Notes under the pieces: model-generated
Databases searched by the model: none
Told to the model about the DNA's origin: nothing
What the model saw: the letters and a program-made list of their open reading frames with translations, nothing else
Translations under genes and position numbers: made by a program
Part shown: positions 1-64,000 of the stretch, one piece after another
How positions within the stretch are numbered: the first letter of the stretch is position 1
How the letters are laid out: each line of letters begins with the position of its first letter
NCBI RefSeq assembly: GCF_008728855.1
Contig: NZ_CP042906.1
Location: forward strand, 1 to 64,000
Direction of reading: 5' to 3'
Origin: Hypericibacter terrae
GTDB taxonomy: Bacteria; Pseudomonadota; Alphaproteobacteria; Dongiales; Dongiaceae
DNA length: 64,000 nucleotides

Positions 1-1389
1 ATGAAGGCTATCGGGCTCGACAGCCAGCTCAATGCGAAATGGGCGCGTGTCCGCGGACGGCTGCGTTCGGAATATGGCGAGCAGGCCTATCGCAGCTGGT
101 TGAAGCCCTTGACCCTGGTCGGCCACACCAATGGCGAGTTCCGCATCGCGGTGCCGACCCGCTTCATCCGCGACTGGGTGATGCAGCATTATTCCGACCG
201 CCTGCGCCAGCTCCTGGCCGGCGAGGTCAATGAGTTTCGCGCGGTCGAGATCGTGGTCGACAGCGCCCGCGCCCCGGTCGATGCCGAGGCGAACCAGCCG
301 ATCTATGTCCAGGCGCCGCCCGCGGCCGTGGCCGAGCTGCCCTCGCCGGGCCCGGGTGCGGACGATGTGAGCGCGCCCCTCGATCCGCGCTTCACCTTCG
401 AGAATTTCGTCGTCGGCAAGTCGAACGAGCTGGCCTATGCCGCCGCCCGGCGCGTCGCCGAGAGCAAGACCGTGCCCTTCAACCCGCTCTTCCTCTATGG
501 CGGGGTCGGGCTCGGCAAGACCCATCTGATGCATGCCATCGCCTGGCACATCAAGAAGGCCCAGCCTGAGCGGCGGGTGATCTATCTCTCGGCCGAGAAG
601 TTCATGTATCAGTTCATCCGGGCGCTCCGGCACAAGAACACCATGGCCTTCAAGGAGCAGTTCCGCTCGGTCGATGTGCTGATGATCGACGACGTCCAGT
701 TCATCAGCGGCAAGGACTCCACCCAGGAGGAGTTCTTCCATACCTTCAACGCGCTGGTGGACCAGAACCGCCAGGTCGTGATCTCCGCCGACAAGTCGCC
801 GTCGGACCTCGAGGGCCTCGAGGAGCGGATGCGCTCGCGCCTCGGCTGGGGGCTGGTGGCCGACATCCATCCGACCACCTACGAGCTCCGGCTCGGCATC
901 CTGCAGAACAAGGGCGAGCAGCTGGGCGCCGAGATTCCGCCCAAGGTGCTGGAGTTCCTTGCCCACAAGATCCTTTCGAACGTGCGCGAGCTCGAGGGCG
1001 CCCTCAACCGCATCGTCGCCCATGCGACCTTGGTCGGCCGCCCGGTCACGCTCGAGACCACCCAGGAAGTGCTGCATGATCTCCTGCGCGCCAACGACCG
1101 GCGCGTCACGATCGAGGAGATCCAGCGCAAGGTGGCCGAGCATTTCAACATCAAGATCTCGGAGATGCAGTCGGCCCGGCGCGCGCGCGCCGTGGCGCGG
1201 CCGCGCCAGGTCGCGATGTATCTCGCCAAGCAGCTGACCTCGCGCTCGCTGCCGGAGATCGGCCGCAAGTTCGGCGGGCGCGACCACACCACGGTCATGC
1301 ACGCGGTACGCAAGGTCGAGGAGCTGCGCTCGACCGACAGCTCCTTCTCCGAGGACGTCGACCTGCTGCGTCGGATGCTCGAAGCCTGA
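1..1389 (+). CDS. dnaA: chromosomal replication initiator protein DnaA
   Basis: The 462-residue protein has the full DnaA layout. The N-terminal interaction domain (about 1-85) is followed by a Pro/Ala-rich linker (about 90-125). The AAA+ core carries Walker A GGVGLGKT (167-174) and Walker B-type VLMIDDVQF (about 226-234). The C-terminal DNA-binding domain contains the DnaA signature [11 protein letters not shown]. It binds DnaA boxes and opens the origin as the ATP form. The ATG is base 1 of the window, so its promoter lies upstream and cannot be seen. A terminator-like hairpin follows at 1531, and dnaN, recF and gyrB come next on the same strand. The assignment is very secure. Confidence 0.98.
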
Positions 1390-1763
1390 GCGCGCGCCGG
1401 TGCCCGCCTGGGTGCCGGCTCGACATTCCCGTTTTGCGCGACTCGGAAGCCCGGAAACGGTCCCCGTCGCGGGTGTTTTCGGCGCTCGGCGGGCTGTCGC
1501 TACGGGCAGCTTCCAAGGCACCCCCGGGAGGCCCTGATATCAGGGGCTTTTTCGGCCTCTCCCGGGCCGTGGGAGAATCGGGAAATCGCTTCCCAAAACA
1601 AGGGCTTGTGATAGTATAACCAACCGTCCTGCCGCGCCGGCGGCGAGGCCCGGCCCGGGCACATTTGGCCCGATGGCGCCGGCCCGCCCCGAAGCCTCAT
1701 TTCCGGCCGCTGCCGGACGGTCTTGAAGAAGACGGCGCAAACGGAAATCCCAAGAAACAAACC
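1390..1763. other. dnaA-dnaN intergenic region
   Basis: This 374-base gap holds no convincing gene. It contains the hairpin at 1531-1552. An AT-richer patch near 1600-1625 includes TATAAC (1615-1620), a plausible -10 element for dnaN, but no good -35 lies at the right distance. No cluster of DnaA boxes (TTATCCACA type) was seen, so there is no evidence that the replication origin is here. Confidence 0.5.
1531..1552 (+). terminator. Rho-independent terminator after dnaA
   Basis: A perfect 14-base palindrome, CCCTGATATCAGGG (1532-1545), is followed within two bases by a run of five T. It lies about 140 bases after the dnaA stop and before the likely dnaN promoter, so it probably separates dnaA and dnaN transcription. 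Confidence 0.6.
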
Positions 1764-2882
1764 ATGAAACTGACCATCGAACGTGGTGCCCTTCTCCGGT
1801 CCCTCGGCCACGTGCAGAGCGTCGTCGAACGGCGCAACACCATCCCGATCCTCTCGAACATTCTGATCGAGGGCGCGAAGGACGCGTTGCATGTGACCGC
1901 GACCGACATGGATCTCAGCATCGTCGAGCGCACCGCGGCTTCGGTGGGCCAGGCGGGCGCCACCACGGTGCCGGCCCATACGCTCTACGACATCGTCCGC
2001 AAGCTGCCCGAAGGGGCGCAGGTCGAGATCGACGGGTCGAGCGATGCGGGCCAGCTGGCCCTGCGCGCGGGCCGCGCCCGCTTCTCGCTCGCGACCCTGC
2101 CGCGCGAGGATTATCCCGCGGTCAATGTCGGCGAGCTGCCGCACCGCTTCCATATTCCGGCCGAGGAGATGCGCACCCTCATCGATCGCACCAGCTTCGC
2201 GATCTCGACCGAGGAGACGCGCTACTACCTCAACGGCATCTATGTGCACGCCCATACGCAGGGCAAGACCAAGTCCTTGCGCGCCGTTGCAACCGACGGT
2301 CACCGCCTGGCGCGGGTCGAGCTTGGCCTGCCGCAGGGAGCGGGCGAGATGCCGGGCGTCATCGTGCCGCGCAAGGCCGTGGCCGAACTGCGCAAGCTGA
2401 TCGAGGAGCTCGACGGTGCCATCGAGGTGGCGCTCTCCGACACGCGCATCAGCTTCGCCTTCGCCGATGTGCTCCTGACCTCGAAGCTGATCGACGGCAG
2501 CTTCCCCGACTATCACCGCGTGATTCCAACCGGCAACGACAAGATGCTCACGGTCGACCGCAAGAGCTTCATGGAGGCGGTCGATCTGGTCGCCACCATC
2601 TCGAGCGAGAAATCGCGCGCGGTGAAGCTGGCGCTCAAGGAAGGCCATCTGACGCTGTCGGCCTCGAGCCCGGAGAACGGCACCGCGACCGAGGAGCTCG
2701 AGGCGGCCTATGAGGGCCAGCCGATCGAGATCGGCTTCAATTCGCGCTATCTGATCGACATCCTGCGCCAGATCCAGGGCGACAACGCCGAGATCGCGCT
2801 GGCCGATGCGGCCTCGCCCACGCTCATGAAGGATCCGGCCAACGGCACGGCGCTCTATGTGCTGATGCCGATGCGCGTCTGA
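1764..2882 (+). CDS. dnaN: DNA polymerase III subunit beta (sliding clamp)
   Basis: The 372-residue product matches the usual clamp length. It starts MKLTIERGALLRSLGHVQSV and ends LYVLMPMRV, the typical clamp C-terminus. The internal ATDMDLSI and ATDGHRLARVE segments are characteristic of the repeated clamp domains. It forms the ring that tethers polymerase III to DNA. The frame stays open upstream to 1665, but those residues do not look like clamp sequence, so the ATG at 1764 was chosen. It lies between dnaA and recF, the conserved order. Confidence 0.97.
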   Translation: MKLTIERGALLRSLGHVQSVVERRNTIPILSNILIEGAKDALHVTATDMDLSIVERTAASVGQAGATTVPAHTLYDIVRKLPEGAQVEIDGSSDAGQLALRAGRARFSLATLPREDYPAVNVGELPHRFHIPAEEMRTLIDRTSFAISTEETRYYLNGIYVHAHTQGKTKSLRAVATDGHRLARVELGLPQGAGEMPGVIVPRKAVAELRKLIEELDGAIEVALSDTRISFAFADVLLTSKLIDGSFPDYHRVIPTGNDKMLTVDRKSFMEAVDLVATISSEKSRAVKLALKEGHLTLSASSPENGTATEELEAAYEGQPIEIGFNSRYLIDILRQIQGDNAEIALADAASPTLMKDPANGTALYVLMPMRV

Positions 2883-2968
2883 GTGAGCGTTCCACGAGGC
2901 AACGAACCCTGACTGCACTGGCTAAAACCGATCCGACCGTCGTCGCAGGGCCGCTCACGGCCCGACCG

Positions 2969-4144
2969 GTGGCGGCGCATCTGACGCGCATCGCGCTGGC
3001 CGAGTTCCGCTGCTATCGCGAGGTCGTGCTCGAGATCGACGCGCGGCCGGTGGTGCTGGCGGGCCCCAACGGCGCCGGCAAGACCAACCTGCTCGAGGCG
3101 ATCTCGTTCCTGGCGCCGGGCCGGGGCCTGCGCCGCGCGAAACTGACCGAGATCGAACGCCGTCCGGTGGACGAGCCCGCGAGGACCGCAAGCACTGCCT
3201 GGGCCGTGGCGGCGCGGCTGATGAGCGGGGCGGGCCCCGAGACCGAGATCGGCACCGGCCGCGATCCGGCAGCAGCCGAGGGCGTTTCCGAGCGCCGGGT
3301 GGTGAAGATCGACGGCGCCTTCCAGAAGAGCCAGAGCGCTCTGGCCGAGCGGCTGGCGCTGGTCTGGCTGACGCCGCAGATGGATCGCCTGTTCCTCGAC
3401 GGCGCCGGCGACCGAAGGCGCTTCCTCGACCGGCTGGTCTATGGCTTCGATCCGGCCCATGCCAGCCGCGTCTCGGCCTATGAGCAGGCAATGCGCGAGC
3501 GCGCGCGGCTGCTGACGAACGGCGCCTGGTCCGGACAGGGCGCCTGGCTCGACGGGCTCGAGGCGCAGATGGCCGAGCTCGGCGTCGCGGTGGCGGCGGC
3601 CCGGCGCGATCTGGTGGCGCGGCTGCGTGCGGCGGCGGCCGATGGCTTCGGTCCCTTCCCCGGTGCCGCCCTGGCGCTCATGGGCATCGTCGATGACGCG
3701 CTGGCGGCCATGCCCGCGCTCGCGGCCGAGGACAGCCTCAAGGCGCGCCTCGCCGAGACGCGCGGCCTCGATGCGCAGAGCGGCGGGGCCTCGGTGGGCC
3801 CGCATAAGAGCGATCTCGCCGTGACCCATCTCGGCCGCGGCCGGCGTGCGGCCGACTGCTCGACCGGCGAACAGAAGGCGCTGCTGCTGGCGATCGTGCT
3901 GGCCTATGCGCGGGCGCTGACCGAGGCGCGCGGCCATGCGCCGCTGATCCTGCTCGACGAGGTCGCGGCCCATCTCGACCGGGCCCGCCGGCGGGCCCTG
4001 TTCGAGGCGATCCTGGCGACCGGCGCGCAGGCCTGGCTCACCGGCACCGATCTCGAAACCTTTGCCGAGCTGGGCGATGCCGCCCGGTTCGTCGCGGTCG
4101 AGGAGGGGCGTCTGCGACCCCTCGCGAGTGCGAGCCCGATGTGA
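2969..4144 (+). CDS. recF: DNA replication and repair protein RecF
   Basis: The 391-residue SMC-like ATPase has N-terminal LTRIALAEFRCYREVVLEI, Walker A GPNGAGKTNLLEAIS, the ABC-type signature STGEQKALLLAIVLAYAR and Walker B PLILLDEVAAHLD. RecF binds gapped DNA and helps load RecA in the RecFOR pathway. The chosen start is a GTG 86 bases after dnaN, immediately before the conserved first strand. The dnaN-recF-gyrB order supports the assignment. Confidence 0.96.
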   Translation: MAAHLTRIALAEFRCYREVVLEIDARPVVLAGPNGAGKTNLLEAISFLAPGRGLRRAKLTEIERRPVDEPARTASTAWAVAARLMSGAGPETEIGTGRDPAAAEGVSERRVVKIDGAFQKSQSALAERLALVWLTPQMDRLFLDGAGDRRRFLDRLVYGFDPAHASRVSAYEQAMRERARLLTNGAWSGQGAWLDGLEAQMAELGVAVAAARRDLVARLRAAAADGFGPFPGAALALMGIVDDALAAMPALAAEDSLKARLAETRGLDAQSGGASVGPHKSDLAVTHLGRGRRAADCSTGEQKALLLAIVLAYARALTEARGHAPLILLDEVAAHLDRARRRALFEAILATGAQAWLTGTDLETFAELGDAARFVAVEEGRLRPLASASPM

Positions 4145-4149
4145 CGTGA

Positions 4150-6738
<2,589 letters not shown>

Positions 6739-6910
6739 ATCAAGTGGGGTTATTGCGCAGGATCGGCTCCGGTTCGACCGCGTTAACCTTCCCCTCGAAA
6801 GCGGGCGGCCGACGCGCACCGTTTTCCTTGATCGGCGACAGCAACCGATCATGGGCGTATCTTCCCAGCATCGGCTCCATGCTTGTCAGGAGCCATCGGG
6901 AAGCAGGCCC

Positions 6911-7720
6911 ATGCCTTCCGCTTCATCTCCATGGGCGCCGGCAACGGCGCTGGCCTTTCTTCTGGGTGCCTTCAGCCCCGCCGCCGCGCAACAGCCGGCG
7001 GCCTATGGTTGCGACCGGCCGATTCATCTCGCCTATGCGGAATTCGGCCTGCTCTACCATGCGGGCATCGGCATCGATCCCGACCTGATCGAGGAACTGG
7101 GACAGCGGACCGGATGCCGGTTCGAAACCGAGGTCAAGCCGCGCGACCAGACCTATCAGGGGCTCGAGGCCGGCACCGTCGACATGACCAACAGCGGCAT
7201 CCGGACCGAGGCAAGACGCGAGTTCGCCTACTTCATTCCCTATCTCGGCTGGAAGAACGCGGTGGTCACCACACCCGGGATCGCCGCGATTGCCACGTCC
7301 TTCGACGCGATCGTGACCCACGCCGACTGGCGCATCGGTGTGGTCAGAGGCTATGTCAACGGCCCCTACTACGATTTCCGCCTGCGGATCGCGGCTGCCG
7401 AAGGGCGGGTGATTTCCTATCCGGATCAGGAAGCGGTCTACGGCGCCCTCAAGCGGGGCGAGGTCCAGGCAATCGTTTCGTCCGCCCTCAACTACGATTT
7501 CTTCATGGCGAGTCCCGCCGACCGGGGGACGTTCGTCCTGGAGGCGTTCGATTCAGCGCCCGTCCTCCAATACAACATGATCTTCAGTGTGAAACGCTTC
7601 ACCGTCGCCCAGATCGATGCCTGGTGCCGGCTCTTCGAGCAGATGCGGCTCGACGGCACGCTGGCGCGCATCTATCGCAAATGGTTGTCCGCCGAAGACA
7701 CCGAGGACATTCTTCAGTAG
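6911..7720 (+). CDS. periplasmic solute-binding protein, family 3
   Basis: The 269-residue protein has a signal peptide ending in the AFSPAAAQQ region and a bacterial extracellular solute-binding (SBP_bac_3) fold. Typical segments are LIEELGQRTGCRFE, VDMTNSGIRTEARREFAYFIPY, QEAVYGALKRGEVQAIV and the closing LARIYRKWL. Such proteins bind amino acids or other small ligands in the periplasm. No ABC permease or ATPase lies nearby. The gene ends 29 bases before a Cache/HD-GYP receptor, so a sensory rather than uptake role is likely (inference). The ATG at 6911 was chosen because the signal peptide begins there. Confidence 0.8.
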   Translation: MPSASSPWAPATALAFLLGAFSPAAAQQPAAYGCDRPIHLAYAEFGLLYHAGIGIDPDLIEELGQRTGCRFETEVKPRDQTYQGLEAGTVDMTNSGIRTEARREFAYFIPYLGWKNAVVTTPGIAAIATSFDAIVTHADWRIGVVRGYVNGPYYDFRLRIAAAEGRVISYPDQEAVYGALKRGEVQAIVSSALNYDFFMASPADRGTFVLEAFDSAPVLQYNMIFSVKRFTVAQIDAWCRLFEQMRLDGTLARIYRKWLSAEDTEDILQ

Positions 7721-7749
7721 CCGCATCCAACCCGCAAAGGAATGGTGCC

Positions 7750-10700
7750 ATGGCCGAGGCCTCCATCGTCGCGCGTCCGGCGCCGCCGAGCAGGCGCTTT
7801 CTCTGGCCGCTTCAGGCCGCTTCCACTCTCGGTGTCGTTGCTCTTCTCTTGCTGGTCGTTTCGGTGCTGAGTTGGCAGTCCTACCGCTCGTCCCAGGAAG
7901 CGCTGATCAGCGCTTCCGACGACACCGTCAGCTATATTCAAGATGCGATCGACGGGAAGTTGAGGCGCCTTCTCGACCCGGCACGCGTGCAGCTCGGCTT
8001 TCTGATCCGCGGCGAACTCTCCGAGGCCACCACCTTGCCGGACCGGCTGCGGCAGGTTCCGCTGATGGCAGATGCGCTGAAGCAAAATGAACTCGTCGAG
8101 TCGATCTACATCGGCTATCCGGACGGCGAATTCGTCCTGTTCCGGCTGCTGGGCGACAACCGGCTTCTGCGATCCCAGTTCCAGGCGCCCCCGCAGGCCG
8201 TTCTCGTCGTGCAGTCCATTACGCCGGGCGCCGACGGGACCATGATCGGCGAGTACCACTTTTTCGACGCCAACAACGCCCTCATCGGCACCCGCACGGA
8301 TCCAGATTATCGCTACGACCCGCGCACGCGCCGTTGGTACCTTGCGGCGATCGACGCGCCGGGCCCCATCCTCACCGATCCCTATCTCTTCTTCACCAAC
8401 CGCAAGATCGGCATCACGCTGGCGCAACGAACGGTCGATGGCGGCGGGGTCATCGGTCTCGATCTCCGCGTTCGGGAGCTGGCGGCGGAGATTCAGGACA
8501 TTCGCGTCACCCCCTCGACCGAGATGGCCCTGGTCAACGACCGCCGGCAGGTGGTCGCCTATAATCGCGGGATGGATCGCGCGATATTCCAGGATCGTCA
8601 GGGCCAGCAGGATCTGGCGACCATCGACGAGCTGAATGTCCCTCCCCTGACGGCGGCGGCCAAGCTCGCCTTCGGCGACAGCCTGGTGCGGCGCGAAACC
8701 GCCAAGATCGACGGAAGGAAATGGCAGATCATCGTCTCGAAGATCGAAATCGCCGCCGATCGCAAGCTCGAACTCCTCATCGCGATCCCCAACGACGAGT
8801 TCTTTGCGACGGCAAGAAGCCTGGTGCTGCAGCAATTCCTCATCGTCGGCCTCATCATGCTGCTGGCGATTCCGGCGGCCTGGGGCATGACGCGGCTCGC
8901 GTCCATGCCCTTGCGCCGCTTGGCCGGCGAGACCCGGCGCATCGAAGCCCTGGACTTCAGTTCGGAAGAGAGGGTCCGGAGCCGGTTCCGCGAGATCGAC
9001 AATCTGGGCCGTGGCCTCAACGGGATGAAACTCACGATCCGCAAGTTCCTCAATATCGGCCGCGCGCTCGCGGCCGAGCAGGAGTTCAAGCCGCTTCTCG
9101 ACCGGCTGCTGCTCGAGACCATCGACCTCGTCAAGTGCGATGGCGGCATCATCTATATGTTGGGTGAAGACCATAGGACGCTGACGCCCGAGATCGCACG
9201 ATGGGTCGAGAACGGAACGGTTCACGAGGAGGCCGGCCTTCCGTCCATCATGGTCGACCAGGGCGGTATCGCCGCGGATATCGCCGAAGCGTTGCGCGGC
9301 AAGGACATCGTCGTCTGCGAGCATAAGCTCGATGAGCTCGAGGCGAGCGCCCCGGGCCTGGGCGACATGCTCAAGGCGCTGAATGCGACGCGCGTCACGC
9401 TGGTGACCGTGCCGCTGCTCGACCGGAACAAAATTCCCTTCGGCGTGATGCTCCTGACCAAATGCGCCGGCGCCGGCGTCGAGACCTGGGCGGTCGACGA
9501 AAAGCTGATCCAGCTCATCTACGCGGTGTCCGGCAGCGCCAGCGTCGCCATCCAGAACAAGCTCCTGCTCGATGCGCAGCGCAACCTGACCGATTCGCTC
9601 ATCAAACTCGTCGCCGGTGCCATCGACGCCAAATCACCCTATACGGGCGGGCATTGCCAACGGGTGCCCCTCATCACCCGTCTCCTGGCCCAGGCCGCTG
9701 CTGACCAGAAGACGGGACCGTTCCAGAGCTTCGAGCTGAGCAAGGAGGAATGGGAGGCCTTGCACATCGCCGCCTGGCTCCATGATTGCGGCAAGGTGAC
9801 GACGCCGGAATATGTCGCCGACAAGGCGACGAAGCTGGAGACCATCTGCGACCGGATCCATGAGGTTCGGATGCGTTTCGAGCTGCTCAAGTCGGCAGCG
9901 GAGACCGCTTACTGGAAGGGCCTCGCCAAAGGCGGGGACGAAGCGACGTTGCGGGCCAGGATGACGGCGGAGCAGCAGGCGCTCGACGAGGATTTCGCCT
10001 TTGTGGCCGCCTGCAACGAGGGTGGCGAGTTCCTGGAACCTGCCAAGATCGAACGGATCAAGTCGATTGCCGCGCGGCGCTGGACCCGAACGCTCAGCAA
10101 CCGCCTCGGAACCTCCTACGAGGAGAAGGCCCGATTCGACCGCCAGCCGGAGCCGCCCTTGCCAGCCGAGGAGCCGCTGCTGGCCGATCGCGCCGATCAT
10201 GTGATCGAGATATCCGAACGCGAGATCATTCCGCCCGACAACGAATGGGGCTTCAAGCTGAACATGCCGCAGATGAAGTACAATCGCGGCGAGGTCTACA
10301 ATCTCTGCATCCAGCGCGGGACCTTGACCGAGGAAGAGCGCTACCGGATCAACGATCACATCGTTCAGACCGTCATCATGCTCGAGAGCCTGCCATTTCC
10401 GAAGCATTTGCGGAACGTCCCGGAGCTGGCCGGCGGCCATCACGAGAAGATGGATGGCACGGGCTATCCGAAGCGGCTCAAGGGCGAGGAGATGTCGGTG
10501 GTGGCCAGGATCATGGCGATCGCCGACGTGTTCGAGGCCTTGACCGCCGCCGACCGGCCTTACAAGAAGGCGAAGAAGCTGAGCGAGGCCATCAAGATCA
10601 TGGGCTTCATGAAGAAGGACCGGCATCTCGATCCCGATCTGCTCGACCTGTTCCTGACGTCGGGCGTCTGGCGCGAATATGCGAGCCGCTTCCTGGCGCC

Positions 10701-10758
10701 CGAGCAGGTCGACGAGCCGGACATCAACGCGATCCTGGGCATCAGACCGGCGGCGTAG
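7750..10758 (+). CDS. Cache-HAMP-GAF-HD-GYP signalling protein (probable c-di-GMP phosphodiesterase)
   Basis: The 1002-residue receptor has a first membrane segment at about 20-45 and a periplasmic Cache-like sensor with motifs such as DPDYRYDPRTRRWYLAA. A second membrane segment around 360-380 is followed by HAMP, GAF (about 440-610) and HD-GYP parts. The HD-GYP residues are intact: GGHCQRVP, LHDCGKVTTPEYV (His678), NDHIVQTV, GGHHEKMDGTGYP (His897) and IADVFEALTA. The HD and GYP motifs are about 219 residues apart, roughly 150 more than usual, so a large insertion interrupts the domain. Intact HD-GYP domains hydrolyse cyclic di-GMP. It probably forms an operon with the preceding binding protein. 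Confidence 0.85.
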   Translation: MAEASIVARPAPPSRRFLWPLQAASTLGVVALLLLVVSVLSWQSYRSSQEALISASDDTVSYIQDAIDGKLRRLLDPARVQLGFLIRGELSEATTLPDRLRQVPLMADALKQNELVESIYIGYPDGEFVLFRLLGDNRLLRSQFQAPPQAVLVVQSITPGADGTMIGEYHFFDANNALIGTRTDPDYRYDPRTRRWYLAAIDAPGPILTDPYLFFTNRKIGITLAQRTVDGGGVIGLDLRVRELAAEIQDIRVTPSTEMALVNDRRQVVAYNRGMDRAIFQDRQGQQDLATIDELNVPPLTAAAKLAFGDSLVRRETAKIDGRKWQIIVSKIEIAADRKLELLIAIPNDEFFATARSLVLQQFLIVGLIMLLAIPAAWGMTRLASMPLRRLAGETRRIEALDFSSEERVRSRFREIDNLGRGLNGMKLTIRKFLNIGRALAAEQEFKPLLDRLLLETIDLVKCDGGIIYMLGEDHRTLTPEIARWVENGTVHEEAGLPSIMVDQGGIAADIAEALRGKDIVVCEHKLDELEASAPGLGDMLKALNATRVTLVTVPLLDRNKIPFGVMLLTKCAGAGVETWAVDEKLIQLIYAVSGSASVAIQNKLLLDAQRNLTDSLIKLVAGAIDAKSPYTGGHCQRVPLITRLLAQAAADQKTGPFQSFELSKEEWEALHIAAWLHDCGKVTTPEYVADKATKLETICDRIHEVRMRFELLKSAAETAYWKGLAKGGDEATLRARMTAEQQALDEDFAFVAACNEGGEFLEPAKIERIKSIAARRWTRTLSNRLGTSYEEKARFDRQPEPPLPAEEPLLADRADHVIEISEREIIPPDNEWGFKLNMPQMKYNRGEVYNLCIQRGTLTEEERYRINDHIVQTVIMLESLPFPKHLRNVPELAGGHHEKMDGTGYPKRLKGEEMSVVARIMAIADVFEALTAADRPYKKAKKLSEAIKIMGFMKKDRHLDPDLLDLFLTSGVWREYASRFLAPEQVDEPDINAILGIRPAA

Positions 10759-10824
10759 CCGGGGATCCGATGCTCCAAGCAGAACTTCGAATGGACCCAT
10801 CATCTTGCCGCCGGGAATGAAGCG

Positions 10825-11850
10825 ATGATCGGCATCCTCTATGCGCTGGCCTCGGCCGCCCTGTTCGGGCTCAGCGCGCCGCTCGCCAAAATCCTCCTGG
10901 GCGGCGTTTCGCCCTGGCTGTTGGCGGGCCTGCTCTATCTCGGATCCGGCCTTGGGTTGGCGCTTGTGCGGCTTCTCTGGCACAGCAAGGAAACGGGGAT
11001 CCAGAAGGCGGACCTGCCCTGGCTTGCCGCGGCGATCCTGTCGGGCGGCGTCGCGGGTCCGGTGCTCCTTCTCTTTGGCCTCGCTCGAAGCTCCGCATCG
11101 GAAGCGTCGCTGCTGCTGAATCTGGAAAGCGCGCTCACGCTCGCCATGGCGTGGGTCATCTTCAAGGAGAATGTCGACCGGCGGCTTCTCCTTGGTGCGG
11201 CTGCCATCGTGTCCGGCGCCGTGGTCTTGTCATGGCCTCGGGATCCTTCCCTCGGCCTCGGCTGGGGGCCGGTCCTGATCGCGGGGGCCTGCCTGGCGTG
11301 GGCCATCGACAACAATTTCACGCGAAAGGTCTCGGCCAGCGATCCGATGCAGATCGCCATGGTCAAGGGGTTGGTCGCCGGAGCCGCGAACGTCACCATC
11401 GCCCTGGCCTTGGGGGCCTCATGGCCTGCGGGCATTCTGGTTCTGGAGTCTGCCGTCGTCGGATTCCTGGGCTACGGCATCTCGCTCACTCTTTTCGTTC
11501 TCGCGCTACGCCATCTCGGGACGGCGCGAACCGGCGCTTACTATTCGCTGGCACCCTTCATCGGCGCCGCGGCGGCGATCGCGCTGCTGGGCGATCCGGT
11601 GACCATGAGTTTCGTGGCCGGCGGGATCCTGATGGCCATCGGGCTCTGGCTGCATCTGACCGAGCGCCATCTCCATCTGCATGAGCATGAGCCGATGGAG
11701 CACGACCATCTGCACACGCATGATGAGCATCACCAGCATCGGCATGCGTCGGATGTCCCGCCCGAGCCGCACGCTCATCCGCACCGGCACCGGCGACTCG
11801 TGCATCGGCATCTGCACTATCCGGATATCCATCACCGGCACACGCACTAA
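10825..11850 (+). CDS. EamA/DMT family transporter with histidine-rich C-terminal tail
   Basis: The 341-residue membrane protein has about ten hydrophobic segments and the DMT-type duplicated fold (GILYALASAALFGLSAPLAK at the start, GTARTGAYYSLAPFIGAAAAIALLG in the second half). The last 65 or so residues are hydrophilic and contain about 24 histidines mixed with Asp and Glu, a likely metal-binding tail. DMT proteins usually export metabolites. The tail suggests metal transport or metal sensing (inference). It converges with the ChrB-like gene 33 bases away. Confidence 0.8.
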   Translation: MIGILYALASAALFGLSAPLAKILLGGVSPWLLAGLLYLGSGLGLALVRLLWHSKETGIQKADLPWLAAAILSGGVAGPVLLLFGLARSSASEASLLLNLESALTLAMAWVIFKENVDRRLLLGAAAIVSGAVVLSWPRDPSLGLGWGPVLIAGACLAWAIDNNFTRKVSASDPMQIAMVKGLVAGAANVTIALALGASWPAGILVLESAVVGFLGYGISLTLFVLALRHLGTARTGAYYSLAPFIGAAAAIALLGDPVTMSFVAGGILMAIGLWLHLTERHLHLHEHEPMEHDHLHTHDEHHQHRHASDVPPEPHAHPHRHRRLVHRHLHYPDIHHRHTH

Positions 11851-11883
11851 GGCGGCAACATCCCGATTGCACAGCGTCCGTCG

Positions 11884-12726
11884 TCAGGCCCGACCGGCCG
11901 GCTTGGACGGTCTGTGGGACGTCCAATTGTGGGTCTCGTCTGTCGCGTCGCGGCACCATCGGTAGAAGGCGTCGTAGAGCAGCATGCCCGCTTCGAGCTG
12001 CTCCAGATCGTCCGCATACATGCGCGACAGTCCGAGCGACGCGGCCAGCAAGCCCGGCGCTTCGGGCGCGAGATCGAGACGGCCGGTGTCGGCACCGCGG
12101 ACGATGACGGCGAGCCGGGCGAGCGATTCGATGGCGCCGAGCCCGAATTCCTCGACCATCACGTCGAAGGTGCAGCGCTCGCCCCGGTGGCTCCAGAAGG
12201 CATCCGGACTCTCGATATCGAACGGCGTGGCGCCGAAGCGATCGGCGACGCCCTGCACTTCGGACGGCGTCACGAAAAGAAACACGGCGTTCGGATCGAC
12301 AAACCGGCGGATGAGCCAGGGACAGGCGATGCGGTCGATCTTGGGCCGCGCGCGCGTGACCCACAGGGTCCGGTTCTGGCGGTCGCGCGCGGGCAGCCGG
12401 GCCGCGGGCACCATGGGGAGCCCCGCTTCCCGCCAGGCGATCGCCCCGCCCTCGAGCGATTCCGCAGGCACGCCCGCATGCCGCAGCCAGGCGGCGACGC
12501 CGTGACTGAGCTTCAGACCCTTCTGGCAGACGATGACCGCGCTGCGCCCCAGGAACTCGGGTCCCCAATCGGCAACACCGGCAAAGGGGCGCCGGACGGC
12601 ACCCGGAATCAAATGGGGATCCGCCTCGAAATCCTCGTCCGTCTGGACGTCGATGATGGCGGGACAGTGGGGCGTCCCGATCAGGCGCGCAAGTTTATCG
12701 ATGGGAATGCTGTTGAGCGTAGGCAT
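11884..12726 (-). CDS. rhodanese-like / ChrB C-terminal domain protein
   Basis: The 280-residue protein has an N-terminal rhodanese domain with a candidate active cysteine (Cys67 in VIVCQKGLKLS). The C-terminal region matches the ChrB (chromate resistance) type: RPKIDRIACPWLIRRFVDP, AVFLFVTPSEV, CTFDVMVEEFG and LALIVRGADT-like stretches. ChrB-type proteins are linked to chromate or oxidative stress, and the rhodanese part moves sulfane sulfur. No chrA chromate pump is in the window. The facing His-rich exporter may be functionally linked (inference). Confidence 0.78.
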   Translation of the reverse strand: MPTLNSIPIDKLARLIGTPHCPAIIDVQTDEDFEADPHLIPGAVRRPFAGVADWGPEFLGRSAVIVCQKGLKLSHGVAAWLRHAGVPAESLEGGAIAWREAGLPMVPAARLPARDRQNRTLWVTRARPKIDRIACPWLIRRFVDPNAVFLFVTPSEVQGVADRFGATPFDIESPDAFWSHRGERCTFDVMVEEFGLGAIESLARLAVIVRGADTGRLDLAPEAPGLLAASLGLSRMYADDLEQLEAGMLLYDAFYRWCRDATDETHNWTSHRPSKPAGRA

Positions 12727-12921
12727 GCTGCGTCCTCATGAAAAACGGGACGCGATACTTCAGCATGTCGCCTCATGGGGAGATCGCAACGTCCCCATGA
12801 CCATAATCATGTCGCGGGCATCCTCGTCCTGTCAACTGGGCACGCCTCGTCCCCAGAAACCGTTCGACCTGGGTCACGCCGCGGCCCAGAATCCAGGGAT
12901 CTCGAGAATGGGGATTTCAGC

Positions 12922-14172
12922 ATGATGGATTTTCCGAAAGACAATCTGCGCGTCGGCTTCGTCGGCAGCGGCTTCATCGCCCATTTCCATTTGAAGGCCA
13001 TGCTGGGCGTGCGCCATGTCGAGGTGACGGGCGTCCATAGCCGCAAAGCCGAAAACCGTGCGCGCATCGTCGAGGCCGTGGCCGAGCTGGGGCTCGGGAC
13101 CTGTCGCGGCCATGAAAGCCTCGAATCGCTGTTCCGGGCCGAGGATGTCGACGCGATCTGGATCCTGTCGCCCAACTATACGCGGCTCGCCGTGATGCGG
13201 ACGCTCCATGCGGAGGTGAAGGCCGGACGGTCGAAGGTCTTCGCGGTGGCCTGCGAGAAGCCGCTCGCCCGCAGCGTGGCGGAGGCGCGCGAGATGTCGC
13301 ATCTCGCGGAGGATGCCGGGCTCAACCATGGCTATCTGGAGAATCAGGTCTTCGCGACGCCGGTGCAGCGCGGCAAGGAGATCATCTGGCGGCGCGCGGC
13401 CTCGGCGACCGGCCGTCCCTACCTGGCGCGCGCGGCGGAGGAGCATTCGGGCCCCCATGAACCCTGGTTCTGGCAGGGCGACAAGCAGGGCGGCGGCGTG
13501 CTTTCCGACATGATGTGCCACAGCGTCGAGGTCGCCCGTCACCTCCTGACGCAACCCGGGGCACCGCGCGGGTCGCTGAAGGTCAAGTCCGTCAACGGAA
13601 CGGTCGCCAATCTCAAATGGACCCGGCCGCATTATGCCGCGCAGCTGAGCGAGCGTTTCGGCGCCGAGGTCGACTACCGCAACCGCCCGGCCGAGGATTT
13701 CGCGCGCGCCACGGTGTCGCTCGAGGATGCCGACGGCAACGCCCTGATGATCGAGGCCACGACGTCCTGGGCCTATGTCGGTGCCGGCCTGCGCATCCAG
13801 CTCGAACTTCTGGGCCCCGAATATGCGATGGAGTTCAACTCGCTGGGGGCGGGCCTGAAGATCTTCATGTCGCGCGCGGTGACCGGCTCGGAAGGCGAGG
13901 ATCTCGTCGAAAAGCAGAATGCCGAACAGGGTCTGATGCCGGTCCTGGAGGACGAGGCCGGCGTCTATGGCTACACCGACGAGAACCGCCACATGGTCGA
14001 GTGCTTCCGCAAGGGGACGACGCCGCTCGAGACGTTCCATGACGGGCTGGCCGTGGTCGAGATGCTCATGGGTCTCTATCGATCGGCCGAGACCGGCCGG
14101 ACCGTCGCCTTTCCCTGTCCGGAACTGGAGACCTACATCCCCGCGGTCGCGCGGCGGTCGTCCCCGGCCTGA
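12922..14172 (+). CDS. Gfo/Idh/MocA family oxidoreductase
   Basis: The 416-residue protein has an N-terminal NAD(P)-binding Rossmann motif (RVGFVGSGFIAHFHLKAM) followed by the family CEKPLARSVAEAREM segment. The C-terminal half is the substrate-binding alpha/beta domain. Members oxidise or reduce sugars, inositols and related compounds, and the substrate here cannot be told. Two adjacent ATGs (12922, 12925) are possible starts. Long upstream extensions of the frame look non-coding. It appears to be a single transcription unit. Confidence 0.85.
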   Translation: MMDFPKDNLRVGFVGSGFIAHFHLKAMLGVRHVEVTGVHSRKAENRARIVEAVAELGLGTCRGHESLESLFRAEDVDAIWILSPNYTRLAVMRTLHAEVKAGRSKVFAVACEKPLARSVAEAREMSHLAEDAGLNHGYLENQVFATPVQRGKEIIWRRAASATGRPYLARAAEEHSGPHEPWFWQGDKQGGGVLSDMMCHSVEVARHLLTQPGAPRGSLKVKSVNGTVANLKWTRPHYAAQLSERFGAEVDYRNRPAEDFARATVSLEDADGNALMIEATTSWAYVGAGLRIQLELLGPEYAMEFNSLGAGLKIFMSRAVTGSEGEDLVEKQNAEQGLMPVLEDEAGVYGYTDENRHMVECFRKGTTPLETFHDGLAVVEMLMGLYRSAETGRTVAFPCPELETYIPAVARRSSPA

Positions 14173-14211
14173 GCGAGGAGTGTTCAGGGATCCCGGCCGT
14201 CGCAGAAAGGC

Positions 14212-14610
14212 TTACTTCGCCCCCGGAAACCGCTCGACATGAGTCTCGCCGCCGCGGCCGTAATAGACGGCGCAGCGTCCGGCGAGGGTGACGAAATAGC
14301 CGACGCAGCCGGCGGCCGCGATCTGCCGGCAGAACTCCCGATACCGGATCTTCTGCGCCTGGACGGCGCGTACCGCGGCATCGACCCCGGCGGCTGAGAA
14401 GGCCGGGGCGGCCGCATCCGTCGCGTGACAGGCGGTGGTCTCGAAGCTTCCATCGGGCATGTAGTAGGTCTTGCTCGCGCAGACCAGGTCGGCGTGGTAG
14501 CGCTCGACGCCTGCTTTCGTCAGCGCGCCCACCACTTCGGGGAAGGTGATTCGCTCCTCGTCGGAAGCTCTCGTCATCTCGCGCACGACATCCTTTGCAT
14601 GGCTGTCCAT
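14212..14610 (-). CDS. DUF1398 family protein
   Basis: The 132-residue soluble protein resembles the DUF1398 (YbcV-like) family: FPEVVGALTKAGVERYHADLV, KTYYMPDGS and KIRYREFCRQIAAAGCVGY. The function of the family is unknown. A strong ribosome-binding site (AAAGGAGAAA) precedes the ATG. It lies 50 bases downstream of a MarR regulator on the same strand, so it is probably co-transcribed and MarR-controlled. Confidence 0.75.
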   Translation of the reverse strand: MDSHAKDVVREMTRASDEERITFPEVVGALTKAGVERYHADLVCASKTYYMPDGSFETTACHATDAAAPAFSAAGVDAAVRAVQAQKIRYREFCRQIAAAGCVGYFVTLAGRCAVYYGRGGETHVERFPGAK

Positions 14611-14660
14611 GATGTTTCTCCTTTCCGTGTTGAACGATGATCCGAGGCGGTGTCCCGCCG

Positions 14661-15125
14661 TCAGTCGACGGGAACGGCCTTGAGTCCGTGACGTTGCACG
14701 ATCGTCTTCATCTCCGCCTCGATCGTCGCCCGCAGGGCCGGGGTGAGGTGGCCGAAGAACTCCTCGTCGTTCCGGTCGGCCAGCACCGAAAGCCGGGGGA
14801 CGAGCGCGCGGCCCTCGCCGGTCAGGGCGAGCGTCTGGAAGCGGCGGTCCGAACCGCCGGACTTGCGGATCAGCAATCCCTTCGCGATCAGCCGGTCGGC
14901 GAGCTTGGAGATGGCGCCCCGCGTCATGCCGAGACGGTCGGCCAGCGCGCTCGGCACCACGGCATCGCTGTCATAGGCTTCGCGCATCACCACCCACTCC
15001 GCCACCGTCACGTCGCGCGCCGCGAGCTTCTGCCCGAAGGCATGCGAGACCTGGTTCGAGACGTACCGCAGCCAGTAGCCGAGATGGGCTTCGAGCGGGC
15101 TGACAGGCTTGTGGGGCTTCGGCAT
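14661..15125 (-). CDS. MarR family transcriptional regulator
   Basis: The 154-residue winged-helix protein has the MarR core: VAEWVVMREAY, PSALADRLGMTRGAISKLADRLIAKGLLIRKSGGSDRRFQTLALTGEG with the DxR wing. It likely represses its own promoter, since a symmetric operator lies directly upstream at 15145-15182. The DUF1398 gene follows as the probable co-regulated partner, and a helicase gene diverges on the other side. Confidence 0.9.
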   Translation of the reverse strand: MPKPHKPVSPLEAHLGYWLRYVSNQVSHAFGQKLAARDVTVAEWVVMREAYDSDAVVPSALADRLGMTRGAISKLADRLIAKGLLIRKSGGSDRRFQTLALTGEGRALVPRLSVLADRNDEEFFGHLTPALRATIEAEMKTIVQRHGLKAVPVD

Positions 15126-15144
15126 CGAGGGTTTCCGCTATTGG

Positions 15145-15182
15145 TTGACAAGGAAACTAAGCGCCGATGATTTCCTTGTCAA
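15145..15182. promoter_or_regulatory. symmetric MarR operator / divergent promoter
   Basis: Two perfect 12-base inverted arms, TTGACAAGGAAA (15145-15156) and TTTCCTTGTCAA (15171-15182), are separated by 14 bases. On each strand the arm begins with a consensus -35 (TTGACA). Seventeen bases later come TAGTTT on the minus strand (toward marR) and TGATTT on the plus strand (toward the helicase). The arms overlap the -35 and -10 regions, as expected for autorepression by the adjacent MarR protein. Confidence 0.72.
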
Positions 15183-15338
15183 CTACTATGTGGGCGATCG
15201 GAAGCGAGAGGCGCCGGCTGCCGCCATGGTCGGACCGCTCCGATCGCCGATGCGTTCTTTACTTGTTCTCCGGGCGCTGGGAGAATCCGGCCGCGACTCG
15301 CACGATCTTGCTTCCTCTTCCATTTCCATGTGCTCCCG

Positions 15339-17408
15339 ATGCCCGCCGCCTATCTCGAAAAACTCAATGAAGAGCAGCGGCGGGCCGTCGAGCATGGCGT
15401 CGGAAGCGGGGGCGGGGTGTCCGCCCCGCCGCTGCTCGTCATTGCGGGCGCCGGATCCGGCAAGACCAACACGCTGGCTCACCGTGTCGCCCACCTGATC
15501 GTCAATGGCGCCGATCCGCGCCGCATCCTGCTGATGACCTTCTCGCGTCGCGCGGCGGCCGAAATGGTTCGCCGCGTCGAGCGGATCTGCGCCGAAGCGC
15601 TGGGAGCGAAGGCCGGCGCGATGACCGACGCGTTCGCCTGGGCGGGCACCTTTCACGGCATCGGCGCCCGGATCCTGCGCGACCATGCCGAGCAGCTCGG
15701 GCTCGATCCCGGCTTCACGATTCACGATCGGGAAGATTCCGCCGACCTGATGAATCTGATTCGCCACGAGCTGGGCTTCTCGAAGACGGCCAACCGCTTC
15801 CCCACCAAGGCGACCTGCCTCGCGATCTATTCGCGCGCGGTGAATTCGGAGATGGCGCTGACCGATGTGCTTCCGGCCTTCTTTCCCTGGTGCGCCGAAT
15901 GGGAGACGGAGCTGCGCGCGATCTTCGGCGCCTATGTCGCCGCCAAGCAGGTGCAGAACGTGCTCGATTACGACGACCTGCTGCTCTACTGGGCCCAGGC
16001 CCTCACCGATCCCGGGCTCGGGGCCGAGATGGGCGGGTTGTTCGATCATCTGCTGATCGACGAATATCAGGACACCAATCGCCTCCAGGCCTCGATCCTG
16101 CTGTCGCTGAAGCCGGACGGTCGGGGTCTCACCGTCGTCGGCGACGATGCCCAGGCGATCTACTCCTTCCGCGCCGCGACGGTGCGCAACATCCTCGAGT
16201 TTCCGGATCGGTTTACGCCACCGGCCGAGATCGTCACGCTCGACCGGAACTACCGCTCGACGCGGCCGATCCTGGCGGCCGCCAACGCCGTCATCGACCT
16301 GGCCGCGGAGCGCTTCACCAAGAATCTTCGGGCCGAGCGCCAGTCGCCGGACCTGCCCTTGCTGGTGAGCCTGCGCGACGAAGCCGACCAGGCCCGCTAT
16401 ATCGTCGAGACCGTCCTGGCCAATCGGGAAGAGGGGACGGTCCTGAAGCAGCAGGCCGTGTTGTTCCGGGCGTCGCATCACAGCGGGCCGCTCGAGGTCG
16501 AGCTGACGCGCCGCAACATTCCCTTCGTCAAATATGGCGGGCTCAAATTCCTCGACAGCGCCCATGTCAAGGATCTGCTGGCGGTTCTGCGGTTCGCCCA
16601 GAACCCGCGCGACCGGGTCGCGGGCTTTCGCCTGCTGCAGATCCTTCCGGGCGTCGGCCCGGCGTCGGCGCAGCGGGTGCTCGATCTGATGGCGGCCCAG
16701 GCCGATCCGCTGGCCGCCCTCTCCGGCATTCCCGCCCCGCGCCAATCGGGCGAGGGCTGGAGCGATCTCGTGAAGGCCCTGCAGCAGCTGGGATCCGGCA
16801 AGGCCGGCTGGCCGGCCGAGATCGCCTGCGCGCGCGAATGGTACGAGCCGCAGCTCGAGCGGATCTATGACGATGGCGGCGTCCGCCAGGCCGACATCCG
16901 GCAGCTCGAGCAGATCGCCTCGGGCTACGCGTCGCGCGAGCGGTTCCTGACGGAGCTGACGCTCGATCCGCCGGACGCGACCAGCGACCAGGCGGGCGTG
17001 CCGCTGCTGGACGAGGATTATCTGATCCTCTCCACGATCCACTCCGCCAAGGGGCAGGAATGGAAGTCGGTGTTCGTCCTCAATGTCGTCGATGGCTGCA
17101 TTCCCTCCGATCTCGGCGTGGGTACGAGTTCGGAAGCGGAGGAAGAGAGGCGGCTGCTCTACGTCGCCATGACGCGGGCCAAGGACAACCTGCATCTCGT
17201 CATGCCGCAGCGCTTCTTCACCCACGGGCAGCATCCCCAGGGCGACCGCCACGTCTATGCGTCGCGGACGCGGTTCATTCCCAAGACCCTGCTGGCGCAT
17301 TTCGAATGCAGGACATGGCCCAAGGCGAGCGCCGCCGCCGGCAGCCGCCCGGCCGGGACTCAGGTTCGCGTCGATGTCGGTGCCCGCATGCGCGGCATGT
17401 GGCGGTGA
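15339..17408 (+). CDS. UvrD/Rep-type ATP-dependent DNA helicase
   Basis: The 689-residue SF1A helicase has the Q motif LNEEQRRAVEHG, Walker A GAGSGKT (37-43), motif II LLIDEYQDTNRLQ, motif III VVGDDAQAIYSFRAA, motif IV LDRNYRSTRPIL, motif V STIHSAKGQEWKSVFVLNV and motif VI RRLLYVAMTRAKDNLHLV. It should unwind DNA 3' to 5' in repair or replication restart. The C-terminus lacks the long tail of canonical UvrD, so it is not called uvrD. It starts at an internal ATG. A GTG three codons earlier is less likely. Confidence 0.92.
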   Translation: MPAAYLEKLNEEQRRAVEHGVGSGGGVSAPPLLVIAGAGSGKTNTLAHRVAHLIVNGADPRRILLMTFSRRAAAEMVRRVERICAEALGAKAGAMTDAFAWAGTFHGIGARILRDHAEQLGLDPGFTIHDREDSADLMNLIRHELGFSKTANRFPTKATCLAIYSRAVNSEMALTDVLPAFFPWCAEWETELRAIFGAYVAAKQVQNVLDYDDLLLYWAQALTDPGLGAEMGGLFDHLLIDEYQDTNRLQASILLSLKPDGRGLTVVGDDAQAIYSFRAATVRNILEFPDRFTPPAEIVTLDRNYRSTRPILAAANAVIDLAAERFTKNLRAERQSPDLPLLVSLRDEADQARYIVETVLANREEGTVLKQQAVLFRASHHSGPLEVELTRRNIPFVKYGGLKFLDSAHVKDLLAVLRFAQNPRDRVAGFRLLQILPGVGPASAQRVLDLMAAQADPLAALSGIPAPRQSGEGWSDLVKALQQLGSGKAGWPAEIACAREWYEPQLERIYDDGGVRQADIRQLEQIASGYASRERFLTELTLDPPDATSDQAGVPLLDEDYLILSTIHSAKGQEWKSVFVLNVVDGCIPSDLGVGTSSEAEEERRLLYVAMTRAKDNLHLVMPQRFFTHGQHPQGDRHVYASRTRFIPKTLLAHFECRTWPKASAAAGSRPAGTQVRVDVGARMRGMWR

Positions 17409-17600
17409 TGCCTTAGGCCCGCCTGACCCTTTTCCGGCGTCTTGCCGTCGGCGGGCTGTTCCCGGATTGCGAGGCCTGCGAGATTCCCTCCAGCCGTCGC
17501 CGGGGTGCTACAGCCAGACGACGATTGCCTGTGATATTTTGCAACCCGTCTGGGCGGTCGTCAGGTCGTCGAGCAGGCCGCTCCCCTCGCCGGAACGCCG

Positions 17601-18062
17601 ATGAACCGAATCTTTCGCGCCTTTCTTCTGGCACCGCTCTGGGCCCCGCTGATGGCGGTGCCTTACGGCTACATCGTGCTGGAGGATCCGCTGGGATCAA
17701 AATTGCCGCTGATGGTGGGCTTCGCCGCCGCCATCGCCTATGCCGGCATGGCGTTGCTGGTGTTGCCGACCGTTCTTGTCATGAGGGCCTTCCAGCTCAC
17801 CGGCCCTCGGACCGCGATCGTCGCCGGGTTCGTGATCGGCGCGATCCTCTGGGTTGCTTTCCACATCGTCTGCCAACGGTTCCTCTGGGAATGCAGTTTG
17901 CAATCCATTCTCCTGGAGCTCGAAAGTCTGCTCTCGAATCCCAACCTCGCGGTGACGGCAGCCGTCCATGGCATGGTCGGCACCCTGGCCGGATTCACCT
18001 TCTGGGCGATCGCGAGGCCCGGACCGCCGCCGGGCCCCTGGTCACGACAAGGGGCCGCGTGA
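17601..18062 (+). CDS. hypothetical integral membrane protein
   Basis: The 153-residue protein has about four hydrophobic segments, including LLAPLWAPLMAVPYGYIVL, LPLMVGFAAAIAYAGMALLVLP and AIVAGFVIGAILWVAFHIV, and a final one near 125-140. No known domain was recognised. It stands alone between the helicase and a converging Nramp gene. It may be a small lipoprotein-free inner-membrane protein of unknown role. Confidence 0.6.
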   Translation: MNRIFRAFLLAPLWAPLMAVPYGYIVLEDPLGSKLPLMVGFAAAIAYAGMALLVLPTVLVMRAFQLTGPRTAIVAGFVIGAILWVAFHIVCQRFLWECSLQSILLELESLLSNPNLAVTAAVHGMVGTLAGFTFWAIARPGPPPGPWSRQGAA

Positions 18063-18093
18063 TCTGCCAGCCGTCCGGAAGACCGGGCCGCGC

Positions 18094-19395
18094 TCAGAGG
18101 ACGAGGAAGGCGATGCTGGCCACGGCCATGACGACCGTCGCCAGTCCCCCGACCACGGCCATCCAGGGCGGCAAGGTCAGGCGACCCATGATCCGGGGAT
18201 TCATCGCGATCATGATCATGATCGTCATCAGCGGCGCGGCGAGGATGCCGTTGACCACGGCGCTCCAATAGAGCGCCCGGATCGGATCGAGCCCGGTGAA
18301 ATTGAGGGCGACCCCGCCGAGGGTGGTGGCGGCGATCGTCGCGTAGAAGGTCTTGGCCTCGCGGGGACGCCGGTCGAGACCTTCGGGCCAGTGAAACATT
18401 TCCGACACCGCATAGGCAGCCGACCCGGCGAGGACCGGAACCGCCAGCATGCCGGTGCCGATGATGCCGGCCGCGAACAGCACGAAGGTGAAGGCGCCGG
18501 CGACCGGCCGCAGCGCCTCGGCGGCCTGGGACGAGGTCTCGATCTGGGTGATGCCGCTCGCATTCAGCGTCGCCGCGGTCGCGATGATGATGAAGAGCGC
18601 GATCAGGTTGGAGATGCCCATCCCGACCAGCGTGTCGGTGCGGATGCGCGCCAGCTCCGGCTTGGCGGCACCGGGATTGTCCGCCATCCGCTTGAGGTGA
18701 CGCCGGCGCAGCTCTTCCACCTCTTCCCCCGCCTGCCAGAAGAAGAGATAGGGGCTGATGGTGGTGCCGAGCACGGCGACCAGCGCCATGGCATGATCGC
18801 CGTCGAAGGCGAGCTGCGGCAGGAGCGCGCCCCGGAGCGCCGTGCCCCAGGGCACATGCACGGCCAGCACCACGGCCACATAGGCGAAGAGCGACAGGGT
18901 CAGCCATTTCAGCACGACGACATAGCGGGAATAGCTGACGAAGATCTCAAGCAGGGCGCAGAGCAGCCCGAAGGCCGCGGTATAGACGAGGTCCGGGCCG
19001 GGCATGAGCAATCCCAGCGCCGCCCCCATCGCTCCCAGGTCGGCGCCCAGATTGATGACGTTGGCAACGAGCAGCAGCAGGACGGCGACGCGCAGGATCC
19101 AGGGCGGATAATGCCGCCGCAGATTCTGGGAAATGCCTCGCCCCGAGACGGCCCCGATGCCGGCGCTGATCCCCTGCGTCACCGCCATCAGCGGATAGCT
19201 GAACAGCATGGTCCAACCGAGCGAATAGCCGAACTGCGCGCCAACCTGGCTGTAGGTGGCGATGCCGCTCGGATCGTCATCGGCGGCGCCGGTGATCAGC
19301 CCCGGTCCCAGGCTTCGCAGGAAGCTCGCCCGCGGCAGCCGGGGAAACCTGTGCCCGGCAGAGGCGGGGGGCGTATCGTCCTTTTCGGCGGCCAT
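18094..19395 (-). CDS. Nramp-family divalent metal transporter, variant binding motifs
   Basis: The 433-residue membrane protein has about eleven transmembrane segments and the Nramp (SLC11) fold, starting RSLGPGLITGAADDDPSGIATYSQ-like in TM1. Canonical Nramp proteins carry DPGN in TM1 and MPH in TM6. Here TM1 reads DPSG, and the TM6 position reads ISPY within LGTTISPYLFFWQ. The TM1 Asp-Pro is kept but the Met and His ligands are not, so selectivity for Mn/Fe may differ (inference). The ATG at 19395 precedes MAAEKDDTPP. Upstream residues belong to a decayed gene. Confidence 0.85.
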   Translation of the reverse strand: MAAEKDDTPPASAGHRFPRLPRASFLRSLGPGLITGAADDDPSGIATYSQVGAQFGYSLGWTMLFSYPLMAVTQGISAGIGAVSGRGISQNLRRHYPPWILRVAVLLLLVANVINLGADLGAMGAALGLLMPGPDLVYTAAFGLLCALLEIFVSYSRYVVVLKWLTLSLFAYVAVVLAVHVPWGTALRGALLPQLAFDGDHAMALVAVLGTTISPYLFFWQAGEEVEELRRRHLKRMADNPGAAKPELARIRTDTLVGMGISNLIALFIIIATAATLNASGITQIETSSQAAEALRPVAGAFTFVLFAAGIIGTGMLAVPVLAGSAAYAVSEMFHWPEGLDRRPREAKTFYATIAATTLGGVALNFTGLDPIRALYWSAVVNGILAAPLMTIMIMIAMNPRIMGRLTLPPWMAVVGGLATVVMAVASIAFLVL

Positions 19396-19406
19396 GACGT
19401 CCCCCT

Positions 19407-19622
19407 TCAGCGCGCGAAGATCTGTGGGCCGGTGCCGCCGAGCCAACCCTCGAGCGCTAGAAGCCCGCGCGCCAGACTCTCCGCCTGGTCGAGCCAGCCG
19501 GCGAAACTCAAGCGTGCGTCGGTAAGCGGAAAGCACAGCGCCTCGGCATCGGGAAGCCGCGCCGCGTGATGGCGCAGCGCTGCTCCGGGCATAGCGAACG
19601 GGCTGGGATAGGAATCGGTCAT
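19407..19622 (-). pseudogene. N-terminal fragment of an AMP-dependent acyl-CoA ligase
   Basis: The 71-residue frame reads like the beginning of acyl-CoA synthetases: ALRHHAARLPDAEALCFPL, then LSFAGWLDQAESLARGLLALE. The sequence stops after GGTGPQIFAR, where an intact enzyme would continue for about 450 residues. The AMP-binding and acceptor motifs are absent and not found nearby. It ends 11 bases before the Nramp start, which suggests a deletion joined the two. It could also be a small gene of its own, but the similarity to ligase N-termini favours a remnant. Confidence 0.5.
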
Positions 19623-19662
19623 GGAGCCTTGAGTGAACGAACTTTCCAGCGCGTTTCGAGGC

Positions 19663-20034
19663 CTAACGCAGATAGTCGGCCGGCCAGAGGGATTCGATGC
19701 CGACGTCGACAATACGCACAACCGTGAGATCGCGAAACTCGATGACGGCATAGAGTTCCGCCCCGCAGGTCTCGCAGTTGGCGTAGCAGCATTCCCGAAC
19801 GACGCCTTCCTGCCCTTCCGACGGGGCGCGGTTCTCCTCTGTCCATGACGGCCACCGGCGATCCGTGCGCGGCCACCAGGCCATGGTCTGACCGACGACG
19901 TATATTCGATTGTGAAAGCGCCCACTGTCATCGCCGTCATAGGACGAAGCGATATGGCGCTGCGCTTTGATTGGTGAACTCGCCTCGCAACGCGGGCAGC
20001 GCGCGTCGAACCTGACCCAGTTATAAGCCCCCAT
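19663..20034 (-). CDS. hypothetical protein with two CxxC pairs (zinc-ribbon-like)
   Basis: The 123-residue protein has an early CPRC pair (ARCPRCEA) and a later CETC pair (CCYANCETCGAELYAV), the spacing of a split zinc ribbon. The C-terminal segment IEFRDLTVVRIVDVGIESLW looks like a small beta-strand domain. No family was recognised. The start at 20034 follows from the conserved look of MGAYNWVRFDARCPRC. It stands alone on the minus strand after the GNAT gene. Confidence 0.6.
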   Translation of the reverse strand: MGAYNWVRFDARCPRCEASSPIKAQRHIASSYDGDDSGRFHNRIYVVGQTMAWWPRTDRRWPSWTEENRAPSEGQEGVVRECCYANCETCGAELYAVIEFRDLTVVRIVDVGIESLWPADYLR

Positions 20035-20149
20035 GCGCCAAACCCGCTCCGCGACCTTTGTCGACCGCGGGTAATGATAACGGGCCCCGGAAGGCGAATC
20101 GAGCCGGCGAATTCGGAAGACACGGATCGGCGTCAGAAGGCGGCGCCGG

Positions 20150-20722
20150 TCACGGCAGCCCCAGCACCTTCTCCATCCGGTAGTTGATGAAGCGCTGCCC
20201 GCGCAGCGAGATGGTCTGCGGGGCGAGGAGCTGGAAGCCGCGGCGCTCGAAGAAGGGTCGGGCGGTGATGCTGGCCTCGGTGTGAAGGCAATCGATGCCC
20301 TGATGGCGCGCGGCACTTTCGACCTCGGCCAGGAGGGCGCTGGCGACGCCACGGCCCTGATGGTCGGGATGGACGAACATCATGTCCAGATGTCCGTCCG
20401 GCTCCAGGTCGCTGAAGCCGACGGGCCTGTCCTCGATCTCGGCCACCCAGGCGGGCCGGCCGGCATATTGCTCGACCCAGCCCGTCCGATCGATCGCGTC
20501 CGGCGCCCAGGCCAGGACCTGCTCTTCCGAATAGTCGCGCCGCGCCACCTGCCGGACCGAGGCGCGGAAGATATCGATCAGCGCGTCGACATCGTCCGGA
20601 CGATAAAGGCGGATATGGCCCCGGAAGGCCGGACGTTCGCTCAAGGCAGTCGCGTCTCCGTCGCTGGACCCGGGCCCTATTGCCCGGCAGACATGTAGCA
20701 TCCGCTTGCCCGTCGGGTTCAT
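20150..20722 (-). CDS. GNAT family N-acetyltransferase
   Basis: The protein (190 residues from this start) has the GNAT core: IRLYRPDDVDALIDIFRASV, then GFSDLEPDGHLDMMFVHPDHQGRGVASALLAEVE with the acetyl-CoA pyrophosphate loop Q-G-R-G-V-A, and ARPFFERRGFQLL. It transfers an acetyl group from acetyl-CoA to an unknown amine. Similarity begins only around residue 35, so the true start may be a later codon. ATG 20701 is an alternative. Confidence 0.82.
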   Translation of the reverse strand: MNPTGKRMLHVCRAIGPGSSDGDATALSERPAFRGHIRLYRPDDVDALIDIFRASVRQVARRDYSEEQVLAWAPDAIDRTGWVEQYAGRPAWVAEIEDRPVGFSDLEPDGHLDMMFVHPDHQGRGVASALLAEVESAARHQGIDCLHTEASITARPFFERRGFQLLAPQTISLRGQRFINYRMEKVLGLP

Positions 20723-20862
20723 GAAATCCCGGAATGGATTCTCAAGGCGCAGACGACGCGGGATCTCGCTGTTCCTGCGCCGCCGGGTGGAATCGGGAAA
20801 AGCAAGCCACGGCCGGCTTGGGGCTGTAAAGCCCGGTCTGGCGGTCGGGGCCGGCCGGCGGC

Positions 20863-23088
20863 TCAGTCCCGTGTCTCGGCCTGTTCCGTGACGAAGCGCT
20901 CGAGATCGGCGATCGGGCTGGGGTCGTCATAGACCGCGGCCCGGCGCGCCTCGATCTCCTGGCGCAGATGGCGCCGCCGCTCCGCATCCCTGCCGAGCGC
21001 GACCGCGAGATCGACATAGCCCTGGGCATCGGCCGCCACTGTTTCCTCCAGCCCCATCATGCCGAGAAGCGCCAGGGCATGGCGCCCGCGCATCTCGGGG
21101 CCGGGCCAGGTCACGATCGGCAGGCCGCAGGCGATCGCCTCATGCGCGGTGTTGTTGCCCGACCAGAGGATGCCGTCGAGGAAAACGTCGCTGTCGAGAT
21201 TGAGGCGGAAGAATCCCGCCGGCAGCAGCGCGCCGTGGAAGCGCAGATGCCGGTCGGGGTCGAGCCCGAGAGACGCGAAAGCGCTCCCGAGGCGTTGCCG
21301 CAGCCTTTCGATGCGCCCGGCATTCTCGCCCAGGAAATGGAATTCGGCCGCAGGCAGCCCGGCCGCGATGCGCGCGAGCAGCACATCATGCTGCGGCAGA
21401 TATTTGGAGAGGTTCTGGGCGCAGAGGAATCGCACCCGCGAGACGTCGCGTGCCTCGCGCGCCGGCGGCGTGGCCTCGATCTGACGGGCGAGGCGGGCCC
21501 AGCTATAGGCCGAGGCGCTGCCCGCGAGCCGCACCAATGTCTCGCTGTAATGACGATCCCCGTCCGGCGGCTCCATGCGGGCGCTGGTGAGCGCATGGCT
21601 GAAGCTGGGCATGCCCGAGGTGATCGGGTGGCCCAGCCCGTTCGCCTGCACCGGCGCCAGCGGCAGGGCGGCGATCAGTTGCAGGTCGAGCACCATGCCG
21701 TGGTCGAGATAGATGAGGACGTCGAGCCGATCCTCGGCGATCAGTGACGCGAGCTTCGCGGGGTTCAGCTCCTGGCGCCAATGATCGGCTGCCGCGCGCA
21801 CGACGTCGGTGTAATCGGGATCGATCTTCCGGCCGGGGTAATAGACATATTTTTCGATCGCGCGGCTGCTGGCCGCGATCCAGGCCGAATGGGTCTTCCA
21901 GATCGAATGCTCGTGGAAATAGGCGGAGACGAAGCCGACGCGGGGCCGGCGCCCGCCGGCCTGTGGGGCACCATCGCGTTTCGGCCGCTGCGCCAGTGCC
22001 GGCCATCGCGCCGCCGCGATCCGCGTCAGCACGCCGCCATAGAGTTCCTGCTCGCGACGATTCTCCACGCCGCGATAATGCAGATGGAAGTTCGATGTCT
22101 CCTGGACCGCCGCCGCCGCCTCGTTGATGCGCTCGGGGCTGTCGAGCCGCAGGTCGGCATCGATGGCGGCGATCGCCTCGCGCCAGCGCGCGCGTTCCGG
22201 CTCCACATCGGCCTCGCGGTCCAGCACCGGCGCCAGCAGATTGGCCGCGAGCCATCGGGTCCGGAAGCTGGTGGGCCGGAGGGCGATCGCGGCTTTCCCA
22301 AGAGCCGACGCCGCCGCGATATCGCCGCGCTGGGCCGCAATGCGCGCAGCCAGGAGTTCCGCCTCGCCGGCCCCGCCGGGCCGCTTCGCCGCAGCCTGCG
22401 CATCGGCGAAGGCCGGTTCGAGATTCTCCTGCCGGAAGCGCGCCCGGGCGCGCCAGATCAGCGTCTCCGCGCTGGTCTCGCCGGCATCGATCGCGCGGGT
22501 GAAGTCGCGCTCCGCATCGGCATAGCGGGCCTCGATCATCGCGGCCTGGCCCAGCATGAAGGTCGCCTTGGCCGTCGCGCGCGGCTCGATCCGCATCGCC
22601 TCTTTCGCCAGCCGGGTGGCCTCTTCGCTCCGGTTCTGCTGCACCCGCACGCGCGCCAGCCGCAGCATGGTGCCGGCCCGCTTCGGCGCGCGGCGCAGCA
22701 CGGCCTCATATTCCTGCGCCCCTTCCTCGAGCTGCTCGAGGCAGCAGAGCGCGGTGCCGAGATCTTCCCGCTCGGCCAAGGCCGCCGGATCGATCGCGAG
22801 CGCGCGCCGGAAACTCGCGGCCGCGTCGGAGAAGGCGCCCTGCGCCGCCTGGATCCGGCCCAGATCGCCGAGGATCGCGACATTCTGCGGCGCATGCCGC
22901 GAGGCCGTCCCGAGAGTCGCGACGGCGGCCGCGTTGTAGCCGCGCTTGAATTCCAGCAGGCCCTTGAGATGGAGCGCCGCCGCGTCCTGCGGCGCCGAAC
23001 GCAGCCGGGCCTCGATCAGGTCGGACGCTTCCGCCAGCCGTCCGGCGGCGATCGCCTGCTGCGCGGCGAGCAGCGGATTAGCGGCCAT
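20863..23088 (-). CDS. TPR protein with O-GlcNAc transferase-like C-terminal domain
   Basis: The 741-residue protein has TPR repeats over about residues 1-290. A glycosyltransferase 41-like domain follows (PRVGFVSAYFHEHSIWKTHSAWI, DVLIYLDHGMVLD). The OGT motif is FLDGILWSGNNTAHEAIACGLPIVTWPGPEMRGRHALALL. OGT/SPINDLY-type enzymes add a sugar from a nucleotide donor to proteins or surface structures. Bacterial members often modify flagellins or glycans, and the target here is unknown. It ends a two-gene operon with the tandem GNAT gene, 15 bases upstream. Confidence 0.82.
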   Translation of the reverse strand: MAANPLLAAQQAIAAGRLAEASDLIEARLRSAPQDAAALHLKGLLEFKRGYNAAAVATLGTASRHAPQNVAILGDLGRIQAAQGAFSDAAASFRRALAIDPAALAEREDLGTALCCLEQLEEGAQEYEAVLRRAPKRAGTMLRLARVRVQQNRSEEATRLAKEAMRIEPRATAKATFMLGQAAMIEARYADAERDFTRAIDAGETSAETLIWRARARFRQENLEPAFADAQAAAKRPGGAGEAELLAARIAAQRGDIAAASALGKAAIALRPTSFRTRWLAANLLAPVLDREADVEPERARWREAIAAIDADLRLDSPERINEAAAAVQETSNFHLHYRGVENRREQELYGGVLTRIAAARWPALAQRPKRDGAPQAGGRRPRVGFVSAYFHEHSIWKTHSAWIAASSRAIEKYVYYPGRKIDPDYTDVVRAAADHWRQELNPAKLASLIAEDRLDVLIYLDHGMVLDLQLIAALPLAPVQANGLGHPITSGMPSFSHALTSARMEPPDGDRHYSETLVRLAGSASAYSWARLARQIEATPPAREARDVSRVRFLCAQNLSKYLPQHDVLLARIAAGLPAAEFHFLGENAGRIERLRQRLGSAFASLGLDPDRHLRFHGALLPAGFFRLNLDSDVFLDGILWSGNNTAHEAIACGLPIVTWPGPEMRGRHALALLGMMGLEETVAADAQGYVDLAVALGRDAERRRHLRQEIEARRAAVYDDPSPIADLERFVTEQAETRD

Positions 23089-23103
23089 GGCGGATCGCGG
23101 AGG

Positions 23104-24087
23104 TCATGAGCGCATCGCCAGCGCCGACGCCGCCAGCCGCTGGAAGGCCTCGCCGTCCAGGGTGCAGTAGAGCGCCTCGGGATCCTCGGTGGCGAAGCGC
23201 GCATAATAGCGCCGCGCGCGCTCGTTCGATTTGAGCACCGGCCACCACAACCCCCCGGCCCCGCGTTCCCGCCCGCGGCGCGCGACCTCGCCCATCAGCG
23301 CGGTTCCGATCCCGCTCCCGCGGCCTTCCGGCAGCACATAGAGGTCGGAGAGCGCGATGACGGATTCGGCCTCCTGCGTCTCGTAGGTGAGCCAGGACAT
23401 GGCATAGCCCAGCGCCCGGCCGCCCCGCTCGGCGATCAGGATTTCGAAGAAAGGCGCCGGCCCGAAACCGTCGCGTGCCAGCCGCGGCGCGATCTCGGGC
23501 GGCGGCGGCTCGTCCATGTCGGCGAAGAGACTCTTCAGAAACCGGGTCAGCAGCGGGACGTCCGCGAGCGTGCCTTCGCGCACCGCGAGGCCCGCGGGCA
23601 AGGGACGCCGGCAGAGCCGGTCGAAGCCCTCGTCATCGACGCCCCAGAGGCTTATCGCGCCGTTCTCGACGCCGCCGATGCGGCGATAAAAGTCGCGGGC
23701 GAGCGGGTTGCCTTGCAACACCCCCCAATAAGCCAAGGTTGCGCCATAAGCCTTACCGGCCGCCGCGGCCGAGGCCATCAGGGCCCGACCGATGCCACCG
23801 CCGCGCGCCGTGTTTTCGACAAAAAGATCGAGCACATGGACGCCGCGCTCCAACCGATCGGTATCGTAATCCCGCTTATGCAGCACATAGCCCACCGGCC
23901 TGCCGTCCTGCTCCGCGAGCAGGCCCGAGAACAGGGCCTCGGGCCCGCAAGCCTGGCGGCGGAAATCGTCGCCGGTGAAGGCCGGCGGCGGCGCTCCCTC
24001 ATGGGCGGAGAGGGCGGCGCAAAGCCGCGCCACCGTGTCGCCGTCCTGCGGGCCCGCCGCGCGGATATGAAACTGCCGATTCGTCAT
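23104..24087 (-). CDS. tandem GNAT acetyltransferase (two GNAT domains)
   Basis: The 327-residue protein carries two GNAT folds. The first contains YVLHKRDYDTDRLERGVHVLDLFV and ARGGGIGRALMASAAA. The second contains IALSDLYVLPEGRGSGIGTALMGEVARRG and RARRYYARFA. Both keep a Q/R-x-x-G-x-G/A acetyl-CoA loop. The start at MTNRQFHIRAAG was preferred, although the frame is open further upstream. It is followed after 15 bases by the OGT-like gene, so it may modify the same glycan or protein (inference). Confidence 0.82.
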   Translation of the reverse strand: MTNRQFHIRAAGPQDGDTVARLCAALSAHEGAPPPAFTGDDFRRQACGPEALFSGLLAEQDGRPVGYVLHKRDYDTDRLERGVHVLDLFVENTARGGGIGRALMASAAAAGKAYGATLAYWGVLQGNPLARDFYRRIGGVENGAISLWGVDDEGFDRLCRRPLPAGLAVREGTLADVPLLTRFLKSLFADMDEPPPPEIAPRLARDGFGPAPFFEILIAERGGRALGYAMSWLTYETQEAESVIALSDLYVLPEGRGSGIGTALMGEVARRGRERGAGGLWWPVLKSNERARRYYARFATEDPEALYCTLDGEAFQRLAASALAMRS

Positions 24088-24260
24088 GACGGGCGCGATC
24101 ATGCCGGGCGCCTCGGCGGCTGGCAATTCCCGCAGTTTCCCGGACTTTCCGGCTGTCGTTTCTTTGTTTGGTCGCATTTTCTATGGCGAACCGGCAGCCG
24201 CGTCGCCGGAAAATGTTCCAGGCTGGCCCTCAACTCGCGAATCACTTAGAGAGTGACCCC

Positions 24261-26300
24261 ATGGCCGGTCGCGGGAAAAAGAAGGACAGCGGACGCAAAG
24301 CGAAGCGCAAGGGCGGGGAGTCCTGGCGCCAGCGTCATGGGTTGCTGCTGAGCTTCGCCAAATGGGGCCTGGTCGCGACCGTCTGGAGCTTCTTCCTCGG
24401 TCTCTGTTTCGTCGGCTGGCTCGCCTACGACCTCCCCGACGTCTCCCGCCTCAACGAGATCGACCACAAGCCCAGCGTCACGCTGCTGGCCGCCGACGGC
24501 ACGATCCTCGCCTCCTATGGCGATCTCTACGGCAAGACGGTCACGCTCCAGGAGCTGCCGGGCTATCTGCCGCAGGCGGTGATCGCGACCGAGGACCGGC
24601 GCTTCTACAGCCATTTCGGTTTGGATCTGCGCGGTCTCGCGCGCGCGGTCTATGTGAATTTGCGCTCCGGCGCCTGGGTGCAGGGCGGCAGCACCATCAC
24701 CCAGCAGCTCGCCAAGAACGTCTTCCTCACGCCCGCGCGCACCTTGCGGCGCAAGGGCCAGGAGGTGCTGCTCGCCCTGTGGCTCGAGCATAACTTCACC
24801 AAGGACCAGCTGCTCGAGCTCTATCTCAACCGCGTCTATTTCGGCGCCGGCACCTATGGCGTCGACGCTGCCGCGCGCCGCTATTTCGGGAAGCCCGCCG
24901 CCGAGGTGACGCGCTACGAGGCGGCGCTGCTGGCGGGCTTGCTCAAGGCGCCGTCGCGCTACAGCCCCTTCAACGATCGCGACCTGGCGCAGGCGCGCGC
25001 CAAGCTGGTGCTGAGCAACATGGTCGCGGCGGGTTATTTGACGCAAGACGAGTCCGATAAGGTCGCGGCCGAGGGCTTCGGCCACAACACGCCGGCGCGC
25101 AGCGGCCCGCTCGGCCAGTATTTCGCCGACTGGGTGCTCGACCAACTGCCGGGCTTCGTCGGCTATTCCGATCGCGATCTGGTGGTGACCACGACGCTGG
25201 ATCCCGTGCTGCAGCGCCAGGCCGAGGCCAAGCTCACCGAGATCTTCATGAAGGACGGGCCGCCGCAGGATGCGAGCCAGGCGGCGCTGGTCTCGATGAC
25301 GCCCGAGGGCGCGGTCAAGGCGATGGTGGGCGGGCTCGATTACGGCAACACCCAGTTCAACCGCGCCGTCCAGGCGCAGCGCCAGCCGGGCTCGGCTTTC
25401 AAGCCGTTCCTGTTCCTGACCGCCTTCGAGAACGGCTTCGATCCCGACAGCCATTTCACCGACGCGCCGATCTCGATCGGCAACTGGAAGCCGGACAATT
25501 ACAACGACCGCTATTACGGCGACGTGACCCTGCGCGAGGCCTTCGCGCGCTCGCTCAACAGCGTGGCGGCGCAGCTGATCCAGCGCGTGGGACCGAAGCG
25601 CGTGGCGCAGACGGCGGAGCGCCTCGGCATCAACAGCAAGCTCACGGCCACGCCGAGCCTGGCGCTCGGCACCAGCGAGGTGAATCTCCTGGAGATGACG
25701 GGTGCTTACGCCGTCTTCGCCAATCGCGGCGAGGGCGTGTGGCCTTATGCGATCGCCGAGGTGCGCGACCGCGACGGCAACCTCCTCTATGCGCGCGAGG
25801 GCTCGGGGCCGGGGCGCATCGTGGCCCCGCGCTATGTGCTCGAGATGCAGGACATCATGTCGTCGGTGATCGAGTGGGGCACCGGCAAGGCGGCGCAGAT
25901 CGGCCGGCCCGAGGCGGGCAAGACCGGCACCACGCAGGATTATCGCGATGCCTGGTTCATCGGCTACACCGCCGAGCTCGTCACCGGCGTCTGGGTCGGC
26001 AATGACGACGGTCATCCGATGAAGAAGGTTGCCGGCAGCGGCCTGCCGGTGAAGATCTGGCAGGGCTTCATGGCGGCGGCCCTCGACAAGGAACTGCCGC
26101 GACCCCTGCCTTGGCCCGGCGGCAACGAGCCCCTGGTCGCCGGCGTGCCCGACGGCACCGCCGCGACGGCAGCCGCCGACACGGCGCCCTCGGGAACGAT
26201 CATCGCTCCCGATCCGGTGACGGCCGCCAAGGAAACCGGCAATGATTCCTTCGCCAACTTCATCGAGCGGCTGGTGAATCAGCGGGATAATAAGAAATGA
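24261..26300 (+). CDS. class A penicillin-binding protein (PBP1A-type transglycosylase/transpeptidase)
   Basis: The 679-residue protein starts with a short basic cytoplasmic tail and one membrane anchor (about 35-60). The GT51 glycosyltransferase domain carries EDRRFYSHFG (Glu111) and GGSTITQQLAKNVF. The transpeptidase domain carries SAFK (Ser378), SLN and KTGTT (Lys554). It polymerises and crosslinks peptidoglycan in the periplasm. The ATG at 24261 was chosen because it is preceded by non-conserved sequence. The IS30 element inserted downstream leaves the gene intact. Confidence 0.94.
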   Translation: MAGRGKKKDSGRKAKRKGGESWRQRHGLLLSFAKWGLVATVWSFFLGLCFVGWLAYDLPDVSRLNEIDHKPSVTLLAADGTILASYGDLYGKTVTLQELPGYLPQAVIATEDRRFYSHFGLDLRGLARAVYVNLRSGAWVQGGSTITQQLAKNVFLTPARTLRRKGQEVLLALWLEHNFTKDQLLELYLNRVYFGAGTYGVDAAARRYFGKPAAEVTRYEAALLAGLLKAPSRYSPFNDRDLAQARAKLVLSNMVAAGYLTQDESDKVAAEGFGHNTPARSGPLGQYFADWVLDQLPGFVGYSDRDLVVTTTLDPVLQRQAEAKLTEIFMKDGPPQDASQAALVSMTPEGAVKAMVGGLDYGNTQFNRAVQAQRQPGSAFKPFLFLTAFENGFDPDSHFTDAPISIGNWKPDNYNDRYYGDVTLREAFARSLNSVAAQLIQRVGPKRVAQTAERLGINSKLTATPSLALGTSEVNLLEMTGAYAVFANRGEGVWPYAIAEVRDRDGNLLYAREGSGPGRIVAPRYVLEMQDIMSSVIEWGTGKAAQIGRPEAGKTGTTQDYRDAWFIGYTAELVTGVWVGNDDGHPMKKVAGSGLPVKIWQGFMAAALDKELPRPLPWPGGNEPLVAGVPDGTAATAAADTAPSGTIIAPDPVTAAKETGNDSFANFIERLVNQRDNKK

Positions 26301-26337
26301 CGGTGTGGGTCCTCACGGCCGCGGCATAAGCTCCGCC

Positions 26338-26363
26338 GTCATCCCCGCGAAAGCGGGGACCCA
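26338..26363. repeat. left arm of a dispersed palindromic repeat
   Basis: This 26-base arm contains CCCCGCGAAAGCGGGG and is identical to the left arm of the intact copy at 40538-40563. Its partner arm is at 27431-27453, on the other side of the IS30 element. Confidence 0.75.
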
Positions 26364-26401
26364 TGCCGATGCAACACACAAGCGAATCGATGGGCCCGCT
26401 G

Positions 26402-27427
26402 AATTTTCAAACGAAGTGCAACACCAGATTAGGGTGTTGCCATGGGAACAAAATACACTCAGCTCTCGGCCGAAGAGCGCGCCATCCTTGCCAGCCTTCA
26501 GGCCAAAGACCACTCGATCCGCCAGATCGCTGCAGCTCTGGATCGCCCAGCATCGACGATTTCTCGGGAGCTGAAGCGAAACACCGGCCGTCAGATCGGC
26601 TATCGGGCCGTCTACGCCCAGCAGCAGACCCGGGCCCGGCGCTGGCGAGGCTCGCGTCTGGAACGTGACGCCAAGTTGCGCCGGCAAGTCCTCGACGGCC
26701 TGAAGAAAGGCTGGTCGCCCGAGCAGGTCTGCGGCTGGCTCGAACGCCAGCAGGGCCGGCACGTCATCAGCCCGGAGAGCATCTACCGCTTCATCCAGGC
26801 CCAGATCACCCGCCACAAGGACTATCGCTGGCGCCATTACCTGCCCCGCGCCAAGAGCAAACGCGGCCGCCGCGGCCGCAAGGGCGGCAGCTCGGCCCTG
26901 CACATCCAAGATCGTGTTTCCATTGCAGAAAGACCCGCCGCCGTCGGGGACCGTTCGGTCGCCGGCAACTGGGAAGCCGATCTCATGATGTTCACCCGCT
27001 ACGGCCAGGCCCTCCTCGCCTTGCATGAGCGATCCTCCCGCCTGCTCATCGTCGGCCGGTCCAACGGCAAGCATGCCGAGCCGATCGCCGACGCTATCGC
27101 CAGCTTGCTCGGGCCTCTGCCCCAATCCCTGCGCCAGACCATCACCTTCGACAATGGCACCGAGTTCGCCCGTCACTACGAGCTCCACCGCCTCGATATC
27201 CAGACCTTCTTCTGCGACCCCTATGCTCCCTGGCAGAAAGGGGGCGTCGAAAACGCCATCGGGCGATTGCGCCGCAACATCCCCAGAAAAACCAACCTCG
27301 ACACCCTCACCACACGCCAACTCTCAAATCTGGTCCGCGCCTACAACAACACCCCGCGCAAATGCCTTGACTGGCACAGCCCCGCTGAAATCTTCTGCAG
27401 CCAAGTGTTGCACTTGGAGTGTGAATC
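26402..27427 (+). mobile_element. IS30-family insertion sequence
   Basis: An element of about 1.03 kb carries a single transposase gene and imperfect terminal inverted repeats. The left end contains AAGTGCAACAC (26414-26424) and the right end its complement GTGTTGCACTT (27405-27415), with weaker matches outside. It lies between the two arms of a GC-rich palindromic repeat (26338-26363 and 27431-27453). Exact ends and target duplication cannot be fixed from one copy. Confidence 0.82.
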
Positions 27428-27452
27428 CATCCCCCCGCTTTCGCGGGGGTGA
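26442..27452 (+). CDS. IS30 family transposase
   Basis: The 336-residue transposase has an N-terminal helix-turn-helix (ILASLQAKDHSIRQIAAALDR, STISRELKRN) and a DDE catalytic core. Catalytic-type segments are NWEADLMMF (first Asp), TITFDNGTEFA (second Asp) and the downstream Glu in KGGVENAIGRLRR. It cuts and joins the element ends. The frame runs through the right terminal repeat, and its TGA stop lies in the flanking palindromic repeat. The last residues, about ESIPPLSRG, are therefore encoded by target DNA. The gene looks intact. Confidence 0.92.
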   Translation: MGTKYTQLSAEERAILASLQAKDHSIRQIAAALDRPASTISRELKRNTGRQIGYRAVYAQQQTRARRWRGSRLERDAKLRRQVLDGLKKGWSPEQVCGWLERQQGRHVISPESIYRFIQAQITRHKDYRWRHYLPRAKSKRGRRGRKGGSSALHIQDRVSIAERPAAVGDRSVAGNWEADLMMFTRYGQALLALHERSSRLLIVGRSNGKHAEPIADAIASLLGPLPQSLRQTITFDNGTEFARHYELHRLDIQTFFCDPYAPWQKGGVENAIGRLRRNIPRKTNLDTLTTRQLSNLVRAYNNTPRKCLDWHSPAEIFCSQVLHLECESIPPLSRG

Positions 27453-27453
27453 C
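27431..27453. repeat. right arm of a dispersed palindromic repeat, contains the transposase stop
   Basis: The arm contains CCCCGCTTTCGCGGGGG and ends in GTGAC, as in the right arm of the intact copy (40592-40617). The transposase stop codon TGA is inside it. The IS30 element separates it from its left arm. Confidence 0.7.
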
Positions 27454-27491
27454 GGTTATAGCGACTTCGCCGGCGCAAAGAGCCGCGGCTG

Positions 27492-28688
27492 TCACACTTC
27501 CTGCTTCTTCCACGGCCGCACGAGCGTCCAGTAGCTCACCGGCCCCGCGACGGCGCTCAGCGCCAGCGCGATCACCATCGGCATCTGGCTGCCGTCGGCG
27601 GCATGGCCGATGGCGGCGCCGACGAGGGCGGCGGTCGACATCTGGGTGAAGCCCAACAGCGCCGATGCCGCGCCGGCGGCGCGCGGATAGGGGCCGATGG
27701 CGCCCGCCATCGAGTTCGCCATCACCATGCCGACGCCGAAGAGATAGATCGTCGTGGGCGCCACGATCGCCATGACCGTGTCGACGCCCGCGAGCGCCAG
27801 CGCGACCAGCACGAGGCCGCCGACGAGCGCGATCGCGCCACCGGCCGCGATCATGCGATGGATGGTGGTCTTGCGCGCGAGCTTGCCGGCGAGCGTGGCG
27901 CCGGCGATATAGCCCGCCACCACCGCGGCGAAGCAATAGCCATAGTCGCTCGGCTCCAGCTTCATCATTCCCATCAGCACGAAGGAAGAGCCGGAGATGA
28001 AGCAGAAGATGCCGCTATAGCCGAAGGCCGAGGACAGCACATAGCCGACATAGCGGCGCTGACCCGCCAGCATCAGATAGGTCTCGAGAATGTTCGAGGG
28101 CCGCGTCGCCAGCGGGTTCCGGTCGTGATTGGTCTCGGGCAGCATGGTCGCAGCACCCAGGAGGCCGCCCAGGCCATAGATCACGAGGGCCGCGAAATTG
28201 GCGCGCCAACCGAAACAGGCCTGCAGATAGCCGCCGAGGATGGGTCCCAGCAGCGGCGCGATCGCCATCGCCGCGGCGAGATAGGAGAGCACGCGCGCCG
28301 CGCCCTCGCGTCCATAGACGTCGCGCACCACCGCGCGGCAGAGAACGGGACCGACGCAGGCGCCCAGCGCCTGCAGGAACCGTGCAGCGATCAGGAACTC
28401 GATCGAGGGCGCCAGCATGCAGGCGATGCTGGCCACGAGATAGATCGCCAGGCCCACCAGCAGCACGGGCTTGCGCCCGAAGCGGTCGGAAAGCGGGCCG
28501 TAGACGAGCTGCGAGGCCGCAAGCCCGATGAGGAAGATGCTGAGGGTGAGCTGGACATCGGCTTCGCTCGCCGAGAAATAGCTCATCAGGCTCGGCAGCG
28601 AGGGCAGATAGAGATCGGTCGAGATCGGCCCCAGCGCCACCAGCACGGTCAGCAGGACGATGACGGGAACGGAGTCGGCGCGACGCAT
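27492..28688 (-). CDS. Bcr/CflA-family multidrug efflux MFS transporter
   Basis: The 398-residue membrane protein has about twelve transmembrane segments and drug:H+ antiporter motifs: DLYLPSLPSL in TM1, the loop GPLSDRFGRKPVLLVG (motif A) and LGPILGGYLQ in TM5 (motif C-like). The family exports drugs such as bicyclomycin, or metabolites such as sulfonamide-type compounds or cysteine. The substrate is unknown. It converges on the IS30 element and its neighbours suggest no operon. Confidence 0.88.
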   Translation of the reverse strand: MRRADSVPVIVLLTVLVALGPISTDLYLPSLPSLMSYFSASEADVQLTLSIFLIGLAASQLVYGPLSDRFGRKPVLLVGLAIYLVASIACMLAPSIEFLIAARFLQALGACVGPVLCRAVVRDVYGREGAARVLSYLAAAMAIAPLLGPILGGYLQACFGWRANFAALVIYGLGGLLGAATMLPETNHDRNPLATRPSNILETYLMLAGQRRYVGYVLSSAFGYSGIFCFISGSSFVLMGMMKLEPSDYGYCFAAVVAGYIAGATLAGKLARKTTIHRMIAAGGAIALVGGLVLVALALAGVDTVMAIVAPTTIYLFGVGMVMANSMAGAIGPYPRAAGAASALLGFTQMSTAALVGAAIGHAADGSQMPMVIALALSAVAGPVSYWTLVRPWKKQEV

Positions 28689-28784
28689 GAGCGGGGAGGG
28701 AATTGGAAGAAGGAGGGAAGACAGGCTAAGCTCACTCTAGCGGTGCAAGACCGAATGGCAATCGCCGCTCTGCACAGGGGAGCC

Positions 28785-29240
28785 ATGACGAAGAAACGGC
28801 CCGAGGACCAGACGCCCTTCATGTCCGCGCCCGACTATGGCCGCAGCCTGAAGGGCATGGGCATCAATCTGCTGGTGCGCGAGGTGCCGCGCGCGGTCGC
28901 GTTCGCCCAGGCGGTGCTGGGGGCCCGCCTCGTCTATGGCGATCCCGACTTCGCCGTGCTGCGCCATGGCACCGGCGACAATCAGGCCGAATGGATGCTC
29001 CATGCCGATCACACCTATGGCACGCATCCGCTGTTGAGCCTGACCGGCGACGGCGCGGTGCGCGGCGCCGGCGTCGAGCTGCGCCTGCATGGCTGCGATC
29101 CCGATGCGGCCGTCGCGCGCGCCGAGGCCGCCGGTCACTACGTCATGGCGAAAGCGGCCGACAAGCCGCATGGCTTGCGCGAGGCCTATATCGCCGATCC
29201 CGACGGCTATGTCTGGGTTCCCGATGTGCCGCTGCGCTAG
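28785..29240 (+). CDS. VOC superfamily (glyoxalase-like) protein
   Basis: The 151-residue protein has a vicinal-oxygen-chelate fold: MGINLLVREVPRAVAFAQAVLGARLVYGD at the start and EAYIADPDGYVWVPDVP at the end. Members bind a metal and act as dioxygenases, lyases or resistance proteins. Its activity cannot be told. AGGGGAG precedes the ATG at 28785. Longer upstream frames are antisense shadows of the efflux gene. A small membrane-protein gene follows 24 bases later. Confidence 0.78.
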   Translation: MTKKRPEDQTPFMSAPDYGRSLKGMGINLLVREVPRAVAFAQAVLGARLVYGDPDFAVLRHGTGDNQAEWMLHADHTYGTHPLLSLTGDGAVRGAGVELRLHGCDPDAAVARAEAAGHYVMAKAADKPHGLREAYIADPDGYVWVPDVPLR

Positions 29241-29264
29241 TCCGCTCTTCAGGCCGTTGGCACC

Positions 29265-29594
29265 ATGACCGAGGCTCCTCCGCTCGCACTCGAGCCGCCG
29301 CCGCGACCGCCACTGATCGCGCCCTTGATCGGTCTCTGGCTCGTCATGCTCGTCGGTGCCGGGTTGATCGGAGGCTATCTGTTGCCGCGCTGCATCGCGA
29401 CCTTGCCGCCGGGCATCTCGATCGCCACCGTCTTTTTCATATCGCTCGCCGGCGCGATGGGTCGCCGGCGGGGGTTGAGTTGGCCTTGGCTGATCTCACT
29501 GGTACTGGTCTATGGCGTCCTGACCTGGTTCACGATTGCCTTCGCGATCCTCGCGGGCAATTTCATGGTCTCGGGGCTCTGCAAATTGTTCTGA
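29265..29594 (+). CDS. small hypothetical membrane protein
   Basis: The 109-residue protein has a proline-rich N-terminus and three likely membrane segments: LIGLWLVMLVGAGLIGGYLL, ISIATVFFISLAGAMG and LISLVLVYGVLTWFTIAFAI. No family was recognised. It follows the VOC gene closely on the same strand, so the two may be co-transcribed. Confidence 0.5.
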   Translation: MTEAPPLALEPPPRPPLIAPLIGLWLVMLVGAGLIGGYLLPRCIATLPPGISIATVFFISLAGAMGRRRGLSWPWLISLVLVYGVLTWFTIAFAILAGNFMVSGLCKLF

Positions 29595-29625
29595 CGCGTT
29601 TCGGATTCGGTCAGGCGCGCGCCAG

Positions 29626-30426
29626 TCAAGCCGGCAGCGGATCCTCATAGGCGCGCTCGCCGTCGCTGCGGCCATAGCGATGCAGGTCGGGCCCATGCTC
29701 CGCCAGCCAGTCGCGCGCCTTGCGCGCATGGGGCGTGAGCTCGTCGACGAGGCGCCAGAAGCGCGGCTCGTGATTCATCTCGCGTAAGTGCGCCACTTCA
29801 TGCGCGACCACATATTCGAGCACCCATTTGGGCGCCAGCACGAGCCGCCAGGAGAAGGCGAGCTCGGCCGAGGCCGAGCAGCTGGCCCAGCGCGTCTTGG
29901 GATCGCTGAGGCGGATGCGGCGAACCTTCTTGCCGATCATCGCGGCCTTGGCATGGGCGAACTCGGCGATCTCGCGGCGCGCCTCGAGCTTCAGCCAGTC
30001 CTCGACCCGGCGCGGCAGATGCTCGGGCTTGCCGGCGACATGGATCTCGCCTTCCTCGCACCAGACCACGCCGCGGGCCTTGGGGCGGTGGCGGATGCGG
30101 TGGGGCTGGCCCAGGAAGGGGACGACCTTGCCGGTCTCGAACGGCACCCCTTCGGGCAGCAATTCGACCCGTTCCCGGATCCAGGACCGGTGGGTCTGGG
30201 CGAAGCGGCGGCCCTCGTCATAGGTGGCCCGCGGCGGCAGCACCACGACGATGCGGCCGGCCGATTGGTCGAACCGGAGGATGATCCGGCGCGCCCGGGT
30301 ATTGCGCTGATAAATCAGGGGAATTCGGCGGTCATCGAGAGTCATGACCTGTCCCTCGACCAGCCGTTTGACCTGCCGGCGGGGGCGGCGCGAAGCGGAA
30401 TTGGAGCGGGCTTTGCGACGGGACAT
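29626..30426 (-). CDS. YgjP-like M48-type metallopeptidase domain protein (DUF45)
   Basis: The 266-residue protein has the zinc-protease-like motif HEVAHLREMNHEPRFW (HExxH with a following His) and the preceding KTRWASCSASAELAFSWRLVLAP segment typical of the DUF45/YgjP family. Family members are predicted cytosolic metallopeptidases of unknown substrate. The N-terminus is strongly basic. The start could also be the later MTLDDRRIPLIY. Confidence 0.85.
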   Translation of the reverse strand: MSRRKARSNSASRRPRRQVKRLVEGQVMTLDDRRIPLIYQRNTRARRIILRFDQSAGRIVVVLPPRATYDEGRRFAQTHRSWIRERVELLPEGVPFETGKVVPFLGQPHRIRHRPKARGVVWCEEGEIHVAGKPEHLPRRVEDWLKLEARREIAEFAHAKAAMIGKKVRRIRLSDPKTRWASCSASAELAFSWRLVLAPKWVLEYVVAHEVAHLREMNHEPRFWRLVDELTPHARKARDWLAEHGPDLHRYGRSDGERAYEDPLPA

Positions 30427-30485
30427 GTCATCGGTTATGCGGTCTTGAGGGACCCCTGCCAAGACCTCCCGTCGCGCGCTAGGAC

Positions 30486-31439
30486 TTATTTCCTGTGGAT
30501 ATCTACCTTCGCCGCCTCGCGGGTCAGGAGTTCCTGCTTCACCCCTTGGCCCCAGCGGTAACCGGTCAGGCTGCCATCGGCGCCGCAGGCGCGGTGGCAG
30601 GGAATGACCACGGCCACGGGGTTCGTGGAGCAGGCCCGGCCGACGGCCCGGGCCGCGGTCGGCTGGCCCAGACGGCCGGCGATTTCGCCATAGGTGAGGG
30701 TCTCGCCCAACGGAATTCGGCGCAGCTCCTCCCAGACGCGCTGCTGGAACGCGGTGGCCTGGATATCGAGCGGGAGGTCGATATGGGGTGCCCGACCCTC
30801 CAAATGATCCAGAATCGCGGCCAAGGCGGTCGAGAGCGCCTGATTGTCCTTCCGAATCCGCCTCGCGGCGGGGAATTCCTCGTTCAGAGCCCCGATCAGG
30901 GGGGCATCGGCCTTCCCGATCGACACGAAACAGACCCCTTTACCGGTCGCAGCCACCAGAACCCGGCCCAACGGCGACGCGGCGGTCGCATAGGCGATGT
31001 CGGCGCCCTCGCCGCCCTTGGCATAGCTGGCGGGCGTCATGCCCAGCGCCTGGGGCGCCCGCTCATAAACCCGCGAGGCCGAGCCGAAGCCCGCGCCATA
31101 GGTGGCGGCCGCCACGCCGTCGCCCTGCTGCAGGCCGCTCTTGAGCCGGTTCACCCGGCAGGCATCGGCATATTGCCGCGGGCTCACCCCCATGGCCTGC
31201 TTGAACAGGCGCTGGAGATGCCAGGGGCTGACGGCGCAGGCGCGGCCCAGCTCGGCCAGGGTCACCGGGCCCGGATCACCGGCCTCGTCCTCCGCCGCCA
31301 TCTTGCGCTCGATATAGCGGCAGGCGCGCTGGACGGCGTCCAAGCGATGGGAGCGGCCCGCGGCCGGCCGCGCCGGGGCGGACAGCTCGGACTCCAGGAC
31401 CTCGGCGGGCCGGCGGGCGACCATGCTGGACTCTCTCAT
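30486..31439 (-). CDS. AraC-type regulator fused to O6-methylguanine-DNA methyltransferase (Ada-like, no N-Ada domain)
   Basis: The 317-residue protein has an AraC helix-turn-helix (about 40-140, PVTLAELGRACAVSPWHLQRLFKQAMG) and a C-terminal methyltransferase with catalytic PCHR (Cys281) and the preceding RAVGRACSTNPVAVVI. It removes alkyl groups from O6-alkylguanine by transfer to the cysteine. The N-terminal zinc-binding domain that lets E. coli Ada sense phosphotriester damage is missing. The start at 31439 has a strong GAGGAG ribosome site. How it is activated is unknown. Confidence 0.92.
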   Translation of the reverse strand: MRESSMVARRPAEVLESELSAPARPAAGRSHRLDAVQRACRYIERKMAAEDEAGDPGPVTLAELGRACAVSPWHLQRLFKQAMGVSPRQYADACRVNRLKSGLQQGDGVAAATYGAGFGSASRVYERAPQALGMTPASYAKGGEGADIAYATAASPLGRVLVAATGKGVCFVSIGKADAPLIGALNEEFPAARRIRKDNQALSTALAAILDHLEGRAPHIDLPLDIQATAFQQRVWEELRRIPLGETLTYGEIAGRLGQPTAARAVGRACSTNPVAVVIPCHRACGADGSLTGYRWGQGVKQELLTREAAKVDIHRK

Positions 31440-31576
31440 CGGGAACTCCTCGAGCCAAGATAGGGGTGGCAAGGCGCTACTCCTAGCCCGCCCGGCGGGA
31501 GGCCTCTATCCGATCCTTGCGAGGCCCGATCGCTAAGCTTTTCCTGAGGTTTTCGCCCGTTATAGTGCCGTCCCGC

Positions 31577-32530
31577 ATGTCCAGCCCCGCCCTCGCTCTC
31601 GATCCCGCGCCGCGGCGTCTCCTGCCGCTGCTGCTGTTGCTTTTGCAGGGCACGGCCTGGGGCCTGACCTTTCCGACCTCGAAGATCGCGGTCGATCACG
31701 GCGTGGGGCCCGCAGGCTATGTGTTCTGGCAGACGCTGGGTGCCGGCAGCGTGCTGCTGCTGGTGGCCCTGATCCGGGGCCGCCTGCCGCGCTGGGATCG
31801 CCGTCATCTGGGATATTACGCCGTCTGCGGGCTTGTCGGCATCACGCTGCCCAACATGATTCTGCTGGTCGCGGTGGCGCATCTGCCGGCGAGCCTCACG
31901 GCGCTCATCGTGAACACGTCGCCGCTCGTCACCTTCGCGATCGTCCTGCTGCTGGGCATGGAGCGCTTTCTGTGGCGGCTCGCGGCCGGCCTCGTCATCG
32001 GCTTCCTCGGCGCGGCCCTTCTCGCGCTGCGCGGCACCAGCCTCGATGGTGGGGCGGCGCTGGGCTGGGTGCTGTTCGGATTCCTGGGCCCGGTCTGTTA
32101 CGCCGGCGTGGCGATCTTCAATCAGCGTTGCCGGCCCCAGGGCAGCGATTCGCTGACGCTCGCCTGCGGCATGGTGATCCTGGGATTTGCCGGTGCGCTG
32201 CCCTTCGCGGCTTTGCGCGGCGAGATCGCGCCGCTCTGGCCCGTGGGTCCGGGCGAACTCGCCGTCATGATCCAGATCGCGGTTTCCTGCTTCGGCTATA
32301 TCGTGCAGTTCGAAGTGATCCGCATGGCGGGCGCGGTCTATTTCAGCCAGGTCACCTATATCGTGGCGGTGACGGCGCTCACCTGGAGCTATCTGCTGCT
32401 GGACGAGGCGCTCAGCCCCATCGTCGGCCTGGCGGTGCTCTTGATCTTTGCCGGCCTCGTGCTGCTCAATTGGCAGGGACCTCGCGCCACGCGCCCGCCG
32501 GCCCCCGTCTCGGAAAGGACTCTCCCATGA
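31577..32530 (+). CDS. EamA/DMT family transporter
   Basis: The 317-residue membrane protein has about ten transmembrane segments. It opens with LLLLLLQGTAWGLTFPTSKIAV, and the second EamA repeat includes AGAVYFSQVTYIVAVTALTWSYLLLDE. The family exports amino acids or other metabolites. The substrate is unknown. The stop overlaps the ATG of the following VOC gene (ATGA-type coupling). The start was set at MSSPALALD because upstream residues lack conservation. Confidence 0.88.
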   Translation: MSSPALALDPAPRRLLPLLLLLLQGTAWGLTFPTSKIAVDHGVGPAGYVFWQTLGAGSVLLLVALIRGRLPRWDRRHLGYYAVCGLVGITLPNMILLVAVAHLPASLTALIVNTSPLVTFAIVLLLGMERFLWRLAAGLVIGFLGAALLALRGTSLDGGAALGWVLFGFLGPVCYAGVAIFNQRCRPQGSDSLTLACGMVILGFAGALPFAALRGEIAPLWPVGPGELAVMIQIAVSCFGYIVQFEVIRMAGAVYFSQVTYIVAVTALTWSYLLLDEALSPIVGLAVLLIFAGLVLLNWQGPRATRPPAPVSERTLP

Positions 32531-32952
32531 CCATGCCGCCCTTCCATCTCGCCTTCCCGGTCGCCGACCTCGATCGGACCCGCCATTTCTACGAGGGCAT
32601 GCTGGGTTGCCGCGTCGGCCGCACCGATCCGCTCTGGATCGATTTCGATTTCTTCGGCCATCAGATCTCGGCGCATCTGCGCCCCGAGGAAACCGCGATG
32701 GCGCGCACCAACACGGTCGACGGCGACAATGTGCCGGTGCGCCATTTCGGCGCCATCCTCGACTGGGATGACTGGCACCGGCTCGCCGACAAGCTCAAGG
32801 GCAGCAAGGCCAGGTTCATCATCGAGCCGCATGTGCGCTTCAAGGGCGAGGTCGGCGAGCAGGCCACCTTCTTCATCCTCGACCCCAGCGGCAACGCGCT
32901 GGAGTTCAAGAGCTTCCGCGACATGAGCCGGGTGTTTGCGACCCAGCCGTAA
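32527..32952 (+). CDS. VOC superfamily protein (glyoxalase-like)
   Basis: The 141-residue protein has the VOC pattern: FHLAFPVADLDRTRHFYEGMLGCRVGR at the start and FFILDPSGNALEFKSF near the end, with metal-ligand-type His and Glu. The middle part HQISAHLRPEE is typical of dioxygenase-like members. The start overlaps the transporter stop by four bases, so translation is probably coupled. A palindromic repeat follows the stop. Confidence 0.85.
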   Translation: MTMPPFHLAFPVADLDRTRHFYEGMLGCRVGRTDPLWIDFDFFGHQISAHLRPEETAMARTNTVDGDNVPVRHFGAILDWDDWHRLADKLKGSKARFIIEPHVRFKGEVGEQATFFILDPSGNALEFKSFRDMSRVFATQP

Positions 32953-32956
32953 GGCT

Positions 32957-33091
32957 GTCCCCGCGAAAGCGGGGATCCATCTTTCAATTGGATGTGGTCG
33001 CGCCAGGTTTTGCGAGACGGGTGTTCATGGATCCCCGCCGGAGTTTATCCTTGGGCCGGTCGTCGGCCGGACCCGGGGGCGGGGATGACGG
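32957..33091. repeat. dispersed palindromic repeat, degenerate copy
   Basis: The left arm (32957-32980) reads CCCCGCGAAAGCGGGGATCC. The right arm (about 33026-33091) begins ATGGATCCCCGCC, then diverges around an inserted GGCCGGTCGTCGGCC hairpin before a closing GGGGATGACG. It belongs to the same family as 40538-40617. It lies between the convergent VOC and ycgN-like genes and may help end transcription. Confidence 0.6.
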
Positions 33092-33101
33092 CCTTCGGCC
33101 G

Positions 33102-33623
33102 TCACTTAATCCAATCCACAATGCGCTTTTCCGCGTCCTCGACGTCGTCTTCGCTGACGACCTTGTTGCGCACCGAGATGCCGGCCTTGTGGACGCTGTT
33201 GAGGTCGCCGGAGACCAGCGGGTGCCACCAGTGGAGATCCTTGCCCTCGTCGACGAGGCGATAAGCGCAGGTCGAGGGCAGCCAGTGCAGCTTGCCGATC
33301 ATGCGCACGGTCAGCGCGATGCAGTCGGGCACCAGCGTCTTGCGCTTCGCATAGTTCTTGCAGCGGCAGCTCTTCGAATCGAGCTGGCGGCAGGCGACGT
33401 CGGTGAATTCGACGAGGCCGGTCTCGGTATCCTCGAACTTGACGGTGCAGCAGCGCCCGCAGCCGTCGCAGAGCGATTCCCATTCAGGCTTCGTCATCTC
33501 CTTCAGCGTCTTGGTCTTCCAGAAAGGCTCGGGTTCGCCCTTGCGCTTCCTGGCCGCGCGCTTCGCGGCGGCCTTAGGGGCGCCGCGCTTGGCCAGTTTC
33601 TTGCGGAGCTTGGCGAGAACCAT
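33102..33623 (-). CDS. YcgN/UPF0260-type cysteine cluster protein
   Basis: The 173-residue protein has the cysteine cluster signature [12 protein letters not shown], then [18 protein letters not shown] and VPDC. Family members are expected to bind a metal or an iron-sulfur cluster, but the function is unproven. The N-terminus is lysine- and arginine-rich. Its ATG overlaps the stop of the SCO gene by one base, so the two form a coupled operon. Confidence 0.85.
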
Positions 33624-34216
33624 CAGAGCTGCTTCGTCACGCCGGCGACGATGTCGTCGGCGCTGACGTCCTGTCCGAAGTGAGTGAGATAGCGCCCGTC
33701 GCGACCCATGAGATAGATCAGCGCGGAATGCATCACGTTATAGTCGGTGCCTCCGGCATCGGGCTTGTAATAGGCGCGGTAATCCTTGACCAGCCGATCG
33801 ATCGCCGGCTTGTCGCCGGTGAGCGCCACGATGCGCGGATCGAAATTCGCGACGAAATCGCGCATCGCCGCGGGCGTGTCGCGGGCCGGATCGACGGTGA
33901 TGAAGATCGGCACCACCTGGTCGGCCTTGTCGCCCAGCTTGCCCATGGCCTGCGTGATCTTCTGCAGATCGAGCGGGCAGATATCGGGGCAATGGGTGAA
34001 GCCGAAATAGACCAGCATCAGCTTGCCGCGGAATTCGGCGTCGCTGCGGGTCTGGCCGTTCTGGTCGGTGAGGGTGAAGCTGCCGCCCACGAGGGCCGTG
34101 CCCGAACCGCCTTCGCCCGGCGGGCCGGCCTCGCGGAAGGCCCAAAATACGGCGATCGCCGCGATCAGCAGCAAGGCGACGAGACTGGTGACGCGCGCAG
34201 CGAGGCTCTTGGGCAT
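33623..34216 (-). CDS. SCO1/SenC family copper chaperone-like protein
   Basis: The 197-residue protein has one N-terminal membrane anchor ([16 protein letters not shown]). A thioredoxin-like SCO domain follows, with the CxxxC motif HCPDICPLD and a C-terminal conserved His in the [14 protein letters not shown] stretch. SCO proteins deliver copper to the CuA site of cytochrome c oxidase or act in redox defence. The cysteine-cluster gene follows in the same operon. Confidence 0.92.
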
Positions 34217-34376
34217 CGGCTCAATGAAAGGAACGGAGTCGGCTCATCGCCCCTTCACCGGCGAAGGCAGGCGATCGCGACCCGAAGAAATATGGGGCAG
34301 GGTCCGGCGGCAGGCAAGCAAGGCTTCCTGCCGCTCTCCAGGGTTTATTACAGCCGTAGCCCGAAGCGCCGCCGTT

Positions 34377-35246
34377 CTACCAGGGTGCGACCTTCAGTCC
34401 GTCGGGAATGACGGCGCCTTCGGTCTTGAGGCCGGCGGGGCCGATCGGCAGCCGCAAGGCGAGGCCCGCGACCGCCCAGTTCACCTCGACCGACAGCGGC
34501 CGCTTCGAGAGCGGTTGTTCGGCCGTGGCCGCGCCCAAGGCTCCTGGCTTGCCGGTCTCGACCACCGCCAGATAGCGCCGCTCGTCCCAATAGCTTCGCA
34601 GCTCGGTTGCCTTGGCGGGATCGCTCGCGGTCACCAGCAGGCGCGTCGCGATCTTGCCGTCGGTCGCGAGCGTCAGCAGCCCGACCACATGCGGGTCGGC
34701 CAGCTTCTGATCGGCCTCGTCGTCGGGCGGCACATAGAAGCCCGCGGCCCGCACGCTGCGGATCTGGTCGTCGTCGAGCGTGGCGAAGATCAGCGGCTCG
34801 GCCATGGTCTCGAACAGCAGCGTGCCGGAGGCCAGATCGTTGATCTGCCACCATTCGAGATCCTCGAGTCCGCGATCGATCCGCAGCAGGCAGTCGGGAA
34901 GGATTTGCGCCGCCGAGCCCTCGGCCTCGACGGTGTAGAGCGGCGTGCCGGAGGTGCCGGTCTTGGCGTCAAAGGCGTCGAGGCGGACGTGGCCTTCGCC
35001 TTCGGGCGAGTTGACATCCCATTTCCGCGTCAAATGCAGGCGCAGCAGCATGCGGTCGGCGTCGTGATCCTGACGGCAGGAGCTGAAATCCAGGATGGTG
35101 TTGTCGATGAGGCGGGAATCGCCATTGGCCGTGGCCTTGCTCGTCACCGAGATGCCGTCGGCCCAGGCCGGCAGCGAGCCCGCCCACAATCCCGAGAGTC
35201 CCAATGCCAGCATCAACGGTCGATAGGTCAGGCGCAGGCTGGTCAT
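34377..35246 (-). CDS. hypothetical secreted protein
   Basis: The 289-residue protein has a signal peptide (LMLALGLSGLWAGSLPAWA). The mature part is mostly beta-strand-like with few conserved features: a CRQDHDADRMLLRLHLTRKW segment near the start and a cysteine at ILPDCLLRIDR. No family was recognised. It probably resides in the periplasm. It lies upstream of the SCO gene on the same strand with a gap of about 160 bases, so co-transcription is uncertain. Confidence 0.6.
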   Translation of the reverse strand: MTSLRLTYRPLMLALGLSGLWAGSLPAWADGISVTSKATANGDSRLIDNTILDFSSCRQDHDADRMLLRLHLTRKWDVNSPEGEGHVRLDAFDAKTGTSGTPLYTVEAEGSAAQILPDCLLRIDRGLEDLEWWQINDLASGTLLFETMAEPLIFATLDDDQIRSVRAAGFYVPPDDEADQKLADPHVVGLLTLATDGKIATRLLVTASDPAKATELRSYWDERRYLAVVETGKPGALGAATAEQPLSKRPLSVEVNWAVAGLALRLPIGPAGLKTEGAVIPDGLKVAPW

Positions 35247-35300
35247 CGAAATCTTCCCCCGGAAATGTTGCGGCGATCAATCGGATGGCGATCAGACGGC

Positions 35301-35324
35301 GAAAGCGCCCCGAAGGGCGCTTTC
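35301..35324 (-). terminator. Rho-independent terminator-like hairpin after the SYLF gene
   Basis: A perfect ten-base stem (GAAAGCGCCC with its complement) encloses a CGAA tetraloop, which is TTCG on the minus strand. It lies six bases beyond the SYLF stop codon. There is no long T run beyond the stem, but the stem itself ends in TTTC on the minus strand. Confidence 0.65.
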
Positions 35325-35329
35325 CCGGC

Positions 35330-36010
35330 TCAATAGGGCGAGAGTGAATCCCGCAGCGGCTGCGCGTTCGGATTGGAGAAGCGTCGCTGGATCAGGATCG
35401 CATAGGGCGTGGCGCCGGTGCCGTAATAGGAGACGTTCCAGCTGTCGCGCTTGAGCACGCCCGCCCCTTCGAGCGAGAGGCCGCCGAACAGGCCGGAGGT
35501 CTTGGCGAAGCTGTAGACGTCGGCATCGAGATTGGTGGTCGTGCCGGCCTCGAGGCCCTTGCCCAGGGGGCCCGCCGCGATCGAGACGTCGCCGCCGAAC
35601 TTCATCTGGTTGTCGATGACGGCGTCGAGCGCCTTCTCGCTCATGATGGTGAGCACGACTTCGGAGATCTCGCCGCCGATCTGCAGGCCGACGCTGCCGG
35701 CGGCCAGCGTATAGAAGGCCGGATAGCTCCAGCCCAGCTTGTCGTCGCGCACCAGCAGCACGCCAGAACCGCCTTCGGCGCCGATGATGAAACCGCCCTT
35801 GATCAGCGAGGGGAAGATGATGACCGCCTTGGCCTGCTTCACATAGCCCGGCAGCTCCGCGAATTCGGGGCTGGTGATGAGCTTGTCGAAGGTGATGCGG
35901 GCCTTGTCGATGATCTCCTGCTGGTCGGTCAGCGCCGCCGCAGGGCGCGCCATGGCACAGCCCAGGAAGACGAGGGCCAGTGCAGTCAACAGCGTGCGCA
36001 TGCGAACCAT
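35330..36010 (-). CDS. SYLF (Ysc84-like) lipid-binding domain protein
   Basis: The 226-residue protein has a signal peptide (LLTALALVFLGCAMARPAAA) followed by the SYLF domain, with AKAVIIFPSLIKGGFIIGAEGGSGVLL, WSYPAFYTLAAGSVGLQIGGE and DVYSFAKTSGLFGGLSLEGAG. SYLF domains bind lipids in eukaryotes, and bacterial secreted versions have no known role. A cysteine in the signal region might allow lipoprotein processing, but the lipobox is weak. A terminator hairpin follows the stop. Confidence 0.88.
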   Translation of the reverse strand: MVRMRTLLTALALVFLGCAMARPAAALTDQQEIIDKARITFDKLITSPEFAELPGYVKQAKAVIIFPSLIKGGFIIGAEGGSGVLLVRDDKLGWSYPAFYTLAAGSVGLQIGGEISEVVLTIMSEKALDAVIDNQMKFGGDVSIAAGPLGKGLEAGTTTNLDADVYSFAKTSGLFGGLSLEGAGVLKRDSWNVSYYGTGATPYAILIQRRFSNPNAQPLRDSLSPY

Positions 36011-36150
36011 AGAGAGTCTCCCGATTGTCGAGTCGCGGGTTGGAGGGGGAGCTTAAAGGAGCGGCGGATTTTGGCAATTCCGAGGCAGCCGCGCCGAGTC
36101 GCGAGGCCAAATCGCGGGCAATCGATGAGGAGAGAGCGATTTCGGTTGCT

Positions 36151-36246
36151 GTCCCTTCCCCCCTTGAGGGGGAAGGCTAGGAAGGGGGATGACGCGATGA
36201 CTGAGCAGCCCCCTCCCTGACCCTCCCCCGCGAAGCGGGAGAGGAG
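36151..36246. repeat. GC-rich dispersed repeat (CCCTCCC/GGGAGGG type)
   Basis: The element has two pyrimidine/purine-rich arms, one around CCCCCCTTGAGGGGGAAGG (36158-36176) and one with CCCTCCCCCGCGAAGCGGGAG (split across 36221-36241). It lies between the SYLF promoter side and the cobC stop. Similar copies are at 39061, 45696, 56182, 56350 and 63925. Confidence 0.6.
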
Positions 36247-36268
36247 ACAACATTATTCACTATCGCAT

Positions 36269-36928
36269 TCAGCCGCGATCCGCGATCACCGGCGGCTGGT
36301 TGACCGTCGCCACGCGCCAGCTGGCGGCCGAGGCGGTGTCGTCGCTCGAGGCCGACGCGCCGATATGGTCGATGCGGGTGAGGGAGCAGTTGTCGATGAC
36401 GAAGCCCAGGGCGCGTTCGGGCTCGAGCCCGAGTGCCAGCGCAAGGGCCGCGCGAATGGTGCCGCCATGGGCGACCGCGATGATGTCGCGGCCCTGATGC
36501 GCGGCGGTCAGGCGTTCGACGGCGGTGCCGACGCGCGCGATCACCTCGACGAAGCTTTCACCCCCGGGCGGCGCCAGCTTGGCCGGCGCCAGCCAGAAGC
36601 GATGCCAGGCGCCGTCGCGCCGCGCCGCGAGCTCGTCATGGGTGAGTCCCTGCCAGTCGCCGAAATGCTGCTCCGCCAGCAGCGGCTCGACCAGCAAGGC
36701 CGGCATCGGTTTGCCGGCGGCGGCGAAGATCGCCGCCGCCGTCTGATGTGTCCGTGCGAGATGGCTCGCGATCCAGGCGGCATCGGTGGGGAGCAGGCGC
36801 GCGAGGCCGGCGAAGCTCGCCAGGTTGGCACAATTGGCCGGCACGTCGCTCTGGCCATAGATGCGTCCGCCATGGGAGGTCACCGGCGCATGCCGGATCC
36901 ACCACCAGCGCGTGATCGGAACGGTCAT
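36269..36928 (-). CDS. cobC: histidine phosphatase, alpha-ribazole phosphatase-like (CobC)
   Basis: The 219-residue protein has the histidine-phosphatase motif WIRHAPV (His active site) with a later VAHGGTIRAAL and the conserved LAEQHFGDWQGLTHDEL. CobC removes phosphate from alpha-ribazole phosphate in the last steps of cobalamin assembly. Position supports the role, because cobS starts just upstream on the same strand (16-base gap). Histidine phosphatases are promiscuous, so the exact substrate is inferred from context. Confidence 0.82.
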   Translation of the reverse strand: MTVPITRWWWIRHAPVTSHGGRIYGQSDVPANCANLASFAGLARLLPTDAAWIASHLARTHQTAAAIFAAAGKPMPALLVEPLLAEQHFGDWQGLTHDELAARRDGAWHRFWLAPAKLAPPGGESFVEVIARVGTAVERLTAAHQGRDIIAVAHGGTIRAALALALGLEPERALGFVIDNCSLTRIDHIGASASSDDTASAASWRVATVNQPPVIADRG

Positions 36929-36944
36929 CGGTCTCTGCCCCTGC

Positions 36945-37778
36945 TCAAACCACGGCGGCGGCGACGGCGAGGACGGCGATCTCCGAGAGCTGCTCGATCG
37001 CGCCGAGGGTGTCGCCGGTATAGCCGCCGATGAGCCGCTTGCCGAGCCGGGCCATCGCCCAGGCCAGGATCAGCGTCGCGACCAATGCCACCGCCGCGAC
37101 CACCGGTCCCAACGCGATCCAGGCGATGACCGCGGCGATCGCGAGCGCGACCAGCGCGTCGCCTTCGGCGGGTTTGCCGGCGCCGGCCGCGAGCCCGCCG
37201 CTCTTGGCAGGCATGCCGCGGGCCATCACCAGCGCCATGCCGGCGCGGGCGAGCGCATGGGCGGCGATCAGCGCGGCGATGCCGTGGGCCGTCGGCAGGC
37301 CTGCCAGCAGCGCGGCGCGCGCCATGACCGAGACGATGAGCGCCAGCACGCCATAGCTGCCGATGCGGCTGTCCGACATGATGGCGAGGCGTTGCTCGCG
37401 GTCATGGCCGCCGGCCAGCCCGTCGGCGCTGTCGGCCAATCCGTCCTCGTGCAGCGCGCCGGTCAGGAGACCGGTCGCGACGATGGCGAAGAGAGCGGCG
37501 CCCAGGGGCGGCAGGCCGAGCTTCAGCCCCAGCGCATAGACCAAGCCGCCGCCGAGACCGACCACCACGCCCACCAGCGGGAAGCAGCGCACGGCCGCCG
37601 CCAGCGGCCGCGGGGCGATGTCACCTCGAATCGGCAGGCGGGTGAGGAAGGCCAGGGCCAGCCGCAGATCCTCGAACCAGGCCATCGGATTCCAGATCGA
37701 CGCACCCGGCGCCCGAATCGGATCGGGCCCGGAGTCGGGCGGTGGCACGGGTTCGTTCGGGGCGGCGGGATCGGGCAT
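36945..37778 (-). CDS. cobS: adenosylcobinamide-GDP ribazoletransferase
   Basis: The 277-residue polytopic membrane protein has the CobS pattern: DLRLALAFLTRLPI near the start, ALHEDGLADSADGLAGGHDREQRLAIMSDSRIGSYG in the middle and GDTLGAIEQLSEIAVL near the end. It joins alpha-ribazole to adenosylcobinamide-GDP to finish cobalamin. It forms an operon with the CobC-like phosphatase, and cobT lies divergently. Confidence 0.94.
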   Translation of the reverse strand: MPDPAAPNEPVPPPDSGPDPIRAPGASIWNPMAWFEDLRLALAFLTRLPIRGDIAPRPLAAAVRCFPLVGVVVGLGGGLVYALGLKLGLPPLGAALFAIVATGLLTGALHEDGLADSADGLAGGHDREQRLAIMSDSRIGSYGVLALIVSVMARAALLAGLPTAHGIAALIAAHALARAGMALVMARGMPAKSGGLAAGAGKPAEGDALVALAIAAVIAWIALGPVVAAVALVATLILAWAMARLGKRLIGGYTGDTLGAIEQLSEIAVLAVAAAVV

Positions 37779-37994
37779 GGAGAATGTGTGAGGTTTTTCC
37801 GGCTGGCGCGGATGCGGGGGTTATAGGACAGTTGCCGCCCCCGACGCAAAGCGCCCGGACGTGGGAACCGATCCGGGAGTCGCGCCGGGGCCAATCCGCA
37901 TCGCCCCGCCACCAGTTTCGTCCGCCGCTTCACGCTGTCCTCGCGGGGCGCCGCTCAACCCGACCCCGCAAACGATCCCGCCTCGAGGTGTCTC

Positions 37995-39035
37995 ATGCAG
38001 AACCCGCCCGCGAACGACCGACCCGCCGCCAGCTTCGCCGAGATCCGCGCGGTGATCGCGCAATGGCCGGGTCCGGATCAGGCCTCGGGCACACTCGCCA
38101 CGGCGCGCGAAGGGCAGCTCACCAAGCCGCCGGGCGCGCTCGGCCGGCTGGAAGAGATCACGCAGTGGCTCTGCGAATGGCAGGGCCGTCATCCGCCGCA
38201 GCTCGATCGTCCGCGCGTCGCGGTCTTCGCCGGCAATCACGGTGTCGCCGCGCGCGGCGTCTCGGCCTTTCCGGCCGCGGTCACCAAGCAGATGGTGGCG
38301 AACTTCGTCGCCGGCGGCGCCGCGGTCAATCAGCTCTGCCGGGCCGTCGATGCGGAGCTGCGGGTCTATGAGATGGCGCTCGACGAGCCGACCCAGGATT
38401 TCTCCCGTGCCGCTGCGCTGAGCGAGGAGGAATGCGCGCATGCGATGAGCTACGGCATGATGGCGGTCGAGCCCGGCATCGATCTTCTCTGCCTGGGCGA
38501 GATGGGCATCGCCAACACCACCAGCGCCTCGGCGCTGGCGGCGGCGGTCGTCGGCGGCAACGGCCGCGACTGGGCGGGCCCCGGCACCGGCGTCGCGGGC
38601 TCGGCGCTCGAGAACAAGATCGCGGTGATCGACGAGGCGCTGAAGCTCCATCGCGCGCATTTCAAGGATCCGCTCGAGATCCTGCGGCGGCTCGGCGGGC
38701 GCGAGCTGGCGGCGATCGCGGGCGCCGTGATCGCGGCGCGCCTCGCGCGCGTGCCGGTGCTGCTCGACGGCTTCGCCTGCACGGTGGCGGCCGCGGTGTT
38801 GCGCGGGATCGATCCGCGCGCCCTCGATCATTGCATGGTGGCGCATGTCTCGGCCGAGCCCGGCCATAAGCGGCTCCTGGAAGCGATCGGCAAGCGGGCG
38901 CTGGTCGATCTCGGCATGAGGCTGGGCGAAGGCTCGGGCGCGGCGCTGGCGATCGGCATCCTCAGGGCCGCGGTGGCCTGCCATACCGGCATGGCGACCT
39001 TCGCCGAGGCGGGCGTCAGCGGGAAGGACGGGTGA
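37995..39035 (+). CDS. cobT: nicotinate-nucleotide-dimethylbenzimidazole phosphoribosyltransferase
   Basis: The 346-residue enzyme shows VAVFAGNHGVAARGVSAFP, the LLCLGEMGIANTTSASAL segment and the C-terminal LGMRLGEGSGAALAI with the catalytic Glu. It makes alpha-ribazole phosphate from dimethylbenzimidazole and nicotinate mononucleotide. It is transcribed away from cobS-cobC across a 216-base gap. No cobalamin riboswitch core was found in that gap. Confidence 0.95.
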   Translation: MQNPPANDRPAASFAEIRAVIAQWPGPDQASGTLATAREGQLTKPPGALGRLEEITQWLCEWQGRHPPQLDRPRVAVFAGNHGVAARGVSAFPAAVTKQMVANFVAGGAAVNQLCRAVDAELRVYEMALDEPTQDFSRAAALSEEECAHAMSYGMMAVEPGIDLLCLGEMGIANTTSASALAAAVVGGNGRDWAGPGTGVAGSALENKIAVIDEALKLHRAHFKDPLEILRRLGGRELAAIAGAVIAARLARVPVLLDGFACTVAAAVLRGIDPRALDHCMVAHVSAEPGHKRLLEAIGKRALVDLGMRLGEGSGAALAIGILRAAVACHTGMATFAEAGVSGKDG

Positions 39036-39060
39036 TTCCTATGTCCACGCTCACACATTC

Positions 39061-39195
39061 TTCCCCTCCCCCCTTGAGGGGGAGGGTCAGGGAGGGGGAA
39101 GTCTCGGTCGAAGATACCGCGCATGAGCAGTGCAGCTCCCGTTTCACCGACCGAGCAGCCCCCTCCCTCGCCCTCCCCCGTTCCGGGGGAGGGGA
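39061..39195. repeat. GC-rich dispersed repeat (CCCTCCC/GGGAGGG type)
   Basis: The left part reads CCCCTCCCCCCTTGAGGGGG (39063-39082) with a GGGAGGGGG tail. The right part reads CCCTCCCTCGCCCTCCCCCG, then GGGGGAGGGG, near 39171-39194. The 60 or so bases between include no gene. It occupies most of the gap between cobT and the YcaQ-like gene. Confidence 0.6.
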
Positions 39196-39262
39196 TAAAA
39201 AGTAAGAGAGGGCCGTTGGTCGACAGCGACATCGACGCCGATAGCTGTAACCGTCGCTTGCT

Positions 39263-40477
39263 ATGACCAAGCCGCGCCCGGCATCCGCGTCCGAGCTGCG
39301 CCGCTTTCTGCTCGACCGGCAGGGGCTGTGGGGCGCGTTCTGGCCCGGGGCCCAGGCGCCGGCGCGCGCGGTCGATCTCGCCATGTGGCAGATCGATTCG
39401 ATCCGCATCACGGGGCTGCGCAACCAGGAGATCGCCTGGGCCGCGCGCAGCGCCTCGGCGCCGTCGCACTTCTACGATCTGCTCTATGGCCAGAGCGCCC
39501 TGGTCGAGACCCATTACCCGATCTTCGCCACCCGGCGCGACTGGCTCGCCCATATCTCGGAGAGCCTCGCCGATCCCGCCACCCTGCGCAGCCCCGTCAC
39601 CCGGCGGCTCAAGAAGGTGATGCAGGAGGTCGAGGATCATATCCGCGCCAACGGGCCGACGGGCCCGGGCAGCTTCAAGAGCCGGCGCATCGTCGGCGGC
39701 TTCAACACCATCAAGGAGACCACCCGCGCGCTCGAGGTCATGTTCGCGCAGCGCAAGCTGGTGGTGGCGGGCCGCGACAAGAATTTCCAGCGCCTGTTCG
39801 ACCTGACCGAGCGCCGCCTGCCGGAACTCGTCGCCCCGCCCTCGCCGCGCGCCAAGGACTGGCGCAAGGGCTATGACGATTTCCTGATCCGCTCGGCCCT
39901 CCATGTGCTGAAGCTCGCCACGACCGAGCAGATCGCGCAGCGCACCCATCATCATTACGGGCCCTGGCGGCCCGGCGGCGGCATCAAGCGCTGGCGCGAG
40001 CATGTGGCGCATGCGCTCGAGAGCGGCGTCGCCATCCCGGTGCAGGCGACCGACCTGCCGGACCAGCCGGTCTATTGGTATCTGCCCGAAGACGAGGCCG
40101 GCTGGAACGCGCCCGTCGCGAACGACGCGCCGACACGGCTCCTCGCGCCGCTCGACCACCTGCTCTACAGCCGCCCGCGCGCGAAGGAACTCTTCGATCT
40201 CGACTACAAGTTCGAGGCCTACACGCCGGCCCATAAGCGGCGCTTCTATTTCGCGCTGCCGGTGCTCCAGGGCGAGCGGGCCGTGGGCATGGTCGACGGC
40301 AAGCTCGACGGCAAGACCTGGTGGCTGCGCCGGCTCGAGCTCGCCGAGGACGCCGATGCCGAGCAGCTGGGATTCGCCATCCGCCGCTTCGCGGCGCTGG
40401 CCGGCGCCGAGCAGGTCGGCGTGCGCGCGCGGGTGCCGCAGCGGGTCAAGGATGCGATCAAGGGGAAGGTGAAGTAG
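39263..40477 (+). CDS. YcaQ/AlkZ-family DNA glycosylase-like winged-helix protein
   Basis: The 404-residue protein shows the family layout of tandem winged helices: LRRFLLDRQGLWG, AVDLAMWQIDSI, ETHYPIFATRRDWLAHIS and the FLIRSALHVLKLATTEQIAQ region. Typical late motifs are LAPLDHLLYSRPRAKELFDLDYKFEAYTP and AKRR-like KRRFYFALPVLQGERAVG. YcaQ and AlkZ proteins unhook interstrand DNA crosslinks. The exact lesion is inferred from the family. A hairpin at 40479 follows the stop. Confidence 0.85.
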   Translation: MTKPRPASASELRRFLLDRQGLWGAFWPGAQAPARAVDLAMWQIDSIRITGLRNQEIAWAARSASAPSHFYDLLYGQSALVETHYPIFATRRDWLAHISESLADPATLRSPVTRRLKKVMQEVEDHIRANGPTGPGSFKSRRIVGGFNTIKETTRALEVMFAQRKLVVAGRDKNFQRLFDLTERRLPELVAPPSPRAKDWRKGYDDFLIRSALHVLKLATTEQIAQRTHHHYGPWRPGGGIKRWREHVAHALESGVAIPVQATDLPDQPVYWYLPEDEAGWNAPVANDAPTRLLAPLDHLLYSRPRAKELFDLDYKFEAYTPAHKRRFYFALPVLQGERAVGMVDGKLDGKTWWLRRLELAEDADAEQLGFAIRRFAALAGAEQVGVRARVPQRVKDAIKGKVK

Positions 40478-40478
40478 G

Positions 40479-40502
40479 GGGCGATCATTCGAGATCGCCC
40501 TT
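40479..40502 (+). terminator. terminator-like hairpin after the YcaQ-type gene
   Basis: An eight-base stem GGGCGATC (40479-40486) pairs with GATCGCCC (40493-40500) across a six-base loop, one base after the stop codon. Only two T follow, so termination strength is uncertain. Confidence 0.45.
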
Positions 40503-40537
40503 GCAATGATCCCCCCACTGAGAAACCGCCCTCAATC

Positions 40538-40617
40538 GTCATCCCCGCGAAAGCGGGGACCCAACTCTCAACCGACGCCGCTGGATCGACATGGGTCCCC
40601 GCTTTCGCGGGGGTGAC
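40538..40617. repeat. intact dispersed palindromic repeat
   Basis: Two 26-base arms (40538-40563 and 40592-40617) are near-perfect complements, each centred on CGCGAAAGCG-type dyads, with a 28-base spacer. It is the full form of the repeat that is split by the IS30 element at 26.4 kb and degenerate at 32.96 kb. It lies between convergent genes and may act as a bidirectional terminator or RNA-stabilising hairpin. Confidence 0.75.
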
Positions 40618-40685
40618 AAAAGAGGTGCGGTGATGACAGTAAATGGCGAGGAGCGGCGGCCAATAAAAGTGACGCCCTTTCCCGC

Positions 40686-41504
40686 TCATTCCCCCATCTG
40701 CAGCAGTGCGCCGCGTTCGCGGGCGGAGCGGAAGGCGATGAGATACACGCCGAGGCCGACCAGGATGTAGATGACGTTGAGGCCGACCGCGCCCCAAAAG
40801 AGGGCGAGGTTGAAATGCTGGTGGAACAGCACCTCGCGCATGCCTTCGAACACATGGGTCGAGGGCAGGCACCAGGCGATCGGCTGCAGCCAGGCGGGCA
40901 GCACCGTCACGGGGTAATAGATCGCGCTGATGGGGGCGAGCAGGAAGATGATGAACCAGACCAGGTTCTCGGCCCCCAGCCCGTAGCGCATCAGGAGCGA
41001 GGTCGAGAGCATGCCGATGCCCCAGGCCATCATCACCAGGTTCACATAGAAGGCCAGGAGCGGCAGGCCCATGTCGAAGATCGAGAATTTATAGAGCAGG
41101 ATCGCCAGCACCGCCGCCGGCAGCACGCCGATCAGCGTGCGCACCACGCTCATCGCCATCAGCGCCAGGATATGCTCCGCCGGTCGCAGGGGGCTGACAT
41201 AGAGGTTGGCGAGATTGTGCGCCCACATCTCCTCGAGGAAGGAGAGCGAGAATCCGAGCTGGCCGCGGAACAGCACGTCCCACAGCATCACGCCCGCCAT
41301 CAGCACGCCGAAGGCCTGCGCCACATAGGAGGTCTGGGTATAGAAGAACTGCGAGACGAAGCCCCAGATGATCATCTGCATGGTCGGCCAATAGGCCATC
41401 TCGACCAGGCGCGGCCAGGAGCTGCGCAGCACATAGAGGTGCCGCAGCAGGATGGCGCCAATGCGGCGCGGCGAGAGCGCGAAATCCTGGAGGGTCATGC
41501 TCAT
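40686..41504 (-). CDS. ABC-2 type transporter permease
   Basis: The 272-residue membrane protein has about six transmembrane segments and an ABC-2 core: FGVLMAGVMLWDVLFRGQLGFSLSFLEEMWAHNLANLYV, then VWFIIFLLAPISAIYYPVTVLP with the WLQPIAWCLPSTHVFEGMR motif. It forms the membrane part of an exporter with the ATPase encoded five bases upstream. The substrate is unknown. ABC-2 systems often export polysaccharides, drugs or lipids. Confidence 0.88.
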   Translation of the reverse strand: MSMTLQDFALSPRRIGAILLRHLYVLRSSWPRLVEMAYWPTMQMIIWGFVSQFFYTQTSYVAQAFGVLMAGVMLWDVLFRGQLGFSLSFLEEMWAHNLANLYVSPLRPAEHILALMAMSVVRTLIGVLPAAVLAILLYKFSIFDMGLPLLAFYVNLVMMAWGIGMLSTSLLMRYGLGAENLVWFIIFLLAPISAIYYPVTVLPAWLQPIAWCLPSTHVFEGMREVLFHQHFNLALFWGAVGLNVIYILVGLGVYLIAFRSARERGALLQMGE

Positions 41505-41509
41505 GGCGG

Positions 41510-42286
41510 TCAGCCCGCTTCCGGCTTGGCTTCTTCGGCGGGCGCCGCCACGCCATGGCCGCGCTCGCGCGCGATGTCGAGGAACACTTCCTCGAGATTG
41601 GCGCGGCCATAGCGGCGCAGCAGATCGACCGGCTTGCCGCGATCGACCACGCGGCCGCGGCGCATCATCAAGACCTCGCTGCAGAGCCGCTCGACCTCCG
41701 CCATGTTGTGCGAGGCGAGCAGGATCGTGGCGCCGGTCTCCTTGCGGAAAGTTTCGAGATAATGGCGGACCCAGTCGGCGGTGTCGGGGTCGAGCGAGGC
41801 GGTGGGCTCGTCGAGCAGCAGCAATTCGGGACGGTTGAGGAGCGCCTTGGCCAGCGCCACCCGGGTCTTCTGCCCGGCCGAGAGCTTGCCGCAGGGCCGG
41901 TCCATGAACTCGCCCAGCGCCAGCTCCTCGCCCAGCTCGGCGATGCGCCGGGTCGGATCGGCGACGCCATAGAGCGTGGCGAAGACCCGCAGATTCTGGC
42001 GCGGTGTCAGGCGGCGCGGCAGGTCGACATAGGGCGAGGAGAAATTCATGCGCGCCAGCACCCGATAGCGGTGCTTGAGCATGTCCTCACCCAGGATACG
42101 GATGCTGCCGGAAGTCGGGATCAGAAGTCCCAGCAGCATGGCGATGCTGGTGGTCTTCCCGGCGCCATTGCCGCCCAGGAGGCCGATGACGGTGCCTCCG
42201 GGTGCCGAGAAGCCGAGCTCATCGACAGCGATCACGGGGCCGAAGCGCTTGGAGAGCCCTTCGACGAGAATGACGGGTTCGGACAT
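41510..42286 (-). CDS. ABC transporter ATP-binding protein
   Basis: The ATPase (258 residues from this ATG) has Walker A GGNGAGKTTSIAMLLG, the signature KLSAGQKTRVALAKALLNRP, Walker B LLLLDEPTASLDPDTAD and the H-loop LLASHNMAEVERLCS. It powers the ABC-2 permease immediately downstream. The frame extends four codons upstream to a GTG at 42298, but the ATG at MSEPVILVEGLSK was preferred. Together the pair forms an export operon. Confidence 0.92.
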   Translation of the reverse strand: MSEPVILVEGLSKRFGPVIAVDELGFSAPGGTVIGLLGGNGAGKTTSIAMLLGLLIPTSGSIRILGEDMLKHRYRVLARMNFSSPYVDLPRRLTPRQNLRVFATLYGVADPTRRIAELGEELALGEFMDRPCGKLSAGQKTRVALAKALLNRPELLLLDEPTASLDPDTADWVRHYLETFRKETGATILLASHNMAEVERLCSEVLMMRRGRVVDRGKPVDLLRRYGRANLEEVFLDIARERGHGVAAPAEEAKPEAG

Positions 42287-42456
42287 GCGAGATCGCACTA
42301 TGCCGCGATTCGGCGACTCCGGCTAGGCATGGCTACGGAAATTTCATCCTGGCCGGCGTCAGTCGGGGCTGGGCGGCATTGCGATTCAGCCTCGTGCGGG
42401 GTCAAATGGTGCCGCCTCACGCCCTCCTTTGGCCCCCGGCGCCGGGTAATTCGCCC

Positions 42457-43656
42457 ATGAGCCTTGTCTTGCGGACGCTGCTGCTGACGGCCTGTCTCTG
42501 GCTCGTGACAGGCCTCCCCGCAGAGGCCGCGTCTTGCGGCTCGCCGGCGATCGACCATGCGGCGGCCAAGGTCCGGGAAGCGCGGGTCGCTCTCGGGGCG
42601 CTGCCCATCTACGAGAATTCGGGGCCGACATCCCTGACGCCGCAGGCGCAGGCGGTCATATCGGAGATGAAAGCGCATCTTCGCGACTTCCTCGACGCCT
42701 ATATGCGCTGCCTCCCACCGAACTTCGATACGGCCAGCACGCAGGACGACCTTGGCCAGCGGTTCGAACAGCGGGAGGTCGAGCCGATCGGCCCGGTCCA
42801 TTACGGCGACCATCTGACCTTCACGATGCAACGGCCCGCCGGCCACCCCGATCTGGTGGCGGTCACGGCGAGCTTCGCGATCGAATGCGGCACCGATACG
42901 GTCCTCTTTCTCTTCTCGTCCGAGGGCGGCTCGTGGACCGAAATTCTGCGATGGCAGAGCCGTCCCTATCCCGAGATCAATGGCGCCTTTGCTTCCTTCA
43001 GCTATGGCGTCTCGCCACCCGACGAATCGGGCCATTGGTTCGTGGTCACGAAGACAGTCGCCCCCTGGTGCAGTTCGACCTGGTCGGTCATTCGCTACTC
43101 GGTCTTGCGCCCGCGAGCGGATCGGGTGACGCCGCGGGTGATCTATGACGCCGAAGATCCGATCTGGTGGGGCGGCGAGGATTTTGGACGGCTGAATGTG
43201 GACCGCGACTCGTTCGATCTTCGCTTCCACGCCGACAGCATCGATCTCGGCATCCATAGCCGGCTGTGGATCCGGCATTTCGCGGTCGAGGGCGACGAAG
43301 TCCGCCGCGTCGCCCCCATTGCCCTCTCGCCGCGCGACTTCGTCGATGAATGGATGACGTCGCCCTGGAACCAGGCCTCGTCCTGGTCGAAGACGGAAGC
43401 GAGACCCGCACTGAAGTCCTGGCATGAACGCCTGCAAGCCCTGCGTGCGACGGAATATTACGAGTATGGCGCCATTCAGCGCTGCGGCGATGGCACGGCG
43501 CGTTACCAGGTCGAGCTCAAGTCGGACGATCCGAGCAGCGACGTCTATTTCCGGCTGGAGGGATCGCCCTCGGCGTTCGACATGATCGCGGTCGGCGCCA
43601 AGCCCGATCCGCGCTGCGGCGGCCCGAATCTTTTGGACAGCATGGCGACCCAATAG
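42457..43656 (+). CDS. hypothetical secreted protein
   Basis: The 399-residue protein has a signal peptide (LLLTACLWLVTGLPAEA) and a mature domain with four or more cysteines, including ASCGSPAID, RCLPPNFD, APWCSSTWS and RCGDGTARY, possibly disulfide-bonded. No family was recognised. It lies just upstream of the RegB-type kinase on the same strand (about 54 bases to the kinase start), which may mean co-regulation or only proximity. Confidence 0.6.
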   Translation: MSLVLRTLLLTACLWLVTGLPAEAASCGSPAIDHAAAKVREARVALGALPIYENSGPTSLTPQAQAVISEMKAHLRDFLDAYMRCLPPNFDTASTQDDLGQRFEQREVEPIGPVHYGDHLTFTMQRPAGHPDLVAVTASFAIECGTDTVLFLFSSEGGSWTEILRWQSRPYPEINGAFASFSYGVSPPDESGHWFVVTKTVAPWCSSTWSVIRYSVLRPRADRVTPRVIYDAEDPIWWGGEDFGRLNVDRDSFDLRFHADSIDLGIHSRLWIRHFAVEGDEVRRVAPIALSPRDFVDEWMTSPWNQASSWSKTEARPALKSWHERLQALRATEYYEYGAIQRCGDGTARYQVELKSDDPSSDVYFRLEGSPSAFDMIAVGAKPDPRCGGPNLLDSMATQ

Positions 43657-43710
43657 GGGCTCCCGTCGGGTCTTGCGGTGCGGGCGCGTCTGGTCTTTCC
43701 TGGCCCGGTC

Positions 43711-45054
43711 ATGACCGCCGAAACCACACTGACCTCGGGACGTGCCGGACGGGTCCTGGGCCGGCGCGACCATAGCGGCCCGGCCGTGGGCGGCCGGGTC
43801 CGGCGCGGGACGCTCAACACCATCCGCTGGGTGGCGATCCTGGGCCAGCTCCTGGCCCTGTTCTTCACCCATTTCGGCCTCGGCTACGAGCTGCCCCTGG
43901 GTTGGGCGCTCTGCGCCGTCGGGACCTCGGCCCTGGTCAATCTCTGGGCCAGCCGGCGGGGCCGTGCCTCCTCGCGCCTGTCGGATCGCGAGGCGGCCCT
44001 CTATCTGGGCTTCGACCTGGTCGAGCTGGCGGCGCTGCTCTATCTGACCGGCGGCCTCAACAATCCCTTCGCCATCCTGATCCTGGCGCCGGTCACGGTC
44101 TCGGCCGCGACCCTGTCGCGGGCGACCACGGCGGTGCTGGCCGTCCTGGCGGTGGTCGCGGTCGTGGTGCTGTCGCTCTGGCATCTGGCGCTGCCCTGGC
44201 CGACGCCGGGCTTCAGCCTGGAGCCGGTCTTCATCCTCGGGCTGGCAGCGGCCCTCGCCCTCTCGACCCTGTTCGTCGCCATCTATGTCTTCAGCGTCGC
44301 CGAAGAGGCGCGGCGCATGTCCCACGCGCTCTCGGCGACGCAGATGGCGCTCGACCGCGAGCAGCAGGTCTCGGCCCTGGGGGCGCTGGCCGCCGCCGCC
44401 GCCCATGAGCTCGGCAGCCCGCTCGGCACCATCGCCGTCGTGGCCAAGGAGCTTGCGCGCGATCTGCCGCCCGACAGCCCGTTCAAGGACGACGTGCAGC
44501 TGCTGCTGAGCCAGAGCGAGCGCTGCCGCGGCATCCTGGCGAGCCTCGCCGCGAAGCCGGAGGTGGGCGGCGGCACGCCGTTCGACGCCGTCGGGGTCAA
44601 GCAGCTGATCGAGATGACCGCGGCCCCGCATCGCCGCCACGATGTGGACCTGACCATCCAGGAACTTGTTCTCAACAGCGACGGCAATATGGTGGCGCCC
44701 AAGGTGCCGCGGCGGCCCGAGATCCTGCATGGTCTCGGCACCCTGTTGCAGAACGCCATCGAGTTCGCCCGTTCCCAGGTCGAGGTCAAGGCCTTGTGGC
44801 GCGACGGGCAGCTGACCATGACCATTGCCGATGACGGGCCGGGCTTTCCCTCCGACCTGTTGGGCCATCTGGGCGAGCCCTATCTATCAGGGGGCGACCA
44901 GGGCCGGGGCGGGGAACATATGGGGCTCGGGATCTTCATTGCCGAGACCCTGCTGGCGCGGACCGGCGCCACGGTCAGCCTCGCCAATCGACGCGAGGGG
45001 GGCGCCCAGGTTACCATCGAGTGGCCGCGCGGCCCGCTTTCGGATACGGACTAG
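43711..45054 (+). CDS. RegB/PrrB/ActS-type redox sensor histidine kinase
   Basis: The 447-residue membrane kinase has about six transmembrane segments (25-190). They include the quinone-binding type motif YLTGGLNNPFAILILAPVT. The H-box is AAAAHELGSPLGTIAVVAKEL (His232), with the redox-active-type cysteine in SERCRGIL (Cys272). The ATPase domain has N-box ALLQNAIEFA-like and G-box ADDGPGFP and GLGIFIAETLL. RegB-type kinases respond to the quinone pool and oxygen. A GTG 11 codons upstream is an alternative start. The partner RegA follows. Confidence 0.93.
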   Translation: MTAETTLTSGRAGRVLGRRDHSGPAVGGRVRRGTLNTIRWVAILGQLLALFFTHFGLGYELPLGWALCAVGTSALVNLWASRRGRASSRLSDREAALYLGFDLVELAALLYLTGGLNNPFAILILAPVTVSAATLSRATTAVLAVLAVVAVVVLSLWHLALPWPTPGFSLEPVFILGLAAALALSTLFVAIYVFSVAEEARRMSHALSATQMALDREQQVSALGALAAAAAHELGSPLGTIAVVAKELARDLPPDSPFKDDVQLLLSQSERCRGILASLAAKPEVGGGTPFDAVGVKQLIEMTAAPHRRHDVDLTIQELVLNSDGNMVAPKVPRRPEILHGLGTLLQNAIEFARSQVEVKALWRDGQLTMTIADDGPGFPSDLLGHLGEPYLSGGDQGRGGEHMGLGIFIAETLLARTGATVSLANRREGGAQVTIEWPRGPLSDTD

Positions 45055-45108
45055 AATCCGGGCTCGCGGACCCCCATCTCGACGCCAATGCGTCTCGAGG
45101 AGTTGTTC

Positions 45109-45684
45109 ATGACCGATAAGCCCGTCTCCGCCGCCAGCCCCGCCGAGGTTCCGGCCGGAGAGCGAACCCTGCTCCTGGTCGACGATGACGGCCCGTTCCG
45201 GCAACGGCTGGCGCTCGCCATGGAACGGCGCGGTTACGACGTGGCCCAGGCCGACAGCGTCGCGGCTGGCATTGCCGCCGCCAAGGCCCGGCCCCCGCTC
45301 TTCGCCGTGGTCGATCTGCGGCTGGGCGACGGATCGGGGCTCGATGTGGTGACGGCGCTGCGCGACGCCCGGCCGGAAACGCGGGTGGTGGTGCTGACGG
45401 GCTACGGCAATATCGCGACCGCGGTCGCGGCGGTGAAGCAGGGCGCGCTCGATTACCTGCCCAAGCCCGCCGACGCCGACGCGGTCGAATCCGCGCTCCA
45501 GCAGCAGGGCGACGCGCTGCCGCCGCCGCCCGAGCAGCCGATGACCGCCGATCGTGTGCGCTGGGAACATATCCAGCGCGTGTTCGAGCAGTGCGATCGC
45601 AACGTATCCGAGACGGCGCGCCGCCTGCGCATGCATCGGCGCACGCTCCAGCGCATCCTGCAGAAATACGCCCCGCGGACCTGA
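45109..45684 (+). CDS. RegA/PrrA/ActR-type response regulator
   Basis: The 191-residue regulator has a receiver domain with LLLVDDDGPFRQRLALAM and the phospho-acceptor in VVDLRLGDGSGL (Asp69). A Fis-type helix-turn-helix follows (NVSETARRLRMHRRTLQRILQKYAPR), as in RegA. GAGGAG precedes the ATG at 45109 by seven bases. It acts with the upstream RegB kinase as a global redox regulator of respiration, nitrogen or carbon genes (family knowledge). Confidence 0.94.
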   Translation: MTDKPVSAASPAEVPAGERTLLLVDDDGPFRQRLALAMERRGYDVAQADSVAAGIAAAKARPPLFAVVDLRLGDGSGLDVVTALRDARPETRVVVLTGYGNIATAVAAVKQGALDYLPKPADADAVESALQQQGDALPPPPEQPMTADRVRWEHIQRVFEQCDRNVSETARRLRMHRRTLQRILQKYAPRT

Positions 45685-45695
45685 CGCTTTCTTCA

Positions 45696-45887
45696 TCCCC
45701 TTCCCTTGCGGGAGGGGGTAGGGGGAGGGGTCGCCGCGATGTTCATGGCATGGCGAAACGCGAAGCTATTCCTTGCTTCGCTTGCGACCGGCATCCCCTC
45801 CCCGCTCGCTACGCTCGCCGCCCCTCCCGGCCGCGGGCTTTGCCCGCTGATTCTCTTAGATCGCCGGCGAAGCCGGCAGGGAAGGGG
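45696..45887. repeat. GC-rich dispersed repeat, long copy
   Basis: Starting 12 bases after the RegA stop, the left end reads CCCCTTCCCTTGCGGGAGGG and GGTAGGGGGAGGGG. The right end (near 45860-45887) contains GCCGGCGAAGCCGGC and AGGGAAGGGG. The middle carries several small dyads. It fills nearly all of the 253-base gap to the degenerate GGDEF-EAL gene and may act as a terminator for both convergent genes. Confidence 0.6.
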
Positions 45888-45937
45888 CTGAAGTTGAGCT
45901 GTGACGGCGGAGTGTTCGTGCTCCGATGGATTTCTAA

Positions 45938-47239
45938 CTAGGACGCCTGTCGCTGCGACGGCGCTGCGGCGGGTGCAGCGGCAGGCGCGTTGGCGGCGGC
46001 CGGTGCCGCTGCGGCAGGGGCAGCGGCTGCGCCGCCGGTGGCGCGGGCGCGCATCATGCCGTCGAAATGATGGCCCTGATACATGGTGATGCCGAGCTTC
46101 TGCCCCAGCTCGAGGCAGATTTCGGTTTCGCAGCGCGACAGGATCACGCGATCGCGGCCGATCCGGTCGATCGCCTCCTGGACGTCGCGGGCGACGCGGT
46201 TGTCGAGGTTGGTGGAGAGATCGGGGGTCCATTCGAGCTTGACCAGATCGACGCCGAGCCGTTCGCGGTCCACCATCGGCAGCAACAGCGGCTTCACGCC
46301 GTCGATGCAGATCTTGTAGCCGCGCTCCTTCAGCCATTCTCGCGCGAAGATGTAGGAGCCCGGATCGGCATAGATGTCGATCTGCTGCAGCTCGATGACG
46401 GCGGCGCTGGCGCGTTCGGCGCCCACGATGCGGTCGAACTCCTGGAACTCCGGCGACAGCACGGTCGCGACATTGAGATTGAGCGAAAAGCCACGCTTCG
46501 GGTCGATCTCGCCCTTGCTCTTCAGCAGCGCCAGGACGCGCTGGTCGAGCAGGCGGGTCAGGTGCTGGAACAGCCAGCGATCGGCGGCGATATCGACGCC
46601 CGGCATCACGGCGCGGCCGAGCTCGGCGATCGACACGAAGATCTCGAGCAGCAGCGGCTCGATCTGGCGATTCTCGATCGCGAGACAGATCGGCTGGCGG
46701 CGGACCAGCGGCGAGAGATCCGCGGTGGCGATGGTCTGTTCGATCTGGCCGAGGCGGCGGGGATCCAGCGGCTCGGCCAACGGCTTGGGCTTCGCGTCGC
46801 GCTGGACGGCGGCGGCCTTGCGCTTCGTCAGCGCGTCCTCGGCCGCCTTCTTCAGGTCGGCCCAGTCGGTCTCGAGATTGAACCAGTGGCAGAACCTGTC
46901 TTCCTCGGTGCCGGCATGGCTCAGCAGCGGATCGAGACTGAAGAGATAGCGCAGCCGCGTCACCGGCTCCTCGAGCTCCTCGATGGTCGCGCCCTTGGTG
47001 ATGAAGACGTAGTCGCCGGCCGCGAGCCGGAACAGCGCGCTCTCATGCTTCTTCGCGAGCTTGTCGAAGCAGGAGGCCGCGATGCGGAAATGATGCTCGC
47101 GCCGGTTATAGGGACGCAGCTCCGACAGATGCACGATGACCGCGCGCCGGCCCTCGGTGAAGCGCTCCAGCCTTCCCACATAGTCGAGGAGCGCCTGCTC
47201 CTGATCGACTGTCCTGTTGTCCCGCACGCGATCGTTCAT
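45938..47239 (-). CDS. degenerate GGDEF-EAL protein (probable non-catalytic c-di-GMP effector)
   Basis: The 433-residue soluble protein has an N-terminal GGDEF-like fold where GGDEF has become AAGDY (RLAAGDYVFI, 71-80). The EAL-like part covers about 180-395. There EAL reads EIF (199-201), the metal-binding DD pair reads DG (313-314), and AEGVE reads LSRCE (367-371, first Glu lost). Asn256, Glu283 and Lys334 are kept, so ligand binding may remain but catalysis is unlikely (inference). The C-terminus is an Ala/Pro-rich tail. It lies 47 bases downstream of a LapG-like protease. Confidence 0.75.
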   Translation of the reverse strand: MNDRVRDNRTVDQEQALLDYVGRLERFTEGRRAVIVHLSELRPYNRREHHFRIAASCFDKLAKKHESALFRLAAGDYVFITKGATIEELEEPVTRLRYLFSLDPLLSHAGTEEDRFCHWFNLETDWADLKKAAEDALTKRKAAAVQRDAKPKPLAEPLDPRRLGQIEQTIATADLSPLVRRQPICLAIENRQIEPLLLEIFVSIAELGRAVMPGVDIAADRWLFQHLTRLLDQRVLALLKSKGEIDPKRGFSLNLNVATVLSPEFQEFDRIVGAERASAAVIELQQIDIYADPGSYIFAREWLKERGYKICIDGVKPLLLPMVDRERLGVDLVKLEWTPDLSTNLDNRVARDVQEAIDRIGRDRVILSRCETEICLELGQKLGITMYQGHHFDGMMRARATGGAAAAPAAAAPAAANAPAAAPAAAPSQRQAS

Positions 47240-47286
47240 GGTCTCTCTCTGAATGTCATGTCGCCGCGCCCCGGCTGCGCAAGAGC

Positions 47287-47940
47287 TCAGGCGGGGCGGT
47301 GCAACCACCAACCGGTGTCGTTGACCGAATAGACGGGCTTGTAATGCTTGATGCTGGAGGCCGGCACGACCTTCTGAATCTGATTGTCGAGCACCATCGG
47401 CGTGCCGTCGACATAGACGACCAGGATGGCGTGGCCGAGGCCGAGATTGAGATCGTTCAAGGCGACGATGCGCATCTGGTCGGTCGATACGCCGGAATCG
47501 CGCAACGCATAGAACTTGGCGATCGCGTAATCCTCGCAATCCCCGTTCTTGCGCAGGAACTCGAACGGCGTCGCCCAGTAGTCGGGCTTGCCCCAGTTCA
47601 CCTGATCGAGAATGTATGGATGCGCGTTCATCATGCTGTTGATCGTTCTCAGCTTGGTCTTGAGGTCCAGATCCTTGGTCTGGGCGATGATGCTCTTCCA
47701 GAGCTTGGTATTGCAGAGCGCCGGCGGGCAGCCCGCCAGCTCCTTCGCGAACCGATCCATCACGCCGGTCCATTTCGGGAACTGCTTGAGGCTGGTGCCG
47801 TGAAGCTCCTTGGTTCCAAAAAAGGACGGGGTGAAACCCGCCGCATGGGCCGTTGGGCCGACAGCCAATAACGCGAAGGCGATGATTCCGAAAAGGAGGG
47901 CCAGGGCATCGCGCCGAACCCTCCGGATCGCACCAATCAT
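47287..47940 (-). CDS. BTLCP (LapG-like) periplasmic transglutaminase-type cysteine protease
   Basis: The 217-residue protein has a signal peptide (ALALLFGIIAFALLAVGPTAHA). The bacterial transglutaminase-like domain keeps its catalytic triad: Cys in NGDCEDYAIAKFYALRDSG, His in GLGHAILVVYV and Asp in PMVLDNQ. Family members such as LapG cleave surface adhesins in the periplasm under control of a c-di-GMP receptor. It is transcribed before the degenerate GGDEF-EAL gene, and a CtrA-type site lies 81 bases upstream of its ATG. Confidence 0.88.
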   Translation of the reverse strand: MIGAIRRVRRDALALLFGIIAFALLAVGPTAHAAGFTPSFFGTKELHGTSLKQFPKWTGVMDRFAKELAGCPPALCNTKLWKSIIAQTKDLDLKTKLRTINSMMNAHPYILDQVNWGKPDYWATPFEFLRKNGDCEDYAIAKFYALRDSGVSTDQMRIVALNDLNLGLGHAILVVYVDGTPMVLDNQIQKVVPASSIKHYKPVYSVNDTGWWLHRPA

Positions 47941-48020
47941 GACCGAACACCCCGGTTGTACCGATCTAGGCCCGCTCGATGCTAACCGGGCGATCTCGGC
48001 TATAGCTTGAAGGGACGTGC

Positions 48021-48035
48021 TTAACGCGTGCTTAA
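48021..48035. promoter_or_regulatory. CtrA-type binding site (TTAA-N7-TTAA)
   Basis: TTAA (48021-48024) and TTAA (48032-48035) are separated by exactly seven bases. Both are inside GTGCTTAA direct repeats 11 bases apart. This fits the alphaproteobacterial CtrA consensus. It is in the gap between the divergent BTLCP and receptor genes. No other TTAA-N7-TTAA was noticed in this GC-rich window. Confidence 0.65.
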
Positions 48036-48239
48036 TTGCTATGAGTCTACCGATCCCCAGAAGAATTGTCCGCGCCGGGCTGGTTGATTATCCCGGGCGG
48101 AGCTAAATTGGACCTGTAGATCTACGAACTGGGGCAACAGGGCCCCTTGTTCCAGTGCGCCCGGCGGGGTTGCTGCATTGTTCGCGCCGCCTTCTTCGAG
48201 GCGGCGGGCGGCCTGGGCAAATGTGAGGAGAAGATCCGT

Positions 48240-50351
48240 TTGTCAGACATCGAAGCGAGAGCCGCCGGGCAGCGACGCAAGGCGGGGGTTACCCTTGCGA
48301 TCGGCCTGATCGTCCTGCTGGCGGTTGCGGTCGTCGGTGTGCTCCTGGTTTTACGGTTCGTTGAGGATCAGCGCCAACAGGACCTGCTCGCCTGGCAGAC
48401 CCGGCTGAGCATCATCGCCGACAGCCGCAAGGCGGACGTCGAGGCCTGGATCACCCGCCAGCTCGACGATGTCAGCAGCCTCGCCAACAATGCCTCGCTG
48501 CAGCTCTATATGGCCCAGCTCCTGACGGGCGGTACTCCGGACGAAAACGGGGGCGACAATACCGGCGAGACGCCCTTCGAGGCCGACTATCTGACCAACC
48601 TGCTGACGGTGGCGGCGGAACGCGACGGCTTCGCGGCGCCCAAGCCCACCGAGGTCAATGCCAATGTGGCGCTGCCGGCCGTGGCCGGCATGGCGCTGGT
48701 GGACAAGGACGGCAAGGTCCTGGTGGCCACCCCGGGCATGCCGCCGATCGAGGGTGCGCTCAAGGACTTCGTTCTCAACCTCAAGCCCGGCACCCGGGGC
48801 GTCATGGATATCTTCATCGATTCCACGGGCGAAGCGGCCATGGGCTTCGCCGCGCCGGTCTATGGCGTCCAGGCGGACACGACCTCGCAGGCGCTGGGCC
48901 TGGTGGTCGGCGTCAAGCAGGTGGCCAAGGAGCTGTTCCCGCTGCTGCGTCAGCCGGGCGAGACCATGAAGACGGCGCGCGACGTGCTGGTGCGCAAGGT
49001 GGGCGACGACACGGTCGAGTACATCTCGCCGCTCGAAGATGGCACGCCGCCCCTGGGCCTGCGGCTCAACAAGAACACCCCCGAGCTCGACGCGGCCCTC
49101 GCCGTCGTCGCGGCCAGCGGTTTCGCGCTGCGGCGCGACCATGCCGGGAGGGAGGTGCTGGCGGCGACCCGCGGTGCCTTCCGCGACGTCCCCTGGGCCC
49201 TGATCTACGAGGTCGAACGCAAGGAAGCGCTGGCCGACAGCGACGCCCGCGCCTCGCGCCTGCTGGTCATGCTGCTGCTGGCGGTGGGCTTCGTGGCCGT
49301 GACCCTGCTCGCCGCCTGGTGGCTCATCTCCTCGCGGCGCTATGCCGAATCCGCCGAGCGCCACCGCGCCACGGCCGAACGGCTCGAATCGCAGCGCCGT
49401 CTGCTGCGCCTCGTCACCGACAGTCAGCCGACCGAGATCGCGATCTTCAATGCCGACAACAAATATCGCTTCGCCAACAAGGCGGCGGCCGACCGTACCG
49501 GGCTATCTCCGGACGATCTGGTCGGCAAGCCGCTCGAGAATGTGATCGGGCCGGCGGCGGCCGAGCCGATCGAGGCCCTCAACAAGAAGGCGCTCGAGGC
49601 CAACCAGCCGGTCGAGGAGACCCGCAAGCTGCCGACGGGCCGCGTCCTGCATTCGATCCATGTGCCGGTACCCGCCAGCGCCGGCGAACCCGCGGGCGTG
49701 CTGGTGACGCATGAGGATCTGACCGATGCCTTCCGCGAGCGCGAACGGCGTGAACGGCTGCAGGACCAGCTCGTCAATGCGCTGGTCGGCGTGGTCGATC
49801 GCCGCGATCCGTTCTCGGCCGAGCATTCCACGCGGGTCGGCAAGCTGGCGCGTGAGATCGCGACCGAGATGGGCCTGACGCCCGTGCAGATCTCGACCGC
49901 GCAGACGGCCGGTCAGTTGATGAATCTGGGCAAGATCCTGATCGATCCGGCGCTCCTGACCAAAGGTGCCAACCTCACCGAGGATGAGCGCCAGCAGATC
50001 CGGCGCGCCATGCTCGCCTCGGGCGACCTGCTGCAGGGCGTCGAGTTCGATGGACCGGTCTCGGAGACGCTGCGCCAGGCGCTGACGCGCTGGGACGGCA
50101 CCGGCGTGCCCGCCGGGCTCAAGGGCGAGGATATCCTGCCCACCGCGCGCGTCATCGCCGTCGCCAATGCCTTTGTCGGCATGCTGAGCGCGCGCGCCCA
50201 TCGTTCGGCCTTGACGGTGGACGATGCGATCAATGCGATCATGCACGACGTCGGCAAGGCGTTCGACCGTCGCGCCGTCGCGGCCCTGGTCAATTACATG
50301 GACAACCGGGCCGGCCGCGCCGAATGGGTGCAAGGAGCGGGCGCAAGCTGA
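48240..50351 (+). CDS. membrane receptor with periplasmic sensor, PAS and catalytically inactive HD-GYP domain
   Basis: The 703-residue protein has a first membrane segment (about 18-40), a periplasmic domain to about 340, a second membrane segment (LLLAVGFVAVTLLAAWWLI) and a PAS domain (PTEIAIFNADNKYRFANKAAADRT). It ends in an HD-GYP domain. The HD pair is replaced by Met561-Asn562 (LMNLGKI), HHE by Ala-Leu-Thr (614-616), and GYP by GVP (622-624). It should not hydrolyse c-di-GMP and probably acts as a receptor. TTG at 48240 with GAGGAG upstream is the best start. Confidence 0.78.
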   Translation: MSDIEARAAGQRRKAGVTLAIGLIVLLAVAVVGVLLVLRFVEDQRQQDLLAWQTRLSIIADSRKADVEAWITRQLDDVSSLANNASLQLYMAQLLTGGTPDENGGDNTGETPFEADYLTNLLTVAAERDGFAAPKPTEVNANVALPAVAGMALVDKDGKVLVATPGMPPIEGALKDFVLNLKPGTRGVMDIFIDSTGEAAMGFAAPVYGVQADTTSQALGLVVGVKQVAKELFPLLRQPGETMKTARDVLVRKVGDDTVEYISPLEDGTPPLGLRLNKNTPELDAALAVVAASGFALRRDHAGREVLAATRGAFRDVPWALIYEVERKEALADSDARASRLLVMLLLAVGFVAVTLLAAWWLISSRRYAESAERHRATAERLESQRRLLRLVTDSQPTEIAIFNADNKYRFANKAAADRTGLSPDDLVGKPLENVIGPAAAEPIEALNKKALEANQPVEETRKLPTGRVLHSIHVPVPASAGEPAGVLVTHEDLTDAFRERERRERLQDQLVNALVGVVDRRDPFSAEHSTRVGKLAREIATEMGLTPVQISTAQTAGQLMNLGKILIDPALLTKGANLTEDERQQIRRAMLASGDLLQGVEFDGPVSETLRQALTRWDGTGVPAGLKGEDILPTARVIAVANAFVGMLSARAHRSALTVDDAINAIMHDVGKAFDRRAVAALVNYMDNRAGRAEWVQGAGAS

Positions 50352-51055
50352 CCCAGAGGACGCACCTTCCCGCCGGCCGGCGCATTTATGCGATCGGCGA
50401 CGTGCATGGTCGCGCCGACCTCCTCGCCATGCTGCAGCGGCGGATCGCGGCCGACCTGGAGCGCCATCCGATCGCGGATCCGCTCCTGATCTGCCTCGGC
50501 GACTATGTGGATCGGGGCCCGGATTCGGCGGGCGTGCTCGATCTGCTGCTCGGCGAGGCGCCGGCCGGCATGAAGCGCATCGCGCTCCTGGGCAATCACG
50601 AAGAACTGATGCTGCGCTTCCTGGTCGACGACAGCGCGGGTCCGGTCTGGTTCGCCAATGGCGGCGACGCGACGCTCGAGAGCTACGGGGTCGATGCGCT
50701 CGATTCCTACGACCGGGCGCGCCGCCAGTTCGAGCGGCTGTTCCCCGCTCGTCATCGCGCGTTCCTGGAATCACTGCCGATCAGCCATAGCGAGGGCGAC
50801 TATTTCTTCGCCCATGCGGGGGTGCGGCCGGGAACGGCGCTGGGCGACCAGCGGCGCGAGGATCTGCTGTGGATCCGCGGCGAGTTCCTGCGTTCCGAGG
50901 CCGATCACGGCAAGGTCGTGGTCCATGGCCATTCGATCGCGGCCGAGCCGGAGAGTCGGCCCAACCGGATCGGGATCGATACCGGTGCCTATGCCTCCGG
51001 CCGGCTGACCTGCCTGGTGCTGGAAGGCGAGAAGCGGCGCTTTTTCGTCACCTGA
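50324..51055 (+). CDS. PPP-type metallophosphoesterase (Ser/Thr phosphatase-like)
   Basis: The 243-residue protein has the PPP motifs GDVHGR, GDYVDRGPDS and GNHEELMLRF, then the VVHGHSIAAEPE histidine motif. It should dephosphorylate proteins or diadenosine tetraphosphate-like substrates with a two-metal centre. The ATG lies inside the end of the receptor gene (28-base overlap), so translation is likely coupled and the two may work together (inference). Confidence 0.85.
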   Translation: MGARSGRKLTQRTHLPAGRRIYAIGDVHGRADLLAMLQRRIAADLERHPIADPLLICLGDYVDRGPDSAGVLDLLLGEAPAGMKRIALLGNHEELMLRFLVDDSAGPVWFANGGDATLESYGVDALDSYDRARRQFERLFPARHRAFLESLPISHSEGDYFFAHAGVRPGTALGDQRREDLLWIRGEFLRSEADHGKVVVHGHSIAAEPESRPNRIGIDTGAYASGRLTCLVLEGEKRRFFVT

Positions 51056-51188
51056 CCGCCGCTTCCTTGCCACCGCCGGGCGGGGGGCGGGAGTGCTACA
51101 AAGTCGGGCCGCCGCGCCGGGTTTTAACCGGGCGACAAGGCCGGTTTGTTACAAATGATGAATTGGGCGTAAAGGGAGTTTCGGAATC

Positions 51189-52160
51189 ATGATGTTGCGC
51201 AAGCGCATTCTCGTCACCGGCGGGGCGGGGTTTCTGGGATCGCATCTGTGCGAACGCCTGCTGCGCGAAGGCGCCGACGTGCTCTGCGTCGACAATTTCT
51301 TCACCGGCACCAAGGACAACGTCGCGCATCTGCTGGACAGCCCGAACTTCGAGCTGATGCGTCACGACGTGACCTTCCCGCTCTATATCGAGGTGGACGA
51401 GATCTACAATCTCGCCTGCCCGGCCTCGCCGATCCATTACCAGCATGATCCGGTGCAGACCACCAAGACCTCGGTCCATGGCGCGATCAACATGCTGGGC
51501 CTGGCCAAGCGCCTCAAGGCCAAGGTGTTCCAGGCCTCGACCAGTGAGGTCTATGGCGATCCCGAGGTGCATCCGCAGCCCGAGAGCTATCGCGGCAGCG
51601 TCAATCCGATCGGCCCGCGCGCCTGCTATGACGAAGGCAAGCGCTGCGCCGAGACGCTGTTCTTCGATTATCACCGCCAGCATAACCTGCGCATCCGTGT
51701 GGCCCGGATCTTCAACACCTATGGCCCGCGCATGCATCCCAATGACGGCCGTGTGGTCTCGAACTTCGTGGTCCAGGCGCTGCGCGGCGAGCCGATCACG
51801 ATCTTCGGCGAAGGCCGCCAGACCCGCGCCTTCTGTTATGTCGACGACCTGATCGAGGGTTTCATCCGGCTGATGGCGGCGCCCGACGAGCTCACCGGGC
51901 CGGTCAATCTCGGCAATCCCGGCGAGTTCACCATTCGCCAGCTGGCCGAGATGGTGATCGAGCAGACCGGCTCCAAATCGAAGCTGGTGTTCCACCCGCT
52001 GCCCGCCGACGACCCGCAGCAGCGCCGGCCCGACATCACGCTGGCGCAACAGAAGCTGGGCTGGCAACCGACGGTGCCGCTGAAGGAAGGGCTGACCAAG
52101 ACGATCGCCTATTTCGACGGGCTCCTGGCGCGGCTGCCCAACCACGTCTTCCAGCGATAG
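51189..52160 (+). CDS. UDP-glucuronate decarboxylase (UDP-xylose synthase)-like
   Basis: The 323-residue short-chain dehydrogenase has the NAD motif [15 protein letters not shown] and the catalytic YDEGKRCAE (Tyr147, Lys151). UXS-type segments are [35 protein letters not shown] and [35 protein letters not shown] (each quoted only in part here). It makes UDP-xylose from UDP-glucuronate for cell-surface glycans. A weak dyad (52166-52183) follows the stop and may end transcription with the convergent thioesterase gene. Confidence 0.9.
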
Positions 52161-52173
52161 GAAGAGCGCTCCA

Positions 52174-52587
52174 TCAAGAGCGCGCCTTCACCTCCAGCCG
52201 CGCCAGGAATTTCGCCTCGTCGATGACGAAGCGCTCGTGATGGCCGCGGCCGATCACGTCCTTGTCGTCGCGGGCCTCGACCTTGAAGCGCAGGCGCTTG
52301 CCCTCGACCTCGACGAGCTCGACCTCGACGGTCACGGTCATCCCGATCGGCGTGGCCGCTTCATGGCTGAGATCGACGTGGGTCCCGACCGTGCGCTGGC
52401 CCGGCCCGAGATGGGCTTCGAGGGCCGCCACGCAGGTCTCCTCGACGAAACCCACCATGAAGGCGGTGGCGAAGACCGGCGGCATGTCGTGGAAATGCCG
52501 GAAGGAAGGCGACACGCTCGGCACCGTCAGGCTCGCATCGACTGTGACGCTCTCGCGATGGCGTAATCCGATCGGGGGCATGGGCAT
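52174..52587 (-). CDS. FlK-like hotdog thioesterase
   Basis: The 137-residue protein has a single hotdog domain: FATAFMVGFVEETCVAALEAHL, TVGTHVDLSHEAATPIGMTV and RLRFKVEARDD. It resembles fluoroacetyl-CoA thioesterase-type proteins that hydrolyse acyl-CoA thioesters, but its substrate is unknown. The start follows the stop of the upstream GNAT gene with a one-base gap, so translation is probably coupled. Confidence 0.82.
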   Translation of the reverse strand: MPMPPIGLRHRESVTVDASLTVPSVSPSFRHFHDMPPVFATAFMVGFVEETCVAALEAHLGPGQRTVGTHVDLSHEAATPIGMTVTVEVELVEVEGKRLRFKVEARDDKDVIGRGHHERFVIDEAKFLARLEVKARS

Positions 52588-52588
52588 G

Positions 52589-53158
52589 CTATCGATCCTC
52601 GGTCTGGCTGCTGGGCCTTTTTGGCGCCGGGTGGATGAGCGGCATCAAGTCGTCCCACAGCAGCACGATATTGTCGGAGCGCCAGATCGGCCCGGGATCG
52701 GTGTAATGCCCTGCGACCCGCCCTCCGAGCGACTGGTAGAACCCGATCGCCGCCTCGTTGCCGGCGACCACCCCGAGGGCTGCGCCGCGGTAATGCCGGC
52801 GGGCCAGATGCTCGGCCAACGCCGCCAACAGCCGACGGCCGATACCCTGCCGCTTGGAGTCGGGGTCGACATAGAGAGACTTTATCTCGCCCCGGTCGCC
52901 GAACGCGGCTTCGCATGGCGCGCCGGCAGCGCCGATGCCGACGAGCCGGTCCCTTCGAGTTGCGAGCAGAACCGCTTGCTGCGGGTTCGGCGCCGAGAGC
53001 ATGGCCGTCCATCTGCCGAAACGATGCGCCTCGTCCAGCTTGCGGAAGGCTTCGACAGGCGCCAGGGCCCGGTAGGTGTCGCGCCACGCCGCGACATGGA
53101 GTCTGGCGATGGCCTCTGCATCGCCGACCGTCGCTGGCCGCACCGCGATATCGCTCAT
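52589..53158 (-). CDS. GNAT family N-acetyltransferase
   Basis: The 189-residue acetyltransferase starts MSDIAVRPATVGDAEAIARLHVAAWRDTYR and carries the acetyl-CoA loop SLYVDPDSKRQGIGRRLLAALAEH, then the AAIGFYQSLGGRV motif. The substrate is unknown. It sits between a threonine dehydratase-like gene (30 bases upstream) and the thioesterase, all on the minus strand. ATG 53170 is an alternative start. Confidence 0.88.
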   Translation of the reverse strand: MSDIAVRPATVGDAEAIARLHVAAWRDTYRALAPVEAFRKLDEAHRFGRWTAMLSAPNPQQAVLLATRRDRLVGIGAAGAPCEAAFGDRGEIKSLYVDPDSKRQGIGRRLLAALAEHLARRHYRGAALGVVAGNEAAIGFYQSLGGRVAGHYTDPGPIWRSDNIVLLWDDLMPLIHPAPKRPSSQTEDR

Positions 53159-53188
53159 GCGTACGGGCATCCTGTCCGGGGAAAGGTG

Positions 53189-54142
53189 CTACTTCGTGAA
53201 ATCGAGGTTGGCGGGATTGCTGCCGCAGACCAGCACCGCGACGCGCTCGCCCGCTTGCGGCCGGTAGCGGCCCGACAGCAGCGCCGCGAAGGCCGCGGCT
53301 CCGCCGGGCTCGGCCGCGAGCCGCAGGATGCGCCAGAGGGCGGTTTGCGCCTGCAGGATCGCCTCGTCGGAGACCAGCACCACCTTCTCGACATGGCGCT
53401 TGGCGATCGGGAACATCAACTGCCCGACACGCCGCGGCGCCAGCGAATCGGCGGCGACGCCGCCGGCTTCCGCATCGACCGGCTCGCCCGCCTCGAGCGC
53501 GCGATAGAGCGTCGGCGCCGCTTCGGGTTCGACACCCACGACTTTCACGTTCCCGCCGAACCAGGCGGCGATGCCGCCGATGAGACCGCCGCCGCCCACG
53601 GCAACCAGCAGCGTGTCGATCGCGGGCGCCTGTTCCTCGATCTCGAGCCCCACGCTGCCCTGGCCCATCAAGGTCTCGCGCTGGTCGAAGGCATGGATCG
53701 GCATCGCGCCGGTGCGCGCGACCCAGGCCTCGCTCTCGGCCAGCGCATCCGCATAGCGTTCGCCGCCGACCACGAGGTCGGCGCCATAGGAGCGGATGCG
53801 CTCGATCTTGGAAGGCGAGGCCACGCGCGGCACGAAGATCTTGGCGGGGATGCCTCGTTTCATCGCGGCATAGGCGACGGCCGCGCCGTGATTGCCGCCC
53901 GAGGCCGCCACGACGCCCGCCTTCGGAACCTCGCGCAGCAGCAGGCTGGCGAAGGCGCCGCGCGGCTTGAAGGAGCCGGTATGCTGCAGGAGCTCGAGCT
54001 TGAGCTGCAGGGCGCCGGCATCGAGCCCGAAATCTCCGCTGTCCACGCTCATCACCGGCGTGCGGCGGATATAGGGCGCGATCAGTTGGGCCGTCGCTGC
54101 GATTTCTTCGCGAGAGACCGCGAGTTTGGAGCTGTCCGTCAT
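53189..54142 (-). CDS. threonine/serine dehydratase-like PLP enzyme
   Basis: The 317-residue fold type II PLP enzyme has the Schiff-base lysine in TGSFKPRGAFASLL, the phosphate-cradle SGGNHGAAVAYAAM and the LLVAVGGGGLIGGIAAWF glycine loop. It likely deaminates threonine or serine to a ketoacid. It could be a racemase-type relative. A GTG eight codons upstream (54166) also fits, but the ATG at MTDSSKLAV was chosen. It follows the MarR-GNAT gene by 44 bases. Confidence 0.9.
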   Translation of the reverse strand: MTDSSKLAVSREEIAATAQLIAPYIRRTPVMSVDSGDFGLDAGALQLKLELLQHTGSFKPRGAFASLLLREVPKAGVVAASGGNHGAAVAYAAMKRGIPAKIFVPRVASPSKIERIRSYGADLVVGGERYADALAESEAWVARTGAMPIHAFDQRETLMGQGSVGLEIEEQAPAIDTLLVAVGGGGLIGGIAAWFGGNVKVVGVEPEAAPTLYRALEAGEPVDAEAGGVAADSLAPRRVGQLMFPIAKRHVEKVVLVSDEAILQAQTALWRILRLAAEPGGAAAFAALLSGRYRPQAGERVAVLVCGSNPANLDFTK

Positions 54143-54186
54143 CGGGGATCCGCCAGGGAATGTCACGCCATTGGGAGGTTTCGATC

Positions 54187-55140
54187 TTACAGGGTCAGCT
54201 CCCAGGTTTCGCTGACAAGATCATGGCCGAAGCTGCGATGGGGCTCGGACTCGATCAAGCGGAATCCCGCCTTCCGGTAGAGATGCCGGGCCGCGGCGAG
54301 GTTGGCGTTGGTCCAGAGCCGCACCCGGCGGTAGCCGCTGCGGCGGGCGAAGGCGAGGCATTCGTCGATCAGCCGCTGGCCCAGCCCCAGCCCGCGGGCC
54401 GAAGGTTCGACCAGCAGCAGACGGAGCTTGGCCACGTCTTCGGATTCCCGCACCAGGAAGATCGAGCCGAGAATCCGGCCGTCGCGCTCGGCGATCCAGC
54501 AGCGCTCGCGCGCCGGCTGGAAGTTCCTGATGAAGCCGGCCGCGATCTCGGCGACCAGAGCCTCGAAGCTTTCGTCCCAGCCATATTCCGCGGCATAGAG
54601 CGCGGCGTGACGATGCACCACCCAGCCCATGTCGCCCGGGCGATGCGGGCGCAGGATGTAGCCGGGCTCCGCCGGCGCGCCGTCCGCGTCGGCGGGGCTG
54701 TCCCCGCCCAGCACGCCCTCGATCTGATCCATCGCGCGTTCGAGCCGGGTCTGCTGCGGCTCCGGCAAGGGCTCGAGCAGCGCCGCGATCTGCTGGCGGG
54801 TGGTTCGCTCCAGGCCGGCAAAAGTCCGGCGCCCCAGCGCGGTCAGCGTGAGCCGGCGCTGGCGCGCATCGTCGGCCGAGGCGACGCGGGCGAGGAGGCC
54901 CTCATTCTCGAAGCCTCGCAGGATGCGGCTGAGATAGCCCGGATCGAGACCCAGATCCCTGACCAGATCGGAGGCCGTCGGCCGTTCGCGATGGGCCAGC
55001 TCATAGAGGACACGGGCCTGGGTCAGGCTGTAGGGGCTGTCCAGCAGCCCCGCGCCCAGCACGCCGATCTTGCGGGTGTAGAAGCGGTTGAAGCGACGGA
55101 CCGCCTCGACCCGGCGATCGAGATCGGCCGGCAGCGCCAT
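54187..55140 (-). CDS. MarR-GNAT fusion regulator/acetyltransferase
   Basis: The 317-residue protein combines an N-terminal MarR winged helix (about 1-150, ASDLVRDLGLDPGYLSRILRGFENEGLLAR) with a C-terminal GNAT domain (about 160-317, RLLLVEPSARGLGLGQRLIDECLAFAR and ARHLYRKAGFRL). Such fusions couple an acetyl-transfer or ligand-sensing domain with DNA binding. A perfect palindrome at 55177-55201 is the likely operator for autoregulation. It starts the run that contains the dehydratase, GNAT and thioesterase genes. Confidence 0.92.
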   Translation of the reverse strand: MALPADLDRRVEAVRRFNRFYTRKIGVLGAGLLDSPYSLTQARVLYELAHRERPTASDLVRDLGLDPGYLSRILRGFENEGLLARVASADDARQRRLTLTALGRRTFAGLERTTRQQIAALLEPLPEPQQTRLERAMDQIEGVLGGDSPADADGAPAEPGYILRPHRPGDMGWVVHRHAALYAAEYGWDESFEALVAEIAAGFIRNFQPARERCWIAERDGRILGSIFLVRESEDVAKLRLLLVEPSARGLGLGQRLIDECLAFARRSGYRRVRLWTNANLAAARHLYRKAGFRLIESEPHRSFGHDLVSETWELTL

Positions 55141-55176
55141 GGGAACCTCCCGTCTCAGGACGCCGCATGGTTCGGC

Positions 55177-55201
55177 ATATAGTTGACTCCGTCAACTATA
55201 T
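55177..55201. promoter_or_regulatory. palindromic operator upstream of the MarR-GNAT gene
   Basis: Perfect 11-base arms ATATAGTTGAC and GTCAACTATAT surround a three-base centre. It lies 37 bases upstream of the MarR-GNAT start, between that gene and the mtgA stop. The size and symmetry fit a MarR-family dimer site. A weak -35 (TTGACG) on the minus strand overlaps one arm. Confidence 0.72.
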
Positions 55202-55237
55202 TGTTGAGCCTCGCCGGAGGCGGGCCCGGGCGCCGAC

Positions 55238-56056
55238 TCATCTGGCGGGGCAGACCGCGGCGCCGGCGTCGGGCGCATCGAGCGCCCGGGTCATGATGGT
55301 GTTGGCGCGCTTCTTCACATAGGGCCCCGGATTGGCGGCGTTCCACTCATCGGGGTTGGGCAGCACGGAGGCGAGCAGGGCCGCCTGATAGCGCGAGAGC
55401 TCGGCCGCGCTCTTCTTGAAGAAGCGCTGCGAGGCGGCCTCAGCGCCGTAGATGCCGGGGCCGAACTCGATGACGTTGAGATAGACCTCCATGATCCGCT
55501 GCTTGCCCCAGACGAACTCGATCAGGATCGTGAAATAGGCCTCGAGCCCTTTGCGCACCCAGTTGCGGCCCGGCCAGAGAAACACGTTCTTGGCAGTCTG
55601 ATTGGAGATGGTCGAACCGCCCCGCAGGCGGCTCGACCCCGCCTCGATCTTGTTCCAGGCGGCCTGGATCGAGGTCCAGTCGAAGCCGTGATGCTCGCAG
55701 AAATGCGCATCCTCGGCGGCGATGACGCTGCGGATGAGATCGGGTGAGATCCGCTCGATCGAAGTCCAGTCCTTGTGGATGCCGCGCCCTTCGATCAACC
55801 CATCGATCATGAGGATGGTGACCGGCGGCGGCAGCGACTGGTAGATGACAGTGAGCCCGATCGAGAGCGCGAAGAAGCCGGCAGCGATTCGCAAGGACCA
55901 GCGCCAGAGGCGGCCCGGCAGCGAGCGGCGTCGGCGCGGCGTCGCGGACGCCGGGCCTGCTTCCGGCGTCACCGCCGCGTCTCGCGCTTCAAGGTCACCG
56001 TCTCCCACCGCCGCCGCTGACTCCTGCTGGCCCCGGGGCAATCTACCGGCCGGCAT
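55238..56056 (-). CDS. mtgA: monofunctional biosynthetic peptidoglycan transglycosylase
   Basis: The 272-residue protein has one membrane anchor (about 45-75) and a GT51 domain. The domain carries the catalytic EDAHFCEHHGFDW, GGSTISNQTAKNVFLW and the NVIEFGPGIYGAEAASQ stretch. It polymerises lipid II without a transpeptidase domain. The N-terminal 40 residues are variable and charged, so a later start is possible. It lies upstream of the MarR-GNAT operator on the same strand. Confidence 0.92.
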   Translation of the reverse strand: MPAGRLPRGQQESAAAVGDGDLEARDAAVTPEAGPASATPRRRRSLPGRLWRWSLRIAAGFFALSIGLTVIYQSLPPPVTILMIDGLIEGRGIHKDWTSIERISPDLIRSVIAAEDAHFCEHHGFDWTSIQAAWNKIEAGSSRLRGGSTISNQTAKNVFLWPGRNWVRKGLEAYFTILIEFVWGKQRIMEVYLNVIEFGPGIYGAEAASQRFFKKSAAELSRYQAALLASVLPNPDEWNAANPGPYVKKRANTIMTRALDAPDAGAAVCPAR

Positions 56057-56507
56057 GCGAGACTGCCAACACGCAAGCGCGGGCCGGCGCGGCGGCCATG
56101 CCCAGGGCGTGAAGAACCACCCCCAACCGTCATCCTCGCTTTCGAGCGTGTGAAAGAATCGAGCGATGCATAAAAACTCCGCGCCCCCTCCCCTTGCGGG
56201 AGGGGGTAGGGGGAGGGGTGATGCCGCATGAGGTCATGGTAGCAAGTATCGAGCGCGGTCCGCTCGTGTTCGCCCGTCCGCAGCTTAGCCCGAGCCTGCT
56301 GCTTTCAGAGCGTTGATCAATCGTAAGTGTGGCCGTCATCGCGCCTATGTCACCCCTCCCCCTACCCCCTCCCGCAAGGGGAGGGGGCGAGAGTATTTCT
56401 GATGCCCTCTTACGGCATCATTCGATTTCCTCATACGCTCTGCGGGGCTGAATGCACCATCGTGGACAATACCGAGACCCCTCGGGCAGAGTCCGGACCC
56501 GGCAGCC
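56057..56507. other. long intergenic region with inverted-repeat element
   Basis: This 451-base stretch holds no convincing gene. Most of it is accounted for by the inverted-repeat element at 56182-56389. The remaining bases upstream of mmcB (56390-56507) show no clear LexA-type box. Short frames within it read mainly through the repeats. Confidence 0.5.
56182..56389. repeat. element bounded by 40-base perfect inverted repeats
   Basis: Positions 56182-56221 and 56350-56389 are exact reverse complements over 40 bases and are made of the CCCTCCC/GGGAGGG repeat family. The 128 bases between carry no gene and no recognised RNA. Pairing could form a long stem, or the element may be a small non-autonomous mobile unit. 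The orientation of the two copies is opposed, unlike the single copies elsewhere. Confidence 0.7.
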
Positions 56508-56942
56508 ATGGCACTTTCCGATCCCGAAATCGCGCTCAAGCTGGCACGCGGCGTCAGCCGGTTCCTCGAGAATCTGGGCTACGGCACCGTGATCGAATTC
56601 TCGCTCGCCACCGGGCGGCGCGCGGATGTGTTCGGCGTGAACGAGCGCGGCGAGACCGTCATCGTCGAGGTCAAGAGCTCGCCGGTCGATTTCCTGACCG
56701 ACGACAAATGGCCCGACTATCGCGAGTTCTGCGACTATTTCTATTTCGCGGTGGCGCTCGATTTCCCGCGCGAAATCCTGCCGGCGGACTGCGGGCTGAT
56801 CGTGGCCGACGCCTACAGCGCCGAGATCCTGCGGGCGAGCGACCTCATCTCGCTCAATGCCAGCCGGCGCAAGGCGCTGCTGCTGCGTTTCGCGCTCACC
56901 GCCAGCACCCGGCTGCGCCGCCTGCTCGACCCGGATATCTAG
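56508..56942 (+). CDS. mmcB: MmcB family DNA repair protein
   Basis: The 144-residue protein matches the alphaproteobacterial MmcB family: PEIALKLARGVSRFLENLGY, RADVFGVNERGETVIVEVKSS with a PD-(D/E)xK-like D...ExK pattern, and KWPDYREFCDYFYFAVALDF. In Caulobacter, MmcB helps tolerance to DNA damage such as mitomycin C. No LexA-type box was recognised upstream. Its stop overlaps the convergent phosphoribosyltransferase stop by four bases. Confidence 0.88.
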   Translation: MALSDPEIALKLARGVSRFLENLGYGTVIEFSLATGRRADVFGVNERGETVIVEVKSSPVDFLTDDKWPDYREFCDYFYFAVALDFPREILPADCGLIVADAYSAEILRASDLISLNASRRKALLLRFALTASTRLRRLLDPDI

Positions 56943-57610
56943 CGGCTCGGTGGCTTCTCCGTTCCCGACAACGCCGCGGCACGCTCCAGCAACGCGACGA
57001 CCTCCGCGTCGTCCATCTGATGGAAATCGGCGTAATAAAAACCGATGGCGCCGAAATCCAGCGGTTGCGTCAGGCAGACGACTTCGTCGCATTCCGGCGC
57101 GAGTTCGGCGATGGTCTCCGGCGGCGCGACCGGTACCGCGAGCACGAGCTTCGCCGGTTTCTGGCGGCGCACGGCACGCAGGGCCGCACGCGCCGTGGCG
57201 CCGGTGGCGATGCCGTCATCGGCGAGGATGACCGTCTTTCCCGCGAGCACCGGGTGGGTCCGCCCAGGCAGGTAAAGCCCGCGCCGCCGCGCGATCTCGG
57301 CCAGTTCGCGCCGCGCGGCCCGTTCGAAGAAATCGGCCGACAGATCGAGCGCCGAGGCCACATCCTCGTTGATGACGATTTCCGGACGTTCGCCGTCGAC
57401 CACGGCGCCCGCGGCCAGCTCCGGCTGATCTGGCGCGCCCAGCTTTCGCACCAGGACAATGTCCAACGGACAGCCCAGCGCGACCGCGATCTCGTAGCCG
57501 ATGGGGACGCCGCCGCGCGGCAGCGCCAGCACAACCGGCGACTTGTCCCGGAAACGCTCGAGGGCCGAGGCCAGCCGGCGGCCCGCATCCTGTCGGTTGG
57601 CAAAGGCCAT
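56939..57610 (-). CDS. phosphoribosyltransferase family protein
   Basis: The 223-residue protein (from MAFANRQDAGRRL) has the PRTase PRPP motif KTVILADDGIATGATARAA and an N-terminal VLALPRGGVPIGYEIAVAL, typical of a stand-alone family often linked to stress or phosphotransfer genes. The substrate is unknown. A start at 57634 would add eight residues. Homologous proteins usually begin near RFADR-like sequence, which favours 57610. Confidence 0.85.
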   Translation of the reverse strand: MAFANRQDAGRRLASALERFRDKSPVVLALPRGGVPIGYEIAVALGCPLDIVLVRKLGAPDQPELAAGAVVDGERPEIVINEDVASALDLSADFFERAARRELAEIARRRGLYLPGRTHPVLAGKTVILADDGIATGATARAALRAVRRQKPAKLVLAVPVAPPETIAELAPECDEVVCLTQPLDFGAIGFYYADFHQMDDAEVVALLERAAALSGTEKPPSR

Positions 57611-57780
57611 GTCGGGGTTCTGTCGCCTCGTCATCGGGAGTCGAGAATGAGATTAAAGACCGCCACCCATGTTTCAGTCTTCGCCGGATCGGGCGTCAAT
57701 GCGTTGACATGAGTCAAAGGGCCACGCTAGGGAAGTTAACTTAGTGGGTGTGAGTCCGTTATCGCCAGGGGAGAGTGCCG

Positions 57781-58743
57781 ATGCCGAGGGTGGGTTTCGC
57801 GACGCTTTGCGTCGCCGCGGGCGTCCTATGGTCCGGTGTGGCGCTGGCCGCACAGACGCCGGTCGAGGCGGGGCGCAAGGCGACACTCGAACTCGAATAC
57901 ACGATCGAGGGCAAACTCTCGGTCAAGGGCGAGGCCGGGCAGTCGACGGAATGGCGCGTGCTGCGGCAACTGACGATGAGCCTCGAGCTGGTCGCCGGCA
58001 AGCTCTCGCCGGCCAGCGTCGTCGATACGCAAGTCCAGGCCCAGCAGACCGAACAGGGGACGGCCCTGGGCCAGCAAAGCCAGCAGGCGATGACCAACAA
58101 CGCGCCCCTCATGGACCAGATGCAGGCGGCCGTGGAGGCCTGCGGCGACGATGAAGCCTGCGTCGAGGCCTATGTGATGAAGCTGTCCCAGGACCCGCAA
58201 TTGCAGCAGATGAGCAAGGATGTGGGGCAGATGCAGCAATCCGCGAACAGCTACAACCAGGCCAACCCGCCTCGCTTCCAGCAATGGAACGTGCTGTCGG
58301 CAAACGCCTTGTCCGGCACCTACAAGTTCGAGGAATGGCGCAAGGACGTGGTCTACGATCCGATCTGCGGCGCGACCGCCAATCTCTGCACCTCGACACG
58401 CGAACGCAAGGCCGCGGGGAAGATCGGACCGAACGACACAGCGGCCGGCGGCGCGCCCACGGTCGAGGTCGACACGCTCCAGGACAAGATCAGCGTGATG
58501 CTGACGTCGCCGATCTTCGTCCCGACCATTCCGCAGGTCACGCAGGACGGGCCCGGAGAGGTCCAAATCCAGTTTCTGCCCTATAGCGACTCCGACTATC
58601 AGCCGGCGCTCAAATATCTGGCGATCCCCCTGAAAGGCTCCTTCGCGAACCAGAAGGGTAGCGGCAGTGTGAAATTCGCCGAGCTGGAGGATTATCGCGG
58701 ACCGCTGAAACTGACGGTGCGCTGGCATTTTCAGGTGAAATAG
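57781..58743 (+). CDS. hypothetical secreted protein
   Basis: The 320-residue protein has a signal peptide (FATLCVAAGVLWSGVALAAQ) and a Gln- and Met-rich central part (LGQQSQQAMTNNAPLMDQMQ, QQMSKDVGQMQQSANSYNQ). Paired cysteines occur in EACGDDEACVEAYVM and ICGATANLCTSTRE. The C-terminal part is beta-strand-rich. No family was recognised. The ATG at 57781 was chosen over a GTG two codons earlier. Confidence 0.65.
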   Translation: MPRVGFATLCVAAGVLWSGVALAAQTPVEAGRKATLELEYTIEGKLSVKGEAGQSTEWRVLRQLTMSLELVAGKLSPASVVDTQVQAQQTEQGTALGQQSQQAMTNNAPLMDQMQAAVEACGDDEACVEAYVMKLSQDPQLQQMSKDVGQMQQSANSYNQANPPRFQQWNVLSANALSGTYKFEEWRKDVVYDPICGATANLCTSTRERKAAGKIGPNDTAAGGAPTVEVDTLQDKISVMLTSPIFVPTIPQVTQDGPGEVQIQFLPYSDSDYQPALKYLAIPLKGSFANQKGSGSVKFAELEDYRGPLKLTVRWHFQVK

Positions 58744-58995
58744 CCGGCCCGGGCCGCGGTTCGAAATCCTGTCCTAAACCGTCGGGCTTTCTTTTAACCA
58801 TGGCATCGTCCCGCACGGCTCGGGTTGAAATGCTCTGTTGAAGCGGCGCCGAAGCGCTACCATGTCAAATCCATAGGGGGAATTGTCGCAACCGATCCAA
58901 GGAGGTCATGCCACCGCCTGTCTGCCGCCTCTGAGGCGGTCGCCAGCCGAGCCGGCGAGCGCCATGTTCGTTGCAGTCGCGAAGGGAGAGTATCG

Positions 58996-59406
58996 ATGGA
59001 TGAAACGCCGTCGCTCACGATCAGCTTTCGCAATCTCGAGCCCTCGCCGTCCCTGGAGACCGAAGTCCGACGGCGGGCCTCCAAACTGATGAAGATCGGA
59101 CGTGAGCGATTGATCGCCTGTCACGTCGTGATTTCGGCGCCGAACCGGCGCCGCCAGCAGGGCAAGCTCTATGCGGTCAATCTGCGCCTGGAGCTGCCGC
59201 GCGGCAGCCTTCCCATCAATCGCAACCCGCCGATGGATCACGCGCATGAGGACGCGCATGTCGCGATCCACGATGCATTCGATGCGGCCTTGCGCCGGCT
59301 CGCCGAGTTTCGCCGCCGCATCAACGGCCGCGTCAAAACTCATGCGGCAAAAAGTCCGCATGCGCGCGGCGCGCGCGACAGCCATGCGGAGGAACCGGAA
59401 TCCTGA
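58996..59406 (+). CDS. HPF/RaiA-type ribosome-associated protein
   Basis: The 136-residue protein begins TLSITISF-like (SLTISFRNLEPSPSLETEVRRRAS). Its ribosome-modulation-type segment runs through HVVISAPNRRRQQGKLYAVNLRL and ends with a basic tail. HPF-type proteins bind the ribosome and promote hibernation. The long C-terminal domain of long HPF is missing. GGGAGAG precedes the ATG. The call is by fold similarity and is less certain than for canonical HPF. Confidence 0.75.
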   Translation: MDETPSLTISFRNLEPSPSLETEVRRRASKLMKIGRERLIACHVVISAPNRRRQQGKLYAVNLRLELPRGSLPINRNPPMDHAHEDAHVAIHDAFDAALRRLAEFRRRINGRVKTHAAKSPHARGARDSHAEEPES

Positions 59407-59641
59407 AGCTCGAAGGGTTCGAGGGTCGCGCCTAAGTCGCTGCGGCGCTGGCGAATTTTACGGCGTGATCCGTATCTCGCAGAATAATTTGTGATTCGTA
59501 GGGACTTCGGCTAGCCGTTCGGTTGGTCTTCCAATCGCGCGCCCGCTCGCCATATGGCGGTTTAATTATTTGGCAAAGCTGGGCAATTCGATTATGCCCT
59601 GCGGCCTTCCCGTTCCTTAAAGGATTCGGACCCGATCGATC

Positions 59642-59869
59642 ATGCGATATGCGCGTCACATCACTCTGGTTCTGCAGGATCGCGACAGCGACCGGCCTGC
59701 CGAGCTCGACCTTGCCGTCATGAAGAATTTATTGGCCCAGGAGCCGATCGTCTCCCGGACCGAAGCCGCCGGCCGGATGCTGATCTACAGCCTCGATCTT
59801 GGCACCGAGGCCAACGAGAACCGGGAGACCCCGTCGCGACCGACCGGCAGCGACCGCGCAAAGGCCTGA
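59642..59869 (+). CDS. small hypothetical protein
   Basis: The 75-residue protein (MRYARHITLVLQDRDSDRPAE start, PTGSDRAKA end) is hydrophilic and has no recognised domain. A modestly AT-rich region precedes it. It may be a real small gene or a chance frame. Confidence 0.35.
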   Translation: MRYARHITLVLQDRDSDRPAELDLAVMKNLLAQEPIVSRTEAAGRMLIYSLDLGTEANENRETPSRPTGSDRAKA

Positions 59870-59916
59870 CGGCCGCGAAGGTCCCGCCGCCTCTTCGCGC
59901 TCCGCCCTTCGCAGAC

Positions 59917-60588
59917 TCAGTTCTCCGCCCACATGCGCAACAGGTTCATGTGGATCTTGATGAGCTGCTTGGTCTCCGGCGCGTCGGGCGCTTCGCGGTT
60001 GCGGGTATCGGCCGCTTGCGACAATTCATAGAGCAGGTTGCGCTGGTGCGGATCCTTGACCAGGCTCTGGATCCAGAGGACCGCCGCCAGCCGCTCGCCG
60101 CGCAGGATCGGCTTGACCTCGTGATAATAGATGGTCGGGTAGAGCACGGCGTCGCCCGCCGGCAGCTTCGCTGTCTTCGTGCCGAACTCGGTCTCGAGCG
60201 ACAGCTCGCCGCCCTCATAGCTGTCGGGATCGGACAGGAAAATCGTCATCGAGAGATCGATGCGCATCCGGTCCTGCCGGCCCATCACCGCATTGTCCAT
60301 ATGCATGCCGTAATGCATGCCCACGCCATAGCGGCTATAGACCGGCCGGGTGATCGTCTTGGGCCGCGCGGCGGCATCGAGCGTCTGGTTGCGGGCGAGC
60401 GCCGCCATCACCAGGCGATCGAGCTCGGCCTTGGCGGGGAAGCGGAAATCCAGCTCCTCATTGGCCTTCTGATTGCGGCCGAGATTGCCGGCGGAGGCTT
60501 TGCCGTCCTGGAATTGGCCGCTGCGCAGAACGCCCACGATCTGTTCGCGCTCGGACGGCGTCAATATCTGCGGCAGCCAGAACAGCAT
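59917..60588 (-). CDS. PKHD-type Fe(II)/2-oxoglutarate-dependent hydroxylase (PiuC/YbiX-like)
   Basis: The 223-residue protein has the 2OG-Fe(II) facial triad: His and Asp in GMHYGMHMDNAVMG and the second His in YYHEVKPILRGERLAAVLW, followed by the co-substrate Arg. PiuC/YbiX-type enzymes are linked to iron uptake and siderophore processing. The N-terminus LTPSEREQIVGVLRSGQFQDG matches the family. No TonB receptor is nearby. Confidence 0.9.
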   Translation of the reverse strand: MLFWLPQILTPSEREQIVGVLRSGQFQDGKASAGNLGRNQKANEELDFRFPAKAELDRLVMAALARNQTLDAAARPKTITRPVYSRYGVGMHYGMHMDNAVMGRQDRMRIDLSMTIFLSDPDSYEGGELSLETEFGTKTAKLPAGDAVLYPTIYYHEVKPILRGERLAAVLWIQSLVKDPHQRNLLYELSQAADTRNREAPDAPETKQLIKIHMNLLRMWAEN

Positions 60589-60709
60589 CTCGAACGTCCC
60601 TCTTCGCTGCGGCCGGGGCTTCCCTGCCGGTTCCGTCGTTCGTCGAACCTCTCATGGCACAGAAGCGCGCCGCAATTCCAGTCCGCCCGCGCCAGGTTCC
60701 CGGGCGCTT

Positions 60710-61084
60710 CTACCAGCCGGTGCCGGCCGGTTGCGCGCGCAGCGACATCAGGTAGGCGACGATGGCATCGAGCTCGCCTGGTTCCAGCGGCTCTTCCGGC
60801 ATCGGGTCTCGGGGGGCATGCATGTATTTCCGGAAGTAGGCATCGTCGCGGCCCTCCTGATGCGCCGCCAGCCAGAAGCTCGGTGCCTTCACGTCGGTGT
60901 TACCCGTCTCCGTTTCGACCGTCACCGGCGGCGGAATCGCCTGGTCGCCGCTCACGCGATGGCAACCGGAGCAATAGCTCTTGGCCAGGGCCAGCCCGCG
61001 ATTCGCGAGCGCCGAATCCGCGGCTGCGGCGGGACCGGCGGCGAGCAGGGCCGCTCCCAGGATCGTCATGGCAACTAGGCGCAA
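60710..61084 (-). CDS. c-type cytochrome
   Basis: The 124-residue protein has a signal peptide (LVAMTILGAALLAAGPAAAA) and one haem-binding motif CSGCH, then a C-terminal Met-containing PMPEEPLEPGELDAIVAYLMSL region. It carries electrons in the periplasm. The chosen TTG at 61084 follows a GGAGGA ribosome site. ATG 61069 also fits the signal peptide. Its partner redox enzyme is unknown. Confidence 0.85.
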   Translation of the reverse strand: MRLVAMTILGAALLAAGPAAAADSALANRGLALAKSYCSGCHRVSGDQAIPPPVTVETETGNTDVKAPSFWLAAHQEGRDDAYFRKYMHAPRDPMPEEPLEPGELDAIVAYLMSLRAQPAGTGW

Positions 61085-61163
61085 TGGGTCCTCCAACAGC
61101 GAGAGCGGGAATGCAAGAAAGCGCCCCCCGGGCGGCATTGTCCAGAGCTGCGCGGGCTCTTCC

Positions 61164-62711
61164 TCATGGTGTCGACGCCAACGCCTCGTGCGCCGCCGCG
61201 ACGGTTTCGGTCAACGGACCCGCGGCGCCGAGGATGCGCCAGGTCATGGGTCCGGCGGATCGCTCGAGCTGCCGTCGCAGCACCAAGGCGTCCGCGTCGG
61301 AGGCATCGCCGCGCCGATCGCGAACGCGGGCCTCCAGGATCGCTGCCGGGGCCTCCAGCCACAGCCCCGTGAAACCAACCGCGGCTCGCCGCGCGACCTG
61401 CTCGATGTGATCTCGTTCGGCGGGATCGCCGAAGACGGCGTCGGCGATGACGACCGAACCCGCCGCGATCGCCCGGGCGGCATCGCGCGCGAGATTCTCA
61501 TAGACCTCCCGCGTGACCGCCCGGTCATAGGCGTCGGGCGGAAGCCGCGTCTCCGGCGCCACCCCTCTCAGTCGTTTGCGGATCACGTCGCTGCGCAAGA
61601 CACGGGCGCCGGCGGCCGGATCCAGGGCCGGCGCCAGCCCATAGGCGAGCGTCGATTTGCCGGTGCCGGAGAGACCGCCGATCGCGATCAGCCTGGGCTT
61701 CGACGGTTCCAGCAGCCGCAGCGCCAGATCGAGATAGCGGCGCGATTGATCGCGCGAGGCCTCGGCCTGGCCGCCCTGGCCCTGGCGGCGCGCGATCGAG
61801 GCCGCGACATGGGCGCGGATGACGGCGCGCACGGCCATGAAGAGCGGCAGGGCGGCGCGGCCTTCCTCCGTCTCGCCGCGGTCGAAATAGCGGTTGAAGA
61901 CCCGGTTCGCCAGATCGCGCGCCCCGCGATGCTCGATATCCATCAGCAGGAACGCCAGATCGTAGAGCCGGTCGATGGTGGCAAGCTCTTCCGAAAACTC
62001 GATCGCATCGAACAAGGTCGGCCGGCCTTGCCAGAGGCAGATGTTCCGCAAATGGAGGTCGCCATGGCCGCGGCGGATGAAACCGTCGGCCGCGCGCCGG
62101 TCGAGCAGGCCGGCGACGGATCGCAGGGCCTCCTCGCTTCGCCGGTTCACGCGATCGATCGCGGCGGACGCCAGTACCCCTTCGGCGGCGGCCTGTTGCA
62201 GCTCCCGCAGATTGCCCGACATGATGCGGGCGAAGCGCGCGGCGCCGTCGGCCGTCTTCACCGGCGCCAGCGATTGGTGGAATTCCCAGACGATGTCGGT
62301 CAATTCCTGCATCAGCGCCGGCGTCAGGCGGCCTTCGCCCGCCATCCGGTCGAACAGCAGGCTCTGATCGAAGCGCTCCATCTCGACGACCCACTCCACG
62401 ACCTCGCCATCGCCGTCGAATCCGAACCTGCCGTCGGGCCCGCGCGTGATCTTGTGGAGGCCGAGATAGATCCCGGGCGCGGTGCGGCGATTGACGGCGA
62501 GCTCGGTGCGGCAGGCCCGCTCGCGCAACGCCAGCGTCGAGAAATCGAGATAGGCGAATCGAATCGCGCGCTTGAGCTTGAAGGCGCGGTCGCCCGCGAG
62601 GAACACCGAGGCGCCATGCGTATCGATGCGCTCGATCGGCGTGCCCGGCGGCAGGCCATGGCTCGCCGGGTCGGCGAGAAAATCGATGACGGGCTGTTGC
62701 GGCTCAGGCAT
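61164..62711 (-). CDS. APH-like kinase domain fused to AAA/P-loop kinase domain
   Basis: The 515-residue protein has an aminoglycoside-phosphotransferase-like N-terminal part, including DGFIRRGHGDLHLRNICLW with the catalytic HGDLHLRN. The C-terminal P-loop kinase domain carries IGGLSGTGKSTLAYGLA. This matches a family annotated as bifunctional aminoglycoside phosphotransferase/ATP-binding proteins of unknown substrate. The start was set at MPEPQQPVIDFL. The upstream frame is unconserved. Confidence 0.85.
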   Translation of the reverse strand: MPEPQQPVIDFLADPASHGLPPGTPIERIDTHGASVFLAGDRAFKLKRAIRFAYLDFSTLALRERACRTELAVNRRTAPGIYLGLHKITRGPDGRFGFDGDGEVVEWVVEMERFDQSLLFDRMAGEGRLTPALMQELTDIVWEFHQSLAPVKTADGAARFARIMSGNLRELQQAAAEGVLASAAIDRVNRRSEEALRSVAGLLDRRAADGFIRRGHGDLHLRNICLWQGRPTLFDAIEFSEELATIDRLYDLAFLLMDIEHRGARDLANRVFNRYFDRGETEEGRAALPLFMAVRAVIRAHVAASIARRQGQGGQAEASRDQSRRYLDLALRLLEPSKPRLIAIGGLSGTGKSTLAYGLAPALDPAAGARVLRSDVIRKRLRGVAPETRLPPDAYDRAVTREVYENLARDAARAIAAGSVVIADAVFGDPAERDHIEQVARRAAVGFTGLWLEAPAAILEARVRDRRGDASDADALVLRRQLERSAGPMTWRILGAAGPLTETVAAAHEALASTP

Positions 62712-62815
62712 CGGCACCTGTCGCTCGGCGGCGCGGGCTCGGCCGGCCCCGCTATCCCTCTTGAAATGGGACAGAAGCACGGTTTTGTCGAGACGATAAG
62801 GCGCCGCAGCTCTGC

Positions 62816-63781
62816 TCAGACCCGCTCGCCGCCGACCTCGCCCTCGGCCGCCGGCGTCTGGCCGCCGCGGGCGCGGGTGAGCATATAGAGCCCAGCGCCG
62901 ACGATGAGGGCCGCACCCGCGAGCGTCGCCAGGCCGGGGATTTCTCCCCAGAAGGTGAAGCCCCAGAGGCTGGCCCAGATCAGCCCGGTATATTCGAAGG
63001 AGGCGACCAGATTGGCCTCGGCCATGCGATAGGCCTGGGTCAACAGCACCGTGCCGATCGCGGCGATGGGGCCGGTCGCCGCCATCAGCAGGAAGTCAGT
63101 CATGCTCGGCATCGTCCAGGCGCGCAAGAGGAAGCCGAGGCTGCCGGTGTTGTCGCCCTCGTACCCGCCCTGGCCGAACAGCCCCGCCATGACGAGCGCT
63201 CCCGTCAGGAACAGGAGGTTCTGGTAGAAGGCCATGACCGGCGCGCTGTCGGTGGCGCCCAGCCGGCGCGCCATCAGTGCCGCCGTGCCATAGCAGAAGG
63301 CCGACGCCACGGGGAGCAGGGCTGCCCATTCGAACAATCCGCTGGCGGGGCGCATCATCACCACCACGCCGGCGAAACCGACGATGGTGGCGATCCAGCG
63401 ATTGAGTCCGATCTTCTCGCCGAGGAAAGGGCCCGCGAGCGCGGTGATGAAGAGGGGAACGGTGAAATAGAGCGCGACGATGCTGGCCAGCGGCAGGACC
63501 GGGAAGGCCAGGTAATAGGCGGTATAGGACACCATCAGCGCCGCGCCGCGCAGCGCCAGCCAACCCATCCGCGGCGAGACGAGCGCGCGAATGCCGCCAT
63601 GCCAATGCAGCATCGCCAGCAGGATCGGGATGCTGATGAGGCAGCGAATGGTGATGACCTCATGGACCGGATAGCTGCCGGCCACAGTCTTGACCACCAC
63701 ATCCTGGAACGAAAAGATGAACACGCCCGCGAAGAGCGAGGCGATGGCCATCAGCGATCGGCGATCGCGCAAAGACGGCAA
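62816..63781 (-). CDS. EamA/DMT family transporter
   Basis: The 321-residue membrane protein has about ten transmembrane segments and two EamA repeats (SLFAGVFIFSFQDVVVKTVAGS at the start, LVASFEYTGLIWASLWGFTFWGE later), ending in a charged tail. It likely exports a metabolite of unknown identity. It ends 104 bases before the start of the kinase-fusion gene on the same strand. Confidence 0.85.
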   Translation of the reverse strand: MPSLRDRRSLMAIASLFAGVFIFSFQDVVVKTVAGSYPVHEVITIRCLISIPILLAMLHWHGGIRALVSPRMGWLALRGAALMVSYTAYYLAFPVLPLASIVALYFTVPLFITALAGPFLGEKIGLNRWIATIVGFAGVVVMMRPASGLFEWAALLPVASAFCYGTAALMARRLGATDSAPVMAFYQNLLFLTGALVMAGLFGQGGYEGDNTGSLGFLLRAWTMPSMTDFLLMAATGPIAAIGTVLLTQAYRMAEANLVASFEYTGLIWASLWGFTFWGEIPGLATLAGAALIVGAGLYMLTRARGGQTPAAEGEVGGERV

Positions 63782-63924
63782 GTCCGAGGCTCCCCCGAGC
63801 CGCCAATTCCGGTGATGAAGCGCCCGGGTAAGCGCTGCGGCGAATCGGCGTGCGGGCGAGACTATCAGATCGGGCGGGGTTTGCGTGAGGTGCCGGAAGG
63901 AGGGGTGCGATCTCGATCTATTGT

Positions 63925-63950
63925 CCCCTCTCCCGCATGCGGGAGAGGGG
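63925..63950. repeat. 26-base palindrome (GC-rich dispersed repeat)
   Basis: The palindrome reads CCCCTCTCCCGCAT and its exact complement, with no loop. It belongs to the same CCCTCCC-type family as the other copies and lies about 144 bases upstream of the last transporter. It carries no gene. Confidence 0.55.
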
Positions 63951-64000
63951 ATAGATTAGGGGTCACGCGGCCGCCGCGTCTCCGGATTCGGATTCGAGCA

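Follow-up and report, generated by a model that had tools for sequence, protein, structure and literature searches.

The stretch of DNA analysed here (the window) comprises 64,000 nucleotides, positions 1 to 64,000 of contig NZ_CP042906.1 of Hypericibacter terrae (GCF_008728855.1). At 48240..50351 on the forward strand it contains an uninterrupted frame of 703 residues, encoding a membrane protein, here called the receptor, with the order transmembrane segment, dCache domain, transmembrane segment, PAS domain and catalytically dead HD-GYP domain. The frame starts with TTG at 48240, from which all residues are numbered here. The sequence GAGGAG lies just 5' of this start, and the relatives L019 (MSDI...) and L003 (MSVRDI...) have ATG at or near the same position. 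In a Pfam scan, the periplasmic domain (residues 46-333, 48375..49238, forward strand) matches dCache_1 with 29.4 bits, which is below the cut-off of 45; the PAS domain (residues 385-497, 49392..49730, forward) matches PAS_4 at 4e-13, above the cut-off; and the HD-GYP domain (residues 506-693, 49755..50318, forward) matches HD_5 with 102 bits, the cut-off being 27.2. The same scan of the receptor gave neither LapD_MoxY_N nor GGDEF-EAL. A gene for a calcineurin-like phosphoesterase (50324-51055, forward) overlaps the end of the receptor gene and adjoins it in many relatives.

Divergent from the receptor gene, 300 bases away, is a gene on the reverse strand (47287..47940) for a LapG-type cysteine protease (Peptidase_C93/BTLCP), which matches Peptidase_C93 with 63.6 bits (cut-off 27) and is the single C93 gene in the genome. 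Its N-terminus is hydrophobic and resembles a signal peptide. The best solved relatives are 4u65 and 4fgo, which we take to be LapG proteins. Since the LapG equivalog model NF045674 gives 114.5 bits, far below its cut-off of 320, the protein is described here as LapG-type and not as LapG proper. The catalytic triad Cys135, His170 and Asp185 and the calcium pair Asp134/Glu136 are intact, and these residues are retained in 68-69 of the 69 distinct proteases found in the fetched loci. A search of the interval between the protease and receptor genes for sigma-70-type promoter and terminator patterns gave none. The protease, which the sequence-only reading had not taken into account, indicates what the receptor probably controls.

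Behind the protease gene, also on the reverse strand, is an EAL-like protein (45938..47260). It matches EAL with 30.2 bits, just under the cut-off of 31.3, and the match lacks the first 53 profile positions, so that the protein is probably not an active phosphodiesterase. Its gene adjoins the protease-receptor pair in most, not all, close relatives; it is possibly a third member of the system, in close relatives only. A histidine kinase and a Fis-type response regulator (43678-45684, forward), presumably RegB/RegA-like, also accompany the two genes in many close relatives.

The pairing of receptor and protease is widespread. Near-full-length relatives of the receptor occur in 21 of the 61 whole genomes close to the window's own (E 3.9e-152 or better), and any match to the family at 1e-20 in 24 of them. 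All 16 regions taken from 16 of those 21 genomes have the protease divergent upstream. A scan of named genomes gave 193 candidate relatives, of which the best 80 were used; the genera among these 80 include Dongia, Sneathiella, Magnetospirillum-type organisms, Roseospirillum, Pacificispira and Marivibrio, together with many Rhodospirillales MAGs. A few relatives carry names that suggest mislabelled or mixed MAGs (Anaerolineae, Mesoflavibacter). The protease is divergent upstream at 63 of the 72 testable named loci (63 of all 80), some of these being the same genomes as in the 16-region set. For eight of the remaining 17 the record ends less than 600 bases upstream, and nine genuinely have no protease there; seven of those nine genomes have one elsewhere, and in two none was found.

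The same association is seen across 289 alphaproteobacterial genomes. The receptor family is present in 46 of them (E 1e-60), and 40 of these 46 contain a C93 protease, compared to 40 of the 243 genomes without the family (Fisher value 1.8e-20, which ignores kinship between genomes); the other six receptor-family genomes have no C93 match. A C93 protease lies within 3 kb of 38 of 51 receptor genes, divergent in 28 cases, upstream on the same strand in eight and downstream in two. In one of the same-strand cases, L026 (G056:C3:220328-222852), the protease is followed by a DvhD-like receptor with SQ in place of HD and MY in place of HH, and some 9 kb from it the genome has a second, divergent pair like that of the window. 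Cases such as this follow the DvhG-DvhD order of D. vulgaris (described below) and look like DvhD counterparts. In another genome (L042, G014) two tandem C93 protease genes lie beside the receptor.

The HD-GYP domain was compared with active PmGH, in which eight residues bind metal: E185, H189, H221, D222, H250, H276, H277 and D305 (PMC4159591). The sequence-only reading had given the HD pair as Met-Asn, HHE as Ala-Leu-Thr and GYP as Gly-Val-Pro within a retained fold, and the alignment bears this out: M561-N562 stands in place of His-Asp (49920..49925), A614-L615-T616 in place of His-His-Glu (50079..50087) and G622-V623-P624 in place of Gly-Tyr-Pro (50103..50111), all on the forward strand, and the fold motifs are present as LMNLGKI, RWDGTG and LKGEDI. 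It had also held that all metal ligands are lost. This is true of seven of the eight, but H189 persists as His529 (49824..49826, forward), the sole retained metal-ligand position. The seven replaced positions are F525, M561, N562, A590, A614, L615 and N643, the last of these (50166..50168, forward) standing for D305; alternative ligands at these sites were looked for, and the set is restored neither by any of the seven residues nor by those that most relatives have (S/A, L/A/I/M, Q/G and N). Of the other PmGH residues, catalytic D183 and K225 are retained as D523 and K565, and substrate-binding R314 and K317 correspond to R652 and R655. An active HD-GYP enzyme was rejected as an identification, since seven metal ligands, including the HD pair, are missing. 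The window does contain, for contrast, an ordinary HD-GYP protein of 1308 residues (6832-10755, forward) with intact motifs LHDCGK, GGHHEKMDGTGYP and AIADVFEAL. It has a long insertion between HD and HHE.

The dead state is old and common to the whole family. An alignment was made of 87 non-redundant sequences including the window's (14 duplicates were removed), together with DvhD, PmGH, PA4781 and other HD-GYP domains. Three of the 87 rows are gapped through most of the ligand stretch. H221, D222, H250, H276 and D305 are retained in none of the 83-84 sequences with a residue there; E185 is retained in 0/84 and H277 in 2/84, while H189 is retained in 76/84 and K225 in 83/84. The replacements are restricted: the family has M, L or I at H221, N or S at D222, mostly S or A at H250, hydrophobic or small residues at H276, mostly Q or G at H277, and N at D305 (83/83). 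The column of the GYP tyrosine ranks 187th of 188 in conservation. A comparison of the two genomes of the genus by NG86 gives a dN/dS of 0.0624/0.489, or about 0.13, for the whole protein and of 0.0395/0.646, or about 0.06, for the HD domain. The dead state is thus under purifying selection, and is due neither to chance nor to decay.

A protein of this kind has recently been described. In April 2026 DvhD (DVU1020) of Desulfovibrio vulgaris Hildenborough (PDB 9rbz, 9rc0, 9rc2) was reported as a dead HD-GYP protein that can replace LapD in sulphate reducers, and the question of its origin was asked (PMC13090378). According to the same source, both the HD pair and the HH pair are gone from DvhD, and the protein binds c-di-GMP with an effective Kd of about 99 nM (and 3'3'-cGAMP with about fivefold lower affinity) and has no hydrolytic activity towards it. 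DvhD controls a LapG-like protease, DvhG, most orthologs of which have signal peptides, and the two proteins have been reconstituted in a P. fluorescens strain that lacks lapD and lapG (PMC13090378). The word Alphaproteobacteria is absent from the main text of that paper; its Fig. 9b, which shows the classes with DvhDG, and its Supplementary Data 1 may include some (PMC13090378).

Several comparisons place the receptor close to DvhD. A sequence search of the PDB gives 9rbz (E 8.7e-30) and 9rc0 (2.2e-29) first, with the next unrelated entry at 3.7e-18 and the active enzymes 5z7c, 4mcw and 4r8z well behind; the family profile matches the PAS/HD-GYP part of DvhD across 313 residues at 3.7e-66. 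An AlphaFold2 model of the receptor was built from 52 rows (mean pLDDT 87.4, pTM 0.52). Its best matches are 9rbz for the HD-GYP domain (Z 26.0) and 9rc0 for PAS/HD-GYP (Z 25.9), although differences of less than 1 in Z are ties and active HD-GYP chains also exceed 22, so that the fold alone is not decisive. Foldseek places the DvhD structures at ranks 1-5 and 11. For the periplasmic domain, sequence search against solved structures gave no relative (best E 0.6, a designed ankyrin protein), and it was fold comparison that revealed the likeness to DvhD: the modelled dCache domain matches 9rc2 with Z 20.8 over 247 residues, the next dCache-type row being at 17.9.

The tree does more than the fold to establish the relationship. 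The receptor family, DvhD, L026 and L022 form one 34-row clade of dead domains with support 100/98, and masking 12 columns that hold ligands and motifs leaves this support at 100/98. Two groupings that break this clade are each 12.6 log units worse, with AU p 0.029 each; there are long branches among the rows, including L022 and L026. The tree thus points to common descent with DvhD, apart from the active HD-GYP domains, with moderate AU support. L022 (G031:C1:160797-161279) is another degenerate HD-GYP domain, with LNIGKL and EQAFERLDGSG, in a genome whose C93 protease is about 21 kb away.

The receptor and DvhD share the dCache-TM-PAS-HD-GYP build, the dead HD-GYP domain, the HD clade and a broken first periplasmic helix. 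In both cases the partner gene encodes a LapG-type BTLCP protease with a C-H-D triad and a D-C-E calcium motif, and the genome encodes adhesin-type proteins with [TAP]AAG sites. However, the HD-GYP domains are about 32% identical and the dCache domains 15%, and the loss in the receptor is deeper, extending to H250, the Asp of HD (now Asn) and the GYP tyrosine, whereas DvhD still has H250 and the GYP tyrosine. The protease gene is here divergent and not part of one operon, and the candidate adhesins are encoded elsewhere; the DvhG of D. vulgaris has a transmembrane anchor, whereas the window's protease has a signal-peptide-like start. No adhesin or type I secretion gene adjoins the receptor in the window. 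Membership of a complete Dvh operon was therefore rejected, and the locus is classed as a pair of a protease and a DvhD-type receptor. It is ordinary in kind since the description of DvhD, yet it represents a separate branch that differs in residues and gene order.

From the alignment, the HD-GYP domain appears to retain much of the nucleotide pocket. Only three of the eight canonical c-di-GMP contacts of DvhD are identical (L579, M648 and R652), four are more mildly changed (F525, R584, H654 and D670), and at V623 the GYP tyrosine is lost. DvhD R653 is also conserved, as R655. In the family (DvhD numbering) R650 is retained in 82/83, R653 in 83/83, M646 in 78/83 and L577 in 83/84, and in 82/83 the residue at Y652 is aromatic or His (Y, W, F or H). 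Active HD-GYP domains, too, often have R650 and R653, which are therefore not specific to receptors. The residues of the second, bridging c-di-GMP site of DvhD, K520, P567 and R569, correspond to R522, D569 and A571 here. Two of these three thus differ; P567 is retained in 74/84 sequences and is Asp in the window's genus. The effect of c-di-GMP on DvhD becomes weaker when P567 is altered, and the paper leaves open whether the bridging site is special to DvhD (PMC13090378). The few identical contacts, the missing GYP tyrosine and the Asp at the bridging site speak against the receptor being a plain copy of DvhD.

For the periplasmic side, the authors of DvhD place the protease contact, in a model, at helix alpha1' (PMC13090378). 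In our model of the receptor there are helices at 2-82 and 85-96, with the break at 83-84 as in DvhD, and sequence windows from 81 to 84 are within the top 18 of 279 for conservation in the periplasmic domain; the segment 81-93 is well conserved. This coincidence with the modelled contact of DvhD is only suggestive, the best-conserved periplasmic segment being residues 50-63 and not 81-93.

LapD and LapG form a textbook route from c-di-GMP to cell detachment. The receptor is predicted to have the same job as LapD of Pseudomonas fluorescens, that of a membrane receptor tying cytosolic c-di-GMP to a periplasmic LapG and adhesin release. LapD, however, has a LapD/MoxY periplasmic domain and HAMP-GGDEF-EAL, and the receptor has none of these; with no LapD_MoxY_N and no GGDEF-EAL, its identification as LapD was rejected. 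A search for LapD_MoxY_N (PF16448) found none in the window's genome, and among the 21 receptor-family genomes a single weak partial match (G014, 51 positions, 25.4 bits). As a positive control, the same search matches 44 of 150 genomes of the phylum; seven alphaproteobacterial genomes in this control have weak matches. Two other known types were compared. The active phosphodiesterases PmGH (4mcw) and PA4781 (4r8z) share the fold and the general order of motifs with the receptor, which differs in having seven of the eight metal ligands replaced. Bd1817 of Bdellovibrio (3tm8), an unconventional inactive HD-GYP protein, matches the receptor model with Z 16.9 but retains a binuclear iron centre (PMC4159591).

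A search of the genome for the LapA-type retention module, made with possible protease substrates in view, gave five weak matches, all below the curated cut-off, at 2.37, 2.37, 2.83, 4.10 and 4.63 Mb; none is in the window and all are far from the receptor gene. Four are in long frames (3502 residues near 4.63 Mb, 2440 and 1486 near 2.37 Mb, and 945 near 4.10 Mb), and the fifth, a frame of 215 residues at 2.83 Mb, was outside the motif check. Three of these candidate adhesins were scanned for domains. Cadherin and Calx-beta repeats occur in all three and RTX repeats in two; a type I secretion end was seen in one, and a FecR domain above the cut-off in one. The toxin names in their domain lists reflect shared calcium-binding repeats only.

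In all four of the genome's own long candidates the retention-like core is followed, 96 to 119 residues on, by the motif [TAP]AAG, as FETAAGS, INTAAGGG, FQTAAGGP and IVPAAGGG. Eight loci were fetched for the retention-module search, L050 being outside the motif check. When four long proteins from relatives are added, [TAP]AAG lies 96-145 residues behind the core in 8/8 long proteins; in two of the relatives' four a DP closely precedes the motif, a feature of the published LapG consensus. L048 and L053, which share the core but are short (frames of 241 and 276 residues), have no [TAP]AAG. Shuffling gave single probabilities of 0.024 to 0.110 for the motif placement and a product of 2.5e-10, which treats related proteins as independent and depends on an anchoring core chosen after the sequences had been seen. 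On these motifs, the four large [TAP]AAG proteins are likely substrates of the window's protease.

Taking these observations together, we consider it probable that the receptor is a DvhD-type inside-out receptor for c-di-GMP, standing in for LapD in Alphaproteobacteria, both nucleotide binding and protease control being argued by analogy with DvhD. The earlier suggestion of a shift from enzyme to receptor is supported by the homology to DvhD and by the single clade of dead domains, with the receptor role assigned by homology. At high c-di-GMP, the dead HD-GYP domain would bind the nucleotide without metal, and binding would drive apart the stalk helices of the dimer. The PAS domain would relay the signal across the membrane to the dCache domain; the latter would restrain the periplasmic protease, so that the adhesins remain anchored. 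When c-di-GMP drops, the protease would be freed, the adhesins would be cut behind the retention module, and the cell would detach. The receptor would thus do what LapD does, using domains unrelated to those of LapD.

The signal could alternatively run from outside to inside, with the dCache or PAS domain binding a small molecule and setting the protease, and the dead HD-GYP domain acting as a dimerisation scaffold that binds no nucleotide. In favour of this, both domains are sensor folds, chemoreceptors and kinases match the model at Z 14 to 18, and neither the GYP tyrosine nor the bridging site is retained. On the other hand, 94 to 100% of relatives have pocket residues R652, R655, M648 and L579, with no catalytic need for them, and the related pocket in DvhD does bind c-di-GMP (PMC13090378). 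The HD domain is also the best conserved of the three: its mean of 3.00 bits exceeds those of dCache (2.64) and PAS (2.38). We regard such a sensor as unlikely.

More doubtful again is that the receptor recognises a different nucleotide, 3'3'-cGAMP or pGpG for example. The acceptance of 3'3'-cGAMP by DvhD, about fivefold weaker (PMC13090378), would leave room for this, as would the changes at two pocket positions, where base-contacting E668 of DvhD is D670 and the GYP tyrosine is gone. It is nevertheless c-di-GMP that is the ligand of the sole relative studied.

A residual or unusual phosphodiesterase, working with fewer metals or by another mechanism, is very improbable. It could call on H529, D523 and K565, the counterparts of PmGH H189, D183 and K225, but seven of the eight ligands are replaced, and at five of these positions not one relative with a residue in the column has kept the ligand. 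In PmGH, single changes to Ala at H189, H221, D222, H250, H276 or H277 essentially abolish activity (PMC4159591), and DvhD is inactive with fewer losses (PMC13090378). A decaying gene without function, which the loss of catalytic residues taken alone might suggest, is scarcely credible, given the low dN/dS (about 0.06 in the HD domain, 0.13 overall), the intact full-length frames and the neighbour conserved in many genera, and a pseudogene was rejected on these selection and conservation data.

The DvhD-type reading can be taken further, although here our confidence falls somewhat short of even. In much of the Alphaproteobacteria, LapG-type proteases may receive their c-di-GMP signal mainly from dead HD-GYP receptors, and not from LapD. 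The genes would come in two arrangements, the divergent one of the window and the one of D. vulgaris, in which the protease gene precedes the receptor gene on one strand. The Desulfovibrio system would then be one branch of an older and wider family. In the window's branch, the replacement of two acidic metal ligands by an invariant or nearly invariant Asn would have made the metal site into a metal-free phosphate site, and sensing would proceed without the bridging molecule of DvhD.

For annotators, the consequence is that genes of the receptor family should not be counted as phosphodiesterases. The relatives form a large set in which the protease partner is conserved: one scan gave 193 candidate stretches, and the family is present in 46 of 289 alphaproteobacterial genomes. 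The family makes the origin of the DvhD system a testable question, and names the likely substrates in one genome.
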